From assembly GCA_947452455.1 (NCBI GenBank), contig CANGBX010000007.1, positions 124,001-188,000 of the forward strand: a stretch of DNA of 64,000 nucleotides, given 5' to 3'. A model generated the notes under the pieces. The model did no database searches and was not told the DNA's origin. It worked only from the letters and a program-made list of their open reading frames with translations. Shown one piece after another: positions 1-64,000 of this stretch (position 1 is its first letter; each line of letters begins with the position of its first letter). The position numbers were made by a program, and so were the translations under genes. The stretch is from Beijerinckiaceae bacterium. Its GTDB lineage: Bacteria; Pseudomonadota; Alphaproteobacteria; Rhizobiales; Beijerinckiaceae.

Positions 1-887
1 CCTTGTGCGGCACGCGCAAAGGCTTCGAGATTGTCACGCACAGCCATATGGGGTGCATCAAAGCGTGTTTGTGGCTCGGCATCGCGCATCACGCGTGTGA
101 CATCCCAGCCTGTCGGATTTTCGGGATGGGTGCGGTCGCGCACTTCCATCCAGCCTTGCGAACCATAAACAGCAAAGCGTCCGGCAAAGGGTGTTGTGAG
201 AATGGCGGTGATGGAGGCTGTCGCGCCGCTTTCAAACCCGAGTGTTACGGACAAAGTATCGCCATTGCCGAAATGGGTCGCGCGTGTTGCAAGACGCGCC
301 CAAGTTTCAACAGGCTTGCCCAGAAGCGAGATCGACAGATCAACGAGATGAATGCCTGTCGCCGATAGCGGCCCGACAGGTGCATGCACAGGCGAGAGGC
401 GCCAATTATCAGCGGGTAGTTTCAGGAATTTGTCCTGACTGAAATTGCCTTCAATGGCCAGCAACGTGCCGAATTCGCCGCGCTGTGCACGTTCGCGCAT
501 CTCAACAATGGCAGGCTCAAATCGCCGCTCATGGCCAATGCCTAGAGTGACACCAGCTTTTGCGATGGCAGCAAAAGCGGTTTCTGCTTCATCGGGGTCT
601 GTGCACAGCGGCTTTTCGCAAAAGACATGTTTGCCAGCAGCGGCCGCGGCAATGATTTGGGCCGCATGTTGCTTGTGCGGTGTGCAGAGAATGATAGCCT
701 GAACATCCGCGGCTTCCAGTGCATCTTCGAAACGGGTGCTTGTGCGCAGGCCAAGTGTTTCAGCTGCAGCGCGCGCTTTGTCATTGGGGTCAATGCCCAG
801 AACAGGGGTGATGACAGAGCTGCCTTGCATCACGCGGGCCAGCGTTTGCCCCCACCAGCCAAGCCCGACAATCGCGGCCTTCAACAT
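1..887 (-). CDS. Gfo/Idh/MocA family NAD(P)-dependent oxidoreductase (3' end beyond window)
   Basis: The reading frame is open from an ATG at 885-887 leftwards off the window, giving about 295 residues without a stop. The start follows a strong GGGAGGAA ribosome site. The N-terminus reads MLKAAIVGLGWWGQ, a GxGxxG Rossmann dinucleotide motif. CEKP at residues 90-93 carries the family's conserved lysine, and TGIHLVD with H180 matches the usual D-x-G-x-H-x-x-D active-site segment. Family members oxidise or reduce sugars, inositols and related alcohols in the cytosol. It reads in the same direction as the LysR gene just upstream and away from the DapA operon. The substrate cannot be read from sequence. 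Confidence 0.9.
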   Translation of the reverse strand, partial: MLKAAIVGLGWWGQTLARVMQGSSVITPVLGIDPNDKARAAAETLGLRTSTRFEDALEAADVQAIILCTPHKQHAAQIIAAAAAGKHVFCEKPLCTDPDEAETAFAAIAKAGVTLGIGHERRFEPAIVEMRERAQRGEFGTLLAIEGNFSQDKFLKLPADNWRLSPVHAPVGPLSATGIHLVDLSISLLGKPVETWARLATRATHFGNGDTLSVTLGFESGATASITAILTTPFAGRFAVYGSQGWMEVRDRTHPENPTGWDVTRVMRDAEPQTRFDAPHMAVRDNLEAFARAAQ

Positions 888-922
888 GCATTCCTCCCTG
901 CAAGACAAGGGAGGAGCTCGCG

Positions 923-1900
923 TTAAGCGCGGCTTCGGCGTCCCGTGCCCGTCTTTCCATTATCCCACGGGGGCGGGGCAAATATGTCAACCAGAAAATT
1001 GACAAAGACCCGCAGCCTTGGCGGCATGCGCTTGGTCTGCCGGAAGACTACGGCAATGTCGTAAGCATGGGTTCGCGTCTGCGGCATGATCTCGATCAGC
1101 AAGCCTGAATCGAGCAGCGGTTGGGCGTAATAGCGACCGACTTGCACGATGCCCAAACCGCTTGTCGCCGCTGCAATCAACCCGTCGCCGCTGTTAAATG
1201 TCATATAGGCGGTCTCGGGAATATTGGTCTTGGCGACAGCATCATTCAGCTGCCATTTGCGGACCTGTCCGTTGCGGGGGCGGCGATAAGTGATGCATTG
1301 GTGATGTGCGAGATCTGCGGCGCTCAAAGGCATGCCTTTCGTCTCGATATAACGGGGTGAGGCCACCAGCACATAGTCCACCGATGCCAGTTTTCTGACT
1401 GTCAGGCTGGAGGAGGGAATGTCTCCGACCTGTATCGCCGCATCAATGTTTTCGCTCGCTAAACCAGAGATAAAATCATCCAGCACCACTTCAACGGAAA
1501 TGGCCGGATAGGCGGCAGTGAAGCGCGCAAGACGCGGAATGACCCACATGCGCCCCAGCGCCGAGGGCACGGCAAAGCGCAGCGAGCCCGATGGCGTTTT
1601 GCCACTGCGCGAGACGGCCAGTTCTGCCTGTTCGAGATCGGCCACAATGCGTTTGCAGCGCTCGTAGAAATCAAGCCCCTCCGGAGTGGGTGAGACGGAA
1701 CGTGTGGTGCGATTGAGGAGCCGCACCGAGAGCTTTTGCTCGAGCCGGATGATGGTGGCCGAGACCGCCGATGTCGTGACCCCCATGGCCCGCGCGGTGG
1801 CCGAGAAAGAGCGCGTCTCGACCACGTTGAGAAACATCAAAAGCCCGTGCAGGCGATCCATAGGCGCGACCCGATTATCAACTTCAACATTGAAACTCAT
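923..1900 (-). CDS. LysR-family transcriptional regulator
   Basis: This is a typical LysR protein with an N-terminal winged helix-turn-helix (FLNVVETRSFSATARAMGVT followed by SAVSATIIRLEQKL) and a periplasmic-binding-like effector domain. The open frame gives 325 residues. The methionine at 1861 (MDRLHGLLMF) matches the usual family start better than the one at 1900, and neither has a clear ribosome site. It is transcribed away from the DapA/GST/ABC operon that starts at 2073, the classic arrangement for a regulator of a divergent catabolic operon. The Gfo/Idh/MocA gene lies 35 bases downstream and may be co-transcribed. The effector is unknown. Confidence 0.9.
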   Translation of the reverse strand: MSFNVEVDNRVAPMDRLHGLLMFLNVVETRSFSATARAMGVTTSAVSATIIRLEQKLSVRLLNRTTRSVSPTPEGLDFYERCKRIVADLEQAELAVSRSGKTPSGSLRFAVPSALGRMWVIPRLARFTAAYPAISVEVVLDDFISGLASENIDAAIQVGDIPSSSLTVRKLASVDYVLVASPRYIETKGMPLSAADLAHHQCITYRRPRNGQVRKWQLNDAVAKTNIPETAYMTFNSGDGLIAAATSGLGIVQVGRYYAQPLLDSGLLIEIMPQTRTHAYDIAVVFRQTKRMPPRLRVFVNFLVDIFAPPPWDNGKTGTGRRSRA

Positions 1901-2072
1901 TTGAGCACAGGGTCGGGGACAAATCCACTCCCTTGGGTCTAGGCTTGGGTCACAAGAAGAAGCCGAAAGGCGGGCCGGACGATTCTCCGGCCATAGGGAG
2001 GAGTGGCTCTGGTCTCAGGTAGGCTAGGCAACCGCATGTCCCCGCACGTAGGCATGAGATGCAGGAGCCGCT
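1901..2072. promoter_or_regulatory. Divergent LysR/DapA-operon promoter region with a CTTGGGT direct repeat
   Basis: This 172-base gap separates two divergent start codons. It contains the heptamer CTTGGGT twice, at 1932-1938 and 1944-1950, twelve bases apart. A regulator binding there would sit close to the LysR start. No convincing -35/-10 boxes were assigned. The AGGAGC ribosome site for the gene at 2073 lies at its right end. Confidence 0.4.
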
Positions 2073-2987
2073 ATGTCCCTCGTCCTAAAAGGCGTGATGC
2101 AAAGTCCGATCACCCCGCTGAAAGAAGATTTCAGCCCGGACCTCGCGACATTTGAAAAAATGGTCGATTTCCATGTCCGCACCGGCGCGACAGCGATTTC
2201 ATGGCCCCACCATAAGGGCGAGTCACACAATCTGACGATTTCCGAGCGCAAGGCCATGGCCGAAGTTGCGATCAAAACCGTCAATAAGCGCGTGCCGATT
2301 TCCATTCACGTCTCAGCACTGGCGCTGGAAGACACTTATGAGCTCGCGCGTCACGCGCAAAAGTCTGGTGCGGATGCGATCATCGCGATCACGCCCTATT
2401 TCTGGAAATACCCGCTCGAGTCGATTTACAATCACTTCGTCAATCTCGGCACGACCTTCGACATGCCGTTGATTGCTTATAATTCGCCTGATTATCTCGA
2501 TGGCATCGAGTTCACGGCAGAATTGACGGAACGCCTTCTCGAAAAGCTGCCGAACCTGATCGGCATGAAGGATGCGAGTTTCAATTCCGAACGCTTCTTC
2601 GAAATCCTGCGCGTTGCTCTGCCGATGCGTCCGGATTTTGCGATGATCGCTGGCGTTGAATATTTGCTTCCCTCCGTCTGCTTGGGCGGCAAGGGCTCTT
2701 ATTCATCGGCGGGCGCCATCTGCCCGAACCTTGTCAATAATCTCTTTGCGGCTTGCGAGAGCGGGAACTGGAAGCTGGCGCGCGAGCTGCAATATAAGCT
2801 CTCGCAGCTCTGGCATTTGTTCCGCGATCAATATCCGTCTTCGCTCAAGGGTGGCATGCAGATCATGGGCCGCAATGTTGGCCCCACCCGCGCGCCGCTG
2901 CCCACAGCAAGCCCTGAACGCATCAAGCATATCGAGAAGACGCTCGCCGAACTCGGCATTCTCGACACCGAACCCCACGGCTGGTGA
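2073..2987 (+). CDS. Dihydrodipicolinate synthase (DapA) family lyase, intact active site
   Basis: A 304-residue class I aldolase of the DapA/NAL superfamily. The TIM-barrel landmarks are present: Y136 in IAYNSP and the Schiff-base lysine K166 in LIGMKDAS. Family members cleave or form carbon-carbon bonds of 2-keto acids, or dehydrate them (dihydrodipicolinate synthase, N-acetylneuraminate lyase, keto-deoxy-sugar-acid aldolases and dehydratases). The substrate-binding pocket is divergent (AISWPHHKGES where DapA has a TTGE-type loop), so a biosynthetic lysine role is unlikely. It is first in an operon with a paralogue, a GST and an ABC importer, which suggests breakdown of an imported oxo-acid. 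The start has an AGGAGC ribosome site. Confidence 0.88.
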   Translation: MSLVLKGVMQSPITPLKEDFSPDLATFEKMVDFHVRTGATAISWPHHKGESHNLTISERKAMAEVAIKTVNKRVPISIHVSALALEDTYELARHAQKSGADAIIAITPYFWKYPLESIYNHFVNLGTTFDMPLIAYNSPDYLDGIEFTAELTERLLEKLPNLIGMKDASFNSERFFEILRVALPMRPDFAMIAGVEYLLPSVCLGGKGSYSSAGAICPNLVNNLFAACESGNWKLARELQYKLSQLWHLFRDQYPSSLKGGMQIMGRNVGPTRAPLPTASPERIKHIEKTLAELGILDTEPHGW

Positions 2988-3010
2988 GCGGAAGAGAAGG
3001 GGATAAAAAC

Positions 3011-3922
3011 ATGACCAAGTTCCATTTTGGCCTCGTCCATGCGCCGCTCACGCCTTTCGTCAACGGCAAGATTGATTTCGAGACTTCTGATAAGGCAATC
3101 GACTTCCACATTGCGCAGGGTGCGGAAGGTCTGGCGATCCCGACCCATGCTGGTGAGAGCGTCAGCCTGCCGGTTGCCGAGCGCAAAGCGTTGCTTGAAC
3201 GCGCGATCAAGAAAGCTGCAGGCCGCGTGCCTGTCATTGCCAATGTCAGCGAAGCGGGCACAGGCATTGCGGTTGATCTCGCCCAACATGCAAAAGCCGC
3301 TGGTGCGGCGGCTGTTATGGCGAGCGTTCCTTATTACTGGACGCCGCCAGATTCCATGTTGATCGAACATTTTGCGGCTATTGCAGAAGCGGCTTCGCTG
3401 CCGACCTATCTCTACAATTCACCGCACGAGATGAACAATGTGAAGATCAAGACGCCCGTCGTCATGGCGCTGATTGCAAAGTCTTCACATGTTGCGGGCC
3501 TCATTGATGTGTCGATGGACTGGCAGTTCATGATCGAGGTCATCGCCGACGCTTCACGCGTGAAGCCGGATTTCCAGCTGGTTGCCGGCACGGAATATAT
3601 GATCTCGGCGCATGCAACAGGGGCAACCGGCTTTTTGGCGCCCACCGCCATTGTCGCGCCGCAGCTCATGAAGAAGCTTTATGAGCATGTGTGCAAAGAG
3701 AAATACAAAGAAGCGCATGATCTGCAGGTCGATGCAGCCTTCCTGTATCGCTTGTTCGATAAGCACGGCGCAGCAGGCCTCAAGGTCGGCGCCAAACTTA
3801 TGGCGCGCGATTGCGGTCAGGCGCGTCCGCCACTCCCCATCATGGATGGCGTGGTGATTGACGAGATTGCCCATGAGCTCACAAAAGTGAAGGCGCTCGC
3901 GACTGAAAAACGCGGCTGGTAA
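3011..3922 (+). CDS. DapA-family paralogue lacking the Schiff-base lysine
   Basis: The ATG at 3011 follows AAGGGGA; an in-frame GTG at 2984 would overlap the previous gene but is less likely. The 303-residue protein is clearly homologous to the upstream lyase (same DFH, PTHAGES, YNSP landmarks, Y135). At the position of the catalytic lysine, however, the sequence reads AGLIDVS instead of IGMKDAS, so the Schiff-base residue is isoleucine (ATT codon, I165). The codon is unambiguous in the sequence. A class I aldolase cannot form its imine without this lysine, so the protein may be a non-catalytic partner of the first lyase, a binding or regulatory protein, or use another chemistry. There is no truncation or frameshift. 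Confidence 0.88.
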   Translation: MTKFHFGLVHAPLTPFVNGKIDFETSDKAIDFHIAQGAEGLAIPTHAGESVSLPVAERKALLERAIKKAAGRVPVIANVSEAGTGIAVDLAQHAKAAGAAAVMASVPYYWTPPDSMLIEHFAAIAEAASLPTYLYNSPHEMNNVKIKTPVVMALIAKSSHVAGLIDVSMDWQFMIEVIADASRVKPDFQLVAGTEYMISAHATGATGFLAPTAIVAPQLMKKLYEHVCKEKYKEAHDLQVDAAFLYRLFDKHGAAGLKVGAKLMARDCGQARPPLPIMDGVVIDEIAHELTKVKALATEKRGW

Positions 3923-3936
3923 GGCGAGGCGATCCC

Positions 3937-4590
3937 ATGATGCGGCTCTACACAGGCATGGAATCCGGCAATAGCTGGAAAGTGCGCATTCTACTTGAGC
4001 AGCTCGAAATTCCCTATGAGAAGGTCTATGTCGACCTTCTCACTTGGGAGCACAAGAAGAGGGAGTTTATCGCCAACATCAATCCGCGCGGGCAAGTGCC
4101 TGTGCTGGAAGATGGCGAGAACCGCTTCTGGGATTCGACCGCTTGCATGGTCTATCTCGCGCGCAAGATGAACCGCACCGATTGGCTGCCGCTGGAAGCT
4201 GATAAGATGGCGGATGTCATGCACTGGATCGCGCTGGCTCATTGCGAGATCCACTTCGGTCTTCAATATGGCCGTCGTGGCGTGATGCGTGACCGCTGGG
4301 TGATCGGCAATGGCTCCAACTTGCCCGAGTACCAGAAGTTCGGTCGCGGTGCGATGAACACGATGGAGACACGTCTGTCGAAACAGGATTGGCTGTCGGG
4401 TGACCACATCACCATCGCTGATATTGCCTGCTTTCCTTATGTGTTGAACTCACCCGAAGCTGGCATTCCGCATGATGAGTTTCCGGGCATCCGCCGTTGG
4501 CTAGATCGCTGTCTGGCCATGCCGCGTTGGGCCGAGCCGCCGCGTGCACCGACTCGTGATTATCCCGACATGCCAGCGGATGCAGGCTAA
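3937..4590 (+). CDS. Glutathione S-transferase family protein
   Basis: A 217-residue cytosolic GST. The thioredoxin-like N-terminal domain has MRLYTGMESGNSWKVRILLE (possible catalytic N12/S13 region), the cis-proline motif GQVPVLED (P55) and the glutathione-binding DS motif (D66-S67). The helical C-terminal domain contains the N-capping box TIADI near 159-163. Bacterial GSTs in catabolic operons often perform isomerisation, dehalogenation or ether cleavage with glutathione. It lies 14 bases after the second DapA-like gene and 11 bases before the permease gene, so it is almost surely co-transcribed. The specific reaction cannot be assigned. Confidence 0.88.
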   Translation: MMRLYTGMESGNSWKVRILLEQLEIPYEKVYVDLLTWEHKKREFIANINPRGQVPVLEDGENRFWDSTACMVYLARKMNRTDWLPLEADKMADVMHWIALAHCEIHFGLQYGRRGVMRDRWVIGNGSNLPEYQKFGRGAMNTMETRLSKQDWLSGDHITIADIACFPYVLNSPEAGIPHDEFPGIRRWLDRCLAMPRWAEPPRAPTRDYPDMPADAG

Positions 4591-4601
4591 GGACGGCGCG
4601 C

Positions 4602-6293
4602 ATGCAGGCGGGCACGCAGAGCAAGGAAAAAAGCGGGTGGACTTGGCAAAAGTCTCTGCCGCTCCTTGGTGTGTCCATGGGTATTTTGCTGATCATCGGC
4701 CCGTTTATGGCGGGCCTTGTGCGCTCGCTCTTGCTTTGGGTGGCTGATGATCCGCAAGTCTCGCTCGCCAACTACGCCTGGCTCTTCACGGACCGGCGCA
4801 TACAGACAGCAGCAATCAATTCTCTGATTTGCGGCACGGGCGCGATGAGCATCTCGCTGGTGCTGGGCACGTCGCTTGCGTGGATTGTCAGCCGCACCAA
4901 TGTGCCGGGACGTGAGATTTTCAAAACGCTCAATCTCATTCCCTTCTTCTTCTCGCCCTATGTCGGCGCGATCGGCTGGATTTTTCTCGTCGCGCCTTAC
5001 AGCGGCCTGATGCAAACCACGACTGCCACGCTTTTTGGTGGCCCCGTCGAAGGCCCGAATATTTATTCGCTGGCGGGCGTGATCTGGATTCTCTCGCTCT
5101 TCTACACGCCCTATGTTTATCTTTTCGTCATTTCGCCTTTGCAGCGCATGGATGCGGCTTTTGAAGATGCCGCGCGCGTGCATGGCGCAGGTTTCTGGAC
5201 AACGGTGCGGCTGATCACTTTGCCGCTTTTGCAGCCGGGGCTTCTCTCTGCAGCCTTGATTGTCTTTGTCACCAGTGCCGGCCTGTTCGATGTGCCGCTC
5301 GCACTCACTGCGACCAAAGGCATCCGCACCATGCCGACAGAAGTCTTTGCGCTGGTGCGCTATCCAAGCGATTTGGGTCGTGCGGCTGCCTTCGGTATTT
5401 TCATCACGGCCGTGACGGTGGCTTTGACTTTGTGGCAGCGCGCGCATCTGGCCAAACGTCGCTACGAGATTGTGTCGGGCAAAGGCTATAAGCCGCGCGT
5501 GATTGAATTGCGCCGCTCTGGAAAAATCATCGCGCTGACCATCGAGATCATCTTTCTCATGACCAGCGTTGTTCTGCCTGTGCTGGCGCTCATTCTTGTG
5601 GCTTTGTCACCGCTTTGGACTGGCAAGTTTAATCCCGCCAATGCGACGCTCGCCAATTTCAACTATGTGCTCTTTGAATATAGCCTCACGCGCCAAGCGA
5701 TCATGAATTCGCTCTTTCTGGCTGTGACGGGCGCAACCATCGGCGTGATGATCTCCGGCCTGCAGAGCTATTATCTGGTGCGCGTGCGCTCCGCGTTCAA
5801 AAGCTTTGTAGACGCGCTTTTGGCCTTGCCGCTTGGCATTCCGGGTATTGTGCTTTCGCTTTTCTTCCTGATTTTTGCGATCCGCACCCCGCTCTATGGC
5901 ACGCTCGCCATTCTGCTCATTGCCTATATTGCGCGCTTCTTTCCCTTTGCAACGCGCACGATCACGGCGATGTTATCAGCCATTCATCCGGAGCTTGAAG
6001 AAAGCGCGCGCGCCAATGGGGCCTCTTGGGGGCAGACCATGCGGATCATCTTGCTGCCGCTCCTGCGCCCGGCGCTGATCGCGGCTTGGATCATGCTCTT
6101 CATCATTTTCATTCGGGAGCTGGGCGCGAGTATTCTGCTCTATGCCAGTGGCACGGAAACGATCTCCATCGCCATGCTCCTCCTGTCGGAAAATTCGGTC
6201 GGTTATGTTGCAGCCCTTGCTCTCATCCAGCTGGTGCTGCTGTTGATCGGCTTCTCACTCTTCAGATTGACCCGGGCGCCCGTGGTCCAATAG
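4602..6293 (+). CDS. ABC transporter permease, fused double MetI-type (iron(III)/AfuB-FbpB-like)
   Basis: The 563-residue membrane protein carries two successive binding-protein-dependent permease domains. EAA-loop-like segments are FEDAARVHGAGFWTTVRLI in the first half and LEESARANGASWGQTMRII in the second. This duplicated architecture is typical of FbpB/AfuB and 2-aminoethylphosphonate-type permeases. It forms the inner-membrane channel for the ATPase and binding protein encoded next. The start ATG follows TAAGGA. The substrate need not be iron: the operon context (lyases, GST, SDR) points to an organic substrate. Confidence 0.9.
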   Translation: MQAGTQSKEKSGWTWQKSLPLLGVSMGILLIIGPFMAGLVRSLLLWVADDPQVSLANYAWLFTDRRIQTAAINSLICGTGAMSISLVLGTSLAWIVSRTNVPGREIFKTLNLIPFFFSPYVGAIGWIFLVAPYSGLMQTTTATLFGGPVEGPNIYSLAGVIWILSLFYTPYVYLFVISPLQRMDAAFEDAARVHGAGFWTTVRLITLPLLQPGLLSAALIVFVTSAGLFDVPLALTATKGIRTMPTEVFALVRYPSDLGRAAAFGIFITAVTVALTLWQRAHLAKRRYEIVSGKGYKPRVIELRRSGKIIALTIEIIFLMTSVVLPVLALILVALSPLWTGKFNPANATLANFNYVLFEYSLTRQAIMNSLFLAVTGATIGVMISGLQSYYLVRVRSAFKSFVDALLALPLGIPGIVLSLFFLIFAIRTPLYGTLAILLIAYIARFFPFATRTITAMLSAIHPELEESARANGASWGQTMRIILLPLLRPALIAAWIMLFIIFIRELGASILLYASGTETISIAMLLLSENSVGYVAALALIQLVLLLIGFSLFRLTRAPVVQ

Positions 6294-6313
6294 GCTTTGC
6301 CAAAACAAGGGGG

Positions 6314-7357
6314 ATGCGCGTGCAAGGGCAGGGACAGCCGGAAAGTTTCGTCACCATTTCAGGTGTGACGAAGAAATTCGGCGACTTCACAGCTTTGGAT
6401 GCTTTGTCGTTCTCGGTGCGCGAGGGTGGAACGCTCGCGCTCTTGGGCCCGTCTGGCTGTGGCAAAACCACCATGCTGCGCTGTCTGGCCGGATTGGAAA
6501 CGCCCGAAAGCGGTTTCATTTCGATTGCCGGCAAAGTCGTGTTCGACAGTGCCAAGGGCATCAATCTCAATCCGGAAGAGCGCGGGCTCGGCGTCGTGTT
6601 TCAATCCTATGCGGTCTGGCCGCATATGTCGGTTGTCGAAAATGTCGAGTTTCCTTTGCGTGTACGCGGCATCTCGAAGGAGGAGCGCCGCGCGCGGGCT
6701 ATGGAAATTCTGGAGATTGTCGGGCTTGGCCAATATGCGCAGCGCTCGGCGACGCAATTATCAGGCGGCCAGCAACAGCGCGTCGCACTGGCGCGTGCGC
6801 TTGTTCATAAGCCTGCACTCGTCTTGTTTGATGAAGCCTTGTCCAATCTCGATGCCGCTTTGCGCGAGCATATGCGACTTGAATTAAAAGCTTTGCAAGA
6901 CAAGCTCGGTTTTACCGCGCTTTATGTCACGCATGATCAGGGTGAAGCGCTGGGTCTGGCGGAGACCATCATCCTCATGAACGCAGGACGCATTGATACA
7001 TCAGGTCTGGCGCGTGATGTCTTCATGAACCACCGCACTTCTTTTGCGGCGCTCTTCTTTGGTCTCAATGTCATTGAAGCGGACAAGCTGCCCGGCATGA
7101 CGGGCACGAAATTCATCGCCTTCCAGCGCGAACATGCGCATCTGTCATCTGTCACAGATAGCGCGGCGCAGAATGGTGATCTCGTTGTGCCGGGTCGCAT
7201 TGCCACGCGCTCGTTCCAAGGCCTTGTGGATGAATATGCTATTGATCTGGCGGAAGGCGTCTCGATCCGTGTGTTGGATGGACAGGGGCATTTTTCGCCG
7301 GGCGATCAGGTTCATGTGAGGATCAAAGCCGGAAATCTTTTCCGGCTCAATGATTGA
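6314..7357 (+). CDS. ABC transporter ATP-binding protein (Fbp/Pot-type) with TOBE domain
   Basis: Starting from ATG 6314 (a GTG at 6320 has better spacing to AAGGGGG), the protein has about 347 residues. It has a Walker A GPSGCGKT (45-52), Q-loop Q97 in VVFQSYAVWP, signature LSGGQQQR (149-156), Walker B LVLFDE (169-174) and switch histidine H207 in YVTHDQGE. The roughly 110 residues after the nucleotide-binding domain form a TOBE-like C-terminal region. It energises the preceding permease and the following binding protein. It is the only non-Liv, non-Mod ABC ATPase in the window and so could also serve the ATPase-less importer at 53.3-56.1 kb. Confidence 0.92.
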   Translation: MRVQGQGQPESFVTISGVTKKFGDFTALDALSFSVREGGTLALLGPSGCGKTTMLRCLAGLETPESGFISIAGKVVFDSAKGINLNPEERGLGVVFQSYAVWPHMSVVENVEFPLRVRGISKEERRARAMEILEIVGLGQYAQRSATQLSGGQQQRVALARALVHKPALVLFDEALSNLDAALREHMRLELKALQDKLGFTALYVTHDQGEALGLAETIILMNAGRIDTSGLARDVFMNHRTSFAALFFGLNVIEADKLPGMTGTKFIAFQREHAHLSSVTDSAAQNGDLVVPGRIATRSFQGLVDEYAIDLAEGVSIRVLDGQGHFSPGDQVHVRIKAGNLFRLND

Positions 7358-7371
7358 TAGGGGAGGCAGAA

Positions 7372-8463
7372 ATGACATTCGTGCGTCACGCCCTGAGTGC
7401 TTCTTTTGCTCTGATGCTTTCGGCCGTTCAGGTCATGGCGCAAGAGATTCCGGCAGCCAAAGGCCTGTCGGATACGGATCGATCCGAATTGATGCAGATG
7501 ATTGAAGCGGCCAAAAAAGAAGGCTCGCTCAATTATTCTGACACGATCATTCAGCCGACCACCAATGATGTGCTGGTGGCAGCTTTCCGCACTTATTACG
7601 GATTGCCCACGTCGTTTCCGGTGAATTACACACTGCTCACCAGTGGCGCGATGATCACGCGCGTGGAACAAGAGCTCGCAGCCAATCGCATTACCTTCGA
7701 TGTGGCAGCTATTGGTTCGCCGACATGGACATTCGAGCGTCAGAAGACCGGCGCCTTTATGAATTACAAGTCGAAGCAATATGCTTTCTATCAGGATGCG
7801 ATCAAACAGGGCCTCGGCATTGATGGCTTTTTTGTTCTGAACGGTGGTTATGCGCAGATCCCGATCTGGAACACCGAAATTCTCGACTTTAAAGGCAAGA
7901 GCTACAAAGAAGCGCTTGCTGCCTCGACGCCCGGTCGTTTCTCGATTGGCGATGTGGTGCAATCAGAATCGCATCTGACGACCTATGCAGGCTTGCGTCA
8001 GGTTTTGGATGTCGATTTCTTCAAGGAAATGGCGAAGAAAAAGCCGACCTTTGTGGGTCGCTCCGAGCAATCCGCGCAGCGTATTCTCACCGGCCAAGAC
8101 GTGATGGCTTTTGGGGGCAATCCTTCGCGCGTGCACCAGTCAAATCAGAAGGGCGCCAAGCTGAGGATCCTCTATCCGGAAGAAGGTTTTACCTTCTTGC
8201 CGCAATTGACCTTCATTCTCGCCAAGGCGCCGCACCCCAATGCGGCCAAGCTCTGGATGGATTTTATTCTGTCTGATGCAGGTCAGAAAATTCTGGCGGA
8301 CAAGGAAGCTTTGATTTCCGCGCGCGCCGGTTTTCAATCACCGATCCCCGATATCGCACCCAATTTCGCGTCGCTGAAAATCATCAAGGTTGACTGGGAG
8401 AAAATGTCCGCCCAGCAATTGATGAAATATCGCGACGAATGGGTTTCCATCTTCAACCCGTGA
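7372..8463 (+). CDS. Periplasmic ABC solute-binding protein (family 1, iron/phosphonate type)
   Basis: The ATG at 7372 follows AGGGGAGG; a TTG at 7354 would overlap the ATPase stop and is less likely. The 363-residue precursor starts with a Sec signal peptide (MTFVRHALSASFALMLSAV, probable cleavage after VMA). The body has features of family 1 extracellular binding proteins, including a conserved AANRITFDVAAIG-like hinge and the C-terminal ANAAKLWMDFILSDAGQ segment (A-K-L-F-x-D-F-L type). It should deliver the substrate to the permease encoded at 4602. The SDR gene starts 4 bases after its stop. Confidence 0.88.
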   Translation: MTFVRHALSASFALMLSAVQVMAQEIPAAKGLSDTDRSELMQMIEAAKKEGSLNYSDTIIQPTTNDVLVAAFRTYYGLPTSFPVNYTLLTSGAMITRVEQELAANRITFDVAAIGSPTWTFERQKTGAFMNYKSKQYAFYQDAIKQGLGIDGFFVLNGGYAQIPIWNTEILDFKGKSYKEALAASTPGRFSIGDVVQSESHLTTYAGLRQVLDVDFFKEMAKKKPTFVGRSEQSAQRILTGQDVMAFGGNPSRVHQSNQKGAKLRILYPEEGFTFLPQLTFILAKAPHPNAAKLWMDFILSDAGQKILADKEALISARAGFQSPIPDIAPNFASLKIIKVDWEKMSAQQLMKYRDEWVSIFNP

Positions 8464-8467
8464 GGGC

Positions 8468-9226
8468 ATGACATTGGCTAAGCAAGTCGCAATCGTCACA
8501 GGCGCGTCTTATGGTGTGGGGGCAGCTATTGCTGGCGCGCTCGGGCGCGATGGCTGGCATGTCGCCTGCACCGCGACAAAGGCAGGTAATTGCCAAGAGA
8601 CGGTTGCGCGAATTGTTGCTACAGGTGGTCAGGCCTCAGCCCATGCGTTGAACTTGCGTGCGCAGGAGTCGATTGACGCTTTGGTGGCAGAGGTCTCTGC
8701 TTCACATGGTTTGGTGACGGGCCTCGTCAACAATGCCGGCGTCAATCTGCGTCGTGATGCGGTTGATGTCTCGCGCGCTGATTGGGAAGGCGTGATGCTT
8801 GCCAATCTGACGGGTACATTTTTCATGACGCAAGCTGTCGGCCGCGCTTTGATCAAGGCCAAGCAGCCCGGAGCGATTGTGACCATTTCATCAAGTCATG
8901 GCTTGCTTGGCGCGCCGCAGCGCTCGACTTATGGCATTTCCAAAGCCGGTCTCATTCAAATGGTGCGCATGCTCGCCGTTGAATGGGGCCCGCATTCCAT
9001 CAGTTTGAACGCGGTTGCGCCGGGGCGTCTGCTGACGGATTCGCCATCGCGCGCAGGCTCTGGGTCGGATGCCGCCTATATGGCTAATATGCTATCCAAA
9101 ATCCCGCTCGGTCGGTTTGCCGATATTGATCATATTGCAGCACTTTGCGCTCTCTTGCTGGGGCCCAATGGTGCCTCCATCACGGGTCAAGTCATTCCGG
9201 TTGATGGTGGCTTGAGCGCGCAATAG
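8468..9226 (+). CDS. Short-chain dehydrogenase/reductase (SDR)
   Basis: A 252-residue classical SDR. Cofactor motif TGASYGVG (11-18), NNAG (88-91), active-site Ser in TISSSHG (141-143), and catalytic Y155-x3-K159 in TYGISKAG. It oxidises or reduces a secondary alcohol or ketone with NAD(P). It follows the binding-protein gene by 4 bases, so it is the last clear member of the operon that starts at 2073. With a keto-acid lyase family and an FAH-type hydrolase nearby, a deoxy-sugar-acid or oxo-acid degradation route is possible, but that is inference. Confidence 0.9.
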   Translation: MTLAKQVAIVTGASYGVGAAIAGALGRDGWHVACTATKAGNCQETVARIVATGGQASAHALNLRAQESIDALVAEVSASHGLVTGLVNNAGVNLRRDAVDVSRADWEGVMLANLTGTFFMTQAVGRALIKAKQPGAIVTISSSHGLLGAPQRSTYGISKAGLIQMVRMLAVEWGPHSISLNAVAPGRLLTDSPSRAGSGSDAAYMANMLSKIPLGRFADIDHIAALCALLLGPNGASITGQVIPVDGGLSAQ

Positions 9227-9352
9227 AAGCCCCGCGATTGCCAAGGGCTGACCCGCCCTTTATAGGCTCTCTTCGAATTGTCGCTGGCTGTTGGCCCGAG
9301 GGGTCTATGGTCGGCACGGAAGAAATTCCTCGGACAAGAAGGGATGAGCCAG

Positions 9353-10189
9353 ATGAAATATGCCAGCTTCCAAACAAAAGACGGTCGCGCCTCTTACGGC
9401 ATCGTTGATGGCGATCGCGTGATTGATCTGGGCGCCTCGCGCCCGCAGCTGCCGACGCTGAAGGATTTCATGGCCTCTGCGGAATTCGGCAAGGCCGCCA
9501 CTGGCACCGAGCTCAAATTCGCTGATGTCAAATTGCTGCCCGTCATTCCCAATCCGGGCAAAATCATTTGCGTGGGTCTGAACTATCAGGACCACGTCAA
9601 GGAAATGAACCGCCCCGATTCTGAAAAGCCGGTGCTCTTCATGCGTGGTGCCAATTCGCAAATGGCCCATGGTGATCCACTGGTGCGCGCCAAGGTGACC
9701 GAAAAGCTCGATTATGAAGGCGAACTCGCCGTCATCATCGGCAAGCCGGGCCGCTATATTTCCAAGGCCGATGCGCTGAACCATGTGGGCGGCTATGCTT
9801 GCTATAATGATGGCACGATGCGCGATTGGCAGCGCCACACGCATCATTGGACGCCGGGCAAGAATTTCGACAATACCGGCGCCTTTGGTCCGTGGATGGT
9901 GACAGCTGACGCGTTGGGTGATCGCGCCAAGACGTTCCTCACCACACGCGTCAATGGCGAACAGATGCAGCGCGCGAGCCTCGCGCAGATGATTTTCTCG
10001 ATTGAAGAACTCATCGAATATATTTCGGGCTTCACCACTTTGCAGACCGGTGATGTCATCGTCACCGGCACGCCGGGTGGTGTGGGTGATCGCCGCACAC
10101 CGCCGCTCTATCTGGTGGCGGGTGACAAGGTCGAAATCGAAATCGACGGCGTCGGCCTGTTGCAGAACACAGTTGTGCAGGAAGCCTGA
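9353..10189 (+). CDS. Fumarylacetoacetate hydrolase (FAH) family protein
   Basis: The ATG at 9353 has an AAGGGA site eight bases upstream; ATG 9344 is an alternative. The 278-residue protein has the FAH metal-binding residues E122 and E124 in YEGELAV and D153 in YNDGTMRD, preceded by VGLNYQDHVKEM. Family enzymes hydrolyse or decarboxylate 1,3-diketo acids, or hydrate 2-oxo-dienoates, with Mg or Mn. Examples are acylpyruvases, 2,4-diketo-3-deoxy-fuconate hydrolase and the hydratases of aromatic meta-cleavage. It lies 126 bases after the SDR gene and ends at a strong terminator, so it may be the tail of the same pathway with its own promoter. Confidence 0.9.
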   Translation: MKYASFQTKDGRASYGIVDGDRVIDLGASRPQLPTLKDFMASAEFGKAATGTELKFADVKLLPVIPNPGKIICVGLNYQDHVKEMNRPDSEKPVLFMRGANSQMAHGDPLVRAKVTEKLDYEGELAVIIGKPGRYISKADALNHVGGYACYNDGTMRDWQRHTHHWTPGKNFDNTGAFGPWMVTADALGDRAKTFLTTRVNGEQMQRASLAQMIFSIEELIEYISGFTTLQTGDVIVTGTPGGVGDRRTPPLYLVAGDKVEIEIDGVGLLQNTVVQEA

Positions 10190-10215
10190 GGCTTCTCCTC
10201 TCGCAAAAGCTTGTG

Positions 10216-10244
10216 AAAAGCCGCCCTCGCCGGGCGGCTTTTTT
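10216..10244 (+). terminator. Rho-independent terminator after FAH-family gene
   Basis: The stem AAGCCGCCC / GGGCGGCTT with loop TCGC is followed by a run of T. It closes the upstream catabolic unit before modA. Confidence 0.9.
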
Positions 10245-10278
10245 CATGTATAATTTTTGCGCCTAGGAGGAACACTGC

Positions 10279-11031
10279 GTGCGCATTGTCTTTGGTTTTT
10301 GGTTGGTTTTGGCAGCGATCGTGATGAGTGGCGTGCCAGCTCTGGCGGGCTCCACGCATGTCGCGGTGGCGGCTAATTTTGCCGATGCCGCCAAAGAGAT
10401 CGCAGTCACCTTCAAAGCCAAGACAGGCCATGAGGCCGTGTTGAGTTTTGGGTCGTCTGGTCAATTGCTGGCGCAAATCCAGCAAGGCGCACCGTTCAAA
10501 GTTTTTCTCTCTGCCGATGAGGAGCGCCCCAAAGCACTGGTTGCAGAGGGCCTCGCCTTGTCCGACACACGCTTCACTTATGCCATCGGCAAGCTTGTTC
10601 TTTGGAGCAAGAATCCGACCTTCGTGAAAGATGAGGCGACTTTGCAGGCGCAGGCTTTTTCGAAAATCGCAATCGCCAATCCTGCGGCGGCACCTTATGG
10701 CGTAGCTGCGCTTGAAGTGCTGACATCGCTCAAGCTCAATGATGCGCTGAAATCCAAAATTGTGATGGGCAATTCGATTTCCCAGACCTACCAATTCATC
10801 GACACGGGCAATGCAGAATTGGGCTTTGTCGCGCTCTCGCAATTGGTGGGGCAAACGGGTGGCTCGCGTTGGCTGGTCCCGCAAACGCTTTATGCCGAAA
10901 TCCGGCAAGACGCTGTGCTTTTGAAGTCTGGCGAAGGTGATGAGGTCGCAAAAGCCTTTCTGGCTTTTCTCAAAAGCTCTGAGGCGCGTGCGATCATCGA
11001 AAAATTCGGCTATGTCTCTGGTGTGAGTTAA
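10279..11031 (+). CDS. modA: Molybdate ABC transporter, periplasmic binding protein ModA
   Basis: The start is GTG at 10279, set by a canonical AGGAGG eight bases upstream. The 250-residue precursor has a signal peptide ending at ALA-G (about residue 23), then STHVAVAANFADAAKEI and SFGSSGQL, the ModA oxyanion-binding segments, and FLSADEERPKAL. It captures molybdate (or tungstate) in the periplasm. It is followed directly by modB and modC. No molybdenum-cofactor riboswitch or clear ModE palindrome was recognised in the short gap upstream. The window contains a plausible beneficiary, the molybdenum hydroxylase at 38.3-41.0 kb. Confidence 0.95.
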   Translation: MRIVFGFWLVLAAIVMSGVPALAGSTHVAVAANFADAAKEIAVTFKAKTGHEAVLSFGSSGQLLAQIQQGAPFKVFLSADEERPKALVAEGLALSDTRFTYAIGKLVLWSKNPTFVKDEATLQAQAFSKIAIANPAAAPYGVAALEVLTSLKLNDALKSKIVMGNSISQTYQFIDTGNAELGFVALSQLVGQTGGSRWLVPQTLYAEIRQDAVLLKSGEGDEVAKAFLAFLKSSEARAIIEKFGYVSGVS

Positions 11032-11040
11032 GCGGAAGAC

Positions 11041-11727
11041 ATGGCAGGATTATCAGCAGAGATTTGGCAATCGGTCTTTTTGACCCTGAAGCTCGCGACT
11101 TTCGCGACGCTCATCCTGCTTGCACTTGGTACACCGCTCGCTTGGTGGTTGGCGCGCTCTAAAAGCCTTTGGAAAGAGGCTTTGGCAGCCATTGTTGCCA
11201 TGCCGCTTGTTTTGCCCCCGACAGTGCTTGGTTTTTATCTGCTCGTTGTGCTGGGGCCGCAAGGCCCCGGTGGCGCGCTGGCCTCTCTTTGGGGGGCGCG
11301 CACACTCGCCTTTTCTTTCACGGGTCTCGTCATTGGCTCTGTGCTCTTTTCGCTCCCTTTTGTGGTGCAGCCCATTCGCAATGCTTTTGAAGCGATCGGT
11401 GATCGCCCGCTCGAAGTGGCTGCCACTTTGCGCGCCTCGCCATGGCGTGTTTTTTGGACAGTGGCTGTGCCTTTGGCGAGCCCCGGTTTTCTCACAGGTG
11501 CGATCCTAGGGTTTGCTCATACGGTGGGTGAATTCGGCGTTGTTCTGATGATCGGCGGCAATATTCCGGGAGAAACGAAAGTGCTTTCTGTCGTGATTTT
11601 TGACTATGTCGAAACATCGCAATGGACGCAGGCGCATCTTCTTTCAGCAGGCATGGTGGTCTTCTCCTTCTGCGTTGTGCTGGCCATGATGCTGATTGAA
11701 AAACGCATGATGAGGCGCGCCTCATGA
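11041..11727 (+). CDS. modB: Molybdate ABC transporter permease ModB
   Basis: The 228-residue integral membrane protein has five or six hydrophobic segments, the [15 protein letters not shown]-type ModB signature (here [15 protein letters not shown]) and the EAA-loop region [17 protein letters not shown]. It forms the channel for ModA-delivered molybdate. It starts 9 bases after modA and overlaps modC by four bases (ATGA), showing translational coupling. Confidence 0.95.
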
Positions 11728-12827
11728 GCGCGACGATCAAGGTTCATTTGGCAGGCCAGTTGGGGCAATTTGCGCTCAATGCCGCTTTCGAAGTGCCTGC
11801 ACGCGGCGTCACCGCGCTCTTTGGTCCCTCGGGTTGTGGCAAGACGTCTGTGCTGCGTGGCGTTGCAGGGCTGTTGCATCTGCGTGATGGCTATTGTTCG
11901 ATTGCCGGTGATGTCTGGCAGGATGCTCATCATTTTCGTCCCGTGCATCAACGGGCGCTGGGCTATGTATTTCAGGAATCCAGCCTGTTTGCACATTTGT
12001 CTGTGCGCGGCAATCTGCTGTATGGCGCGCCCAAGCAGGCTCAAGACCATGTCATTCGCTTTGACGATGTGGTCGCTCTTTTGGGGCTCGCAACATTTCT
12101 GGACCGCGCACCAGAAACTTTATCGGGCGGTGAGCGTCAGCGCGTTGCCATGGGCCGCGCGCTTCTCTCGCAGCCCAAAATCTTGCTCATGGATGAGCCA
12201 CTCTCGGCCCTTGATCGTCTCACCAAGGACGAGATTCTTCCCTTCCTTGAGCGGCTGCATGAGAGCCTCGCTATTCCCGTTCTTTATGTCAGCCATGACA
12301 TGAGCGAAGTGGAGCGATTGGCGGATCATTTGGTCTTGATGCGTGCAGGCCAAGTGATGGCCTCAGGCCCACTCAGCGCTTTGCAAAGCGATCCTTCTTT
12401 GCCACTCGTGTCTTCTCAAGAAGCAGCGGTCAGTCTGGATGCGCGCGTGGAGGCTTATGACGCGCAAGATGGCATGGCGGCGCTGGCTGTTGCGGGCGGT
12501 CGTTTCCTCGTCCCTTCAGCGCCTTTGCAAATAAGGGCCTCGCAACGTTTGCGGGTTCTTGCAGGTGATGTGAGCCTCGCTTTGGCAGAGCCAAACGAGA
12601 GCACGATTGTGAATGTGCTGCGCGCCAAAATCTTGAGCGTGCAGGAAAGCGGCGCGCATCAAATGGTGGTCGTGCTTGGGCTTGGCGAAGACGGGCAGGG
12701 CGCGCGTCTCCTGTCGCGTGTCACCGCCCGCTCCTGGCGGCTCTTGGGTTTGATGCAGGGCATGAGTGTCTATGCTCAGGTCAAAGGCGCGGCTCTTGTG
12801 CGTAAGGCGGCGCCCCCGCGCTCGTGA
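11724..12827 (+). CDS. modC: Molybdate ABC transporter ATP-binding protein ModC
   Basis: The 367-residue ATPase has Walker A GPSGCGKT (34-41), signature LSGGERQR, Walker B ILLMDEP and switch His in [14 protein letters not shown]. The extended C-terminal part is consistent with the ModC TOBE/mop-like regulatory domain. The typical ModC phrase RHLGYVFQE appears here as [18 protein letters not shown]. It overlaps modB by four bases and completes the operon; the next gene begins 94 bases later. Confidence 0.95.
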
Positions 12828-12921
12828 TCGGCGCGGCGCTTGGCTTCCGCCATTGGCGGGGCTAGAACCTCCCCAAGCTGATAGGGAGCGCAGAAATTGC
12901 GCATCGCGGGAGGAATTCACC

Positions 12922-13950
12922 ATGTTCACAGCATCGAAATGGGCTTTGGCCGGTCTGGCCGCTCTGGCAGGTGCCACATCGGCGCGTGCCGATGCGGTTG
13001 AAGATTTCTACAAGGGCAAGAATCTGTCGATCATCGTCGGCTTTTCGCCGGGCGGTGGTTACGATCTCAATGCCCGCGCGGTGGGCCGCTATATCGGCAA
13101 GCATATTCCCGGCAATCCGAAAGTCATCGTGCAGAACATGCCGGGTGCTGGATCCATCACAGCCATCAATCATATGGCGAACATTGCGCCGAAAGACGGC
13201 ACAGCTATTGCGACTTTCGCGCGCGGAACGCCCTTCGAGCCTTTGATGGGCAATAAGCAGGCGCAATTTGATCCGCGCACTCTGACATGGATCGGATCGC
13301 CCAGCCGAGAAACCAATCTCGTCTTCACCCGCGCGGCTGCCAATTTTAAAACCCTGGAAGATTTGAAGGGCCGCGAAGTCGTTATCGCCACATCGGGCGG
13401 CGGTGCGGATACAGCCACATTCCCGCTCATCATGAATGCGGTCTTCAAGACCAAGATTAAGGTCATCACCGGTTATCCGGGGGCCAGCGAAATGCTGCTC
13501 GCCGTTGAGCGTGGTGAAGCTGATGGCATGGCTGGCCTGTCTTGGGGCTATCTCAAAGTCGCGCGCCCGTCTTGGGTGGCTGAGAAAAAGGTCGATGTGC
13601 AATTGCAATTGGGCATGACCAAAGCGCCTGATCTGCCCAATGTGCCGTCCGCACTTGATCTTGTGAAAGATCCGGCCGAGCGCCAGTTCCTCGAAGTCTT
13701 CTTGGCACGATTGGCCATTGCTTGGCCGCTGGCGGGCCCCGCAAATATGCCCGCTGACCGCGCAGCTGCTTTGCGCGCGGCTTTTGCTGCGACCATGAAG
13801 GATGCCGAATATAGAGCGGAAGCTGAAAAGCAGGCGCTTGATATTGACCCTGTTTACGCCGACGAGATCAATGCCATTTTGAAGAGCGTCTATAATGCGT
13901 CTCCAGAAGCCATTGAGCGCGCGCGCCAGATTGCGGAAGCCGCGCGCTGA
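12922..13950 (+). CDS. Bug/TctC-type periplasmic binding protein (FYKGK subgroup)
   Basis: The ATG at 12922 follows GGGAGGAATTC. The 342-residue precursor has a signal peptide (MFTASKWALAGLAALAG, cleavage near ARA-D). Mature features are DFYKGKNLSIIVGFSPGGGY, the IPGNPKVIVQNMPGAGS segment and a late YPGASEMLLAVERGE. It belongs to the tripartite tricarboxylate transporter receptor family but to a longer subgroup than classical Bug proteins. No tctA or tctB genes occur in the window. The next gene, 38 bases on, is a FAD monooxygenase, so its ligand may be an aromatic acid or related compound. Confidence 0.88.
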   Translation: MFTASKWALAGLAALAGATSARADAVEDFYKGKNLSIIVGFSPGGGYDLNARAVGRYIGKHIPGNPKVIVQNMPGAGSITAINHMANIAPKDGTAIATFARGTPFEPLMGNKQAQFDPRTLTWIGSPSRETNLVFTRAAANFKTLEDLKGREVVIATSGGGADTATFPLIMNAVFKTKIKVITGYPGASEMLLAVERGEADGMAGLSWGYLKVARPSWVAEKKVDVQLQLGMTKAPDLPNVPSALDLVKDPAERQFLEVFLARLAIAWPLAGPANMPADRAAALRAAFAATMKDAEYRAEAEKQALDIDPVYADEINAILKSVYNASPEAIERARQIAEAAR

Positions 13951-13988
13951 TTTTCGCGCCAGCTAAGAAAGAAGAGAACGAGAATAAA

Positions 13989-15575
13989 ATGTCTGAGCAT
14001 TTCCAAGTGGTGGTTGTGGGTGGTGGTCCGGTGGGTGTGGGCTTGGGTGTTGCGCTGGGCCTGCGCGGCATTTCATGCGCGGTGATCGAGCCGCGCGATA
14101 CGCTCAGCCGTATTCCGAAAGGGCAAAATCTCACCCAGCGCACGATGGAACATTTCGCTCGCTGGGGCGTGGTGGAGGATATGCGTGAGGCGCGCCTCAT
14201 GCCCAAAGGCTATGCCATTGGCGAATTGACCGCCTATGGCAATCTGATGAGCGATTATTGGCATGCGCCAGCGGGTCGCGAATTGGTGCGCTCTTTCTAT
14301 TCGCAAGACAATGAGCGCTTGCCGCAATATCAGACAGAAATGGTTCTGCGCAAAAAGATTGAAGAGCTGAAAAGCGTCAATCTCATGCTTGGCCATGTGG
14401 CGGGCACCATCTCGCAGGATGCGCAGAAAGTCAGTGTCGAAATTTCGCGTGAAGATGGCTCTGACAAGCGCATCATCACGGGCGATTATCTGGTTGGCTG
14501 CGATGGCGCGCGTTCTTCTGTGCGCGATCAGATCGGCATTGCGCGCACCACGCAAGATTACGAGCAAACCATGTTGCTCGCAGTCTTTCGCTCGTCAGAG
14601 CTTGATGAGAAATTGAAGCGCTTTCCCGAGCGCTCTACCTATCGCGTCATTCGTCCCGAGCTTGAAGGCTATTGGCAATTCTTCGGGCGCATTGATGTGC
14701 CTGATGGCTGGTTTTTCCATGCACCTGTGCCGCCTGACTCCAAGATAGAGACCTTTGACTCGCTGGGTCTGATCCAAGAGGCCGTTGGACATCCTGTTGC
14801 TTGCGATTTCGAGCATTTGTCCTTCTGGCAAATGCGCGTGGCGGTGGCCAATGAATATCAGCGTGGGCGCATTTTCATTGCAGGTGACGCCGCTCATGCG
14901 CATCCGCCCTATGGCGGCTTTGGCCTCAACAATGGTCTCGAAGACATCGTCAATCTGGGCTGGAAACTTGCCGCGCGTGTGCAGGGCTGGGGTGGGGACA
15001 AGCTTCTCGAAAGCTATAGCGATGAGCGCCGTCCGGTGTTCTGGGATACGGCGAATGATTTCATCACCTCGCGCATCAAGCGTGATGCGGATTTCTTGCA
15101 TCGCTATAATCCGGAGCGTGATCGTGCCGAGTTTGAAGCGGCGTGGGAGGGTCGTGAGACCGACATCGGTTCACGCTTCCAGCAATATGAGCCCAATTAT
15201 GAAGGCTCGCCCGTGATGTTCGGGCCGTTGGGTGGAAAGAATTCCGCCCATGGTGTGCATCAGGTGAAGGCTCGCGCGGGTCATCATCTGGCACCCGTGT
15301 TACTGTCAAATGGTCAATTGACCTTCGATGCTTTGGGCCAAGGCTTTACGCTGATCGCGCTCGATGCCGATGAGGCGCAGGTCAAAGCTTTTGCGGATGC
15401 CGCGCAAGCGCTCAAGATACCCTTTGATATTTTGCGTGACACGCGCACGCACGGTCGTGAGGCCTATGAAGCCGCACTCGTTCTGGTGCGCCCCGATCAA
15501 TATGTCGTTTGGTCGGGCGAGACCTTGGATCGACCCGCTGCAGACCTTCTACGCCACTGCGTTGGCCTCGCATAA
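13989..15575 (+). CDS. FAD-dependent aromatic-type monooxygenase
   Basis: The 528-residue class A flavoprotein hydroxylase has the FAD dinucleotide motif VVVGGGPVGVGLG (8-20), the DG motif GCDGARSSVR and the GD motif IFIAGDAAHAHPPYGGFGLN. The C-terminal 120 residues resemble the thioredoxin-like domain of PheA/MhpA-type hydroxylases. Family enzymes insert one oxygen atom into phenolic or heteroaromatic substrates with NAD(P)H. It follows the Bug-protein gene by 38 bases and ends at a bidirectional terminator. The exact substrate is not predictable. Confidence 0.9.
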   Translation: MSEHFQVVVVGGGPVGVGLGVALGLRGISCAVIEPRDTLSRIPKGQNLTQRTMEHFARWGVVEDMREARLMPKGYAIGELTAYGNLMSDYWHAPAGRELVRSFYSQDNERLPQYQTEMVLRKKIEELKSVNLMLGHVAGTISQDAQKVSVEISREDGSDKRIITGDYLVGCDGARSSVRDQIGIARTTQDYEQTMLLAVFRSSELDEKLKRFPERSTYRVIRPELEGYWQFFGRIDVPDGWFFHAPVPPDSKIETFDSLGLIQEAVGHPVACDFEHLSFWQMRVAVANEYQRGRIFIAGDAAHAHPPYGGFGLNNGLEDIVNLGWKLAARVQGWGGDKLLESYSDERRPVFWDTANDFITSRIKRDADFLHRYNPERDRAEFEAAWEGRETDIGSRFQQYEPNYEGSPVMFGPLGGKNSAHGVHQVKARAGHHLAPVLLSNGQLTFDALGQGFTLIALDADEAQVKAFADAAQALKIPFDILRDTRTHGREAYEAALVLVRPDQYVVWSGETLDRPAADLLRHCVGLA

Positions 15576-15581
15576 AAAAGA

Positions 15582-15605
15582 AACGCCCCGGTTGTCCGGG
15601 GCGTT
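15582..15605. terminator. Bidirectional terminator between convergent genes
   Basis: The perfect stem AACGCCCCGG / CCGGGGCGTT with loop TTGT lies between the stop codons of the monooxygenase (plus) and Bug protein (minus). It is preceded by an A-rich tract that gives a U-run on the minus side. Confidence 0.85.
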
Positions 15606-15610
15606 ATGTT

Positions 15611-16591
15611 TCAGATCGGGGTGATCTTGGCAGTCTGGATGACCTCGCCCCATTTTTGCGTGTCGTCACGCACCAAGGCACCGAAATCTTGTGGCGACAT
15701 GGCGAGCGGGGCGCAGCCCAATTGGTTGAGGCGTTCTTTCAATTTGGAATCAGCCAAGCAGGCTGCAATCTCTTTGTTGAGCAGCGCGATAATTTCGGGC
15801 GGCGTGTTTTTGGGCGCCGCCATGCCAAACCAATCATTGCTTTCATAGCCGGGCACAAATTCTGCCACGGTCGGTACTTCTGGCAGGCTGTCCGAGCGTG
15901 TCTTGGTTGAGACAGCGAGTGCGCGCAATGTGCCCGCGCGTACAAACTCCACAGCGCCTGCAATGCCTGCGAAAGAAATATCAACTTGTCCGCTGACCAA
16001 ATCAGCCAAAGCTGGCGCTGCGCCACGGTAAGGCACATGCACCATTTCAATGCCGGTTTTCATCTTGAACAATTCGCCCGACAAATGGCCGATGGAGCCA
16101 ATGCCTGCAGAGGCAATGGTCAGCTTGCCCGGATTGGCTTTGCCATAGGCAATGCATTCGCCGACATTTTTGAACGGGAGTTTGGGATTGGCGAGCATGA
16201 CTTGCGCTTGGCTCGCCACGCTGGAAATGGGGGCTGCATCGCGCAGGAAATTAAAATTCAGCTCTTTGTAGAGCGTCGCGTTGATTGTGGCGGAGGGGCC
16301 AACCATCAAAAGCGTATAGCCATCGGGTGTCGCGCGAATGGCTGCCTCGGTCGCAATATTGGTGCCTGCACCGGGGCGATTTTCAATCACGAAAGATTGG
16401 CCCAGACGCTCGCCCAGTGACTGGCCAATGAGACGGCCGACCGTGTCCGTGGAGCCGCCCGGCGCAAAACCCACAAAAAGCCGAATGGGCTTGTTGGGAT
16501 AAGCGCTTTGCGCTTGCGCTTTGATGCCGAGTAGGGGCAAAGCAGCTGCACCAGAAGCAGCCTTCAATAGATGACGGCGAGACAGGGCCAT
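15611..16591 (-). CDS. Classical Bug-family (TctC) periplasmic binding protein
   Basis: The 326-residue precursor has a Tat-like signal (SRRHLLKAASGAAALPLLG, cleavage near AQA). The mature protein follows the standard Bug pattern: YPNKPIRLFVGFAPGGSTDT, VIENRPGAGTNIATEAA, PDGYTLLM, and a central VPYRGAAPALADLVSGQVD. It binds small organic acids or related molecules in the periplasm. It differs clearly from the other four Bug-like proteins here, which carry FYKGK or FYRGK instead of YPNKP. It is not adjacent to tctAB. It is followed upstream by the LysR gene, in the same direction. Confidence 0.92.
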   Translation of the reverse strand: MALSRRHLLKAASGAAALPLLGIKAQAQSAYPNKPIRLFVGFAPGGSTDTVGRLIGQSLGERLGQSFVIENRPGAGTNIATEAAIRATPDGYTLLMVGPSATINATLYKELNFNFLRDAAPISSVASQAQVMLANPKLPFKNVGECIAYGKANPGKLTIASAGIGSIGHLSGELFKMKTGIEMVHVPYRGAAPALADLVSGQVDISFAGIAGAVEFVRAGTLRALAVSTKTRSDSLPEVPTVAEFVPGYESNDWFGMAAPKNTPPEIIALLNKEIAACLADSKLKERLNQLGCAPLAMSPQDFGALVRDDTQKWGEVIQTAKITPI

Positions 16592-16717
16592 AGAATCCTC
16601 CCGAGATGTTTTTTGTTCTCTGGGGACAGGCTATGTCGCTCATGTCCGCGCGGCAAGCCTGTGTGCACCTGTTGTGGGCAAAGGCAATCAAGGCGGGCTG
16701 ATTTTGAATGGTGGCGT

Positions 16718-17659
16718 TTAGCTTGGTGTCTGGTTGCGGGTTGAATATTGCTTTTGCGAGATCTCTTCGATCAATCCGCGAATATAGCGATGTGCCGCAT
16801 CATTTTGCGAGCGGCGATGCCAGGCCAGATACATGGGCAATTGGTCAAAATTGGCGGGTGTGCGGCCCTTGAGCGGCACGGGGCAGGAGGCGAAGTCGCG
16901 CATCAAAGTGCCCGCCAATAATTGCGGCATGGTGGCCAACATTGGCGTGCCTTTGAGAAAGGCCGGAACGCCCGAAAAATTCGGCACGGAGACCGCAATA
17001 TTGCGGCGAATGCCGCTGGCTTCGAGAATCTTGTCGAAGTTCAGCCGCTCATTATCCGTATAGACCACGGTGATGTGGCGGGCTTGCAGATAGTCATCGG
17101 CGTCACGTGGTGCGTCCCGCGCAGTCGGGTCGTAATAGCAGGCATAATGATCTTGCAGAATATGCTTCTGCATAATGTCCGTGCCCTGCGGGGGCAGTGG
17201 CGTGATCAGCAGATCACAACGCCCCGTGCGCAGCATTTCCGCATTGGGCAAATTAGACGGAATAGCGCGCAGGCTGACATGGCGGACTTTGTCGCTGAGC
17301 CGCTGGAACAAGGCTGGCAGCAGCAGGTCACGCTGGAAATCATTGGCAGCAATGGTCAGGGTAATTTCGGCACTTTCGGGCCTGAACTGCGAGCCGCTCG
17401 AAAAGTCCCGCAGGGCCTCCAGGAGCCGCTGGGCGGGGTCTGCCAGCGCCTTGGCATGGTCGGTCGGGAGAATGCCACGCCCAGCGCGCACAAAGAGCGG
17501 GTCGCGGGTTATCTCCCGCAGGCGCTGGATGTTCTGGCTCACCGCCGATTGGGTGAGCCCCAGCCGCGCTCCGGCCGCCGTAATGGAGCCTTCCTCCAAA
17601 ACAGTCAGGAAGAGGCGCAGCAAATGCCCGTCAATGTCCCAATGATCATTTTTTTTCAT
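16718..17659 (-). CDS. LysR-family regulator, divergent from pcaHG
   Basis: The likely start is ATG at 17659 (MKKNDHWDIDG), with GAG upstream; TTG 17677 and ATG 17668 are in-frame alternatives. Helix-turn-helix: LFLTVLEEGSITAAGARLG with TQSAVSQNIQRLRE. The effector-binding domain follows. Its divergence from the protocatechuate dioxygenase genes, with a 19-base inverted repeat in between, makes it the probable activator of pcaHG. It is not assigned as PcaQ because family membership cannot be decided by eye. Confidence 0.88.
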   Translation of the reverse strand: MKKNDHWDIDGHLLRLFLTVLEEGSITAAGARLGLTQSAVSQNIQRLREITRDPLFVRAGRGILPTDHAKALADPAQRLLEALRDFSSGSQFRPESAEITLTIAANDFQRDLLLPALFQRLSDKVRHVSLRAIPSNLPNAEMLRTGRCDLLITPLPPQGTDIMQKHILQDHYACYYDPTARDAPRDADDYLQARHITVVYTDNERLNFDKILEASGIRRNIAVSVPNFSGVPAFLKGTPMLATMPQLLAGTLMRDFASCPVPLKGRTPANFDQLPMYLAWHRRSQNDAAHRYIRGLIEEISQKQYSTRNQTPS

Positions 17660-18538
<879 letters not shown>

Positions 18539-18541
18539 TCC

Positions 18542-19165
18542 ATGAGCGTGAAATATCTCAAGGAAACCGCCTCGCAGACGGCAGGCCCTTACGTCCATAT
18601 CGGATTGGCGCCGCATCAAGCGGGCTTCGATATTTTTCAGAATAACTTCGACAATAATCTCGTCGGCGCGACCACGCGCGGTGCGCAGATTGTCATCGAA
18701 GGCCGTGTGTTCGACGGTTCTGGCAGTCTCGTGCGCGATGCTTTGATCGAAGCTTGGCAAGCCAATGCGGATGGTCGCTATAACCATCCGGGTGACCGCC
18801 AGAAGACGGGTTCGGTGGACCCGAATTTCCGTGGCTGGGGCCGTGCTTGCACCGATTTCGAGACGGGCATCTACCGTTTCTACACGGTAAAGCCGGGTCC
18901 GGTGGCAGGTCGTAGCGGCAAGGTGCAAGCGCCCCATATTAGCATGTGGATAGTTGCGCGTGGCATCAATATGGGCCTCAACACCCGCTTGTATTTTGCC
19001 GATGAGGAAAAGGCCAATGAGGCTGATCCGATCCTGCGCGGCATTGAACTCAAGAAGCGCCGTGACACATTGATTGCACAGCCTTCACAGAAGGATGGCA
19101 AGACGGTCTATACATTCGACATTGTTCTGCAGGGCGATAACGAAACCGTCTTCTTCGACGTGTGA
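18542..19165 (+). CDS. pcaG: Protocatechuate 3,4-dioxygenase, alpha subunit
   Basis: The 207-residue intradiol dioxygenase subunit has TAGPYVHIGLAPHQAGF near the N-terminus, LIEAWQANADGRYNHPGD and VQAPHISMWIVARGI. As expected for PcaG, it lacks the complete iron ligand set and contributes the substrate-pocket side of the alpha-beta protomer. It begins 3 bases after pcaH and is followed by a terminator, so the operon is just pcaHG. Related ring-cleavage subunits for other catechols cannot be fully excluded. Confidence 0.92.
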   Translation: MSVKYLKETASQTAGPYVHIGLAPHQAGFDIFQNNFDNNLVGATTRGAQIVIEGRVFDGSGSLVRDALIEAWQANADGRYNHPGDRQKTGSVDPNFRGWGRACTDFETGIYRFYTVKPGPVAGRSGKVQAPHISMWIVARGINMGLNTRLYFADEEKANEADPILRGIELKKRRDTLIAQPSQKDGKTVYTFDIVLQGDNETVFFDV

Positions 19166-19187
19166 TTAGCGTTCAAGCTGATCGCAG

Positions 19188-19216
19188 AAAGGCCGCTCTT
19201 CGGGGCGGCCTTTTTT
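19188..19216 (+). terminator. Terminator after pcaG
   Basis: The GGCCGC / GCGGCC stem (19191-19196 with 19205-19210), flanked by A and T runs, is followed by TTTTTT. Confidence 0.85.
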
Positions 19217-19288
19217 GTGGTGGGTATCGAACTTGTTCTTTGCTGTGGTCGGTGCCATCCTTCATCCATAAAAATAGGGGAGGGGGAT

Positions 19289-20071
19289 ATGAAGCTCACA
19301 AAATCAGCCATCTTACCTTTGGCAATGGCCTTTCATCTGGCCTGCGCGGGACTTGCAACCGCAGCCTCGAATATTCCGCAATCCTTGCTCTGGGTCGGCA
19401 ACAGCTTTTTCTATTACAACAACAGCATGCATAATTTCGTGCTGGGTTTCGCGCGCGCTGACAAAAATAATGAAGCGCGTGGAACCTCGCTTACCATCAG
19501 CGGGTCCGGCATCGACTGGCATAATGTCTCTGCCTATCTGGCTCCCGGTCGCATCGGTGGCTATTCATTCGTTGGCGATAATGAAGTGCAATTCAATAAG
19601 CCGGGGCGCCAATTTGATGGTGTCGTGCTGATGGATTGCAGCCAATGCCCAGTCCACCCCAAGCTCGCACCCATCTTTTATAAATATGCCAAGCAACATG
19701 CGCGCTCGATCCGCAAGGCGGGCGCCGAGCCCATCTTCTTTATGTCCTGGGCCTATAAGGACAAGCCGGAGATGACCGAGGGTCTTGCCAAGGCTTATGA
19801 CAAAGCGGGCAAAGACAATAAGGCGCGCGTTATCCCCGCGGGTCTTGCTTTTGCCAATGCGGTGAAAGCGCGTCCCGACCTTGAGCTCTATCAGCGCGAC
19901 AAGCGCCATCCAACATTGGCAGGGACTTATCTCGCAGCTGCCACGACCTATGCTGCGATCTATGGCAAAAGTCCGGTCGGCAGCAGTTTCGTGTCCACGC
20001 TCGATGCGCCGACTGCGCAATTCTTGCAGCAGATCGCTTGGGACACAGTGCAGGCGCATCAGAAGAAATAA
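19289..20071 (+). CDS. Secreted SGNH/GDSL-hydrolase-like protein
   Basis: The ATG at 19289 follows GGGGAGGGGG. The 260-residue precursor has a signal peptide (cleavage near ATA-A, residue 26). The GNS block is in LLWVGNSFFYYNNSM (candidate nucleophile S39), and the block V triad residues are D204 and H207 in RDKRHPTLAG. These are hallmarks of SGNH esterases and lipases that hydrolyse acyl esters in the periplasm or outside the cell. GNS replaces the more common GDS, which is known in parts of the superfamily. It is monocistronic between two terminators. The substrate is unknown. Confidence 0.75.
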   Translation: MKLTKSAILPLAMAFHLACAGLATAASNIPQSLLWVGNSFFYYNNSMHNFVLGFARADKNNEARGTSLTISGSGIDWHNVSAYLAPGRIGGYSFVGDNEVQFNKPGRQFDGVVLMDCSQCPVHPKLAPIFYKYAKQHARSIRKAGAEPIFFMSWAYKDKPEMTEGLAKAYDKAGKDNKARVIPAGLAFANAVKARPDLELYQRDKRHPTLAGTYLAAATTYAAIYGKSPVGSSFVSTLDAPTAQFLQQIAWDTVQAHQKK

Positions 20072-20074
20072 TGA

Positions 20075-20104
20075 AAAGCCCCGCATCGCTGCGGGGCTTT
20101 TTTA
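20075..20104 (+). terminator. Terminator after SGNH-like gene
   Basis: Eleven-base stem AAAGCCCCGCA / TGCGGGGCTTT with loop TCGC and a following T-run. Confidence 0.9.
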
Positions 20105-20106
20105 CT

Positions 20107-20194
20107 CGTCATTGCGAGGAGCCGAAGGCGACGCGGCAATCCAGAAAGCCACGCGTGAGGCCTCTGGATTGCTTCGCTGACGCTCGCAATGACG
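20107..20194. repeat. Interspersed palindromic repeat, family A, copy 1
   Basis: It starts CGTCATTGCGAG and ends CTCGCAATGACG, with internal GCAATCCAGA / TCTGGATTGC arms, so the whole element can fold into a long hairpin. Other copies in this window lie at 33197, 37054, 38171, 45042/45214 and 59317. Confidence 0.9.
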
Positions 20195-20201
20195 GTGCCA
20201 A

Positions 20202-20801
20202 TTAACCGAAAATCTTTGCTGCAGTCTTCGCCACCAACTCGCCTTGATGGTGAGCGCCTGCCAGATCAATCTCGCTGGGCTGGCGTGAGCCGTCCCCCGC
20301 CGCGATTGTTGTTGCACCATAAGGCGCGCCGCCGACGATCTCGCTCATGCTCATCTGGCCTTTGTGGCTATATGGCAGGCCGACAATCACCATGCCGAAA
20401 TGCAGCAGGTTGGCGATGATCGAGAAGAGCGTCATCTCTTGTCCGCCATGCTGGGTCGCAGTCGATGTGAATGCTCCGCCCACCTTGCCGTTGAGCGCGC
20501 CGCGTGCCCACAGCCCGCCTGCCTGATCAAGGAAAGCCGCCATTTGCGACGAGATGCGGCCAAAGCGTGTGCCCGTGCCCACAATGATCGCATCATAATG
20601 TTCAAGGTCTTCGATCTTTGCGACAGGCGCTTTCTGATCGAGTTTGAAATGATGTGTGCGCGCGATTTCTTCCGGTACGGTTTCGGGCACGCGCTTGATG
20701 TCGACGGTAGCACCTGCTGCACGCGCGCCTTCAGCGACGGCTTCTGCCATTTTTTCAATGTGACCATAGGTCGAATAATAAAGAACAAGAACTTTTGCCA
20801 T
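20202..20801 (-). CDS. wrbA: NAD(P)H:quinone oxidoreductase, WrbA type
   Basis: The ATG at 20801 has GGGAG upstream. The 199-residue flavodoxin-fold protein has the FMN phosphate loop [14 protein letters not shown], the WrbA signature [19 protein letters not shown] and [13 protein letters not shown]. These are diagnostic of WrbA, a tetrameric FMN quinone reductase that makes two-electron reductions and limits redox cycling of catechols and quinones. That fits the neighbouring aromatic dioxygenase. It stands alone, with TonB upstream in the same direction. Confidence 0.93.
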
Positions 20802-20942
20802 ATGAAATGCTCCCTTAAAAAAAAGATCAAAAATCAGAAATTCACTCTTGTCCTTGACTTCGCGCAAGACAAGCGCTTGTTCACTTTCAAAGTGCCACTC
20901 ATTCGTGGCATAGCTTGTGTTGCAAGAATAAGACCGTCTTTT

Positions 20943-21731
20943 TTACTGCATACCAAATTTGAAATTCAAATAGACGGGACCACCGACCGGTGGTGCAGGC
21001 AGCGGGCTCGCGCGGCGCACAGCATTCAAGGCAATATTATCAAACTCGCGATTGCCGCTTGATTGCACAATAGCTGATTGAAAAACGTTTCCCTTGCTAT
21101 CGAGACCGAATTTGATGACAGCCTCGGTATTTGCCGGCAATTGCCGATCGGGCAATTCAACCTTCTCCATAATGTGCGCATAGATCATCGTCAGATAGGT
21201 GCGGTCAGCATTGCCGCGCATCACATTTGATTTTGGCGCGGGCATTTCAAATTCATATTGCGGCAATTGTCCTTGCAATCCCCAAGGGTCCGCGGCCTTT
21301 GGCGGCTCCTTGGTAGGCTCCGGGGCGGGTTTGGGCTGCGCTGGTTTTTCAACAGGCGTGGTGTCGGTGCGTGTGCCCGTCTTGTCCTGATCAGAGGCGC
21401 GCGGCGCATCTGTCGCGGGCTTTTCAAAAAATTCCTGTGCCGGCTTTTCCGGTTCCGGCTGCGGCTCTGGTTCAGGCTGTGGCGGTTGTTCGGGCTCGGG
21501 CGGTGGCTCCATCACCACTTCCACCGGAATCACTTCCTCAACGGGCGGCATATCTGTGCCGGGCGTGCGTTCCAAAAGCCAAAGGATGGTCGCATGCATC
21601 AACAGGCCGATGAGGACGCAGGCAATAAAGCGTGCGCGATCCTTCCGCGGGCTACCCAAGGGCAGCACCGAAGGCAGGTCCAGCGGAATGGGCTCGACCT
21701 CATAAATCGCAGTTGTCTCGTCGGGGCTCAC
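20943..21731 (-). CDS. TonB-family energy transducer
   Basis: A GTG start at 21731 with AGGAC upstream. The 262-residue protein has one N-terminal membrane segment (about 34-54, FIACVLIGLLMHATILWLL), a long Pro/Glu/Lys-rich periplasmic spacer (about 60-150) and a C-terminal TonB-like domain (about 170-262, ending VYLNFKFGMQ). It transmits proton-motive force to outer-membrane receptors. No exbB, exbD or TonB-dependent receptor lies in the window. A TolA-like role is possible but less likely given the PEP spacer. Confidence 0.8.
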   Translation of the reverse strand: MSPDETTAIYEVEPIPLDLPSVLPLGSPRKDRARFIACVLIGLLMHATILWLLERTPGTDMPPVEEVIPVEVVMEPPPEPEQPPQPEPEPQPEPEKPAQEFFEKPATDAPRASDQDKTGTRTDTTPVEKPAQPKPAPEPTKEPPKAADPWGLQGQLPQYEFEMPAPKSNVMRGNADRTYLTMIYAHIMEKVELPDRQLPANTEAVIKFGLDSKGNVFQSAIVQSSGNREFDNIALNAVRRASPLPAPPVGGPVYLNFKFGMQ

Positions 21732-21862
21732 ATTTCGTCCTGTTGAGAAGGCGGGCCAATTTCTATTTGGCTATGGGCCATTAGGCCAGCCCCAGCTTGG
21801 CGGGGCGGCTTTGTCCCTGTAGGCTTTGCCAAAATGAGAAGAATTCTCGGGAGGGAAGCCCC

Positions 21863-22891
21863 ATGTTCTCGCGCAAAGGCTTAGGAATAGCCCTGTTGCT
21901 CGCCACCCTGCCTATGGGGGCTGCGCAGGCAGATGATGTCGCTGATTTCTACCGCGGCAAAACAGTCAGCATTATTGTCGGCACATCAGCGGGCAATGAT
22001 TATGATTTGCGTGCGCGTCTCATCGGCAAATATATGCAACGGACCATTCCCGGTCAGCCGACAATTGTTGTGCGCAATATGCCCGGCGGCGGCGGCATTG
22101 TAGCTGCCAATCATCTGACGCAAGTGGCTGCCCGTGATGGCACCAATTTGCACGCGCTGATGTCCAATATGATGACGCTGCAAGCACTGGGCAATCCGGC
22201 CGTTAAATTTGATACGCGCGAATTTGCTTTCATTGGCAATTCCACCACGGCGCCCAATGTGATGGCCGCTTGGCATACAGCAGGCATCAATTCTTTCGAT
22301 GATCTCAAAAAGCGCAATGCGATTGTTGGCGCCCCCATGGGGACATCTGGCGCGCTTTATGCGGAATTGATGAATGGCGTATTGGGCACAAAGCTCAATA
22401 TTGTCACGGGCTATCCCGGCGGTGTGGAAGTGAATCTGGCCATGGAGCGTGGCGAAGTTGAAGTGCGCGCCTCCAATTCATGGGCCTCGTGGAAAGCAGG
22501 CAATCCCGAATGGATCGCGGATAAGAAAATCCGCTTCATCATGCAGGTGGGTTTGGTGCGCCATCCTGATTTGAAAGATATTCCTCTATTCTTGGAGCTT
22601 GCCGCCAATGAAACGGATCGTGAAGTGCTGCGCTTTGTCTCGGGCGAGACTGCGGTGGCACGCACGCTTGTGGCAACACCCGGTCTCTCGAAGGATAAAA
22701 TCACGGCTCTACGCCGTGCTTATGATGCCGTTATGGCAGATCCGCAATTTTTGGCAGATGCGGATAAGTCCAAAATGGATGTCAGTGCTATGACGGGCGA
22801 AGAGGCGCAGCGTATCGCTGATGCGATTGTGAATACCAAGCCTGAAGTTTTGGCGCGTGCGCGTTCTTTCCTGGGTGATTTGGTCAAATAA
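21863..22891 (+). CDS. Bug/TctC-type periplasmic binding protein (FYRGK subgroup)
   Basis: The ATG at 21863 is preceded by GGGAGGGA. The 342-residue precursor has a signal peptide (cleavage near AQA-D). After it comes DFYRGKTVSIIVGTSAGNDY, then IPGQPTIVVRNMPGGGGIVA and GYPGGVEVNLAMERGEVE. It is a close relative of the proteins at 12922, 25804 and 43949. The next gene, 14 bases on, encodes a small cytochrome c, so the two are probably co-transcribed and face the PQQ dehydrogenase gene. The binding protein may deliver or present a substrate or cofactor to that periplasmic oxidation system (inference). Confidence 0.87.
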   Translation: MFSRKGLGIALLLATLPMGAAQADDVADFYRGKTVSIIVGTSAGNDYDLRARLIGKYMQRTIPGQPTIVVRNMPGGGGIVAANHLTQVAARDGTNLHALMSNMMTLQALGNPAVKFDTREFAFIGNSTTAPNVMAAWHTAGINSFDDLKKRNAIVGAPMGTSGALYAELMNGVLGTKLNIVTGYPGGVEVNLAMERGEVEVRASNSWASWKAGNPEWIADKKIRFIMQVGLVRHPDLKDIPLFLELAANETDREVLRFVSGETAVARTLVATPGLSKDKITALRRAYDAVMADPQFLADADKSKMDVSAMTGEEAQRIADAIVNTKPEVLARARSFLGDLVK

Positions 22892-22905
22892 GAAAAGACG
22901 GGGAT

Positions 22906-23208
22906 ATGATGCTGCGGATAGTGATGGCGCTCAGTGCCGGGTTGATTTTTGTCAACCTCTCTCACGCGCAAGAGGGCGCGGTGGCTGCAGGTGAGGCGCT
23001 CTATGAAGAACATTGCGCGACTTGTCACGGCGAGCGCTTGCGCCCGACAGGTGCGGCGCCCGACTTGAAAAACCTGAGCGTGGATGATCGCACAAAATTC
23101 GAGACGATTGTATGGAATGGTCGCGGTCAAATGCCTTCATGGCAGGGCATGATTACAGATGATGAACGTGCCGCCATCTGGGCCTATATCCGCTCACGCG
23201 CCAAATAA
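22906..23208 (+). CDS. Small periplasmic c-type cytochrome
   Basis: The 100-residue class I cytochrome c has an N-terminal signal (cleavage near SHA-Q, residue 21), heme site CATCH (C37, C40, H41) and the distal methionine M76 in GQMPSW. The size and RGQMPSWQGM pattern resemble electron acceptors of PQQ dehydrogenases (cytochrome cL/c550 type). It is coupled to a Bug-protein gene and convergent with the PQQ dehydrogenase gene, which makes it the likely electron acceptor for that enzyme. Confidence 0.9.
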   Translation: MMLRIVMALSAGLIFVNLSHAQEGAVAAGEALYEEHCATCHGERLRPTGAAPDLKNLSVDDRTKFETIVWNGRGQMPSWQGMITDDERAAIWAYIRSRAK

Positions 23209-23210
23209 AA

Positions 23211-23238
23211 AAAGCCGGCCCGAAGGCCGGCTTTCTTC
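23211..23238. terminator. Bidirectional terminator between cytochrome c and PQQ dehydrogenase
   Basis: Perfect stem AAAGCCGGCC / GGCCGGCTTT with loop CGAA, A-run on the left and T-rich on the right. It serves both convergent genes. Confidence 0.88.
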
Positions 23239-23253
23239 TTAAGTGTCGCTCGC

Positions 23254-25008
23254 CTATGGCAGAGCAAAGACGAACACGGAATTATGTCCGCGCACAGCCT
23301 TTGGCATGCTCTTTTGTGTGAGGCCCAGCGGACCTGCTGAGACGGATTGTCCCTCGCCCGTAAAGACCATCACATATTGCTTGCCTTTGACGGAGTAGGT
23401 GATCATCGAATTCATCACCATGCCGCCGACAACGCCTTCCCACAGCACTTTGCCATTGTCGGCATCAAAGGCGCGCAGGCGGCGGTTCTGGTCGCCCCAG
23501 AACAAGAGATCGCCCGCCGTCACCAGTGCAGAGCTCGCGCTCGCCTGTGCCTGTGAATGCAGGATTTTCATCTCGCCGGTGCTCATGTCGATCTTGGCGA
23601 GATTCATATATTTGTCGGGATCAATGCCGGGCCGCATGAGGCCGCGGCGCGGTCCCCAGCCGGTCTTGGCCTTTTCATTCGCAGTCATGGAGATGCACTG
23701 ATCCTGGAACGGCACATAGAGTGACGTGTTCTTCGGATTATAGGCAATCGACCAGAGGCCGCGTGTATTGTGGAAGCAACCGAGCCGTGTATCGCCATCC
23801 GCTTTGAACAGTTTGTCGACATTAATATGCGTCTGGCCGGTCTTGGTATCGACTTTGCTGATGTTGAAATCAGGCACATCATAAGGGAATGGCTTTGCCC
23901 AGATGAATTTGCCGGTGTCACGATCCACCACAAACATGCCGCCGCCTTCGGCAACCGTCATAACCACTTCGCGCTCTTCGCCCTTCTTCACATCGTCAGC
24001 AATCCATTTGACGTGTTTGGGATCGGGCTTCAGTTTCACTTTGGCAAGAATGCGTTCCTGATTGTGGTCGGCATCCCAATCATCCCCCGGCAATTCCTGA
24101 TAATACCATTTCAGCTTGCCGGTGTTGATGTCGATGGCCACCGTCGAATTGGCATAGAGCTCGACTGGTGAGACGAAGGGCACGCCATCATAACGCCCAT
24201 GACGGCGCAGACGTGTGTAGGGATCAGGATTGGCAATGCCGAAATAGATGGCCTTGCGCTTGGGGTCGTATGAGCCTGGCAAGCCCCACGGGGAGGCCGC
24301 GCGCTTGTCGCTTTCCATATTGGCCCAAGTGTCGCCACCCGGTTCATCCGCGCTGGCGGTTGTGTGGAAACGCCAGGCTTCCTTACCCGTTTTGGCATCA
24401 TGGGCGGCGATGAAACATTGCGGACGCGTGCCCTCAATGCAGGTTCGGTTGGTGATGACTTTGCCTTCGGCAATCAGAATGCCGCCTGCAACTTGTCCAC
24501 CATCATCCACTTTTGTGGCCCAGCGCTCTTTGCCTGTCTTGGCATCAATGCCAACCAGATAGCCATCGGGCGCAGCGAAATAAATCATGTCCTCGTAAAT
24601 GCCGAGGCTCTTGTTACGAGCCGCCTGCGCATTCACGTCTTTGGGGTAGTCGCGCACATATTCCCAAAGCAGATCGCCATTGGTGGCATCCACCGCCTGC
24701 ACGGACGCGCCCGGTGCATAGAGATACATCACGCCCTGATAGACGATCGGCACAGATTCCTGCGTGCCATTGGGCAGGCCGCGCGCCCAAGCCATGCGCA
24801 GATTTTTCACATTGGACTTGTTGATCTGGTTGAGCGGGCTGAAGCGCTGCTGATCTTGTGTGCGGTTGAGATGCAGCCAATCGCCCGGATCGGGATTGGC
24901 CAGCACGGCGTCGGTCACCGGCTTGAAATCGGATTTTTGTGCAAGTGTGGGTGTTGTGAAAAGAGCGGCGGCCAAAAGGGCAGCCAGCGATGTCGCTGTC
25001 TTGTGCAT
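23254..25008 (-). CDS. PQQ-dependent alcohol dehydrogenase, lanthanide-type DxD motif
   Basis: The 584-residue precursor (signal peptide to about residue 23, TLA-Q) has the eight-bladed quinoprotein fold with repeated W-docking motifs such as NGDLLWEY, TGKERWAT and TGKLKWYY. E84 (QESVP) and N260 (FGIANPDPYT) fit PQQ/metal ligands. The catalytic aspartate is D312 in DDWDADHN, and D314 two residues later gives the D-x-D pattern that marks lanthanide-dependent enzymes (XoxF, PedH); calcium enzymes have Ala or Ser there. The adjacent-cysteine disulfide usual in methanol and ethanol dehydrogenases is absent near residues 120-135. No pqq genes are seen. The alcohol or aldehyde substrate is unknown. 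Confidence 0.88.
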   Translation of the reverse strand: MHKTATSLAALLAAALFTTPTLAQKSDFKPVTDAVLANPDPGDWLHLNRTQDQQRFSPLNQINKSNVKNLRMAWARGLPNGTQESVPIVYQGVMYLYAPGASVQAVDATNGDLLWEYVRDYPKDVNAQAARNKSLGIYEDMIYFAAPDGYLVGIDAKTGKERWATKVDDGGQVAGGILIAEGKVITNRTCIEGTRPQCFIAAHDAKTGKEAWRFHTTASADEPGGDTWANMESDKRAASPWGLPGSYDPKRKAIYFGIANPDPYTRLRRHGRYDGVPFVSPVELYANSTVAIDINTGKLKWYYQELPGDDWDADHNQERILAKVKLKPDPKHVKWIADDVKKGEEREVVMTVAEGGGMFVVDRDTGKFIWAKPFPYDVPDFNISKVDTKTGQTHINVDKLFKADGDTRLGCFHNTRGLWSIAYNPKNTSLYVPFQDQCISMTANEKAKTGWGPRRGLMRPGIDPDKYMNLAKIDMSTGEMKILHSQAQASASSALVTAGDLLFWGDQNRRLRAFDADNGKVLWEGVVGGMVMNSMITYSVKGKQYVMVFTGEGQSVSAGPLGLTQKSMPKAVRGHNSVFVFALP

Positions 25009-25255
25009 TGGGTTCCCCTTCCCTTACCCCGGCTTTTTGGCGCCGGTTGGAGCTAAGTGAAGCAGAATGGCTGGCGCCTGACAATCAACCCTTGGACCAG
25101 CTTGGGGGTGATTTCCCCGCAGGCTTTCCAAGCCTTTGCCAGCTGACTGGTAAACTCTGGGGCAGGAGCCTTGCGGGGGCCCCTTTTCTCTGCAAAATAA
25201 GGTTCTGAAAGATGGCCCCGCAAAGGTGGCCCGCAGCACGTCCGGGGAGGGACCC

Positions 25256-25675
25256 ATGAGCAACGATCAATCCTATCAAGTCTTCAGCTATAAAAAGCCC
25301 GAATTGAAGAAGGGCAAAGGCATTGTGCAGCTGGCTGGTACGGACATCATCCGCGGCCGCGTGCAGGTGGTCAGCGAGGGCGGTGAAAACAATCTTCATT
25401 CCCATCGCGGCATGGACGGCTTCTGGTTTGTCCTCAGCGGCAAGGTGAAGTTCTACGGCCCCGGTGATGCGGTCATCGGCGAGTTCGGCAAGCATGAGGG
25501 CATTTTGATCCCCGCTGGCGCTCAATATTGGTTCGAAAGCTCGGGCGATGAAGATCTCGAAATCCTGCAAATGGCCGGTTTCGACAAGGCTGTGAAAACC
25601 GAGCGTGTTGACGCTGCCCCGCAGAAATTCGAAGTGGGTTCGATCAAGGTCGACAATATCACCCAGCGCATCTGA
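25256..25675 (+). CDS. Small cupin-domain protein
   Basis: The ATG at 25256 follows GGGGAGGG. The 139-residue single-domain cupin has motif 1 around ENNLHSHRGMDGFWFVLSGK and motif 2 around EGILIPAGAQYWFES. Two histidines of a metal site are visible (HSH), while the usual glutamate is replaced in the GMDGF stretch, so catalysis is uncertain. It starts 247 bases from the divergent PQQ dehydrogenase and ends before a terminator, so it is monocistronic. Function unassigned. Confidence 0.8.
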   Translation: MSNDQSYQVFSYKKPELKKGKGIVQLAGTDIIRGRVQVVSEGGENNLHSHRGMDGFWFVLSGKVKFYGPGDAVIGEFGKHEGILIPAGAQYWFESSGDEDLEILQMAGFDKAVKTERVDAAPQKFEVGSIKVDNITQRI

Positions 25676-25699
25676 GCGCCAGACGGTTTGTGATTTGGG

Positions 25700-25727
25700 A
25701 AAGCCGCCGTCGGGCGGCTTTCTTTTT
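25700..25727 (+). terminator. Terminator after cupin gene
   Basis: AAAGCCGCC / GGCGGCTTT stem with a short GTCG loop, then TCTTTTTG. Confidence 0.85.
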
Positions 25728-25803
25728 GCGCATGGCGCTAAAGCTTGCTAGCCTTACTTGCAATGATCCGCGCACAGACGCGGGCGTGATGAGGGAGGAG
25801 AGA

Positions 25804-26886
25804 ATGACCATGCGCAAAGTGCTTGCATGTGCCTTTGCCGTTGCAGCCATGGCTGGCGTGGCGCAGGCCGCGGATGATCCTTTTTACAAGGGCAAGCGCG
25901 TTACCGTTCTCGTCAATTTTGCCTCTGCCGGGCCGACCGATATTGAAGGCCGCCTCTTTGCGAAATTTATGGGCAAACATCTCGCCGGCAAGCCCAATAT
26001 TATCGTGCAAAACATGGATGGCGCTGGCGGCGCAGTGGGTACGAATTTCTTGGGAGAAATTGCCCCGCGTGATGGCACGGTTGTTGGCTATCTCTCCGGC
26101 ATTGCCTGGCGCCACGCCAGCGTCAAAGAGAAAGCCCGCGTCGATATTCTCTCCTATAATTTCGTCGCCTATCAGCCCGGCACAACGGTCTATTATGCGC
26201 GCGCAGACATTGCGCCGGGTTTGAAAAAGCCTGCCGACATTGTGAAGGGCGAAAACATTGTCATCGGCGGCTTGTCGGCTGATTCCTCCAAGGATCTCTT
26301 GCTGCGCCTGACCGCCGATATGCTCGGTCTGAATTACAAATATGTCACCGGCTATAAGAGCAATTCATCGGCGCGTCTGGCTTTTGACCGCGGCGAGATC
26401 AGTCTGTTTTCTGAAAGCCCTCCCGGCTATCGCTCGGTGGTGGAGCCCGGCGTGATTGCACTGGGCACAGCTGTGCCGCTTTTCTACAATCCCGGCTGGA
26501 ACGGTTCGCGCTTTGCAGAGCCCTCGCAGGTGCGCGGCCTCAACATGCCCTCCTTCGACAAGTTTTATAAGGAGCTAAAAGGCAAAGAGCCGTCTGGCGA
26601 ATTGTGGGAAGCCTATAAGCGCGTGCTGGCAACGTCTTCGGCTATGCAGCGCATGATTGTGTTCCCGCCCAATGTGCCCCCGCAAGCCATGCTGGCTGTG
26701 CGCGATGCGATCCGCGCGTTTGAAAAAGACCCAGATTATGCGGCGGAAGCAGAAAAGCTCGTCGGCTTCGTGCCTGATTATGAGACCGGCGACGATGTGC
26801 AGGAAGATGTCCGCCGCGCTCTGACCATCAAGGATGAAGAGCGCGACTGGTTGATGAATTATGCGGCGCGCGCAGGAAAGGGCTAA
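25804..26886 (+). CDS. Bug/TctC-type periplasmic binding protein (FYKGK subgroup, divergent)
   Basis: The ATG at 25804 follows GGGAGGAG. The 360-residue precursor has a signal peptide (MRKVLACAFAVAAMAGVAQA). The mature start is DDPFYKGKRVTVLVNFASAG, then IIVQNMDGAGGAVGTNFLGE. The usual GGGYD ligand loop is changed to SAGPTDIEG and NMPGAG to NMDGAG, so the ligand probably differs from that of its relatives. Its stop overlaps the stop of the convergent bicupin gene by four bases. No membrane subunits are nearby. Confidence 0.85.
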   Translation: MTMRKVLACAFAVAAMAGVAQAADDPFYKGKRVTVLVNFASAGPTDIEGRLFAKFMGKHLAGKPNIIVQNMDGAGGAVGTNFLGEIAPRDGTVVGYLSGIAWRHASVKEKARVDILSYNFVAYQPGTTVYYARADIAPGLKKPADIVKGENIVIGGLSADSSKDLLLRLTADMLGLNYKYVTGYKSNSSARLAFDRGEISLFSESPPGYRSVVEPGVIALGTAVPLFYNPGWNGSRFAEPSQVRGLNMPSFDKFYKELKGKEPSGELWEAYKRVLATSSAMQRMIVFPPNVPPQAMLAVRDAIRAFEKDPDYAAEAEKLVGFVPDYETGDDVQEDVRRALTIKDEERDWLMNYAARAGKG

Positions 26887-28079
26887 ATCGCAGGGCCCTT
26901 CAGCTCCGGCGTGCGGATCGGGCCTTCGAGGCTCTTTTCCGAAAGCTTCATGATCGCGTCTTCGTCGAAAACATCGCCCATCAGCGAGGCGACTTTGTTC
27001 TCTTCAAGGGCGCGCAGGAATTTTCGGTGGATGCGCGGATCCTGATCTTCATATTCGATCTGGCGTCCGCCTTGTTTGACGGAGGTCGAGCCGCCGCCTT
27101 CATTGGAGACGCGGCGCAGCGAGATGAACGGATAGCGCGCACTGCCAATTGAACAGGCGAGATAGCGCGCAGGCGCATCTGACGTGTTGAAATGCTGGTG
27201 GAACATCCAGAACGGCGGCGTGTACATAATGCCGTGCCGCCAGGGCAGCTCGACAAATTTATCGTCACCTTCATACCAGAGCAGCGAATAGCCCGAGCCC
27301 GTCACCGCATGCACATGTGTGCCAGCGGCATGGCGATGGGCTTTCTTGTAGCGGCCAACCGGAATTTCTGACGTGTGCGAATGCATCGTGCCGTCAGCGA
27401 GCTGGAAGAAGACGTTACGCGAACCTTTGCCGCGCGTGTCCAGATCATAAAGCTTGAAGGCCGTCAGATCCTGGACGAAATTCGTCTCCCACATATTGAT
27501 GCGGCCGCTATTTTTCTTGCGATCATAAGTGGAATGGTCGCCTTCGCCTTGGAAGCGGTTTTCAGGCCCTACACGCTCGGGGAATTTGAAATCATTGGCG
27601 AAGATGAAATCTTCATTGTGATAATGATTGAGCGCCAGCGGCAGATCATTGGTGCAGGAGAGGCGCGCACTCTCATGACCTGATGTGTTGAAGATCTGAT
27701 ATTCGCAATTCAGCGGAATGGCGAAGAGCGCCTTCGGGCCCCATTCAAACGTATTCTTCGAGCCGTCGGGCAACCACACTGTGGTCGAGCCATTGCCCGA
27801 CAGCACAAAGAAGAATGATTCCGCCAGATGTTTGACCGGTTTGGTTTTGCGGGCGGGCTCTACTTCGAGGACGAAATTGGCCACAAAGTCACCGCGACCA
27901 TGCGTATGCGCAAAACAGCCGCGCGCGTCATAGCGCGCCCAAGGCTTGGTTTCGAGCGCCAGCAAGTCATGGCCGAAATCGAGATGGATCGGAATCTCTT
28001 GGCGTGTCGCCCATTCCATATAGGGGTCGCGGAAAATGGCCTCGCCATTCGAGGCGAAATTAATGTCGTCTTGAGCCAT
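26883..28079 (-). CDS. Bicupin protein (gentisate-dioxygenase-like fold)
   Basis: The ATG at 28079 has GGGGGA upstream. The 398-residue protein has two cupin domains: one around residues 80-130 with SFFFVLSGNGSTTVWLPDG, and one around 230-300 with KKAHRHAAGTHVHAVTGSGY and a YTPPFWMFHQHFNT stretch rich in metal-ligand histidines. Bicupins of this size include gentisate and 1-hydroxy-2-naphthoate ring-cleavage dioxygenases, but I cannot assign one. It converges with the Bug-type gene at 25804, overlapping by four bases. A role in aromatic-acid oxidation is plausible from the neighbours. Confidence 0.8.
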   Translation of the reverse strand: MAQDDINFASNGEAIFRDPYMEWATRQEIPIHLDFGHDLLALETKPWARYDARGCFAHTHGRGDFVANFVLEVEPARKTKPVKHLAESFFFVLSGNGSTTVWLPDGSKNTFEWGPKALFAIPLNCEYQIFNTSGHESARLSCTNDLPLALNHYHNEDFIFANDFKFPERVGPENRFQGEGDHSTYDRKKNSGRINMWETNFVQDLTAFKLYDLDTRGKGSRNVFFQLADGTMHSHTSEIPVGRYKKAHRHAAGTHVHAVTGSGYSLLWYEGDDKFVELPWRHGIMYTPPFWMFHQHFNTSDAPARYLACSIGSARYPFISLRRVSNEGGGSTSVKQGGRQIEYEDQDPRIHRKFLRALEENKVASLMGDVFDEDAIMKLSEKSLEGPIRTPELKGPAI

Positions 28080-28256
28080 AGCGTCCCCCGGTTTCTTCTT
28101 GCTTGAGGTTGTAATTGATAGGCTAGGGGCTGGCATGAGTCAAAAAATCGGGTCAAGTCCAAAGGCTTGGATGAGGCGTCTAAACCAGTTAGACATGACC
28201 CTCTAAAAGTCATGATGTCGATATCAACCAGACATCAGATGAGGGAGGGGTTTCAC

Positions 28257-29018
28257 GTGGATTTTCTCGGCACGCCCGATATCGGGCCGCTGCTCTTTTT
28301 CGGGCTGACCCTCGCGTCTTTTGTCACGGCCTTTATCGGCGTGTTTACGGGCACTGCAGGTGGCGTCATTCTTCTCGCACTCATGGCGATGGTCATGCCG
28401 CCCACTGTGCTAGTGCCGGTGCATACAGTCGTGCAACTGGGCTCCGGTGTGTCGCGCACGATCATCATGTGGCGCTATGTGATGAAGCAAGTCGTGCCGC
28501 CCTTCATCGTGGGCGCGGCAATCGGGGCAGCTGTCGGTGCCAAGACATTCATCGCGCTGCCTGTCACGTGGCTGCAGGCCATCATCGGCGGCTTCATTCT
28601 TCTTGTGACATGGATGCCAAATCTTGGCCGCATGGGCGCTGAAAAAGGCCGCTTTGCCGTTCTGGGCTTTTTCGCAACTTTCTTGGGCGTTTTTGTCAGT
28701 GCAACAGGGACTTTTCTTTCGCCCTTCATTGCGAGCGCTGCGCCGGATCGGCGCAACCATGTAGCGACACAAGGCGCTTTGATGATCTTCGTCCATATTT
28801 TGAAGCTCATCGCCTTCAGCTTCATTGGCTTTGCGATCACCGCCTATCTGCCGCTGATTGCGGTCATGATCGCATCGGGAGCTGCCGGCAATTGGCTTGG
28901 CGAAGTGGCGTTGCATCGCATGCCTGAGAAGAAATATCGCCTGACGTTGAAAATTATTCTCACCCTTCTGGCGCTGCAACTCTTGTCGCGCGCTGTGGCT
29001 GAGGCAGGGCTCTGGTAA
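28257..29018 (+). CDS. TSUP-family (TauE/SafE) membrane transporter
   Basis: I favour the GTG at 28257 because AGGGAGGGG precedes it by seven bases; upstream in-frame methionines (28212, 28215) lack a site. The 253-residue protein has about eight hydrophobic helices and a two-fold repeat with the conserved FTGTAGGVILLAL and SATGTFLSPFIA segments of the TauE/SafE family. Members export sulfite, sulfoacetate or related organic anions across the inner membrane. It is monocistronic with a strong terminator. Substrate unknown. Confidence 0.87.
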   Translation: MDFLGTPDIGPLLFFGLTLASFVTAFIGVFTGTAGGVILLALMAMVMPPTVLVPVHTVVQLGSGVSRTIIMWRYVMKQVVPPFIVGAAIGAAVGAKTFIALPVTWLQAIIGGFILLVTWMPNLGRMGAEKGRFAVLGFFATFLGVFVSATGTFLSPFIASAAPDRRNHVATQGALMIFVHILKLIAFSFIGFAITAYLPLIAVMIASGAAGNWLGEVALHRMPEKKYRLTLKIILTLLALQLLSRAVAEAGLW

Positions 29019-29022
29019 AAGA

Positions 29023-29052
29023 AAAGGGTGAGGATTTCTCCTCACCCTTTTT
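29023..29052. terminator. Bidirectional terminator after TSUP gene
   Basis: Thirteen-base stem AAAAGGGTGAGGA / TCCTCACCCTTTT separates the TSUP gene from the convergent CMD-family gene. Confidence 0.9.
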
Positions 29053-29055
29053 GTT

Positions 29056-29658
29056 TTAGCCAATCGGCATGAGCGGCTTTCGGCCCTTATGCAATTGCAT
29101 ATCAAATGTGGTGAGCAGCGCTGCTGTCGAGGCATGTGTGCCCATCATCAAAACAAGATCAACCAGCTGATTGGGGCCGAAGATTTTCTTCGCCTGCGCG
29201 AAGAGTTCCGGGCTGACCTTATGGTCGCGCCAGACGGCGCGGCCCAGTTCAATCACCACGCGATCGGCTTCATCCAGACCATCTGTCGGGCGATCATGTT
29301 TGATGACGTCAATCACATCTTGCGGCACGCCGGCCTTCACACCTTCCGGCTCATGGGCGACCCATTCAAACTGCTGGTCCATGCAGCGCGAGGTGATGAG
29401 CAAAGCAATTTCGCGAATGCGCGGTGTGAAGCCTGCTTCATTGCGCAAATAGCGGCTGATGGAAGATTGCGCTTCGCTGGTCTTGGGGGAATAGAGCATG
29501 ATGCCGGTCGGGCCTTGCAGGCCCGCAATATTGCCGCCATTGGCGGCGCGGTCGTAGCGGCGTTGGCCGACTTCATCCAGCTCTTCGCGCTTCAGCAGCG
29601 GCAGGCGAAAGCCGGATTGCGGATCAATATCGGCTGGCCATTTTACGTCGTCACTCAT
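29056..29658 (-). CDS. Carboxymuconolactone decarboxylase (CMD/AhpD-like) family protein
   Basis: The 200-residue all-helical protein has the family core ISRYLRNEAGFTPRIREIAL followed by ITSRCMDQQFEWVAHEPEG. The E-W-x-x-H block is conserved, but the second cysteine of the AhpD CxxC pair is missing (C-M-D-Q), so it is closer to the decarboxylase branch than to redox-active AhpD. The start has GGGAGGA. It is probably the last gene of a leftward set with the MFS transporter (31 bases apart) and methyltransferase. A role in protocatechuate degradation is possible, as pcaHG lie in the window, but this is not the typical PcaC length. Confidence 0.82.
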   Translation of the reverse strand: MSDDVKWPADIDPQSGFRLPLLKREELDEVGQRRYDRAANGGNIAGLQGPTGIMLYSPKTSEAQSSISRYLRNEAGFTPRIREIALLITSRCMDQQFEWVAHEPEGVKAGVPQDVIDVIKHDRPTDGLDEADRVVIELGRAVWRDHKVSPELFAQAKKIFGPNQLVDLVLMMGTHASTAALLTTFDMQLHKGRKPLMPIG

Positions 29659-29689
29659 CTCGTATCCTCCCGGTTTGTTTGTTTCGTTG

Positions 29690-30925
29690 TTATTCTTTCA
29701 TGGGCCCGCTGATGACCCGCAGGATGAAGGGCAGCACAGCCAACAAGACGGCAACGAGGCCGGCAGCGGGCAATCCTGCAAATGCGATCAAGGGGCCTGT
29801 GACAAAGGAAGCAAAAATGGTGCTGGTCGCACCGAATGAATCATTGACGCCGATGGCACGACCGCGTTGAGCCGTTTCAACTTTATCAGCGATATAGGCT
29901 GTCGCTGCGACATTGGCACCGGCCCATCCGAGGCCGACGAGAAATGTGCCCAAGGTCACAGTGATCATATTGGGCGTGAACGAAACAAGTGCCGCGCCAA
30001 TCAGCGAGATGAAGACGCCCGGGAACATGATGTAGGAGCGCCCGAAACGGTCTGCCAATTTGCCAATCGGAATGGTGAAAGCAAACATGCCTGCAGAGTG
30101 GAATGTATGCGAGACAGCAATCGCAAAAAGAGAATGGCCATGCTCATGCAGAACAAGCGATGTCAGCACCATGACGATCGACATATTGCCCGTGCCCGCG
30201 CAATTGGACAGGATGGCGAGGCGGATCGAGGGATCAGACAAAAGCTTTTTGGCACTGAAAGTCTGGTCAGAGACGGTTTCTTTTTTCACGCTCGGCGGCA
30301 GGTCTTTCCAGTAATCGCGCAAATTCATGCCGATCTCTTTGGGATCAGGCCTGACAAAGCTGACAATCACCACGCCCGACAAAATGAGCACGGGCAAGAA
30401 GAACCACGGCATGCCGAGCGGATCGGTATTGGTGATTTTCGACAGCTTGTCGGCGAGATTGACCATCAGCGGGCTGAGCAGAAGTGAAAACAGCGAGCCC
30501 AGTGCCAAATAGCCAAGCGCCTGCGCGCGCATGGAGGGCGGGAACATATCCGTCACGCCAACGCGCATCTGCTGGGCGCCATTCATGCCCATGCCGAACA
30601 TCAACAAGCCGATGATAAACAGCTCAATGGACTTCACAAGCATGGCAGTGCCAAGCATGAGGCTGCCGATTAGTGCCAGCGCGAGGCCCAGAAAAATACC
30701 GCGCTTACGCCCATAAGCATCGGTGATTTTTCCCATCGGATAGGCGACGAGAAAGCGGCTGATGCCGATCAATCCGACAGACAGGCCCGCAAGCGCGGCA
30801 GAGCCGGTCAGCGCTTGCACCATCAGCGGGCCAAAGCCGTAAGAAAATTGCATGCCCGCGCCAGTAAAGCTCTGCGACATGGAAAAGAGCGCGACATTCT
30901 TCTTGATCAGCGCAGGCACTTTCAT
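29690..30925 (-). CDS. Major facilitator superfamily transporter
   Basis: The 411-residue protein has twelve predicted hydrophobic helices. It has the MFS inter-helix 2-3 motif as GKITDAYGRKRGIFLG and its counterpart IGKLADRFGRSYIMFPG in the second half. It likely exchanges a small organic solute or drug across the inner membrane. The start has AAGGGA. It sits between the methyltransferase and CMD-family genes with gaps of 26 and 31 bases. Substrate unknown. Confidence 0.9.
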   Translation of the reverse strand: MKVPALIKKNVALFSMSQSFTGAGMQFSYGFGPLMVQALTGSAALAGLSVGLIGISRFLVAYPMGKITDAYGRKRGIFLGLALALIGSLMLGTAMLVKSIELFIIGLLMFGMGMNGAQQMRVGVTDMFPPSMRAQALGYLALGSLFSLLLSPLMVNLADKLSKITNTDPLGMPWFFLPVLILSGVVIVSFVRPDPKEIGMNLRDYWKDLPPSVKKETVSDQTFSAKKLLSDPSIRLAILSNCAGTGNMSIVMVLTSLVLHEHGHSLFAIAVSHTFHSAGMFAFTIPIGKLADRFGRSYIMFPGVFISLIGAALVSFTPNMITVTLGTFLVGLGWAGANVAATAYIADKVETAQRGRAIGVNDSFGATSTIFASFVTGPLIAFAGLPAAGLVAVLLAVLPFILRVISGPMKE

Positions 30926-30951
30926 CGAACAGCGATCCCTTTTATTTTTTC

Positions 30952-31557
30952 TTATTTATAGCCGATGAGATCGATGACGGCGGCCATGCCAGCGTGGCCA
31001 GCGCCTTCGGACATATGCGTGTCATATTCCTTGATCTCGAAGCGCGAGAGTTTGGCAAAACCTTTTTCGAGCATAGAGCGCGTGTAGAGCCGCTCCACTT
31101 CCTTTGGCCCGCCGGTTTTATACTCGAGTTGTTTGGGTGTGTAGCCTTCGAGCAGCAAAAGCCCGCCGGGCTTGAGTGCGCGGATCATGCCATCCCATTT
31201 GAGTGTGCGCTCTTCAGGCGTCGAAAACTGCGTGAAAATTTCAACGACCACATCGAATGTATTTTCCGGATAGGGCCAGGCATGCACATCTACACATTCG
31301 AGTGTGATGTTGACGCCGCGGCTCTTGGCAAGCGCGCGGGCCTTGTCTTGCGCATTGGAGGAGAAGTCGATGGACGTCACATCGAGCCCTTGCTGGGCCA
31401 GCCATACGCCGTTGCGTGCCTCGCCATCTGCAACGGCCAGTGCTTTGCCGCCTGTCGGGAGAAGGTGTTTTTGCGCGGCGAGAAAGGCATTGGGTTCTTC
31501 GCCGAAAATATAGTCGGGCACCGCATAGCGGCCCTGCCAGCGAGCGTGTTCGCTCAT
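30952..31557 (-). CDS. Class I SAM-dependent methyltransferase (TehB-like)
   Basis: ATG 31557 has AAGGGAGGA upstream. The 201-residue protein has the SAM-binding motif I as ALAVADGEARNGVWLAQQG, an acidic motif II in VTSIDFSS and motif IV/post I in FDVVVEIFTQF. The sequence resembles TehB-type thiopurine/tellurite methyltransferases. Next to a sulfur-sensing ArsR module, it could methylate a reactive sulfur or metalloid species (inference). It is separated from the YeeE genes by a hairpin at 31580-31601. Confidence 0.87.
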   Translation of the reverse strand: MSEHARWQGRYAVPDYIFGEEPNAFLAAQKHLLPTGGKALAVADGEARNGVWLAQQGLDVTSIDFSSNAQDKARALAKSRGVNITLECVDVHAWPYPENTFDVVVEIFTQFSTPEERTLKWDGMIRALKPGGLLLLEGYTPKQLEYKTGGPKEVERLYTRSMLEKGFAKLSRFEIKEYDTHMSEGAGHAGMAAVIDLIGYK

Positions 31558-31579
31558 CTTCACATCCTCCCTTATGGCA

Positions 31580-31610
31580 ACGCCGGCCACGAGGCCGGCG
31601 TCCTTTTTCT
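31580..31610 (+). terminator. Hairpin between YeeE gene and methyltransferase gene
   Basis: The stem ACGCCGGCC / GGCCGGCGT with loop ACGA is followed by TCCTTTTTCTC on the plus side. The T-run lies on the plus strand although both neighbouring genes are on minus, so its role is uncertain: it may stop antisense transcription or act as a weak terminator or processing site for the minus transcript. Confidence 0.55.
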
Positions 31611-31624
31611 CGTTAGTGGCGAGT

Positions 31625-32173
31625 TTAGCTTTTTTGCTGGCGCTCTGCCCAGACAAAAAAGGCGATGGCCACAAGGGTCAGGCCCGCAAACCACACAGGC
31701 GACGGGATGCCCGTCACATCGGGCAGGCGGATTTTGCCATAAGCGCCAACGGTCAGAATATTGGCCTTCACCCAGTCGAAGGACAGAGCGAAGAGAATGC
31801 CGCCCGCAATCATGCCCAGCGCGCCGACAAGGGCATGTACGCTGCCTGTCGCAATGGCGGCAAGGCCCGTGCCGGGGCAATAGCCATAAAACACCATGCC
31901 GATGCCAAACAGGCCCGCGCCCAGTGCGACGCCCAGCAGATTGGTATCCTTGACCGCATATTTGGCCAGATTGGCATCGGTGAGTGCCATCACGCCAACG
32001 CCCCCCACAATGATGGCGGTCAGCATGACTTTCAGCACGGTGTAATCTTTCAAGCGGAACTGGTTTTCAATCACATCGCAGCTCGTCACGCGGCCGCGAT
32101 GCAGAAGAAAGCCAAAAGCGGCGCCGATGAGAAGGGCAAGGGCAATGCTGCCCGGAGCAAAAAGGTCAGTCAT
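31625..32173 (-). CDS. YeeE/YedE half-transporter, second component (PmpB-like)
   Basis: The ATG at 32173 has GAGGAGC upstream. The 182-residue membrane protein has about five hydrophobic helices and the family cysteine motif GYCPGTGLAAI. It also has C in GRVTSCDVIENQFRL. YeeE/YedE (DUF395) proteins import thiosulfate-like sulfur compounds, with conserved cysteines along the channel. Here the transporter is encoded as two half-proteins; this one starts 11 bases after the first half. The pair plus an ArsR sensor matches the pmpAB part of BigR operons. Confidence 0.87.
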   Translation of the reverse strand: MTDLFAPGSIALALLIGAAFGFLLHRGRVTSCDVIENQFRLKDYTVLKVMLTAIIVGGVGVMALTDANLAKYAVKDTNLLGVALGAGLFGIGMVFYGYCPGTGLAAIATGSVHALVGALGMIAGGILFALSFDWVKANILTVGAYGKIRLPDVTGIPSPVWFAGLTLVAIAFFVWAERQQKS

Positions 32174-32184
32174 GATGGTGCTCC

Positions 32185-32742
32185 TCAAGCTTTCTTGGCG
32201 TGGAACAGAACGAAGGACGCGATGAGCCCTGTGGCAAACATCACGGCAAGAAAGAGCCAGCTGGAAACAGCCAGCTGCAAGCCCCCTGAAATGCCGTGGC
32301 CGCTGGTGCAGCCGCCCGCAAGCCGCGCGCCATACATGATGATCACGCCGCCCAGAAACGCGTAGGTGAAGCGTTTCCACACAGAGCCGCCTATTTCCTG
32401 CTTCCAGACCTCAGGCACGAGTTCAATCTTGAATGTGCCTGACATGATGGCGGAGACGAAAGCACCGATCATAATGCCGACGAGAAAGAGAACGCCGTAA
32501 TCAAATGCGAAGGGGGCAAGCTTCCAATAGGTATTATTGGCAACAGCGTCACTTCCCAGAAGCGGAATGGCGACTTCGCCCGCGAGGCGGCCATAAGCAG
32601 TCGTCACGCCAATCGGATCTTTGGCGATGGCGAAAGCGATCCAGCTCAAAACACCAATACCAGCGCCAGCGAGATAGGGTGTCCAGTCGAGGCGAGAGGC
32701 GTTGGTGCGCGTGCCCGCATTGTCCAATGTTGCCATACTCAT
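32185..32742 (-). CDS. YeeE/YedE half-transporter, first component (PmpA-like)
   Basis: The 185-residue membrane protein has the diagnostic motif LAGGCTSGHGISG, a conserved cysteine site of the YeeE/YedE sulfur-transport family. It has four to five hydrophobic helices. Its ATG overlaps the stop of the ArsR gene (ATGA), so it is translationally coupled to the regulator. Together with the next gene it should form one thiosulfate- or polysulfide-type channel in the inner membrane. Confidence 0.88.
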   Translation of the reverse strand: MSMATLDNAGTRTNASRLDWTPYLAGAGIGVLSWIAFAIAKDPIGVTTAYGRLAGEVAIPLLGSDAVANNTYWKLAPFAFDYGVLFLVGIMIGAFVSAIMSGTFKIELVPEVWKQEIGGSVWKRFTYAFLGGVIIMYGARLAGGCTSGHGISGGLQLAVSSWLFLAVMFATGLIASFVLFHAKKA

Positions 32743-33083
32743 TTGGCATTTCCTTTTGCTTTGAGCTTGGTTGGATTCTGCGCAGGCTTATCTGCGCAAA
32801 ATAGTTCGTACAGAACGGCCATCACGCGTGAGGCATCGTCATTGGCCAGCGCGTAATAGATCGTCTGTGCATCGCGTCGCGTGACGACCAGGCCGTCTTC
32901 GCGCAATTTGGCGAGATGCTGCGACAGAGCCGATTGACTTAAACCCACGGCCTCCATCAGAGTTCCAACGGACCGTTCGCCTTGGTGCAATTCGCACAAA
33001 ATCATCAAGCGATGTTTGTTGGCGAGCGCCTTCAAAAAAGCTTCGGCCTTTTCGGCCTTGGGGAGGAGTTGCTGTATATTCAT
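32739..33083 (-). CDS. ArsR-family regulator of the BigR/SqrR sulfur-sensing type
   Basis: The 114-residue winged-helix protein has recognition helix region SVGTLMEAVGLSQSALSQHL. Only two cysteines are present, C30 in MILCELH and C96 in LFCADK, 66 residues apart. This is the spacing of the redox pair that forms persulfide or tetrasulfide bridges in BigR (C42/C108) and SqrR. The metal-binding CVC motif of ArsR/SmtB is absent. It is the first gene of an operon with two YeeE/YedE proteins, and AT-rich inverted repeats flank its start. It should repress the operon until sulfide or persulfide appears. Confidence 0.88.
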   Translation of the reverse strand: MNIQQLLPKAEKAEAFLKALANKHRLMILCELHQGERSVGTLMEAVGLSQSALSQHLAKLREDGLVVTRRDAQTIYYALANDDASRVMAVLYELFCADKPAQNPTKLKAKGNAK

Positions 33084-33170
33084 AAAATCTAATTTAGATA
33101 TTTCTAATAAAAAGGCAAGCGGGTTTTGGATAATAGTCTCTACATGTCTAATATACTGTATCTAAACGAT
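33084..33170 (-). promoter_or_regulatory. Operator/promoter candidate of the ArsR-YeeE operon
   Basis: The AT-rich stretch contains ATCTAA-T-TTAGAT (33087-33099), overlapping TTAGA-TATT-TCTAA (33094-33107), within 25 bases of the start codon. Further TCTAA half-sites lie at 33147-33151 and 33161-33165. BigR proteins are known to bind AT-rich palindromes overlapping their promoter, so this is the probable autoregulatory site. Confidence 0.6.
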
Positions 33171-33196
33171 TTATCTGGTTTCAGCGTCCCTTCCGC

Positions 33197-33299
33197 CGTC
33201 CTTGCGAGCGAAGCGAAGCAACCCAGAAAAGGGTCCGACCGGCATGTTTGCTGAGTGAGTCTGGATTTCCACAGCGCCTTCGGCGCTTCGCAATGGCGG
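33197..33299. repeat. Interspersed palindromic repeat, family A, degenerate copy 2
   Basis: It begins CGTCCTTGCGAGCGAAGCGAAG, has CAACCCAGA and TCTGGATTTC arms and ends CTTCGCAATGGCGG. Substitutions and altered spacing show decay compared with the copies at 45214 and 59317. Confidence 0.75.
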
Positions 33300-33315
33300 T
33301 CCGGAGCAGTGCTCC

Positions 33316-33660
33316 TCAGCGGTCATCTCTCAACAGGCGGCACTCGTCGCTGCGCTTGCCGCCATTGCCGAACAGATAAGATATTTGCCCGGAATATTTA
33401 TAATTGAATTCGAACTCTGTGCCGCGCCCGCTGATATAGCCGCGCGCGAAGACGGTTCCGTTTTCGCGCTTGATGCCGCGCACAACGAGCTGCGTTACGG
33501 CACCTGTTGCAGTGAGCGTCGATGTCATCAGGCCACGATCATCGTCAATCATCAGATCATAAGCAGCTGATCCGCTGCCACAGGAGAGGCTCATCACGCC
33601 AGCATGCGCAGGAAGCGCAAAAGCCGCCAGAAAAAGACTGGCTGTGATCGATCTTTTCAT
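33316..33660 (-). CDS. Small secreted protein of unknown function
   Basis: The 114-residue precursor has a clear signal peptide (MKRSITASLFLAAFALPAHA, cleavage before GVMS). The mature part of about 94 residues has two cysteines (SLSCGSG and DECRLL) that could form a disulfide, and alternating patterns suggesting a beta-rich fold. No family recognised. It lies alone between a decayed repeat and oxyR, in the same direction as oxyR with an 87-base gap. Confidence 0.65.
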   Translation of the reverse strand: MKRSITASLFLAAFALPAHAGVMSLSCGSGSAAYDLMIDDDRGLMTSTLTATGAVTQLVVRGIKRENGTVFARGYISGRGTEFEFNYKYSGQISYLFGNGGKRSDECRLLRDDR

Positions 33661-33747
33661 CTGCTGGTTCCAAGCTTCGCAAGGGCACGTGACCAGCTCA
33701 CATTTACCCCCGCACTTGTATGAACGGGCGTTACATTTTGCGACCTT

Positions 33748-34653
33748 TTAAAGCGCAGGCGCGAGGCGGAAGCTGAGTTCCTTGGCCAGATACTCAAAAG
33801 TCGCACGCCGTCCTGATGTCGCGCGAAAGGCAAGGCCAATCCGGCGGAAGCTCTGTTCGCCTGACAGTGGCGTGCAGCCAACATCAAGGCCGCGCAGCAA
33901 GCCGCCTTCCACAGCCATTTGCGGAAGCAATGTTACGCCAAGCCCGCTGCCCACCATTTGCACGAGCGTGTGCAGGCTTGTGCCTTGGAAAGTATGATTG
34001 CGCCTTGCTGTTTCCAGTGCGCAGGCGGCGAGCGCATGGTCGCGCAGGCAATGGCCATCTTCGAGCAGCAGCAGATCATCGCTGACAATTTCACTCGGCA
34101 AAATGTCTTCGCGTCCGGTAAAGGCGTGGCCTTTTGGATAGACAACCCAAAAACGATCGCGTGCGATTTCTATCGATTCAAAATCGCCCGCGTAGGGCAG
34201 GGCGATAATGGCCGCATCCACTTCGCCTTCTTCAAGACGCGACAGCAGCACGGCGGTTTGCTCTTCGCGAAGATAGAATTTCATGTCCGGCAGGCTGTCA
34301 CGCAAAGGCGGCATGATGCGCGGTAGAATGAACGGACCGACGGTCGGGATCAGCCCCAGATGCAAGGGGCCAGACAATGGGTCCTGCGCAGCCAAAGCCG
34401 TGTCGACCAATTCTTCTGCGCCCGAGAGCAGGGCGCGTGCGCGCTCGGCGATGTCACGGCCAATGGGGGTCGGCACCACGGAGCGTTTGGTGCGTTCTAA
34501 GAGACGGACGCCAAGAATCTGCTCCAGCTCTTGAATGCCGGCGGAAAGGGTGGATTGGCCGATCAGGCAGGCCTCAGCCGCCTTGCCGAAATGGCAATGG
34601 TCAACAACGGCCACAAGAAAGCGCAGCTGGCGCAGAGTGGGGAGGATTTTCAT
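33748..34653 (-). CDS. oxyR: Hydrogen-peroxide sensor OxyR
   Basis: The 301-residue LysR protein has an N-terminal HTH (LRQLRFLVAVVDHCHFGKAA, STLSAGIQELE). The redox pair is C202 and C211 in DGHCLRDHALAAC, nine residues apart exactly as C199/C208 of E. coli OxyR. Oxidation by peroxide forms the disulfide that activates transcription. It is divergent from ahpC-ahpF, its standard target, across a 139-base gap containing phased ATCG/CGAT elements. Confidence 0.95.
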   Translation of the reverse strand: MKILPTLRQLRFLVAVVDHCHFGKAAEACLIGQSTLSAGIQELEQILGVRLLERTKRSVVPTPIGRDIAERARALLSGAEELVDTALAAQDPLSGPLHLGLIPTVGPFILPRIMPPLRDSLPDMKFYLREEQTAVLLSRLEEGEVDAAIIALPYAGDFESIEIARDRFWVVYPKGHAFTGREDILPSEIVSDDLLLLEDGHCLRDHALAACALETARRNHTFQGTSLHTLVQMVGSGLGVTLLPQMAVEGGLLRGLDVGCTPLSGEQSFRRIGLAFRATSGRRATFEYLAKELSFRLAPAL

Positions 34654-34792
34654 AGGAAAACCACTAATCGATAAAAACGATCAAAACAATCGAAATTATT
34701 CACTTTTTATGGATGTAAAACAGCCGTAAAGAGCCCATGTCCTTTTCCAAGGGGTGGCGTCGCCAGCCCGGTTTCAAAGCAGGAGAAAACGC
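34654..34792. promoter_or_regulatory. oxyR/ahpC divergent regulatory region with OxyR-like operator
   Basis: Tetramers ATCG (34667-34670), CGAT (34678-34681) and ATCG (34689-34692) are spaced by 11 bases, the helical phasing of OxyR contacts. The site adjoins the oxyR start, so it may autoregulate oxyR and activate ahpC. The ahpC ribosome site AGGAGA precedes ATG 34793. Confidence 0.55.
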
Positions 34793-35356
34793 ATGTCGCT
34801 GATCGGTTCACAGATTAAGCCATTCAAAGCCCAGGCCCTTAAGGGCGGCAAGTTCATCGAAGTGACCGACCAGTCGCTGCACGGCAAGTGGTCCGTTGTG
34901 TTTTTCTACCCGGCTGACTTCACCTTCGTCTGCCCGACCGAGCTCGAAGACCTCGCCGACAATTATGCCGAATTCCAGAAGCTCGGCGTCGAAATCTACT
35001 CGGTCTCCACCGACACGCATTTCGCGCATAAGGCTTGGCACGACACATCGGCCGCCATCAAGAAGATCCAGTACACAATGGTCGGCGACCCGACCACGAC
35101 GATCTCGCGCAACTTCGACGTGTTGATCGAAGAAGCAGGTCTGGCTGATCGCGGCACTTTCGTTGTCGATCCGCAGGGCAAGATTCAGATCGTGGAAATC
35201 ACCGCTGGTGGCGTTGGCCGCTCGGCGACCGAACTGCTGCGCAAGATCAAAGCAGCTCAGTATGTCGCCTCGCATCCGGGTGAAGTCTGCCCGGCCAAGT
35301 GGCAGGAAGGCGAGAAGACACTCGCCCCGTCGCTCGACCTCGTCGGCAAGATCTAA
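34793..35356 (+). CDS. ahpC: Alkyl hydroperoxide reductase AhpC (2-Cys peroxiredoxin)
   Basis: The 187-residue peroxiredoxin has peroxidatic C47 in [13 protein letters not shown] and resolving C166 in [10 protein letters not shown], the same positions as in E. coli AhpC. It reduces hydrogen peroxide, organic peroxides and peroxynitrite in the cytosol, recycled by AhpF. The start at 34793 follows AGGAGAAAAC; an upstream in-frame ATG (34754) has no site. ahpF follows after 111 bases with two hairpins between. Confidence 0.97.
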
Positions 35357-35372
35357 GTCCCTTACGCAAGCG

Positions 35373-35433
35373 GGATTGCGCTCTGCCCCTGAGCGCAATC
35401 CTTGTCCCCGAGCCTTTTTTATGAGGCTCGGGG
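35373..35433 (+). terminator. Tandem hairpins between ahpC and ahpF
   Basis: Stem 1 is GGATTGCGCT / AGCGCAATCC (35373-35382 with 35392-35401). Stem 2 is CCCCGAGCCT / AGGCTCGGGG (35406-35415 with 35424-35433), followed by CTTTCTCTC. They resemble a partial terminator or an mRNA-stabilising structure that would give more AhpC than AhpF. Confidence 0.65.
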
Positions 35434-35467
35434 CTTTCTCTCCCAAAACAGAATTCCGGAGCCTCCC

Positions 35468-37045
35468 ATGTTAGACGCCAATCTGAAGGGCCAGTTGCAG
35501 AGCTATTTCGAGCGCATTCAAATGCCGATCGAACTGGTCGCCTCGCTCGATGACAGCGCCAAATCGCAGGAGATGAAAGAGCTGCTCGAAGATATCGTGC
35601 CGCTCTCCGACAAGATTTCTCTGCGCCTTGATGGCGCTGACGCGCGCAAGCCCTCATTCGCCATCCATCGCGTGGGCTCAGACATTGCCGTGGCCTTTGC
35701 CGGTCTGCCGATGGGTCACGAATTCAATTCGCTGATCCTGGCACTTCTGCAAGTGGGCGGTCATCCGCCCAAAGAAGATGCGGCCGTTCTGGAACAGATC
35801 CGCAATCTGCAGGGCACTTTCGTGTTCGAGACCTATTTCTCGCTGTCGTGCCAGAATTGCCCCGATGTCGTGCAGGCGCTCAATCTGATGGGTGCGCTGA
35901 ACGCGAATATCAAACATGTCGCCATTGATGGCGCGCTCAACCAGAAGGAAGTCGATGATCGTCAGATCATGGCTGTGCCGTCTGTCTATCTGAATGGCGA
36001 GCCCTTTGCGCAGGGGCGCATGTCGCTTGAGCAAATTCTGGCCAAGCTTGATACGGGTGCATCGGACCGTGCCGCTGAAGCCATCAAGCACAAAGAGCCA
36101 TTCGAAGTGCTGATCGTGGGCGGTGGTCCTGCGGGTGCGGCTGCTGCTGTCTATACAGCGCGCAAAGGCATTCGCACGGGTATGGTGACGGAGCGTTTTG
36201 GTGGTCAGGTGCTCGACACAATGGGCATCGAGAATTTCATCTCCGTGCAACACACGGAAGGCCCGAAACTCGCGGCCCAACTCGAACAGCATGTGCGCGA
36301 ATATGATGTCGACATTATGGGTCTGCAGATGGCAACCGCTTTGGTGCCGGCCTCTGTGGCTGGTGGCTATCACGAGATCAAGCTCGCCAATGGCGCTTCG
36401 CTGAAAGCCAAGACGCTCATTCTTTCAACCGGCGCACGCTGGCGCCAGATGAACGTGCCAGGCGAAGAGCAATATCGCAACAAGGGCGTGGCCTATTGCC
36501 CGCATTGCGATGGGCCTTTGTTCAAGGGCAAGCGCGTGGCGGTGATTGGCGGCGGCAATTCAGGCGTTGAAGCAGCCATCGATCTCGCAGGCCTTGTGGC
36601 GCATGTCACATTGATCGAATGGGACACGAAATTGCGCGCAGATGCGATTTTGCAAAACAAGCTCTACTCGCTGCCCAATGTCACGGTCGTCATGAATGCG
36701 CAGACGACGGAAGTTTTGGGCGATGGCTCCAAGGTGAGCGCGCTGGCCTATACGGATCGCGGCACGGGCGAAGCCAAGAACCTCGAGCTCGAAGGCATCT
36801 TCGTGCAGATCGGTCTTGTGCCCAATACCGAATGGCTGAAGGGCACACTGGCGCTTTCACCACGCGGTGAAATCGAAGTCGATGCGCATGGCGCCACCTC
36901 ACTGCCCGGCGTCTTTGCGGGCGGCGATGCGACGACCACGCCCTACAAGCAAATCATCATTGCTCTGGGCGAGGGCGCTAAGGCTGGTCTGTCAGCCTTT
37001 GATTACCTGATACGCTTGCCAGCGGACGTGAAGGCCGCCGCCTAA
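35468..37045 (+). CDS. ahpF: Alkyl hydroperoxide reductase subunit F (AhpF)
   Basis: The 525-residue flavoprotein starts at ATG 35468 after GGAG. The N-terminal tandem thioredoxin-fold domain has CQNC (C128, C131). The FAD-binding motif is [11 protein letters not shown] (217-227), the thioredoxin-reductase-like redox site is CPHC (C344, C347), and NAD-binding [10 protein letters not shown] follows. Positions agree with E. coli AhpF. It passes electrons from NADH to AhpC. It is followed by a family A repeat rather than a simple terminator. Confidence 0.97.
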
Positions 37046-37053
37046 CGCGTCCA

Positions 37054-37171
37054 CCGTGACTGGATTGCTTCGTCGCTGCGCTCCTCGCAATGACGAGGAC
37101 CCGTCATGGCGAGCAAAGCGAAGCAATCCAGAAGCCCTACAAGTGGTCTCTGGATTGCAGCCCCAATGACG
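37054..37171. repeat. Interspersed repeat family A, half copy plus full copy 3
   Basis: A right half (GGATTGCTTCGTCGCTGCGC ... CTCGCAATGACG, 37054-37095) is directly followed by a complete element (CGTCATGGCGAGC ... CCAATGACGG, 37102-37171), suggesting tandem insertion or unequal recombination. Confidence 0.85.
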
Positions 37172-37174
37172 GAC

Positions 37175-38158
37175 TTATTTCAAGCCGGCCAGTGCCTTCT
37201 CATAAAAGCTGAGATCGACATATTTGCTGGTCGGTGAATCAATCTTCTTCGCGCCGCTCAATTCATTGCGCAAAGCGATCAGCGTCTTCACGCCTTCCAT
37301 ATTCATCGCCGCGCGCTTGTTTAGGCCGCCTTTGCCTGCGGTCATGTCGCCATAGATGATTTCGGCATCTTCAGCCGACAATCCCTTGATGCGCGCGCGC
37401 ATCGTGGCAATGGCGCCAGCTTTATCGGCAAAAACTTCATCGCTGGCGATAATCATCGCGCGCAAAAAGGCGACGACTTCTTTCTCATGTTCCTTGCCAT
37501 AAGCGCGGCGCACGACAAAGGCTGAACCCTGATAGGCGCCGATGATCTCGGTCGCATCAGCTAGAACACGCATGCCTGCTTTCTTGGCTTCAATATCATC
37601 TGGCGAGGACAGGGCGGCGGCCTGCGCCTTGCCTTCCAGCATGGCTTTCAAGCGGTTGGGGCCGGAGCCCACAGCAAGAGCCGAAAAATCACGCTCGCGC
37701 TTCAATCCGTTCATTTCCAGAATGCGCACCAGCACGAGGCCATAGCCGCTGGTCAAAGCGTCACTCGCAACGACCTTGCCTTTGAGATCGGCAAAGCTCT
37801 TGATCTCGGGCGTGACGACAATCTTGTTCATGCCGGAATGAATGCCTGCAATGCCGACCAGATCGAAGCCCGCAATCGAGACATCGCCTTGGCCTTCAAT
37901 ATTGGCAATCGTGTTGTCAAAAGCGGTGGAGGCAAATTGATATTTGCCGCTCATCATGCCTTCGATGGCAGCGGTTGAGCCGCGCGTCACTTCATGGGTC
38001 ACGTCCAAACCCTGTTTGGCGAAATGCCCCTTGTCCATCGCAATCCAGACGGGAAGATTGGTGGCGCCAGCAAATGTGACGACGGTCACTTTGGTTTGCG
38101 CAAAAGCGGGCGCGGCAAAAAGAGTGGCGAGGGCAATGGCTGTGCGAATGAGACGCAT
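37175..38158 (-). CDS. NMT1/SsuA-like periplasmic binding protein
   Basis: The likely ATG at 38158 gives 327 residues with a signal peptide (MRLIRTAIALATLFAAPAFA). Mature features are GATNLPVWIAMDKGHFAKQG and GKYQFASTAFDNTIANIEGQ, typical of NMT1/TauA-type ABC binding proteins. It is clearly homologous to the protein at 57034 (GATNLPAWVAQDKGFFAKEG). No ABC permease or ATPase adjoins it. The ribosome site is weak (GAAAGAAA), and ATG 38176 is an alternative. Repeat family A copies flank both ends of the gene. Confidence 0.85.
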   Translation of the reverse strand: MRLIRTAIALATLFAAPAFAQTKVTVVTFAGATNLPVWIAMDKGHFAKQGLDVTHEVTRGSTAAIEGMMSGKYQFASTAFDNTIANIEGQGDVSIAGFDLVGIAGIHSGMNKIVVTPEIKSFADLKGKVVASDALTSGYGLVLVRILEMNGLKRERDFSALAVGSGPNRLKAMLEGKAQAAALSSPDDIEAKKAGMRVLADATEIIGAYQGSAFVVRRAYGKEHEKEVVAFLRAMIIASDEVFADKAGAIATMRARIKGLSAEDAEIIYGDMTAGKGGLNKRAAMNMEGVKTLIALRNELSGAKKIDSPTSKYVDLSFYEKALAGLK

Positions 38159-38170
38159 GGATTTTTCTTT

Positions 38171-38275
38171 CGTCATTGCGAGAAGCAAAGCGACGCGGCA
38201 ATCCATAGCGCCCATGCTGTTGAGTAAGTCGCTATGGATTGCCGCGTCGAGCTTTCAGCCCTCCTCGCAATGACG
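38171..38275. repeat. Interspersed repeat family A, copy 4
   Basis: CGTCATTGCGAG ... CTCGCAATGACGAG with arms GCGGCAATCCATAGCG / CGCTATGGATTGCCGC form a long near-perfect hairpin. It lies immediately upstream of the start of the binding-protein gene. Confidence 0.9.
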
Positions 38276-38293
38276 AGAAGGGCTGAGCTCTGA

Positions 38294-40492
38294 TTAACCG
38301 AACTTCACGCCCGATTCGGCCATAGCCGACTTCATACGCGCGGCCGTGAAGGGCACGGTGCGCAGGCGAATGCCGGTGGCATCAAACACGGCATTGGCGA
38401 GTGCGGCAGCCACAGGTGCTGTTGCAGCTTCACCCGCACCGCGCGGTGGTTCATTCGGGCGGTCGATCAATTCGATCTTCATCTCCGGAACATCCGGGAA
38501 GGTCAGGATCTGATAGCTCGCCCAATCACGGCTCGTCACATGCTTGCGGTCGAACTTCACCTCTTCGAAGAGCGTGCGGCCGATGGTCTGCAAAATGCAG
38601 CCCTCGACTTGCGAGCGCACGCCATCGGGCGAGATGATCTGTCCGCAATCATGGGTGGCGGCCACACGCGTCACGCGAATGCGCCCATCGGCCGAGACAT
38701 CGACTTCCATCGCAATGGCGACATAAGTTTCGTCGCCCTTATATTGGGTATAGCCAATGCCGCGGCCCTTGCCGTTGCGGCGCGGTTCCACGCGCTTGTC
38801 CCAGTTGAAGAGTTTGGCAACACGCTCGACCGCTTCGCGACCGCGTGGATCGGACATATAGGCGAGACGAAACTCGACAGGATCTTTGCCGGCAGCCAGC
38901 GCCAGCTCGTCCATGAAAGTTTCAACTGCGAGGCAATTTCCGATCTTGCCCGGTGCGCGCAAATGCGATGGACGCAGAGGTGTATCTTCCAGCCAATGCA
39001 CTTCGACCAGCAGGTTCGGCACATCATAAGGCGGCTTGCCACCTGACGAGAGCGAGCCTGTCGCAATGCCTTTGGCCTGTTTCGCATCGGCTTCGACCGG
39101 TGCGAGCAGAGGAATGGTCGGCAGATTGGCGGTGGGCTTGGGGCAACGCATGGTCGTATGCCACGCGACAATTTTGCCGTCAGCCGACAGAGCCGCTTCC
39201 TGCGTGATGACTTGTGCCGGACCTTTCGGGTCAAGCGCATGCTCATCTTCGCGCGACCATTGCACGCGCACCGGCTTGCCGACAGCCTTCGACATGAAAG
39301 CAGCATCAGCGGCGGCATCTTCATGGCCGTTCATGCCATAGCAGCCTGCGCCATCCAGATAATGCACGCGCAATTTATTGGCGGGCATGTCCAGCATAGT
39401 GGCGAAATGCTTGGCATAGCGATGCGTGCCTTGCGAGGAGCACCAAATGGTTGCCTCACCGTCTTTCACATCGGCAATGGCGCAAGAGGGCCCCATGGAC
39501 GCATGGCTCTGCACAGGCCAATAGAATTCACCTGACAGTTTTTTCGGAGCCGCCGCATAAGCAGTGGCGAAGTCACCCGCTTTGTCGAGCGCTTCAGTCT
39601 CGGAGACTTTCTGCGCTTTGACATAATCGCGAAGCCCTGTGGAATCGGTCGGCAAGCCGCCGCCTTTCCATTCGGCTTTGAGCATTTTGGCAGCACGCAC
39701 GGCATCCCATTCGTCAGGAGCCACCACGCCAAGGAAGTTTTTCAAGCGAACGACTTTTGCGCCCGGGATCGATGCAATCGAGCTTTCATCCACCGAGACG
39801 AGTTCCGCACCAATCATGGCTGGACGGATCGTGCGGCCATGCAGCATGCCCGGCACTTCCAGATCATGCATATAGACAAAACGGCCCGTGGCTTTGGCCG
39901 GAATATCGGGCCGCGGCACATGCTTGCCGACAATTTGATGCGTCTTCGGGTCGCGCACAGGCGCTTTGGCATCGAGCTTCAGCTCAAAGCCCTTGTCGAC
40001 GACGAGGCTTGCGAAAGAAATGCCGGCCCCACCGGCTTTCGGGCGCACTTCACCATTCATCGCATCAAGCTCGCTCGCCGGCTTGCCCAGTTTTTCGGCG
40101 GCCAGCTTGATGAGCGCTTGGCGTGCAGTGGCTGCGGCTTGGCGCAATTGCATGCCACCTTTGGGAATGCCGTTTGAGCCAGACGTCGGGCCTTGATCGG
40201 GGGTGAGCAGAGTGTCGCCTTCGATCAATTTGATCTTGTCGATCGGCAGGCCCAGTTCTTCCGCTGCAATCTGCGGGAAAGCGGCGCGCAGGCCGGTGCC
40301 CAGATCGACCTTGCCGGAATAGATCGTTGCCGTGCCATCTGCATTGAGCGCGAGATAGGCATCGACCTGTGCAGGATCAACCGTCTTGGCTGCGATGCGC
40401 CCTTGTGCCTTGAGCTCAGAGGCGAAGGGAATGGCGATGAAGAGAGCGCCTGTGCTCTTCAGAAAGTTGCGGCGCGAGGTGTGCATATTCAT
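38294..40492 (-). CDS. Molybdenum hydroxylase large subunit (isoquinoline 1-oxidoreductase beta type)
   Basis: The 732-residue protein has a Tat signal SRRNFLKSTGALFIA. Repeated xanthine-oxidase-family molybdopterin-binding segments follow, such as GKVDLGTGLRAAFPQIAAEE, DQGPTSGSNGIPKGG and YGMNGHEDAAADA. The base-catalyst glutamate is E688 in PRGAGEAATAP. A Tat signal and IorB-like length mark the periplasmic isoquinoline-oxidoreductase/aldehyde-dehydrogenase branch. It hydroxylates an aldehyde or N-heteroaromatic, passing electrons to the small subunit. It overlaps the small-subunit gene by four bases. It would depend on molybdate from modABC. Confidence 0.92.
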   Translation of the reverse strand: MNMHTSRRNFLKSTGALFIAIPFASELKAQGRIAAKTVDPAQVDAYLALNADGTATIYSGKVDLGTGLRAAFPQIAAEELGLPIDKIKLIEGDTLLTPDQGPTSGSNGIPKGGMQLRQAAATARQALIKLAAEKLGKPASELDAMNGEVRPKAGGAGISFASLVVDKGFELKLDAKAPVRDPKTHQIVGKHVPRPDIPAKATGRFVYMHDLEVPGMLHGRTIRPAMIGAELVSVDESSIASIPGAKVVRLKNFLGVVAPDEWDAVRAAKMLKAEWKGGGLPTDSTGLRDYVKAQKVSETEALDKAGDFATAYAAAPKKLSGEFYWPVQSHASMGPSCAIADVKDGEATIWCSSQGTHRYAKHFATMLDMPANKLRVHYLDGAGCYGMNGHEDAAADAAFMSKAVGKPVRVQWSREDEHALDPKGPAQVITQEAALSADGKIVAWHTTMRCPKPTANLPTIPLLAPVEADAKQAKGIATGSLSSGGKPPYDVPNLLVEVHWLEDTPLRPSHLRAPGKIGNCLAVETFMDELALAAGKDPVEFRLAYMSDPRGREAVERVAKLFNWDKRVEPRRNGKGRGIGYTQYKGDETYVAIAMEVDVSADGRIRVTRVAATHDCGQIISPDGVRSQVEGCILQTIGRTLFEEVKFDRKHVTSRDWASYQILTFPDVPEMKIELIDRPNEPPRGAGEAATAPVAAALANAVFDATGIRLRTVPFTAARMKSAMAESGVKFG

Positions 40493-40956
40493 CCGCGTGC
40501 TCCTCCAGCCTTCACCACAGCAGCGACGATGCGCTCATGTGTGCCACAGCGGCAGAGATTTTGGGCCAGCGCATCTTTGACTTGCGCGGCGGTCGGCTTC
40601 GGATTTTTTTCCAGCAGGGCAGCGCCCGTCATCACCATGCCATTGGTGCAATAGCCGCATTGTGCGGCCTGTTCGGCGATGAAGGCCGCCTGCACTTTAT
40701 GCGGCTTTTCGGGCGAGCCCAGACCTTCAATCGTGGTGATCTTCTTGCCCGCAAAGGCAGAGACCGGCATGGCGCAAGAGCGCACAGGCTCTCCATCCAC
40801 CAGCACGGTGCAGGCGCCGCATTGGCCAAGGCCGCAGCCATATTTGGCGCCCTTTAAGCCAAGGTCGTTGCGGATTGCGTAGAGCAGCGGTTTATCAGGA
40901 TCGCGCACATCAATCGTGCGTGCTCCCCCGTTCACCGTCAAAGTGATGGATGCCAT
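40489..40956 (-). CDS. Molybdenum hydroxylase small subunit, two [2Fe-2S] clusters (IorA type)
   Basis: The 155-residue protein has a plant-type ferredoxin cluster with C41, C46, C49 and C61 (GCGLGQCGACTVLV) and a helical domain cluster with C100, C103, C135 and C137 (CGYC, CRCG). This is the standard iron-sulfur subunit of two-subunit xanthine-oxidase-family enzymes. It lacks its own signal and would be co-exported with the Tat-tagged large subunit. No cytochrome c subunit gene is adjacent. Confidence 0.94.
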   Translation of the reverse strand: MASITLTVNGGARTIDVRDPDKPLLYAIRNDLGLKGAKYGCGLGQCGACTVLVDGEPVRSCAMPVSAFAGKKITTIEGLGSPEKPHKVQAAFIAEQAAQCGYCTNGMVMTGAALLEKNPKPTAAQVKDALAQNLCRCGTHERIVAAVVKAGGARG

Positions 40957-41036
40957 GTGCCTGTCCTCCCGTGCGGCGGGCCATCTTGGTGGGCCCGGTC
41001 CTGTCGGTGTGGTGATTATGCACGAGATGATGAAAA

Positions 41037-41066
41037 GAAAAAGGCGGCCAAGAGGCCGCCTTCTTC
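41037..41066 (-). terminator. Terminator after amtB
   Basis: Stem AAGGCGGCC / GGCCGCCTT (41041-41062) followed on the minus strand by a run of T. It closes the leftward amtB transcript. Confidence 0.85.
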
Positions 41067-41071
41067 AAAAC

Positions 41072-42370
41072 TCACAGCGTGTAGCTGCGCTCGCCATGCG
41101 AGGTGAGGTCGAGCCCCTCCTCGACTTCGTCAGGCGAGGCCCTGAGGCCCACCACCGCTCGAATGCCTGCGACCATGATGGCGGTCATGACGCCTGACCA
41201 GACGACCGTGGCGGCCACGCCCATCAGCTGCACCTTCAACTGCGCCATGGCATCGGGATTGTCGCCAAAGCCCGCGCCATTCAGCGCGGGATGCGCAAGG
41301 AAGGCAACGAGCACAGTGCCCAGAATGCCGCCCAGACCATGCACGGCGAAGACGTCGAGCGTGTCATCAACCTTCATCTTGTGCTTCACGTAATCCACCG
41401 CAAAGAAGCAGACGATGGCGCCCGCAAAACCCAGAATGCAGCCACCCAGCGGGCTGACAAAGCCGGAGGCGGGAGTGACAGTCGCAAGGCCAGCCACAAC
41501 GCCGGTGACAGTGCCGACCACGCTCGGGCGGCCAAAGCGCATCCATTCAATCGCCATCCAGACGAGGCCCGCGACCGAAGCCGACATATGCGTGGCCAGA
41601 ATGGCATTGCCAGCGGCTGCATCAGCGGTGAGCGCGCTGCCGCCGTTAAAGCCATACCAGCCGACCCAGAGCAGGCCTGCGCCAATAATGGTGAGCCCGG
41701 GATTATGCGGCGGGCGCAATTCCTTCGGGAAGCCATCACGTGGCCCCAGCATGGCAGCAATCACAAGTGCCGATGTGCCAGCGGTGGCATGAACAACAAG
41801 GCCGCCTGCGAAATCCATGACGCCGAGCGACATGAGCCAGCCATTGCCCCAGACCCAGTGAGCGACCGGCGCATAGACGACGATCAGCCAGAGCCCTGAG
41901 AAAATCAGCACGGGGCCGAATTTGATGCGCTCGGGGAAAGCGCCGACGATCAGCGCTGGTGTGATGATCGCAAAGGTCATCTGGAACAGGAAGAAGACGC
42001 TTTCTGGCAAAGTGCCATTCACCGCGTCGCGGCTCATGTTCAGCAAGAAGGCTTTGTCAAAACCGCCCAACCAAGGCGAGCCTTCCCCGAAGGAGAAAGA
42101 ATAGGCAATCGCCAGCCACAGCACAGAAGACAGGCAGGCGATGGCGACGCAATGCATGAGCACCGAGAGCACATTCTTGGAGCGCACAAGGCCGCCGTAG
42201 AACATGGCTAGGCCCGGCAACGTCATCATCAGCACCAAAGCTGACGCCGTGAGAATCCAAGCGGTATTGGCTTGATTCAGAGTGCTTTCAGCAGCATGTG
42301 CGGGAACTGTGGCAGTAAGCGCGAGCAGCAGTGCCAGCAGGAATTGGCAAGTATTTTTCAGCAGGGCCAA
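41072..42370 (-). CDS. amtB: Ammonium transporter AmtB
   Basis: A TTG start at 42370 is supported by CGGGAGGTCACC. The 432-residue precursor has a signal peptide (cleavage near AHA-A) and eleven membrane helices. The twin-histidine pore residues are H194 (LVVHATAG) and H344 (FAVHGLGG), and the structural aspartate is D186 in VMDFAGG. It conducts ammonium across the inner membrane. No glnK lies beside it, although amtB and glnK are usually paired. A terminator follows. Confidence 0.95.
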   Translation of the reverse strand: MALLKNTCQFLLALLLALTATVPAHAAESTLNQANTAWILTASALVLMMTLPGLAMFYGGLVRSKNVLSVLMHCVAIACLSSVLWLAIAYSFSFGEGSPWLGGFDKAFLLNMSRDAVNGTLPESVFFLFQMTFAIITPALIVGAFPERIKFGPVLIFSGLWLIVVYAPVAHWVWGNGWLMSLGVMDFAGGLVVHATAGTSALVIAAMLGPRDGFPKELRPPHNPGLTIIGAGLLWVGWYGFNGGSALTADAAAGNAILATHMSASVAGLVWMAIEWMRFGRPSVVGTVTGVVAGLATVTPASGFVSPLGGCILGFAGAIVCFFAVDYVKHKMKVDDTLDVFAVHGLGGILGTVLVAFLAHPALNGAGFGDNPDAMAQLKVQLMGVAATVVWSGVMTAIMVAGIRAVVGLRASPDEVEEGLDLTSHGERSYTL

Positions 42371-42622
42371 GGGTGACCTCCCGTTATTCGATTTTCTTGC
42401 CGTTTAGTGGGAAATTTCGCCTTTGCCCAGAGCTGAAGCATATTGCTTCAACCTCATGCACAGGTCTGGCGGCTGATGCCTGCAATACAGGCAATGCTCA
42501 TTCGCGCCTATTTTGCAGCGCTTTTTGCAATTTACCGCGCTATTTTTACAAAAACGAGGCTCGTTTTGAACGAAATGCGGGTCGTAACGCATAAAAATAC
42601 AGAATTTTGGCTTTGAAACAAA
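42371..42622 (-). promoter_or_regulatory. amtB upstream region with 7-3-7 inverted repeat
   Basis: The perfect inverted repeat TGAAGCA-TAT-TGCTTCA lies at 42434-42450, about 65 bases upstream of the TTG start. Its 17-base geometry is like an NtrC site, though the bases differ from the TGCACCA consensus. No convincing sigma-54 GG/GC boxes were found. The rest of this roughly 250-base gap holds no gene I can support. Confidence 0.4.
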
Positions 42623-42659
42623 AAAGGGCGGCATAAGCGCGCCGCCCCGATTTTTTTTG
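42623..42659 (-). terminator. Terminator after the Old Yellow Enzyme gene
   Basis: Stem GGGCGGC / GCCGCCC with A and T runs on both sides. On the minus strand it ends in TTTTTT, just after the stop at 42672. Confidence 0.88.
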
Positions 42660-42671
42660 TAAAATCCGACC

Positions 42672-43769
42672 TTAAAGGGTCGGGTAATCCGTATAGCCCT
42701 TGTCGCCGCCGCCATAGAAAGTCGAGCGATCATAGGCGTTGAGGGCCGCCCCGCGGTGCAGGCGCTCGGCCAGATCCGGATTGGCGATGAAGTGGCGGCC
42801 ATAGGCAATGGCATCGGCCTTTCCATCGGCAATTGTCTGCGCGCCGCTTTCGCCATTGAAGCCGCCAGCGGCAATCACCACGCCGCCGAACTTGGATTTG
42901 AAAGTCGCCGCTGCATCGGGCGCATTGGCATCATTCACATCGCTGCTTTGATCAGCGCGCGGTTCGACCAGATGCAAATAAGCCAGCTTGCGTTGGCCGA
43001 GTTGTGTGGCGACATAGGAATACAAAGCCAGCGGATCGCTCTCGACCTGCGAATTATTCTTGCCCCATGGCGAGAGGCGCGCGCCGATGCGATCCGCGCC
43101 CCAGACTTTGATCACCTCATCGACAACTTCCATCAGGAAGCGCGCGCGATTTTCAATCGAGCCGCCATATTGGTCGGTGCGTGTGTTGGAGCCATCATGC
43201 AAAAACTGGCCAATGAGATAGCCGTTGGCGCCATGCACTTCGACGCCATCAAAGCCAGCTTTCTTCGCATTTTCTGCGGCCCTGCGGAAATCGGCAATGA
43301 GGCCTGCAATCTCGGCTGTCTCCAAAGCGCGTGGCGTTTCGAAGGCCGTCGATTGGAAGGTGACAGTCATATGCTTGCCGCCAGCCGCAATCGCGGAGGG
43401 CGCGAAAGGCACGGCGCCGCCGGGCTGCATGGACGAATGAGAGATGCGGCCCGTGTGCCAGATCTGATCGAAGATAAAACCGCCCTTGGCATGCACGGCT
43501 GCGGTGACGAGTTTCCAGCCTGCAACCTGCTCATCTGTCCAGATGCCAGGCGCGCCCGGATAGCCGACGGCGGTGGGTGAAATATCGGTGGCTTCCGCAA
43601 TCTGCAAACCGCCTTTGGTTGCGCGCTGGCCGTAGTAAACAGCGTTCATCTCTTGCGGGATCGTGCCGGGCTGGCGTGAACGCAGGCGCGTCAGCGGGGC
43701 CATGACCACGCGGTGGGAGAGGGTGAGAGCGCCAACCTTGAGGGGCTGGAAAAGGGCATCATTGGCCAT
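42672..43769 (-). CDS. Old Yellow Enzyme family alkene reductase (NemA-like)
   Basis: The ATG at 43769 follows AGGAT. The 365-residue FMN barrel has the N-terminal LFQPLKVGALTLSHRVVMAP signature and active-site H179, N182 and Y184 in VEVHGANGYLIGQFL. These residues bind and protonate alpha,beta-unsaturated carbonyls or nitro compounds. FMN phosphate-binding residues lie in the VVIAAGGF segment. NADPH-dependent ene reduction and detoxification of electrophiles is the usual role. It is monocistronic. Confidence 0.93.
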   Translation of the reverse strand: MANDALFQPLKVGALTLSHRVVMAPLTRLRSRQPGTIPQEMNAVYYGQRATKGGLQIAEATDISPTAVGYPGAPGIWTDEQVAGWKLVTAAVHAKGGFIFDQIWHTGRISHSSMQPGGAVPFAPSAIAAGGKHMTVTFQSTAFETPRALETAEIAGLIADFRRAAENAKKAGFDGVEVHGANGYLIGQFLHDGSNTRTDQYGGSIENRARFLMEVVDEVIKVWGADRIGARLSPWGKNNSQVESDPLALYSYVATQLGQRKLAYLHLVEPRADQSSDVNDANAPDAAATFKSKFGGVVIAAGGFNGESGAQTIADGKADAIAYGRHFIANPDLAERLHRGAALNAYDRSTFYGGGDKGYTDYPTL

Positions 43770-43948
43770 TTGGGACAGATCCTGTCTGTGAATTTCTGCG
43801 ATGCAGCATGTAGGGGGCTCTGGGCCCAATTTCAAAGGGCAAATAGGCCCGTAAGCGCGAGACTGTGAACTTGGAGGCCACTAATCCTGTTTCCGATCTG
43901 GCCTTTTCCGGTTTAGCATCCCCTCAATAAAAATATGGGAGGGTTTTC

Positions 43949-45022
43949 ATGCTGCCTGTTGCCACGCGTTCGGGATCCATTGCTGCCGTCCTTCTGGGAT
44001 TGAGCGCAAGCGGAGCCGCTGCCCAGACACCGGCCGAATTTTACAAAGGCAAGACCGTCACCATTTATGTCGGCCTGTCGGCAGGTGGTGGCTATGACAC
44101 CAATGCCCGTTTGGTCGGCCGCCACCTTGGCAAATATCTCCCCAGCAATCCCACAGTGCTCGTGCGCAACATGCCGGGTGCGGGTGGTCTGGTGATGACA
44201 AATCATGTCGCCAATGCAGCACCCGCTGACGGCACCAATATTGGCGCGCCACAACGCGGCGTTCCTTTTGAGCCCTTGCTCGGTCAGGCATCCAAAGCGA
44301 AATTCGATCCGCGCACTTTGCAATGGATTGGCAGCGTCAATTCCGACACGTCGATTGCCATTGTTCATTCGCGCACCGGCATCAAGACTTGGGCCGATTT
44401 GAAAAACCGCGAGGCGGTGATCGCGGGCACGGGTGTTGGCACGGAGAGTGTCGTCATTCCCTATGTGTTGCGCAATCTTATGGGCATGAAGTTCAAAGTC
44501 ATCGCGGGCTTCCCCGGCGGCAATGAAATGAATCTCGCTATGGAGCGCGGCGAGGTTGATGGTCGCGGAACATTCTCGTGGACCAGCATCAAGCCGCATT
44601 ACAAGGACATGGTTGAAAGCGGCAAATATAACATTCTCTTCCAGATGGGTCTGCGCACGCATCAGGATTTGAAAAATGTGCCCCTCATTGTTGATCTGGC
44701 GGAAGACGCCGACACCAAGCAGATTTTGAAGGTCCAGTTCACAGCCTTCGAATTGGGTCGCCCGCTGTTTGTGGCTGAAGCGGTGCCTGCCAATCGTGTG
44801 GCGGCTTTGCGCAAAGCCTTCAATGAAGCGATGAAGGACAAGGACCTGATCAACGAAGCCGAAAAAAGCGATCAGGAAGTCAACCCGATGACGGGTGAGG
44901 AAATGGCGGCTGCCTTTAAAGATGTCTATGCAACGCCGCCTCATCTCATCAAGAAACTGGCAGATGCCTCTGTGCTGAAGCCCGATCTGAAAGTGCTCGA
45001 AGGCGCGAAGACCGAAGAGTAA
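43949..45022 (+). CDS. Bug/TctC-type periplasmic binding protein (FYKGK subgroup)
   Basis: The ATG at 43949 is preceded by GGGAGGG. The 357-residue precursor has a signal peptide (cleavage near AAA-Q). The mature part starts EFYKGKTVTIYVGLSAGGGY, then LPSNPTVLVRNMPGAGGLVM and GFPGGNEMNLAMERGEVDG. It is the closest match to the protein at 12922 and has a C-terminal extension of about 15 residues. It stands alone, with a repeat cluster downstream. No transporter membrane genes are nearby. Confidence 0.87.
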   Translation: MLPVATRSGSIAAVLLGLSASGAAAQTPAEFYKGKTVTIYVGLSAGGGYDTNARLVGRHLGKYLPSNPTVLVRNMPGAGGLVMTNHVANAAPADGTNIGAPQRGVPFEPLLGQASKAKFDPRTLQWIGSVNSDTSIAIVHSRTGIKTWADLKNREAVIAGTGVGTESVVIPYVLRNLMGMKFKVIAGFPGGNEMNLAMERGEVDGRGTFSWTSIKPHYKDMVESGKYNILFQMGLRTHQDLKNVPLIVDLAEDADTKQILKVQFTAFELGRPLFVAEAVPANRVAALRKAFNEAMKDKDLINEAEKSDQEVNPMTGEEMAAAFKDVYATPPHLIKKLADASVLKPDLKVLEGAKTEE

Positions 45023-45041
45023 GACGTCATCTCTCAACCGT

Positions 45042-45070
45042 CATGGCTTCGCCTTTGGCTCGCAATGACG
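45042..45070. repeat. Interspersed repeat family A, right-end fragment
   Basis: CGTCATGGCTTCGCC ... CTCGCAATGACG. Its last 25 bases are identical to the right end of the copy at 45214-45294, so the two flank repeat B as direct repeats. Confidence 0.8.
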
Positions 45071-45083
45071 AATAGGAAAGAGT

Positions 45084-45204
45084 GCGCAACCCCCACCCCT
45101 AGCCCCTCCCCACAAGGGGGAGGGGGATCAGGTTGCGCTGTTCTTCTCCCTCCCCCTTGTGGGGAGGGACGACTCTGCGCAGCAGAGCGGGGTGGGGGTT
45201 GTGC
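45084..45204. repeat. Repeat B: long nested inverted repeat
   Basis: The outer arms GCGCAACCCCCACCCC (45084-45099) pair with 45189-45204 with one mismatch. The inner arms (45104-45124 and 45148-45168) are 21-base perfect inverted repeats centred on CCCACAAGGGGG. It probably folds into a large cruciform or RNA hairpin. It has no coding potential and is seen once here. Confidence 0.85.
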
Positions 45205-45213
45205 CGTCTCACC

Positions 45214-45294
45214 CGTCATTGCGAGCGAAAGCGAAGCAATCCAGAAGCCTCACGTGCTGCCTCTGGATTGCTTCGCCTTTGGCTCGCAATGACG
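45214..45294. repeat. Interspersed repeat family A, copy 5
   Basis: Full element: CGTCATTGCGAGCGAAAGCG, AATCCAGAAGCC / CTCTGGATTGC arms, CTCGCAATGACG. It abuts the stop codon of the DCC-family gene at 45297. Confidence 0.92.
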
Positions 45295-45296
45295 GG

Positions 45297-45662
45297 TTAC
45301 TTCCTGCGAACAATCCACGCCAAGGCTGGCCGCAGTGGCAAGAAAAGGCGGTAGCCTAATTCCATGAGCGCCAAGACGCCCGGCAAGCGCGCAAGGCGCG
45401 CGGCCCAGCGCCATTTCGGCAAATCATCCCAAATCGCGACAAAGGCCGCAGCACCCGAGAGCAATGTGCCGTCTGCTTGCCTGATATGAAAACGCGCGAG
45501 AGCCTGTTCGCGCGTGAGGTCTTCTCCCGGTGTTTCATCGGCGCGCGACAAATCGCGGAAGCACAGATTTTCTGCGCCTTGTTGCTTCTGGTAATGCGCG
45601 ATTTCCAGCGTACACAGCGGGCAGGCGCCATCATAATAGATTGTCTTGCGTGGCTCGCTCAT
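45297..45662 (-). CDS. DCC-family thiol-disulfide oxidoreductase-like protein (DUF393)
   Basis: The 121-residue protein begins MSEPRKTIYYDGACPLC, with the CxxC motif C14/C17 in YDGACPLC typical of the DCC family. A mid-region FRDLSR and the C-terminal hydrophobic stretch PGVLALMELGYRLFLP also fit. Members are thioredoxin-fold proteins, some membrane associated; a precise role is unknown. Its ATG shares one base with the stop of the M3 peptidase gene, so they are co-translated. Confidence 0.88.
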   Translation of the reverse strand: MSEPRKTIYYDGACPLCTLEIAHYQKQQGAENLCFRDLSRADETPGEDLTREQALARFHIRQADGTLLSGAAAFVAIWDDLPKWRWAARLARLPGVLALMELGYRLFLPLRPALAWIVRRK

Positions 45663-47701
45663 CAAACAAGTCCGCGCTTGGCAAGCAAGGGCTCAACGCC
45701 CGGCAGCTTGCCGCGGAAAGCGATATAGGCGGCTTTCGGATCGCGTAAATTTCCAGCCCCGTAAATATAGGTGCGCAGGCGCTGCGCGGTTTCGGGATGG
45801 AAAATATCGCCTGTCTCTTCAAAGGCCGAGAAAGCATCGGCATCCAGCACTTCCGACCAGAGATAGGAGTAATAGCCAGCCGCATAATGGCCGCCAGAAA
45901 AGATATGCGAGAAATGCGGCGAGCGATGACGCATGGCAATCGCATCCGGCATATCGATGGATGTGAGAACCTTGGTTTCAAAGGCTATGGGGTCTTTGGT
46001 CGCCTCGGGCGTTTTCAGATGCATATCGAGATCAACGAAAGTGGACGCGCAATATTCGACTGTCGCAAAGCCCTGATTGAAACCGCGCGCGGCTTTGAGT
46101 TTTTCGATCAGTGCCTGCGGAATGGCCTCATTCGTCTCATGATGGCGGGCAAAGCGGCTCAGCACCTCTGGCTGCAACAGCCAATGCTCGTAAAGTTGCG
46201 AAGGCAATTCAACGAAATCGGTCGAGACGGAAGTGCCAGCCAGAGACGGATAGGTCACATCCGACAACATGCCATGCAAAGCATGGCCGAATTCATGGAA
46301 CAAAGTGCGCGCCTCATCGAGGCTCAGTAGCGGATCATCGCCACGTGCGGGCTTGGCAATATTCAGCACATTGACAATGATCGGCCGGATATTGCCTTCG
46401 AGCTTTTGCTGTGTACGAAAAGCCGACATCCAGGCGCCGCCGCGCTTTGAGGGGCGGGCAAAATAATCGCCCAGGAAAAGCGCGACATGGGCACCATTCG
46501 CATCCTGCACATCAAAGGCGCGCACATCCCGATTGTAGAGTTTCAAATCGCGGCGCTCTTCGAACTTCAGGCCGAAGAGTTTTCCTGCCACAAAGAAAGC
46601 CGCTTCAATCATGCGCGAGAGCGGGAAGTAAGGCCGCAGCTCCTGCTCGTTGATCGCATAATCCTGCGCACGCAGTTTTTCGGAATAATGGCGCCAATCG
46701 GCTTTACGGAAAGGGCCGTTCTGTCCGTCTTGCGCGGCGAGGGCTGCCAGCCGTTCAGCTTCGCGCGCAGCCGCCTTGCGCCCCACGGGCCAGACTTTGT
46801 CGAGAAGGGCGCGCACGGCTTCAGGTGTTTCCGCCATTGTGTCATCGAGCTTGTAATGGGCGTAAGTTTCATAGCCCAGAAGCTTGGCGCGCTCATCGCG
46901 CAGGGCCAGCGTCTCGGCAATGATCGCGCGATTGTCGCTCTCGCCGCCTTTTTCACCGCGCGCCAGAAATGCGTCCAGCAGTTTTTCGCGCAGATCAGGG
47001 CGCGTGGACGAGGTGAGGAATGTTTCCACCTGCCCGCGGGACAGGCCGACAGCATGTTTTCCTTCGCGCCCGCGCGATGTGGCGAGTGCTGCCGCGGCAT
47101 CACGAAAATCAGGCGAGAGACCGGCGAGGTCTTCCGGTGTCTCCAGCCAGAGCACGAAGTCGCCTTCGTCTTTCAGAATGTTTTGCGAAAATTGCGTGCC
47201 GAGTGTTGCAAGTCGTGCCGTGATTTCGGTGAGGCGCGCGCGTTGTGTATCATCGAGTTTGGCGCCGGAGCTGACAAAGGCTTTCTTCATCCGCTCGGTG
47301 AGGCGCTTTTGCTCATCATTCAAATTGGTCCATTCGGGGCCACTCATCACCGCTTCAATGCGCGCAAGCATTTTGGCGTCGAGAAAAATCTCGGACCCAT
47401 GGCGCGCCAGAACAGGCGAAATCTCGCGCTCGATCTTTTGCAAAGCCTCGTCGGATTCTGTGCCCGTCAGATTCCAGAAGACCTTGTTGATCTTGAGCAG
47501 TGCGCCACCGGCCTTTTCGAAAGCTTCAATTGTATTGGCGAAAGTTGCTGGTGCTGGATTGTCGCGAATGTCGGTAATCTCGGCCACATGTTGCGGCAAG
47601 GCCTTGTCATAGGCAGGCTGGAAATGCTCGACCTTGATCTGGTCGAAAGGCGGCAGCCCGAAGGGCGTGGACCAGATTTCAAAAAAGGGATTTTGCGACA
47701 C
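45662..47701 (-). CDS. M3-family zinc oligopeptidase (OpdA/Dcp type)
   Basis: I choose GTG 47701 (MSQNPFFEIW) because it gives the standard 679 residues; the frame is open to 47791. The zinc motif HEFGH (469-473) is in ARTLFHEFGHALHG, with the third ligand glutamate in FVELPSQLYEHW. The N-terminal helical half and NPFFEIWSTPFGLPPF start match cytosolic oligopeptidase A and dipeptidyl carboxypeptidase. It degrades short peptides, including signal-peptide remnants. The DCC gene follows, overlapping by one base. Confidence 0.93.
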   Translation of the reverse strand: MSQNPFFEIWSTPFGLPPFDQIKVEHFQPAYDKALPQHVAEITDIRDNPAPATFANTIEAFEKAGGALLKINKVFWNLTGTESDEALQKIEREISPVLARHGSEIFLDAKMLARIEAVMSGPEWTNLNDEQKRLTERMKKAFVSSGAKLDDTQRARLTEITARLATLGTQFSQNILKDEGDFVLWLETPEDLAGLSPDFRDAAAALATSRGREGKHAVGLSRGQVETFLTSSTRPDLREKLLDAFLARGEKGGESDNRAIIAETLALRDERAKLLGYETYAHYKLDDTMAETPEAVRALLDKVWPVGRKAAAREAERLAALAAQDGQNGPFRKADWRHYSEKLRAQDYAINEQELRPYFPLSRMIEAAFFVAGKLFGLKFEERRDLKLYNRDVRAFDVQDANGAHVALFLGDYFARPSKRGGAWMSAFRTQQKLEGNIRPIIVNVLNIAKPARGDDPLLSLDEARTLFHEFGHALHGMLSDVTYPSLAGTSVSTDFVELPSQLYEHWLLQPEVLSRFARHHETNEAIPQALIEKLKAARGFNQGFATVEYCASTFVDLDMHLKTPEATKDPIAFETKVLTSIDMPDAIAMRHRSPHFSHIFSGGHYAAGYYSYLWSEVLDADAFSAFEETGDIFHPETAQRLRTYIYGAGNLRDPKAAYIAFRGKLPGVEPLLAKRGLV

Positions 47702-47808
47702 GGGGCTCGGGCTCCAGCGGGACTGGAGCTGATATGGGCCGTTTGGCAGTGTGAGACAAGGGCTAAGGGGTGCGGCAGCGCGCCGCCACACCCCCGCTGA
47801 GACATGAT

Positions 47809-48363
47809 TTAGAAGGCGAGCAGGTGCATCAGGAAGAAGATCCCCCCTGTTGCAAAGACCACCGTGTAAGAGCCGATTTTCGAGAAGTAGAAAATCGAAC
47901 AGCAGATGGCCAGCGTCACCAGTTCGAGCGCCACAATGATGTTGTTCGGCTCATTGGCCAGAGCCGCGCGCACGACAGCCAAGGCGCCAGCGAATATGAG
48001 GCCGACAGCCACAGGTGCGAGGCCTCGTTCCACTGCGATCTTGATGGGCGAAGTCTTATGCTTCTGCCACCAGCTCGCAATGCCATAGACCAGCAGAGAC
48101 GAGGGCACATAAATGCCAAGGCAGGCAACAATCGCGCCCCAGAATCCGGCGACCTGATAGCCGATGAGGGCGGCGATCAAAGTGCTGGGTCCCGGTGCGG
48201 CGCGCGAGACGGCGAAGAGATCGGCAAATTGCGCATTGGTCAGATAACCATGCACAGACACCGTCTGATATTGAATGTCCGCTACAATCGCCTGTCCACC
48301 ACCAAAGGAGAGCAGCGAAAGCGGGGCAAAGACCACGAAGAGCCCGAGGAGCTTATTGTCCAT
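47809..48363 (-). CDS. Chromate transporter ChrA, C-terminal half protein
   Basis: The 184-residue membrane protein has the ChrA signature LSLLSFGGGQAIVADIQ near the N-terminus, then AAPGPSTLIAALIGYQVAG. It corresponds to one half of the long-chain CHR transporter. Its ATG overlaps the stop of the other half by one base, so the two subunits are made together and presumably pair in the inner membrane. Such pairs export chromate in some species, but many have unknown substrates. Confidence 0.9.
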   Translation of the reverse strand: MDNKLLGLFVVFAPLSLLSFGGGQAIVADIQYQTVSVHGYLTNAQFADLFAVSRAAPGPSTLIAALIGYQVAGFWGAIVACLGIYVPSSLLVYGIASWWQKHKTSPIKIAVERGLAPVAVGLIFAGALAVVRAALANEPNNIIVALELVTLAICCSIFYFSKIGSYTVVFATGGIFFLMHLLAF

Positions 48364-48950
48364 TACGCAGCCCTCCGCGCTTCAACATAGGCCCAGGCGA
48401 TGGAGACAGGCACAGCCACAAGCACCACAGGGATCATCGGCCAACGCAACAGGCCGATGGTGATGAAGACCGCAGCGCCAACGATGAAAGTGGACGCGCT
48501 CTTTGGCAATTTGCGCGTGGTCTTGAGACCTTGCGAAACCGTTGCGCCAACACCTGCAGCCGCCACGCCATGCAGAACGAAGCTTGTGACCGGCAGGCTT
48601 GAAAATTCCTGATAGGCAAAGCCCATGGCCATGATGATGCAAAAGGCCGGGATCACCATGCCAAAGACAGCGGCAGCTGCTCCCAAGCCGCCCGCGACCT
48701 TCAGGCCCATATAGAGCGCGAGGTTGACCGGATTGGCGCCGGGCAAAACCTGGGCAATGGCTTGGCCGATGATGAATTGCTCTTCATTCATCCATTGGCG
48801 ACGATCCACCACTTCGCGAAAGACCATGGCTTGGGTCGAGCCGCCAAAGGCCGAGCCGCCGACTTTCAAGAAGGACATGAGGACATCAAATGCGCTGCCG
48901 CGCGCCCCATCCGGCCGATCTGCGGGTTTTTGTTCATTGTCTTCGGCCAT
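48363..48950 (-). CDS. Chromate transporter ChrA, N-terminal half protein
   Basis: The 195-residue membrane protein has FLKVGGSAFGGSTQAMVFREV and QVLPGANPVNLALYMG, the ChrA domain core, and about five hydrophobic helices. A short hydrophilic N-terminus precedes it. It is the first gene of the split ChrA pair. No chrB regulator is adjacent. Confidence 0.9.
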   Translation of the reverse strand: MAEDNEQKPADRPDGARGSAFDVLMSFLKVGGSAFGGSTQAMVFREVVDRRQWMNEEQFIIGQAIAQVLPGANPVNLALYMGLKVAGGLGAAAAVFGMVIPAFCIIMAMGFAYQEFSSLPVTSFVLHGVAAAGVGATVSQGLKTTRKLPKSASTFIVGAAVFITIGLLRWPMIPVVLVAVPVSIAWAYVEARRAA

Positions 48951-49012
48951 TCGGCTCCCCCCTTTTTTCTTGGGGGAACCATAGCCCGAGTCGAGTGCGG
49001 GAATAAACCCTT

Positions 49013-50368
49013 CTAATCCGCAGCCGTTTCGGGTGCGGCACGCAGGCCATTCTTGCGTTTCAAGTGCTGGCGCACCTCGCCCGATGTGATGATTTCACCA
49101 CGATCCGCAAAAGCCTCATGATTGGCTTCGATCTCGTCGAGCTCATAAAGGTAATTCACCATCAGCCCATGCGCTTGGGCGAGGCCTTTCTTCGACAAAT
49201 CGCCCTGCCAATTGATGCGCTCCAATCGCGCGCCATTGCCCAGATGGAAGCGCGCGACGCCGTCACGCGGTCCGCCCTTGGCGGTTTTGCCTTGCGTAAA
49301 ATAGAGCACGGCGGCAGCCAGCAGGGGTTTTCTGAGATGTTCAGGCGGCGCTGTCTTCGAGCCACCTTTGAGCTCGGCAAGGGCTTGGCGCATGTCGGTC
49401 GGCAGCAGTGATGTTTCAGCCACCAATTCGCCATCCAGCCAGCGGGCAAAATCAGGCACGGGCGAGAGCGTCACAAAGGTCGAGAGTTTCGGCCATTCGC
49501 GGCGCAATTCTTCGACCACCTGCTTGATCAGAAAATTGCCGAAGGAAATGCCGCGCAATCCTTCCTGACAATTGGAGATGGAATAAAAGACTGCCGTATT
49601 GGCCTGTGCGCCTTTGATGACGCGACGTTCGGAGGCCAGAAGCGGGGCTATGGCTTCCGGCATCTCTTGCGTCAGTGCGACTTCAACAAAGATCAGCGGT
49701 TCATCGCCTAGGCGGGGATGGAAGAAGGCAAAGCAGCGCCGGTCTGGTGGCTCGATGCGGCGGCGCAGATCATCCCAATTCTGGATTTCATGCACCGCTT
49801 CATAGCGGATGATTTTTTCCAGAATATTGGCTGGCGTATTCCAGTCGATCTTACGCAAGACCAGAAAGCCGCGGTTGAACCAGCTTGAGAAGAGATGACG
49901 GAAGTCCGCATCGAGCGCCCGCAATTCAGGCTTGTCGCGCTCATGCAGGAACAAATCCTCGCGCATATGAACGAGAGCGGCTGTGCCGCCCGGCGCTTGG
50001 TTAAGACGCCGGATGACTTCCTGTCGGCGTGGCTCTGCCGCCTCATGCAGGCGCAGGGCATTCAGCTCGCTCGGATCTTTGCGATAAGTATCGATTGCGC
50101 GTTCAAGGGCAGTGCGGTCGGAGCCAAATTCATGCGCCAGCTGCAAAAGAAAATCGCGCCGCCCCTCGGGCGACAGCTGCGCATAACGGGCCAGCACATC
50201 TTCGGCGAGCGCCACGCCTGTGGCTTCGCCACGGCGCGTGAGAAGTTCGCCTGCCAATCGTGCAAGGCCTAAGGGTGACACATCTTCTTCGCGGCGCGCC
50301 TTGGAGAGCAATTCGCGGCCGCGATCTGTAATGCTTTGCAGAAGCCCGGAAATGAAATTGCCGCTCAT
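49013..50368 (-). CDS. matA: Malonyl-CoA decarboxylase
   Basis: The 451-residue protein has an N-terminal helical domain and a C-terminal GNAT-fold catalytic domain. Family landmarks are FYSISNCQEGLRGISFGNFL, TLSPVPDFARWL and ARFHLGNGARLERINW, as in MatA/MLYCD. It converts malonyl-CoA to acetyl-CoA and carbon dioxide. The usual rhizobial partners matB (malonyl-CoA synthetase) and matC are not in the window, so it may act on malonyl-CoA from other sources. It is monocistronic. Confidence 0.95.
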   Translation of the reverse strand: MSGNFISGLLQSITDRGRELLSKARREEDVSPLGLARLAGELLTRRGEATGVALAEDVLARYAQLSPEGRRDFLLQLAHEFGSDRTALERAIDTYRKDPSELNALRLHEAAEPRRQEVIRRLNQAPGGTAALVHMREDLFLHERDKPELRALDADFRHLFSSWFNRGFLVLRKIDWNTPANILEKIIRYEAVHEIQNWDDLRRRIEPPDRRCFAFFHPRLGDEPLIFVEVALTQEMPEAIAPLLASERRVIKGAQANTAVFYSISNCQEGLRGISFGNFLIKQVVEELRREWPKLSTFVTLSPVPDFARWLDGELVAETSLLPTDMRQALAELKGGSKTAPPEHLRKPLLAAAVLYFTQGKTAKGGPRDGVARFHLGNGARLERINWQGDLSKKGLAQAHGLMVNYLYELDEIEANHEAFADRGEIITSGEVRQHLKRKNGLRAAPETAAD

Positions 50369-50477
50369 TGCGAAAAGCCTTCGAAAGCGCTCAGGTCAAG
50401 CGAGCCTGAGCTGCAATCATGGCGGGTTCGTGACATGGACGCCAGCGATAGTGCTCTGCTGTGGGGCAGAAAAAAGT

Positions 50478-50630
50478 CTAACCGATGATTTCTGCGACAA
50501 TGTCGCGCAATTCTTGCCGCGTCAGGCCGCATTCCGTCGGCTTGTCATCGGCGCGTGGCTCCGGCGCTTTTGGCTCTGGAGCGGCTGTGTCGGAGAGGGT
50601 GCGAATCGGCTTTTCGTCGCTCATGCTCAT
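50478..50630 (-). CDS. Small hypothetical protein (50 residues)
   Basis: ATG 50630 (MSMSDEKPIR) with GGAAAAA upstream; ATG 50639 and 50624 are alternatives. The protein has a low-complexity Pro/Glu/Ala middle (APEPKAPEPRADD) and ends with a helical GLTRQELRDIVAEIIG. No family recognised. It lies between the start of the malonyl-CoA decarboxylase gene and divergent tex. Coding status rests on codon pattern and ribosome site only. Confidence 0.5.
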   Translation of the reverse strand: MSMSDEKPIRTLSDTAAPEPKAPEPRADDKPTECGLTRQELRDIVAEIIG

Positions 50631-50792
50631 TTTTTCCATGCGGGGCTTTTGTGGCGCAGCAGCCTTGTGCGAGGCAGTTCTCGGTGGATGACGCAGCCGC
50701 GACCCATGGTGACGCTTTGACCATGGACAGGGCGGCGCTAAGACCTCGCACCTTACGTCTGTATCTGTGACAGAATCGCGAAGGGCCTTTTC

Positions 50793-53111
50793 ATGAAGTC
50801 GATCAATCAGCGCATTGCCGAAGAACTTTCCGTTCAGGAATGGCAGGTGACGGCAGCCGTGGAATTGATTGATGGTGGCTCGACCGTTCCCTTCATCGCC
50901 CGCTACCGCAAAGAAGTCACCGGCACGCTGGATGACGCGCAATTGCGCACACTTGATGAGCGGTTGCGCTATTTGCGCGAGCTGGAAGAGCGCCGCAAGG
51001 CGGTGATCGTCTCGATCAAAGAGCAGGGCAAGCTGGATGATGCGCTGCTCGCGCAGATCAATGCCGCCGACACCAAAGCGCGTCTCGAAGATATTTATCT
51101 GCCCTTCAAACCCAAGCGCCGCACCAAGGCACAGATTGCGCGCGAAGCGGGGCTAGAGCCGCTCGCCACAGGCTTGCTCGCCAATCCCGCACTCGACCCG
51201 CGCGCAGAAGCAGAAAAATTCATCGACAAGGAAAAAGGCATCGAGACGATTGAAGCCGCACTGGAAGGTGCACGCTCCATTCTCGTCGAAACTTTTGCTG
51301 AAAATGCCGAACTGATCGGGGATCTGCGCGAGACATTCTGGACGCGTGGCCGACTGCGCTCATCAGTGCGCGAGGGCAAGCAGACCGAGGGCGCGAAGTT
51401 TGCCGATTACTTCGATTTTTCCGAGCCATTTACCAAGCTTCCTTCGCATCGCATCCTCGCCATGTTCCGTGGCGAGAAGGAAGAAATGCTCGATCTGAAA
51501 ATGGAGGCCGATGCCGAGCCACCCGTGCCCGGCGTGCCCACGCTTTATGAAAACCGCATTGCAGCCAAATTCGGCATTTCCAATGCGGGCCGCCCCGCCG
51601 ATAAGTGGCTGTCGGATTGCGTGCGCTGGGCATGGCGCACGCGCATGGAATCCTCTCTCTCTGTCGATTTGCGCGTGCGGCTCTGGCAGCATGCGGAAGA
51701 AGAAGCGGTGAAAGTTTTTGCCGGCAATTTGCGTGATCTTCTGCTGGCCGCACCTGCTGGCGCACGCCCCACGCTTGGTCTTGATCCGGGCTTCCGCACG
51801 GGTGTGAAAGTGGCTGTGATTGATGCGACCGGAAAGGTGGTTGATACGGCGACCATCTATCCGCATGAGCCGCAGAAACGCTGGGATGAATCGCTCGCAC
51901 TTCTGTCCAATCTCTGTCGCAAGCATAAGGTTGAACTGGTTGCGATTGGCAATGGCACGGCCTCGCGCGAAACTGACAAACTCGCCGGAGAATTGGTCAA
52001 GGGCGCGGCGGATTTAAAACTCACCAAAGTCATGGTTTCGGAGGCGGGCGCCTCGGTCTATTCGGCTTCTGCTTACGCGTCTTCGGAATTGCCTGATCTT
52101 GATGTGTCGATCCGCGGCGCAGTCTCCATTGCGCGTCGGTTGCAAGATCCGCTGGCAGAGCTTGTGAAGATTGATCCCAAGTCGATTGGTGTGGGCCAAT
52201 ATCAGCATGATCTGTCTGAAGTGAAACTCTCGCGCTCGCTTGATGCGGTGGTGGAAGATTGCGTGAATGCGGTGGGCGTGGATGTGAACACAGCTTCCGC
52301 GCCGCTGCTGTCACGCGTGTCCGGCCTCACGGAATCGCTTGCACAAAATATTGTGCTGCATCGTGACACCAACGGCCCGTTCAAAAGCCGCACATCTTTG
52401 CGCGACGTGCCGCGTCTGGGTGCCAAAGCTTTCGAGCTTTGTGCGGGCTTTTTGCGCATTCGCGGTGGGGATGATCCGCTCGATGTCTCGAGCGTGCATC
52501 CGGAAGCCTACCCGGTGGTGCGGCGTATTCTGGAGGCGACCAAGAGTGACATTCATGTGCTCATTGGCAATGTCACGTCTCTGCGCGAGCTCAAGCCCAA
52601 AGAATTCGTCGATGAGACCTTTGGTCTGCCAACCGTCACCGACATTCTGAAAGAATTGGAAAAGCCCGGCCGCGATCCGCGCCCGTCTTTCAAGACAGCC
52701 TCTTTCCAGGATGGCGTCGAAAAAATCTCGGATCTACGCCCCGGCATGATCCTCGAAGGCGTGGTCACCAATGTCGCTGCCTTTGGAGCTTTCGTGGATA
52801 TTGGCGTGCATCAGGATGGGCTCGTCCACATCTCGGCCATGTCCACGACCTTCGTGAAAGACCCGCGCGATGTGGCCAAGCCCGGTGATGTGGTGAAGGT
52901 TAAAGTCCTTGATGTGGATGCGCCCCGCAAACGCATCGCGCTCTCCATGCGCATGGATGCCGAGCCCGGCGCCCAGCAGCCCCGACAGCGCGAGGCACAA
53001 AATACAGGCACGCAACGTGCAATCAAACAGGTCCAGCAAAAGGCTGCTCCCTCAGGTTCTTCCGGGGCTATGGCGGATGCTTTGCGACGGGCGGGCTTGG
53101 ACAAGCGCTGA
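50793..53111 (+). CDS. tex: Tex-family RNA-binding transcription accessory protein
   Basis: The 772-residue protein has the full Tex architecture. The N-terminal helical domain begins INQRIAEELSVQEWQV with STVPFIARYRKE, the YqgF/RNase-H-like domain is near TLGLDPGFRTGVKVAVID, tandem helix-hairpin-helix follows (TSLRDVPRLGAKAFEL), and the C-terminal S1 domain lies at about 647-715 (GMILEGVVTNVAAFGAFVDI). It binds nucleic acids and affects transcription. It is monocistronic with a 160-base upstream gap. Confidence 0.97.
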   Translation: MKSINQRIAEELSVQEWQVTAAVELIDGGSTVPFIARYRKEVTGTLDDAQLRTLDERLRYLRELEERRKAVIVSIKEQGKLDDALLAQINAADTKARLEDIYLPFKPKRRTKAQIAREAGLEPLATGLLANPALDPRAEAEKFIDKEKGIETIEAALEGARSILVETFAENAELIGDLRETFWTRGRLRSSVREGKQTEGAKFADYFDFSEPFTKLPSHRILAMFRGEKEEMLDLKMEADAEPPVPGVPTLYENRIAAKFGISNAGRPADKWLSDCVRWAWRTRMESSLSVDLRVRLWQHAEEEAVKVFAGNLRDLLLAAPAGARPTLGLDPGFRTGVKVAVIDATGKVVDTATIYPHEPQKRWDESLALLSNLCRKHKVELVAIGNGTASRETDKLAGELVKGAADLKLTKVMVSEAGASVYSASAYASSELPDLDVSIRGAVSIARRLQDPLAELVKIDPKSIGVGQYQHDLSEVKLSRSLDAVVEDCVNAVGVDVNTASAPLLSRVSGLTESLAQNIVLHRDTNGPFKSRTSLRDVPRLGAKAFELCAGFLRIRGGDDPLDVSSVHPEAYPVVRRILEATKSDIHVLIGNVTSLRELKPKEFVDETFGLPTVTDILKELEKPGRDPRPSFKTASFQDGVEKISDLRPGMILEGVVTNVAAFGAFVDIGVHQDGLVHISAMSTTFVKDPRDVAKPGDVVKVKVLDVDAPRKRIALSMRMDAEPGAQQPRQREAQNTGTQRAIKQVQQKAAPSGSSGAMADALRRAGLDKR

Positions 53112-53259
53112 CCAGAGCCCGAAACGGGTGGGAAGAACTTGAATTTTTATGGTCAGGAGCGGGGCGGGGGTGCCCCGCTCTTGCTTTGGATCCCGTCGCC
53201 GCGCCATAGTAGCCCATCAGGAACACCGCCGGAAAAGAGCGGGGTCAAGGGAGGCACAT

Positions 53260-54303
53260 ATGGAATTCCAGCGTCGTGACCTTTTGAAGGGCGCCGCCAT
53301 GGGCTTGGGCGGTTTGGCGCTTCAGCCCATCTCATCCGCTTTTGCCCAGGCGCCCAGCTGGCTTGCGCCAGATCTTCTGGCCGCCGCCAAAGCCGAAGGC
53401 GGCGAGATCATCGTCTATGGTTCGATGAACGAGCAGGAGGCGCTGCCGCTCTGGAAGGCTTTTGAATCAGCCACCGGCATCCGCGTTCAATTCGTGCGCT
53501 CATCCGATACGGGCCTGATGAGCCGCATCGTGCTCGAAGCACGCGCCCAGCAAAAATCCTGGGACCTTGTGGTCACGACCGCGGTGAGCAAACTCCCGCA
53601 GGATTTCTTGCAAGTGCTCGATCTTCCCGAGGCCAAAAATATCGACCCCAATGCCATTGATCCGAAGAAGAAATGGTACGGCGTTTATTCCAATTACAAT
53701 TCACCTGCTTACAACACGAAGTTCGTCGACAAGGCGAATTTACCCAAGACCTATGAGGAAATGTCCCAGCGCAAAGATTGGGCCGGCAAAGTAGCGATCG
53801 ATGGCAATGACAGCCAATGGGTCTATGCCATGTTCACCCATTATGGTGAGGCCAAGGCCCGCAAAATCATCAGTGACATGGTCACCAATCTGAAGCCGAC
53901 GATTGTCGATGGCCATTTGGCTTTGGCGCGTTCCATCGGCCTTGGCGAATATTGGGTGGCACTCAACAATTACACCAACCTCACCATCAATGTGATGTTG
54001 AAGGGCGGCAATACGGATTATTGGGTGATGGAGCCGATGGGGCTCTTCTTCGGTCAGGCGGGCATCAATGTCCGCGCGCCGCATCCCAAGAGCGCGCAGC
54101 TTGCCACCAATTTCCTTGTGTCGAAAGAAGCGCAAACTTTATTGACCGAAGCAGGACGTCTGCCGGTGCGCAAAGATGTGTCGGCCAATCCGCCTGATAC
54201 ATTCACGCGCTTTGGCTCGACCAAAGTCATTCCGGTGAATTTCTCGCCGGAAGATGAAAAGAAGTGGCAGAAAATCACCACGGACTTGTTGAAGCCGCGC
54301 TAA
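53260..54303 (+). CDS. ABC solute-binding protein with Tat-like signal
   Basis: The ATG at 53260 follows AAGGGAGG. The 347-residue precursor has QRRDLLKGAAMGLGGLALQ, a Tat-type signal, cleaved near AFA-Q. The mature protein belongs to family 1 iron/phosphonate-type binding proteins (EGGEIIVYGSMNEQEALPLW, SSDTGLMSRIVLEARAQ). It lies upstream of a fused double permease. A hairpin after the gene (54331-54348) may protect its mRNA. The importer has no ATPase of its own in this locus. Confidence 0.88.
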   Translation: MEFQRRDLLKGAAMGLGGLALQPISSAFAQAPSWLAPDLLAAAKAEGGEIIVYGSMNEQEALPLWKAFESATGIRVQFVRSSDTGLMSRIVLEARAQQKSWDLVVTTAVSKLPQDFLQVLDLPEAKNIDPNAIDPKKKWYGVYSNYNSPAYNTKFVDKANLPKTYEEMSQRKDWAGKVAIDGNDSQWVYAMFTHYGEAKARKIISDMVTNLKPTIVDGHLALARSIGLGEYWVALNNYTNLTINVMLKGGNTDYWVMEPMGLFFGQAGINVRAPHPKSAQLATNFLVSKEAQTLLTEAGRLPVRKDVSANPPDTFTRFGSTKVIPVNFSPEDEKKWQKITTDLLKPR

Positions 54304-54330
54304 GCGGCTTCGCATTTTTAAAGAAGAACA

Positions 54331-54348
54331 GGCGGCATCTAAGCCGCC
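54331..54348 (+). other. Intercistronic hairpin between binding protein and permease genes
   Basis: GGCGGC-ATCTAA-GCCGCC, without a T-run. Hairpins here commonly stabilise the upstream binding-protein transcript and lower permease expression. Confidence 0.55.
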
Positions 54349-54367
54349 GTTGTGGAGGAAACAGGTT

Positions 54368-56119
54368 TTGGCTCTCACCACTGGTATGGATGCTCAGGCT
54401 GCGCCGAAATGGCGTGAGCGCTTTTTCTCTTTCTCCCCGGCAAAGATCATTGCCGTGGGCGGCGTTGTCTTTGTGGCCTGGCTTGTCATCGTGCCGCTGG
54501 CAGCACTTTTCTTCACCGCCTTTTCGGAAGATACGATTTACGGGCCGGGTGATTTCACCTTCGACAATTTCATCAATGCCTATACGCAATGGCATTTGCT
54601 GAAACTCTTCTGGAATTCGCTGGTCTTTGCGGGCGGTGCCGGCGTGCTCACACTTGTGATGGGCGGCTTTGTGGCTTGGGCCGTTGAGCGCACCGATATG
54701 CCGGGCCGTGAAGTGTTTCACTCGCTCACGCTACTGTCTTTCGCGTTGCCGGGTCTGCTCACCACAATGGCCTGGATGCTCATCCTGAGCCCGAATGTTG
54801 GCTGGGTGAATTCACTTCTCAAAATCGCGCTCGGTACCGAGGTTGCGCCGCTCAATATTTATTCGATGAGCGGCATGATCTGGGTTTTGTCGGCTCACTA
54901 TTTTCCGCTGGCCTATCTTCTGCTCGGCCCCGCCTTCCGCTCGCTCGATGTGCGTATGGAAGAAGCCGCCTATATGTCGGGCGCGCGCACCATGCAGATC
55001 ACGCGTCGCGTCACCATGCCGATGATGCGCCCCGCCATTCTCTCGACGCTGCTGCTTCTCTTCATTCGCGGCATCGAAAGCTTTGAAGTGCCTCGCCTGA
55101 TTGGCAATCCGGCTCGCATCGAAGTATTCACAACCGACATTCAAGCTGCGATCCGCGGTTCTCAGCCGGAACTGGGCACAGCGAGCGCTCTGTCGATCAC
55201 TTTGCTCATCATGTGCATAGTGTCGGTCTGGCTTTATCGCCGTTCGACTCGCAATGCGGAGGCTTTCGCCACCATCACGGGCAAAGGCTATAAGCCAACG
55301 CGTATGAAGCTCGGCGTCTGGCGTTGGCCGCTTTGCGCTGTCATGGGTCTGCTCTTTGCTTTTGCTTTGGGCCTTCCGGTTGCGACCCTCATTTGGCAGT
55401 CGCTTTTCATCAAGCCTACTTTGCCCTTCATGGCGGGCGCTGGTGAGATGACTTGGGATAATTATGCCTTCGTGTTGGGCTATCCGATTTTTGCCGATGC
55501 GGTGAAAACATCAGTCTCGTTGGGGGCTATGTCTGCCACGATCATCGTGGGTCTCGCCTTCTTGCTGGCTTGGGTCGCGCAGCGCGCCATTCCGCGCTTT
55601 GGCTGGATGGTCGATCTGCTGGCCTTCCTGCCGATTGCTTTCCCCTCCATCATTGTGGGCGCGAGCATTCTCTTCGCTTATTTGCTGCTGCCGATCCCGG
55701 TCTACAACACGATCTGGATTTTGCTCATCGCCTATCTGACGCTCTACATGCCTTACGGCATGCGCTTCGCGTCTGGCGGTCTGGTGCAGATTCACAAAGA
55801 GCTGGAAGAAGCGGCCCACACATCGGGGGCGAGCTACGGACAGGTGTTCCGCCGCATTTTGTTGCCGCTGCTCATTCCTGTTGCGCTCTCCGCATGGATT
55901 TACATTTTCGTGCTCGCTGTGCGTGAGCTTGGCGCGTCTATCATGCTGACGGGCCCGGGCACGCATGTGCTGGGCACAATCAGTCTGACCATGTGGGAAG
56001 AGGGCGGCTCTTATGGCGCAGTTTGCGCTTTGGGCGTCATCCAGATTCTGCCGCTGATCGCTATCGTCGCCGTGCTGCGGTGGCTCGAACACCGCATCCA
56101 GAATACCGAAAGCCAATAA
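54368..56119 (+). CDS. ABC permease, fused double MetI-type
   Basis: I favour TTG at 54368 because GGAGG lies nine bases upstream; ATG 54386 is the alternative. About 583 residues with twelve or more hydrophobic helices and two permease domains. EAA-like loops are MEEAAYMSGARTMQITRRV and LEEAAHTSGASYGQVFRRI. It is paralogous in architecture to the permease at 4602. It sits between a binding-protein gene and an FAH-family gene. No ATPase gene is adjacent. Confidence 0.88.
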   Translation: MALTTGMDAQAAPKWRERFFSFSPAKIIAVGGVVFVAWLVIVPLAALFFTAFSEDTIYGPGDFTFDNFINAYTQWHLLKLFWNSLVFAGGAGVLTLVMGGFVAWAVERTDMPGREVFHSLTLLSFALPGLLTTMAWMLILSPNVGWVNSLLKIALGTEVAPLNIYSMSGMIWVLSAHYFPLAYLLLGPAFRSLDVRMEEAAYMSGARTMQITRRVTMPMMRPAILSTLLLLFIRGIESFEVPRLIGNPARIEVFTTDIQAAIRGSQPELGTASALSITLLIMCIVSVWLYRRSTRNAEAFATITGKGYKPTRMKLGVWRWPLCAVMGLLFAFALGLPVATLIWQSLFIKPTLPFMAGAGEMTWDNYAFVLGYPIFADAVKTSVSLGAMSATIIVGLAFLLAWVAQRAIPRFGWMVDLLAFLPIAFPSIIVGASILFAYLLLPIPVYNTIWILLIAYLTLYMPYGMRFASGGLVQIHKELEEAAHTSGASYGQVFRRILLPLLIPVALSAWIYIFVLAVRELGASIMLTGPGTHVLGTISLTMWEEGGSYGAVCALGVIQILPLIAIVAVLRWLEHRIQNTESQ

Positions 56120-56143
56120 TCACTCTTCAAAAGGACAAGACAG

Positions 56144-57016
56144 ATGAAACTCTGCCGTTTCGACAATGATCGCTTGGGCGTCGTGATTGGTGATCACGTG
56201 CACGATGTCACCGACATTCAAACGCGCGTGCGCGCAGCCGCGCCTTATGACATGCGCGGCGATGCCGTGATTGCCGCTCTGCCGCAGATCCGCGGCGAGC
56301 TGGAAGAGGCTGCCATAAAAGCGCCGGGCAAGCCGCTGTCGCAGGTGAAATTGCTCGCACCCGTCGCGCGCTGGTCGAAGACCATGGCGGCGCCTACCAA
56401 TTACCGTGACCATATTGCGGAAATGGAAGCTGCCCGCTTGGGCGCGCCCTCCAAAATGGGCTCGGATATCGGCAAGGCCGGCATCTTTCTGAAAGCCAAT
56501 TCCTCAGTGATTGGCATGAACGAAGAAATCCCGATCCGCTTTCCCGATCGCCGCAATGATCATGAGGCCGAAATCGTCGTTGTCATCGGCAAAACTGGCA
56601 CAGACATTCCGCTCGATAAGGCGCTTGATTATGTCGCTGGCTATTCGCTGGGTCTGGATATGACGGTGCGCGGTCCGGAAGACCGCTCGTTCCGCAAATC
56701 CGTTGATGGTTACACGCCAATGGGCCCGTGGATGATCACTGCTGACGAGATCTCGAATGTCGAAGACATTCCGTTCACACTGCATGTGAATGATGAGAAG
56801 CGGCAGGATTCCAATTCGCAGCACATGGTCTATGGCATTCGCCGCCTGATCGAATTTGCTTCGTCTTTCTACACGCTGCACCCGGGTGATTTGCTCTATA
56901 CGGGCACACCCAAGGGCGTTGGCCCCGTGCAGCCGGGTGATGTGGTGCGTGTGAACTCGCTGCCACAATTTGGCGAACTGCGCATGAAAGTGCGCGCGCA
57001 TAAAATCGGCGGTTAA
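56144..57016 (+). CDS. Fumarylacetoacetate hydrolase (FAH) family protein
   Basis: The 290-residue protein has E141 and E143 in NDHEAEIVVVIG and D172 in SLGLDMTVRG as the metal ligands, with the family's APTNYRDHIAEM and YTGTPKGVGP segments. It belongs to the acylpyruvase/oxo-dienoate hydratase superfamily. It starts 24 bases after the permease gene, so the importer and enzyme are probably co-expressed. It differs from the FAH protein at 9353 in the regions around the metal site, so its substrate probably differs too. Confidence 0.9.
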   Translation: MKLCRFDNDRLGVVIGDHVHDVTDIQTRVRAAAPYDMRGDAVIAALPQIRGELEEAAIKAPGKPLSQVKLLAPVARWSKTMAAPTNYRDHIAEMEAARLGAPSKMGSDIGKAGIFLKANSSVIGMNEEIPIRFPDRRNDHEAEIVVVIGKTGTDIPLDKALDYVAGYSLGLDMTVRGPEDRSFRKSVDGYTPMGPWMITADEISNVEDIPFTLHVNDEKRQDSNSQHMVYGIRRLIEFASSFYTLHPGDLLYTGTPKGVGPVQPGDVVRVNSLPQFGELRMKVRAHKIGG

Positions 57017-57033
57017 AACAATCAAGGGGGGAC

Positions 57034-58023
57034 ATGCTGATGCGTAATTTCACACGTCGTTGCGGCTTGGCGCTCGCGCTCGCCGTTTCATTTTCAATGC
57101 AGGCTATGGCGCAGGCGCCCACACAAATCCGCATGATCGGTTTTGGCGGCGCCACCAATCTTCCGGCCTGGGTCGCGCAAGACAAGGGCTTCTTTGCCAA
57201 GGAAGGTCTTGCCGTCACGCTCGACAAAACCGCCGGCTCGCAAGAGCAAATGGCGGATGTGATGAATGGCAAATATGAATTCGTCACCACGGCCTTTGAT
57301 AATATCGTCGCCTATACCGATGGTCAGGGCGCAATCAAATTCGACAATTACGATCTCACCGCCATTCTGGGCGTGCATTCGGGCCTCAACAGCGTTGTCG
57401 CCCGTCCTGAAATCAAGACCTATGCCGATCTGAAGGGCAAAGTTCTCGCGGTGGATGCGGTGGCTTCTGGCTATGCCACGGTTCTCTACGAGATCCTCAA
57501 GCGCAAGGGCTTGTCGGACAAGGACTACACGCTGATCGCTGTGGGCGCGACGGATGGCCGTATGGCTGCGCTCGAAGATGGCCGCGCGCATGTCGCGATC
57601 ATTTCTTCGCCGCAGGATATCCAGCTGCAGAAGAAGGGCTTCACCATTTTGGATGATGTGGCCGTGGCTTTGGGCGACTCGCAGGGCTCGGTCTATGCCG
57701 TGCGCAAGAGCTGGGCGAAGGGTCACGAAAAAGAAGTGCTGGCTTTGGCCCGCGCTGTGATCGCTGCTCAAAACTACGTGTTCGACAATAAGGATGGTGC
57801 GGTGGAAGTGCTGATGAAGCGCACGCCGGGCTTGGCTAAAGCGGATGCTGAAGAAATCTGGAAGCGCCTGACTGGCCCCGGTGGTCTCACCCGCAATGCG
57901 GCCTTGAACACCAAGGGCGTGCAGGCCGTGCTCGATCTGCGCCGCGTCTATGGTAACCCCGCCAAGGGCGACGGCTCGACCTATATCGACACGTCCTGGC
58001 AGGAAAAGCTGAAGGCCAAGTAA
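57034..58023 (+). CDS. NMT1/SsuA-like periplasmic binding protein
   Basis: ATG 57034 follows GGGGGGACA; ATG 57040 is an alternative. The 329-residue precursor has a signal peptide (cleavage near AMA-Q). The mature part has GATNLPAWVAQDKGFFAKEG, MNGKYEFVTTAFDNIVAYTD and GLNSVVARPEIKTYADLKGK. It is homologous to the protein at 37175 along its length. It starts 17 bases after the FAH gene and is thus a second, different binding protein in the ATPase-less ABC locus. Confidence 0.87.
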   Translation: MLMRNFTRRCGLALALAVSFSMQAMAQAPTQIRMIGFGGATNLPAWVAQDKGFFAKEGLAVTLDKTAGSQEQMADVMNGKYEFVTTAFDNIVAYTDGQGAIKFDNYDLTAILGVHSGLNSVVARPEIKTYADLKGKVLAVDAVASGYATVLYEILKRKGLSDKDYTLIAVGATDGRMAALEDGRAHVAIISSPQDIQLQKKGFTILDDVAVALGDSQGSVYAVRKSWAKGHEKEVLALARAVIAAQNYVFDNKDGAVEVLMKRTPGLAKADAEEIWKRLTGPGGLTRNAALNTKGVQAVLDLRRVYGNPAKGDGSTYIDTSWQEKLKAK

Positions 58024-58035
58024 GTTAAGGCTCGG

Positions 58036-58059
58036 TGACGGGGGCTACGGCCCCCGTCA
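58036..58059 (+). terminator. GC-rich hairpin after binding-protein gene
   Basis: TGACGGGGGC / GCCCCCGTCA stem (58036-58045 with 58050-58059) with loop TACG. There is no T-run, so it is a possible weak terminator or mRNA stabiliser. Confidence 0.55.
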
Positions 58060-58129
58060 AAGTCTTGGGCTTGCCAGTGCCGCCCCCACCCCTCTAAAAA
58101 AGACCCATAGAATTTTGTGGGGGGATGAC

Positions 58130-59302
58130 ATGAAAACCATGCGCATGATGGCCGTTGCGGCCGCCGCTTTTTGTGCTGCCGGTGCCGCGCAGGCGCAGGA
58201 GCCTTTGAAGATTGGCATGATCACGACCCTCTCGGGTCCGGGCGGCTATCTCGGCCAAGACATTCGTGATGCTTTCCAGCTCGCGATTGATATGCATGGC
58301 GGCAAGCTCGGCGGTGTGCCGGTGCAAGTGATCGTTGAAGACGATGGTTTGAAGCCCGGCCAAGGCAAGCAGATCTCCGAAAAATTCATGAAGACCGACA
58401 AGGTGAAACTGCTCACCGGCATCGTCTTCTCCAATGTCGCACTCGCCGTTGTGCCTGACGTGCTCGAAGATGGCGGCATTTATGTGAGCCCCAATGCGGG
58501 CCCCTCCAATCTGGCCGGCAAAGAATGCCACGCCAATTATTATGTCGTCTCGTGGCAGAATGACTCGCTGCATGAAAGTGCCGGCTCGAACGCCAACAAT
58601 CTCGGCTACAAGAAGGCGTTCATTCTCGCGCCGAATTATCCGGCAGGCAAAGATGCGCTCGAAGGTTTCAAGCGCGCCTTCAAGGGTGAAGTGATCGGCG
58701 AAGTTTTCACCAAGCTTGATCAGAATGATTTCGCCGCAGAAATCGCGCAGATCCGCGCGGCCAAGCCCGACTTCATCTTCCAGTTCCACCCCGGTGGGGC
58801 TGGCATTGCTTTCCTGCGCCAATATCAGCAGGCAGGCCTGCTTGATACAGTGCCGATGGTCGTGCCTTCGCCCTCGATGGATGCCGTCACTCTGAAAGCG
58901 ATTGGCGAAGCGGCTGTTGGTGTGAATGTCTCCGCGCAATGGAACAGCGATTTCGACAATGCTGCCAACAAAGCTTTCGTTGAAGCATGGAAGAAGAAAT
59001 ATAACGACCGCCCGATCACCTATTATGCAAGTCAAGGCTATGACACGGCACTCGCTATTGGCGCAGCGCTGAAGGGCACTGGCGGCAAGGTGGATGATGC
59101 GAAAGCCTTCCGCACCGCTATGCTGAAAGCAGACTTTGCCTCGGTGCGCGGCAATTTCAAATTCGGCAACAACCAGCATCCCGTGCAGGATTGGTATTCG
59201 ATGAAAGTGGTGAAGGGCGCCGATGGCGCGCCGATCATCAAGACCAATGGCAAGATTTCATCCAACACCGGTGACTTCTACGCCAAGGACTGCAAGCTCT
59301 GA
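58130..59302 (+). CDS. Branched-chain-amino-acid-type ABC binding protein (LivJ/K-like)
   Basis: ATG 58130 follows GGGGGAT. The 390-residue precursor has a signal peptide (AQA-Q, about residue 22). The mature start LKIGMITTLSGPGGYLGQDI is the type I periplasmic-binding fold signature, with YVSPNAGPSNLAGKEC after it. It is followed by a complete liv permease/ATPase set. Many such systems carry aromatic acids or amides rather than Leu/Ile/Val. Here the catabolic genes following favour an aromatic-type ligand (inference). Confidence 0.92.
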   Translation: MKTMRMMAVAAAAFCAAGAAQAQEPLKIGMITTLSGPGGYLGQDIRDAFQLAIDMHGGKLGGVPVQVIVEDDGLKPGQGKQISEKFMKTDKVKLLTGIVFSNVALAVVPDVLEDGGIYVSPNAGPSNLAGKECHANYYVVSWQNDSLHESAGSNANNLGYKKAFILAPNYPAGKDALEGFKRAFKGEVIGEVFTKLDQNDFAAEIAQIRAAKPDFIFQFHPGGAGIAFLRQYQQAGLLDTVPMVVPSPSMDAVTLKAIGEAAVGVNVSAQWNSDFDNAANKAFVEAWKKKYNDRPITYYASQGYDTALAIGAALKGTGGKVDDAKAFRTAMLKADFASVRGNFKFGNNQHPVQDWYSMKVVKGADGAPIIKTNGKISSNTGDFYAKDCKL

Positions 59303-59316
59303 CATATCCGTCGCAG

Positions 59317-59397
59317 CGTCATTGCGAGCGTAGCGAAGCAACCCAGACTACCTCTGCGGCTCTGGGTTGCTTCGTCGCTTTGCTCCTCGCAATGACG
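59317..59397. repeat. Interspersed repeat family A, copy 6
   Basis: CGTCATTGCGAGCGTAGCGA, AACCCAGA / TCTGGGTTGC arms, CTCGCAATGACGG. It lies between livJ and livH inside an apparent operon, so it may shape the transcript between the two genes. Confidence 0.92.
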
Positions 59398-59410
59398 GGA
59401 TAGTTGTCGC

Positions 59411-60322
59411 ATGACCCTCGTTCTTGAACAGCTGTTGAACGGTGTACAGCTCGGCGTCATGCTGTTTTTGCTGGCGGCGGGGCTGACACTCGTCTTCGGC
59501 ATTATGGGTGTCATCAATCTGGCCCATGGCTCGCTCTATATGGTTGGCGCTTATGCCGCTGCCTTGGCTGCCAAACTCACGGGCTCGTTTCTGCTGGCGA
59601 TTCCCGCTGGGCTTGCTGCCGCAGCGCTCACGGGCATGGCGGTCGAATATCTCGTCATCCGTCATCTCTATGCGCGCGATCATCTCGATCAGGTTTTGGC
59701 GACCTTTGGTCTGATCCTGTTTTTCAATCAGTCGATCATTCTGCTCTTCGGGCGTCAGCCTTTGTTCGTACAAATCCCGCCCTTTCTGTCGGGCGCGATT
59801 GATCTGGGCCTCTTTCCCTATCCTATCTATCGTCTGTGCATCATTGCAGCTGGCCTGCTGAGTGCGGTCGCACTTTACTTTCTCATTCAGCGCACGCGAC
59901 TTGGCATGCTGGTGCGTGCAGGTGCAACGCATCGCGAAATGGTGCAGGCACTCGGCGTTGATATCCGCTTGCTCTACACCATCGTCTTTGGTCTGGGCGC
60001 ATTGCTCGCAGGTTTTGCAGGATTGATGGCAGGGCCTCTGCTCTCGGTGCAAGTGGGCATGGGCGAGCAGATTCTCATCATGACCTTCGTTGTCGTGGTG
60101 ATTGGCGGGCTCGGCTCTGTGGCGGGTGCTTTTTGGGGCGCCTTGTTGGTCGGGCTTGTCGACACATCTTTGCGCGCTTTCCTGCCGCAAATCATGCGTG
60201 GCTTTATGGCAGGCTCGGAAGCCGACGCTTTGGCGTCTGGCATTTCAGCCATGGGCGTTTATCTTTTGATGGCGCTGGTGCTGCTGATCAAGCCGAAGGG
60301 ATTATTCCCCGGCCATGCGTAA
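59411..60322 (+). CDS. livH: Branched-chain-type ABC permease LivH
   Basis: The 303-residue membrane protein has the LivH signature LTLVFGIMGVINLAHGSLYM and the conserved VVIGGLGSVAGAFWGALLVG near the C-terminus, with about eight helices. It pairs with LivM to form the channel. It overlaps livM by eight bases. The ribosome site is weak (GGGATAG) and partly derived from the end of the repeat. Confidence 0.93.
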   Translation: MTLVLEQLLNGVQLGVMLFLLAAGLTLVFGIMGVINLAHGSLYMVGAYAAALAAKLTGSFLLAIPAGLAAAALTGMAVEYLVIRHLYARDHLDQVLATFGLILFFNQSIILLFGRQPLFVQIPPFLSGAIDLGLFPYPIYRLCIIAAGLLSAVALYFLIQRTRLGMLVRAGATHREMVQALGVDIRLLYTIVFGLGALLAGFAGLMAGPLLSVQVGMGEQILIMTFVVVVIGGLGSVAGAFWGALLVGLVDTSLRAFLPQIMRGFMAGSEADALASGISAMGVYLLMALVLLIKPKGLFPGHA

Positions 60323-61274
60323 GTTTCTTTTGCCCACGCTCGGTCTGGCGCTTCTGCTTGCATGGCCCTTCATCGCGGAAAAAATCGGTTCGTCTGCGCT
60401 GATCACATTGTTCACGCGCATGATGATTTTGGGTCTGGCAGCCAGTGCGCTGAACATCGCGCTGGGTTTTGGCGGTTTGGTGAGTCTTGGGCACGCGGCT
60501 TTCTACGGCATCGGCGCTTATGCGATTGGTATTTCCACCACACATGCGATTTCCGGCGAGCCATTTTTGGGGTTGGTGTCGGGCAGCAATCTCCTGATCG
60601 CCAATGTGCTGGTGGCAATGGTGGTGAGCGGTGTGGCCGCTGCCATCATCGGGGCGCTGGCTTTGCGCACCAGCGGCATCCAGTTCATCATGATCACGCT
60701 CGCTTTCGCGCAGATGATCTTCTTTCTCTTCCTCGCGCTGAAAGCCTATGGCGGCGATGATGGGCTCACCTTCCGCCGCCGCAATGTATTGTTTGATTTG
60801 AATATGCGCGATGATGCGACCTTCTTTTATGTCACGCTCGGCTTTCTGCTGGTGTGGCTTGGCATCTGCGCGCGCGTGCTCCATTCCCGCTTTGGTTTAT
60901 TGCTGGGTGGCATTCGCCAGAACGAGCGGCGCATGCAGGCAATTGGCGTCAACACATTCCGCTTGAAGTGGTTCGCCTTCATCATCTCCGGCATGGGGGC
61001 GGGACTTGCAGGCGCGCTCATGGCCAATCTCGGACGTTTCGTCTCGCCTGATCTCATGCATTGGACCACATCTGGCGAATTGCTGATCATGTGTGTGTTG
61101 GGCGGCTCGGGCACCATTCTCGGGCCTGTGCTGGGTGCTTTTGCATTGATCGGGCTTGAAGCCACGCTCAATACATGGACCGAACATTGGCAGGCCATTC
61201 TTGGCCCGCTGCTCGTTCTCATGGTGCTCGCATTCCGTGGTGGTTTGGCGCGCATCGGAGGGCGCAAGCCATGA
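60315..61274 (+). CDS. livM: Branched-chain-type ABC permease LivM
   Basis: The 319-residue membrane protein has ALNIALGFGGLVSLGHAAFYGIGAY-like family segments (seen here as NIALGFGGLVSLGHAAFYG) and GIRQNERRMQAIGVNTFRLK, the LivM cytoplasmic motif. It is translationally coupled to livH and overlaps livG by four bases. Confidence 0.93.
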   Translation: MRKFLLPTLGLALLLAWPFIAEKIGSSALITLFTRMMILGLAASALNIALGFGGLVSLGHAAFYGIGAYAIGISTTHAISGEPFLGLVSGSNLLIANVLVAMVVSGVAAAIIGALALRTSGIQFIMITLAFAQMIFFLFLALKAYGGDDGLTFRRRNVLFDLNMRDDATFFYVTLGFLLVWLGICARVLHSRFGLLLGGIRQNERRMQAIGVNTFRLKWFAFIISGMGAGLAGALMANLGRFVSPDLMHWTTSGELLIMCVLGGSGTILGPVLGAFALIGLEATLNTWTEHWQAILGPLLVLMVLAFRGGLARIGGRKP

Positions 61275-61978
61275 GCGCGCTTCTGGTCATTGATGATCTC
61301 ACCAAAAACTTTGGCGGCTTGCGCGTGACAGATCATGTCTGTCTCGATCTGCGTGCGGGTGAAGTGCATGCATTGATCGGCCCCAATGGCGCAGGCAAGA
61401 CGACACTCATCTCGCAAATCATGGGTGAGCTTGCGCCGGACAGCGGTGCCATCCATCTCGATGGTGCAGAGCTGGGCTCTTTGTCGCAAGCCGCGCGCGT
61501 CAAGCGCGGATTGGCGCGGACCTTTCAAGTGCCGCAGGTGCTTGGTGAATATTCGGCGCGTGAGAATGTCATTGCGGCTCTCTATGCGCGCGGCGCATCG
61601 GCTGGCGAGGCAGATCAGCATTTGGCACGTGCAGCCATGTCGGCCCGTGCTGATGTGCGGGTGAGTGATCTGGCCCACGGCGAACGCAAGCAATTGGAGC
61701 TTGCCATTGCTCTGGCCACGCGCCCACGCATGTTGTTGTTGGATGAGCCCATGGCAGGGCTCGGGCCGGCCGAAAGCGAGCAGATGATTTCCATCTTGCA
61801 AAGTCTGCGCGGTGAAATGTCTATGCTGCTGGTCGAGCACGACATGAAAGCCGTCTTTGCTTTGGCTGATCGCATTTCGGTTCTGGTCTATGGCGCGATC
61901 ATTGCCAGTGGCACGCCGCAAGACATCCAGAATGATCCGCGCGTGCGTGATGCCTATCTCGGAACGGGGGAGGATTGA
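61271..61978 (+). CDS. livG: Branched-chain-type ABC ATPase LivG
   Basis: The 235-residue ATPase starts at ATG 61271 (overlap ATGA with livM). It has Walker A GPNGAGKT (37-44), signature region LAHGERKQLELA, Walker B MLLLDEPMAGLG and switch His in LLVEHDMKAVFALADR. The signature AHGERK replaces LSGGQ as usual for LivG. Confidence 0.93.
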   Translation: MSALLVIDDLTKNFGGLRVTDHVCLDLRAGEVHALIGPNGAGKTTLISQIMGELAPDSGAIHLDGAELGSLSQAARVKRGLARTFQVPQVLGEYSARENVIAALYARGASAGEADQHLARAAMSARADVRVSDLAHGERKQLELAIALATRPRMLLLDEPMAGLGPAESEQMISILQSLRGEMSMLLVEHDMKAVFALADRISVLVYGAIIASGTPQDIQNDPRVRDAYLGTGED

Positions 61979-62679
61979 TGCTCTCGCTGCGTTCTGTCTC
62001 CGCTAGCTACGGCTCCAGCCATGTCCTCTTCGATATTGCGCTTGATGTCGGGGCAGGGGAGGTTGTCACTTTGCTCGGCCGTAACGGCATGGGCAAGACA
62101 ACAACCATTCGCACCATCATGGGATTGATGAAGCCGCTCGCAGGTCACATCACCTTCAAGGGCGAAGATATTGATGGCCTGCCAGCTGATCGCGTGGCGC
62201 GGCTTGGTATCGGCCTTGTGCCTGAAGGCCGCCAGATTTTCACCTCGCTCACCGTTCGTGAAAATCTCGTTGCAACAGCTGCCAATCGTCTGGGCCGCGA
62301 AAATCCATGGACGCTTGGGCGCATCTTCACTCTCTTTCCCCGTCTCGACGAGCGCCAAAATCAGAATGGCGCCACGCTCTCGGGCGGCGAACAGCAAATG
62401 CTCGCCATTGGCCGTGCTTTGATGACCAATCCGGATTTGCTCATTCTTGATGAGGCGACAGAAGGGCTCGCGCCCGTCATACGCGCGGAAATCTGGCGCT
62501 GCATCGAGACGCTCAAACAGGCGGGGCAATCCATTCTGATCGTCGATAAAAATCTGGCCGTTCTGGAGCGGTTGGCAGATCGCCATTACGTCATCGAAAA
62601 AGGCCGCACGATTTGGTCTGGCACAAGCGCCGACCTCGCGCGTGACAGAGCGGAGGTGCATCGTCATGTCGCTTTCTGA
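61975..62679 (+). CDS. livF: Branched-chain-type ABC ATPase LivF
   Basis: The 234-residue ATPase has Walker A GRNGMGKT, LSGGEQQMLAIGRALM, Walker B LLILDEATEGLAP, and the LivF-like segment GLVPEGRQIFTSLTVRENL. The switch position reads VDKN where most LivF have VEQN. It overlaps livG by four bases and the hydrolase by fourteen, so all are translated together. Confidence 0.93.
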   Translation: MMLSLRSVSASYGSSHVLFDIALDVGAGEVVTLLGRNGMGKTTTIRTIMGLMKPLAGHITFKGEDIDGLPADRVARLGIGLVPEGRQIFTSLTVRENLVATAANRLGRENPWTLGRIFTLFPRLDERQNQNGATLSGGEQQMLAIGRALMTNPDLLILDEATEGLAPVIRAEIWRCIETLKQAGQSILIVDKNLAVLERLADRHYVIEKGRTIWSGTSADLARDRAEVHRHVAF

Positions 62680-63787
62680 CCCGCGCTTCATCACCGCGCG
62701 CGCTTCATCCGCTCAATTCGCGCCTGCCGATGCTTTGCGCGAAGCTTTGTCAGCTGTTGGAGCAGAACTCGGCGAACAGGGCGCAGTACCTGCTGATATT
62801 CTGCGCCTTCGTATCTCGGCACCAGAGCCGCAGGCTTTTCACCTGTCACGTCGAGAGATGGATCTGGCTTGGCGCGAAGTGTTTGGTGGTTTGCGCCGTC
62901 CGGTCTTTTATCATCACGGGGCTTTTGCGATTGAAGCTGATGCCGCTGTGGCAGCGCCTCGCACACCCCAGCCTGTCTGGTATGGCCTAACCATGCCGGA
63001 ACTCGCGCGCGCTTATGCTCCGCGTTTGCAAGTGCCCGACATGCAAGCTGTCTTTCGCCAATGGAATGCCGATGGTGCGGTCGCACGCCAATCTGCTGGC
63101 GGGCTTGATCTGCATTACGGGCGTGGCCGCGACGAGATGTTTGATTTCTATCCTGCTGCACGTCGTGATGCGCCGCTCTGGGTCTTTCTGCACGGCGGCT
63201 ATTGGCAGGCTTGCACAAAGGACCAACATGGACAATTTGCAGAGGGTCTGCGCGCGCATGGTTTTTCTGTCGCCATGCTGGAATATCCTTTGTGTCCCGA
63301 AACACCATTGCGCGAGATCGTGCTGACCCTGCGTCACGCCTTGCAAGTCTTGCACGCTCAAGCGAGCGCACTTGGTTTTGATCCCGCGCGCATTCATCTG
63401 GCTGGCCATAGTGCGGGCGCGCATCTCGCCGCTGCTGCTGCGGCTGATCCGCATGGGCCCGAGATTGCCTCGGTTCTGCTGCTGTCGGGTGTGTTTGATC
63501 TTGATCCGCTCTTTAATCTGCCGATGGGCCGCATCATCGGCCTGTCCGACAGGGCCGAGGCGCGCACCCTCTCGCCACTCTTTTCCCCACAGCCCAAAGC
63601 GCGTGTCGGCGTGGCTTTGGGGGCTTTGGAGACGGATGAATTCAAGCGCCAATCGGCTGAGATGGCCTCTGCCTGGGGCGCAGACGCCCCGCTCCATGTC
63701 GAAAACTGCCATCATTTCAATCTATTGGAAGAGCTTCGGCGTCCCGGCCCCTTGCTCGATCTGGCTTTGCGGACGGCTTCGGCCTGA
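62666..63787 (+). CDS. Fusion: RidA/YjgF-like domain plus alpha/beta hydrolase
   Basis: ATG 62666 follows GGAGGT. The 373-residue protein has a C-terminal alpha/beta hydrolase (about 115-373): oxyanion motif HGGYW (176-180), nucleophile S249 in LAGHSAGAHLAA and a late histidine in ENCHHFN. That pattern is like bacterial kynurenine formamidases. The first 115 residues look like a RidA/YjgF domain: DALREALSAVGAELGEQGA, VPADILRLRI, DLAWREVFGG, RRPVF and AFAIEADAAVA align with its helices and strands. RidA-type proteins deaminate enamines or imines and include 2-aminomuconate deaminase. It is coupled to livF. The fusion is my reading by eye. Confidence 0.8.
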   Translation: MSLSDPRFITARASSAQFAPADALREALSAVGAELGEQGAVPADILRLRISAPEPQAFHLSRREMDLAWREVFGGLRRPVFYHHGAFAIEADAAVAAPRTPQPVWYGLTMPELARAYAPRLQVPDMQAVFRQWNADGAVARQSAGGLDLHYGRGRDEMFDFYPAARRDAPLWVFLHGGYWQACTKDQHGQFAEGLRAHGFSVAMLEYPLCPETPLREIVLTLRHALQVLHAQASALGFDPARIHLAGHSAGAHLAAAAAADPHGPEIASVLLLSGVFDLDPLFNLPMGRIIGLSDRAEARTLSPLFSPQPKARVGVALGALETDEFKRQSAEMASAWGADAPLHVENCHHFNLLEELRRPGPLLDLALRTASA

Positions 63788-63928
63788 TCTGACCAAAGAA
63801 ATTATTTGGCCTCACCTCAAAGAAATATCTTGGACAAAGGTCGAGTCGTCCCCTTTAATCAACCCAGAAAAGAGCTGAGGACCCCTAAGAGGCTCGCGAG
63901 CTCGAAAACACGGGAGGGTTTTACGACT
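63788..63928 (+). promoter_or_regulatory. Upstream region of the Rieske-type gene with twin imperfect repeats
   Basis: CAAAGAAATTATTTGG (63794-63809) and CAAAGAAATATCTTGG (63818-63833) are related 16-mers 24 bases apart; the first is part of an inverted repeat CCAAA...TTTGG. They may be an operator pair. CGGGAGGG precedes the next start. Confidence 0.4.
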
Positions 63929-64000
63929 ATGGCCGAACAATTCGTTGGACGCGTGTCCGAATTTGCGGACGGCACCCGCCAGATCGTCAAGGTCGGCAAT
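63929..64000 (+). CDS. Rieske-type iron-sulfur protein, N-terminal fragment (window edge)
   Basis: ATG 63929 with CGGGAGGG upstream opens a frame of 24 residues to the window end, reading MAEQFVGRVSEFADG and then TRQIVKVGN. The pattern of a VGxVxEFxDGxxxxVxVGN start is typical of Rieske [2Fe-2S] ferredoxin-like proteins and the N-termini of Rieske non-heme iron oxygenase components. The cluster-binding CxH residues would lie beyond the edge, so the assignment is tentative. Confidence 0.55.
   Translation, partial: MAEQFVGRVSEFADGTRQIVKVGN

Follow-up and report, generated by a model that had tools for sequence, protein, structure and literature searches.

Two adjacent genes of the DapA family, here called A and B, lie side by side in a 64,000-nucleotide stretch of DNA from a Beijerinckiaceae bacterium (the window, part of contig C7 of a 3.05-Mb genome), and only A encodes the lysine on which the Schiff-base chemistry of the family depends. 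The most likely reading of these sequences, to which we assign a probability of about one half, is that A and B make up a heteromeric lyase in which B is a Lys-less partner. B has been preserved by selection as far as another bacterial family, and it is therefore probably a partner subunit and not a broken gene.

The paired proteins and their active-site residues

Both proteins belong to the DHDPS/NAL superfamily by Pfam profile, with PF00701 extending over the whole barrel at 166.9 bits for A and 151.5 bits for B against a cut-off of 22.1, and BLASTP aligned them over 298 residues with one gap and 32% identity. This bears out the tandem of DapA-family paralogues that a sequence-only reading of the same DNA had described. 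That reading had placed the lysine of the first protein in the motif LIGMKDAS and an isoleucine at the lysine position of the second, and both residues were found where it had put them (Table 1); in an alignment with E. coli DapA, NanA and YagE, the lysine of the three enzymes lines up with K166 in A and with I165 in B. The mechanical open reading frame of B opens at GTG 2984; the orthologues align from ATG 3011, which is thus the best-supported start.

Table 1 Features of the A–B locus (positions in the window)
Feature	Position	Strand	Remark
Gfo/Idh/MocA dehydrogenase, 5' part	1-908	-	runs past window edge; family named on G067 orthologue
LysR-type regulator, divergent	923-1900	-	matches upstream of A in G067, G932, G963, G950
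ORF A	2073-2987	+	304 aa, PF00701; Schiff-base lysine K166
Phe110 of A, DHDPS Tyr107 position	2400-2402	+	TTC
Predicted Schiff-base Lys166 of A, in LIGMKDAS	2568-2570	+	AAG
ORF B	3011-3922	+	303 aa from ATG 3011; Lys-less paralogue, I165
Tyr109 of B, DHDPS Tyr107 position	3335-3337	+	TAC
Ile165 of B, Schiff-base lysine position	3503-3505	+	ATT
Glutathione S-transferase (GST)	3937-4590	+	below MaiA cut-off
ABC importer permease	4602-6293	+	two BPD_transp_1 stretches
ABC importer ATPase	6314-7357	+	start from G067 orthologue
ABC importer solute-binding protein	7354-8463	+	
SDR dehydrogenase	8468-9226	+	43% relative beside G1147 pair

Compared with DHDPS (DapA), A retains the PF00701 TIM barrel and the residues at the positions of Lys161, Tyr106 and Tyr133, and the best solved-structure matches of the B model are DHDPS chains (best E 4.5e-17, TM about 0.6, rmsd 6.7); the models, built from seven sequences, are both moderate, with a mean pLDDT of 69 for B and 76 for A. 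The differences from DHDPS lie at Thr44 and Thr45, which are replaced by His47 and Lys48 in A and by His and Ala in B, at Arg138, which is absent from both, at Tyr107, replaced in A by Phe (Phe110 in the window) or Ile, and at Lys161, replaced in B by Ile or Leu. The Schiff-base lysine on beta6 is present in all seven A proteins, and Ile or Leu occupies its position in all five readable B proteins, which places B outside the class I (Schiff-base) aldolases. Across 46 aligned proteins, most of them DapA proper, 43 have the lysine and the three exceptions are B proteins. Lys48 of A (2214-2216) sits inside the pyruvate-carboxylate loop, which reads H-H-K-G-E in A and T-H-A-G-E in B where human HOGA has G-X-X-G-E (as given in extracts of the HOGA literature). 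Lysine at this position, that of Thr45, was found in none of 74 surveyed relatives, and may count as another peculiarity of the catalytic chain.

No NCBIfam curated cut-off was reached by A or B among the seven families listed for each. Against DapA proper (EC 4.3.3.7, TIGR00674), A scored 155.7 and B 147.9 bits for a cut-off of 206.15, while for the HpaI-like aldolase (TIGR02313), KdgD and NanA the scores of A were 158.4, 102 and 79.1 bits for cut-offs of 396.7, 373.95 and 382, respectively, with B lower each time. The idea that B is a plain DapA was rejected on its residues and on these cut-offs. Two further PF00701 genes are found in the genome of the window, one of which encodes a DapA with canonical residues (307.6 bits), so that lysine synthesis presumably depends on neither A nor B. 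The other gene (G000:C8:13403-14278) keeps the lysine, with Arg/Ile at the Thr44/Thr45 positions and Phe at that of Tyr133, and its neighbours look by eye like TctC-type receptors. Two plasmid DapA-like matches (H5 and H2) also keep the lysine, belong to other operons (with a proline racemase and an amino-acid ABC importer) and were set aside. DapA annotation by homology is risky here: naming by the nearest homologue would probably label both A and B DapA-like, and despite such a label B cannot use the DapA mechanism.

Conservation, selection and distribution of the pair

In the genus, B has a match at E <= 1e-38 in six of 51 genomes, among them that of the window. Four B genes of the genus could be read, the contig of G963 stopping inside B, and the contig of G950 stops 56 bases past the last sense codon of A. 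The three readable B proteins besides that of the window are 99% (G067), 88% (G965) and 74% (G932) identical to it, and their isoleucine is encoded by ATC instead of the ATT of the window. The pair was also found, in matching order and orientation, in G1147, a 1.5-Mb genome of another family in the same order, where A is 65% identical to that of the window and keeps the lysine; B is 41% identical and has Leu at the lysine position and His at that of Tyr133. The sequence-only reading had said that a sequencing error at the ATT codon near 3503, or orthologues of B carrying the lysine, would overturn it. The former is excluded by isoleucine in three further assemblies and leucine in the distant orthologue, and none of the latter turned up among the five readable B proteins. 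The loss of the lysine is thus conserved in orthologous pairs (Ile in 4/4 readable genus members including the window, Leu in G1147), as that reading had proposed to check, and this supports a functional role for B.

Purifying selection acts on B, with dN/dS values of 0.033-0.164 over six pairs (two stop codons in G965 being skipped) compared with 0-0.061 over 15 pairs for A (Nei-Gojobori, own script for both), and B drifts faster than A. The two skipped codons are in-frame TAGs in the B gene of G965 (L048:1180-2088), the frame of which is otherwise intact, and reflect either an assembly error or recent decay. A is immediately followed by B in all six loci in which the downstream side of A is readable (the window, G067, G965, G932, G1147 and, with B cut short by the contig end, G963), with 23 bases between the two genes in the window and seven in G1147. 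B therefore combines the sequence marks of a pseudoenzyme partner, namely a lost catalytic residue, purifying selection and pairing with an active paralogue.

In a phylogenetic tree of 22 proteins, in which some outgroup branches are long, A and B each formed a clade (both 100/99), and together with protein X of G998 they formed a single clade (96/97) in which X groups with A (88/78). According to this tree, the duplication that separates the paralogues A and B predates the split of their host lineages, or the two have travelled together. X, the one unpaired outgroup available, is a single A-like protein with 39% identity to A that keeps both the lysine and Tyr107, and no second match at E <= 1e-60 was found in G998 (an assembly of 770 contigs, 90% complete). 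The clade shares a His at the Thr44 position and a C-terminal Gly-Trp. The latter ends none of the 74 survey proteins described below, and the former occurs in six of them as well, so that the clade is not its sole owner; within the clade, Lys at the Thr45 position belongs to A alone.

Searches with B as a single protein matched 62 of 199 genomes of the family at 1e-30, three of 385 genomes of the class at 1e-37, its own included, and its own genome only among 398 genomes of the phylum at 1e-38. Residues were compared in 30 ordinary matches (28 loci from the family search, 27 of them outside the genus and one in G181 of the genus, plus two loci from the class search), and all were canonical DapA-type. 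Profile searches of two overlapping samples of the order returned three of 297 and three of 397 genomes (its own, G998 and G1147), while one of 240 genomes was retrieved from the class (its own) and one of 14 from the family of G1147. A scan of the whole genome collection, made with two peptide patterns only, recovered two loci of the genus and a 26% identical relative that keeps the lysine; the viral-contig scan found nothing. The pair is therefore rare and patchy in these samples, which suggests that it was transferred as a unit.

A control survey covered five large genomes, in which every listed PF00701 match (74 in total) was aligned and its residues compared. The Schiff-base lysine is kept in 72 of the 74. 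For the two exceptions, L074 (G556:C1:2822161-2823009), with Cys, and L082 (G019:C1:2746722-2747567), with Ile, no further PF00701 match is listed within 300 kb; both are thus solitary, and the survey contains no second tandem of a Lys-bearing and a Lys-less protein. L074 and L082 have His or Leu at the Tyr133 position and rank right after the canonical DapA proteins by score.

A possible A–B complex and its rivals

In the preferred reading, A and B would form a heteromeric class I lyase of the A2B2 type. A, which carries the Schiff-base lysine, would catalyse the reaction of an imported substrate, 2-oxo or sugar-acid-like in kind, and B, itself non-catalytic, would complete and stabilise the site of A across the tight-dimer interface. 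Such a tight dimer is known from DHDPS (PMC11201819, in extract), and Tyr107 of E. coli DHDPS, or Tyr140 of human HOGA, enters the active site of the neighbouring chain across it (PMC3188589, in extract). The likely contribution of B would be Tyr109, the counterpart of Tyr107, in which case an A/B dimer would have one complete site, with Lys from A and Tyr from B, and one dead site with neither. We infer all three elements of this scheme, namely complex formation, the identity of the lent residue and lyase activity. The Tyr107 position is occupied by Phe in all six A proteins of the genus and by Ile in that of G1147, and by Tyr in all five B proteins and in the unpaired X. A strictly split active site, in which A is the sole source of the lysine, B is that of the cross-interface tyrosine and each chain alone is crippled, is possible on this pattern but doubtful.

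Several observations count against the heteromer. B changes faster than A, one B gene in five has two stop codons, Tyr133 gives way to His in the B protein of G1147, and X is the only unpaired protein with which the pair can be compared. Tyr107 is not universal in the superfamily, with Tyr in 29 of the 74 survey proteins (the loop alignment being loose in remote members), and the Y140F variant of human HOGA is as active as the wild type according to the available text of PMC3188589. Since Tyr107 varies across the superfamily, complementation by this residue is only suggestive, and the same survey count weakened the notion that its loss from A is unusual by itself. Among the 19 Lys-bearing survey members scoring at least 207 bits, a threshold on our own profile of 46 aligned proteins, 17 have Tyr.

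We also compared the loops at the mouth of the barrel, which we chose from the strand ends of the moderate B model. Between the window and G1147, the loops of B are identical at 40/62 positions (65%) versus 83/241 (34%) elsewhere in the protein, a contrast reached by 0.14% of random placements; the corresponding figures are 44/62 versus 154/242 for A, and 18/62 versus 77/241 when A is compared with B. These figures indicate that the mouth of B is specialised and has been kept, as an interface or as a site of its own, and they fit equally a B with its own ligand or chemistry.

The main rival, which we think rather unlikely, builds on that second possibility: B would be an enzyme in its own right, acting in the pathway of A and using the ancestral DapA pocket for chemistry that involves no Schiff base. 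Examples are a hydration, dehydration, isomerisation or lactone-opening step that precedes or follows that of A. It is favoured by mouth loops that are so well kept at an overall identity of 41%, yet so different from those of A, and by the block DWQFMIE and the residues H46, E49, Y108, Y109, W110, N136, D166 and S168, all invariant across the deep split within B. However, Tyr133 of the proton relay is replaced by His in the B protein of G1147, no obvious new catalytic constellation was seen in B, and the strict adjacency of the two genes seems, in our judgement, beyond what partners in a pathway would need. Relocation of the lysine to another barrel strand of B was considered and rejected, as no lysine occurs in the six strands predicted by the moderate model (a full barrel has eight); K145, invariant in B, lies in the loop after strand 5.

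Less probable again, though it fits the heteromer data equally, is a role for B as a pseudoenzyme with a regulatory or sensory function: it would bind the substrate or the product and modulate A, or some other protein, while lending no residue. L074 and L082 indicate that Lys-less folds of the DapA type can have uses apart from an adjacent partner; they are, however, related to B only at the superfamily level as far as shown, and a regulatory role would leave the loss of Tyr107 in A unexplained. The reading of B as a duplicate in decay or as an artefact of sequencing is very improbable and was rejected, for although B evolves faster than A and one of the five B genes contains TAG codons, its dN/dS of 0.03-0.16, the isoleucine encoded by ATT or ATC in four assemblies, the window's included, and a Lys-less B with Leu in another family all speak against it. 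Thus, of the three mechanisms that the sequence-only reading had offered, the evidence tilts towards the heteromeric partner and leaves a place for the regulatory pseudoenzyme and for new chemistry.

Heteromers in which an active subunit is joined by a dead paralogue are already known as a kind, and the published accounts cited here are drawn on in extract. In trypanosomatids, an impaired and a dead paralogue of deoxyhypusine synthase form a heterotetramer with 3000-fold higher activity (PMC3663545); family and reaction are different, and the complex is experimental there but inferred for A and B. In Arabidopsis, the beta/alpha8-barrel pseudoenzyme PDX1.2 assembles with its catalytic paralogue PDX1.3 and supports it (PMC6829848), the differences being that this vitamin B6 synthase stands outside the DHDPS family and that PDX1.2 is a heat-stress-induced plant regulator, not a member of an operon pair. 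The prozyme of AdoMetDC provides a further case (PMC5201418). Human HOGA shares the superfamily of A and B and lends Tyr140 across its tight dimer (PMC3188589); it differs in being a homotetramer with Lys196. No Lys-less or heteromeric protein of the DHDPS family was found in the titles and abstract openings of the open-access articles listed on this subject, a body of text to which most subscription journals do not belong. If the heteromeric reading is right, A and B would divide the catalytic lysine and the lent tyrosine between two chains, in a pair that is natural and under selection. They would be a bacterial model of how duplicated homomers turn into obligate heteromers, as well as a direct test of the need for the lent tyrosine.

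Gene neighbourhood

The GST, the ABC importer and the SDR reported beside the pair are present as described (Table 1). In the genome of the window and in G067, one strand carries genes for a CMD protein, a luciferase-like monooxygenase, a Gfo/Idh dehydrogenase and the LysR regulator (the three families beyond LysR being named on the G067 orthologues), and the other carries A, B, the GST, the ABC permease, ATPase and binding protein and the SDR. In G932 the genes from the luciferase-like monooxygenase through to the SDR are arranged alike, except that an additional LysR gene separates the luciferase-like gene from the Gfo/Idh gene; the contig begins at this end of the run, so that the CMD gene falls outside the sequence read. 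The best solved relatives of the solute-binding protein are annotated as binding proteins of iron ABC transporters, and the permease and ATPase look PhnU2/PhnT2-like, below cut-off. An Rfam search of positions 1-15000 of the window gave no match.

Beyond the pair itself, the window and G1147 have only part of their gene sets in common. In the 19 kb around the G1147 pair, the GST, permease and binding protein of the window have no match at E <= 1e-6, and the genes found there include an SDR 43% identical to that of the window, a second SDR, a Gfo/Idh enzyme and a zinc ADH. A different ABC importer lies about 5 kb downstream, with a permease that is TauC/SsuC-like, below cut-offs. A TcuA-like FAD dehydrogenase gene (L058:11096-12583) scores above the cut-off of NF006130 (526.8 versus 369 bits) and below that of TIGR02485 (254.6 versus 372.55); among the neighbourhoods read, that of the G1147 pair is the only one in which TcuA-like and zinc-ADH genes were identified. 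Together, the G1147 neighbourhood and the genes of the window would fit the uptake and breakdown of a small organic acid. The SDR of the window is followed by a gene of the FAA-hydrolase family (9278-10189); G067 and G932 have other genes at this place, and the FAA-hydrolase gene is thus probably outside the conserved module.
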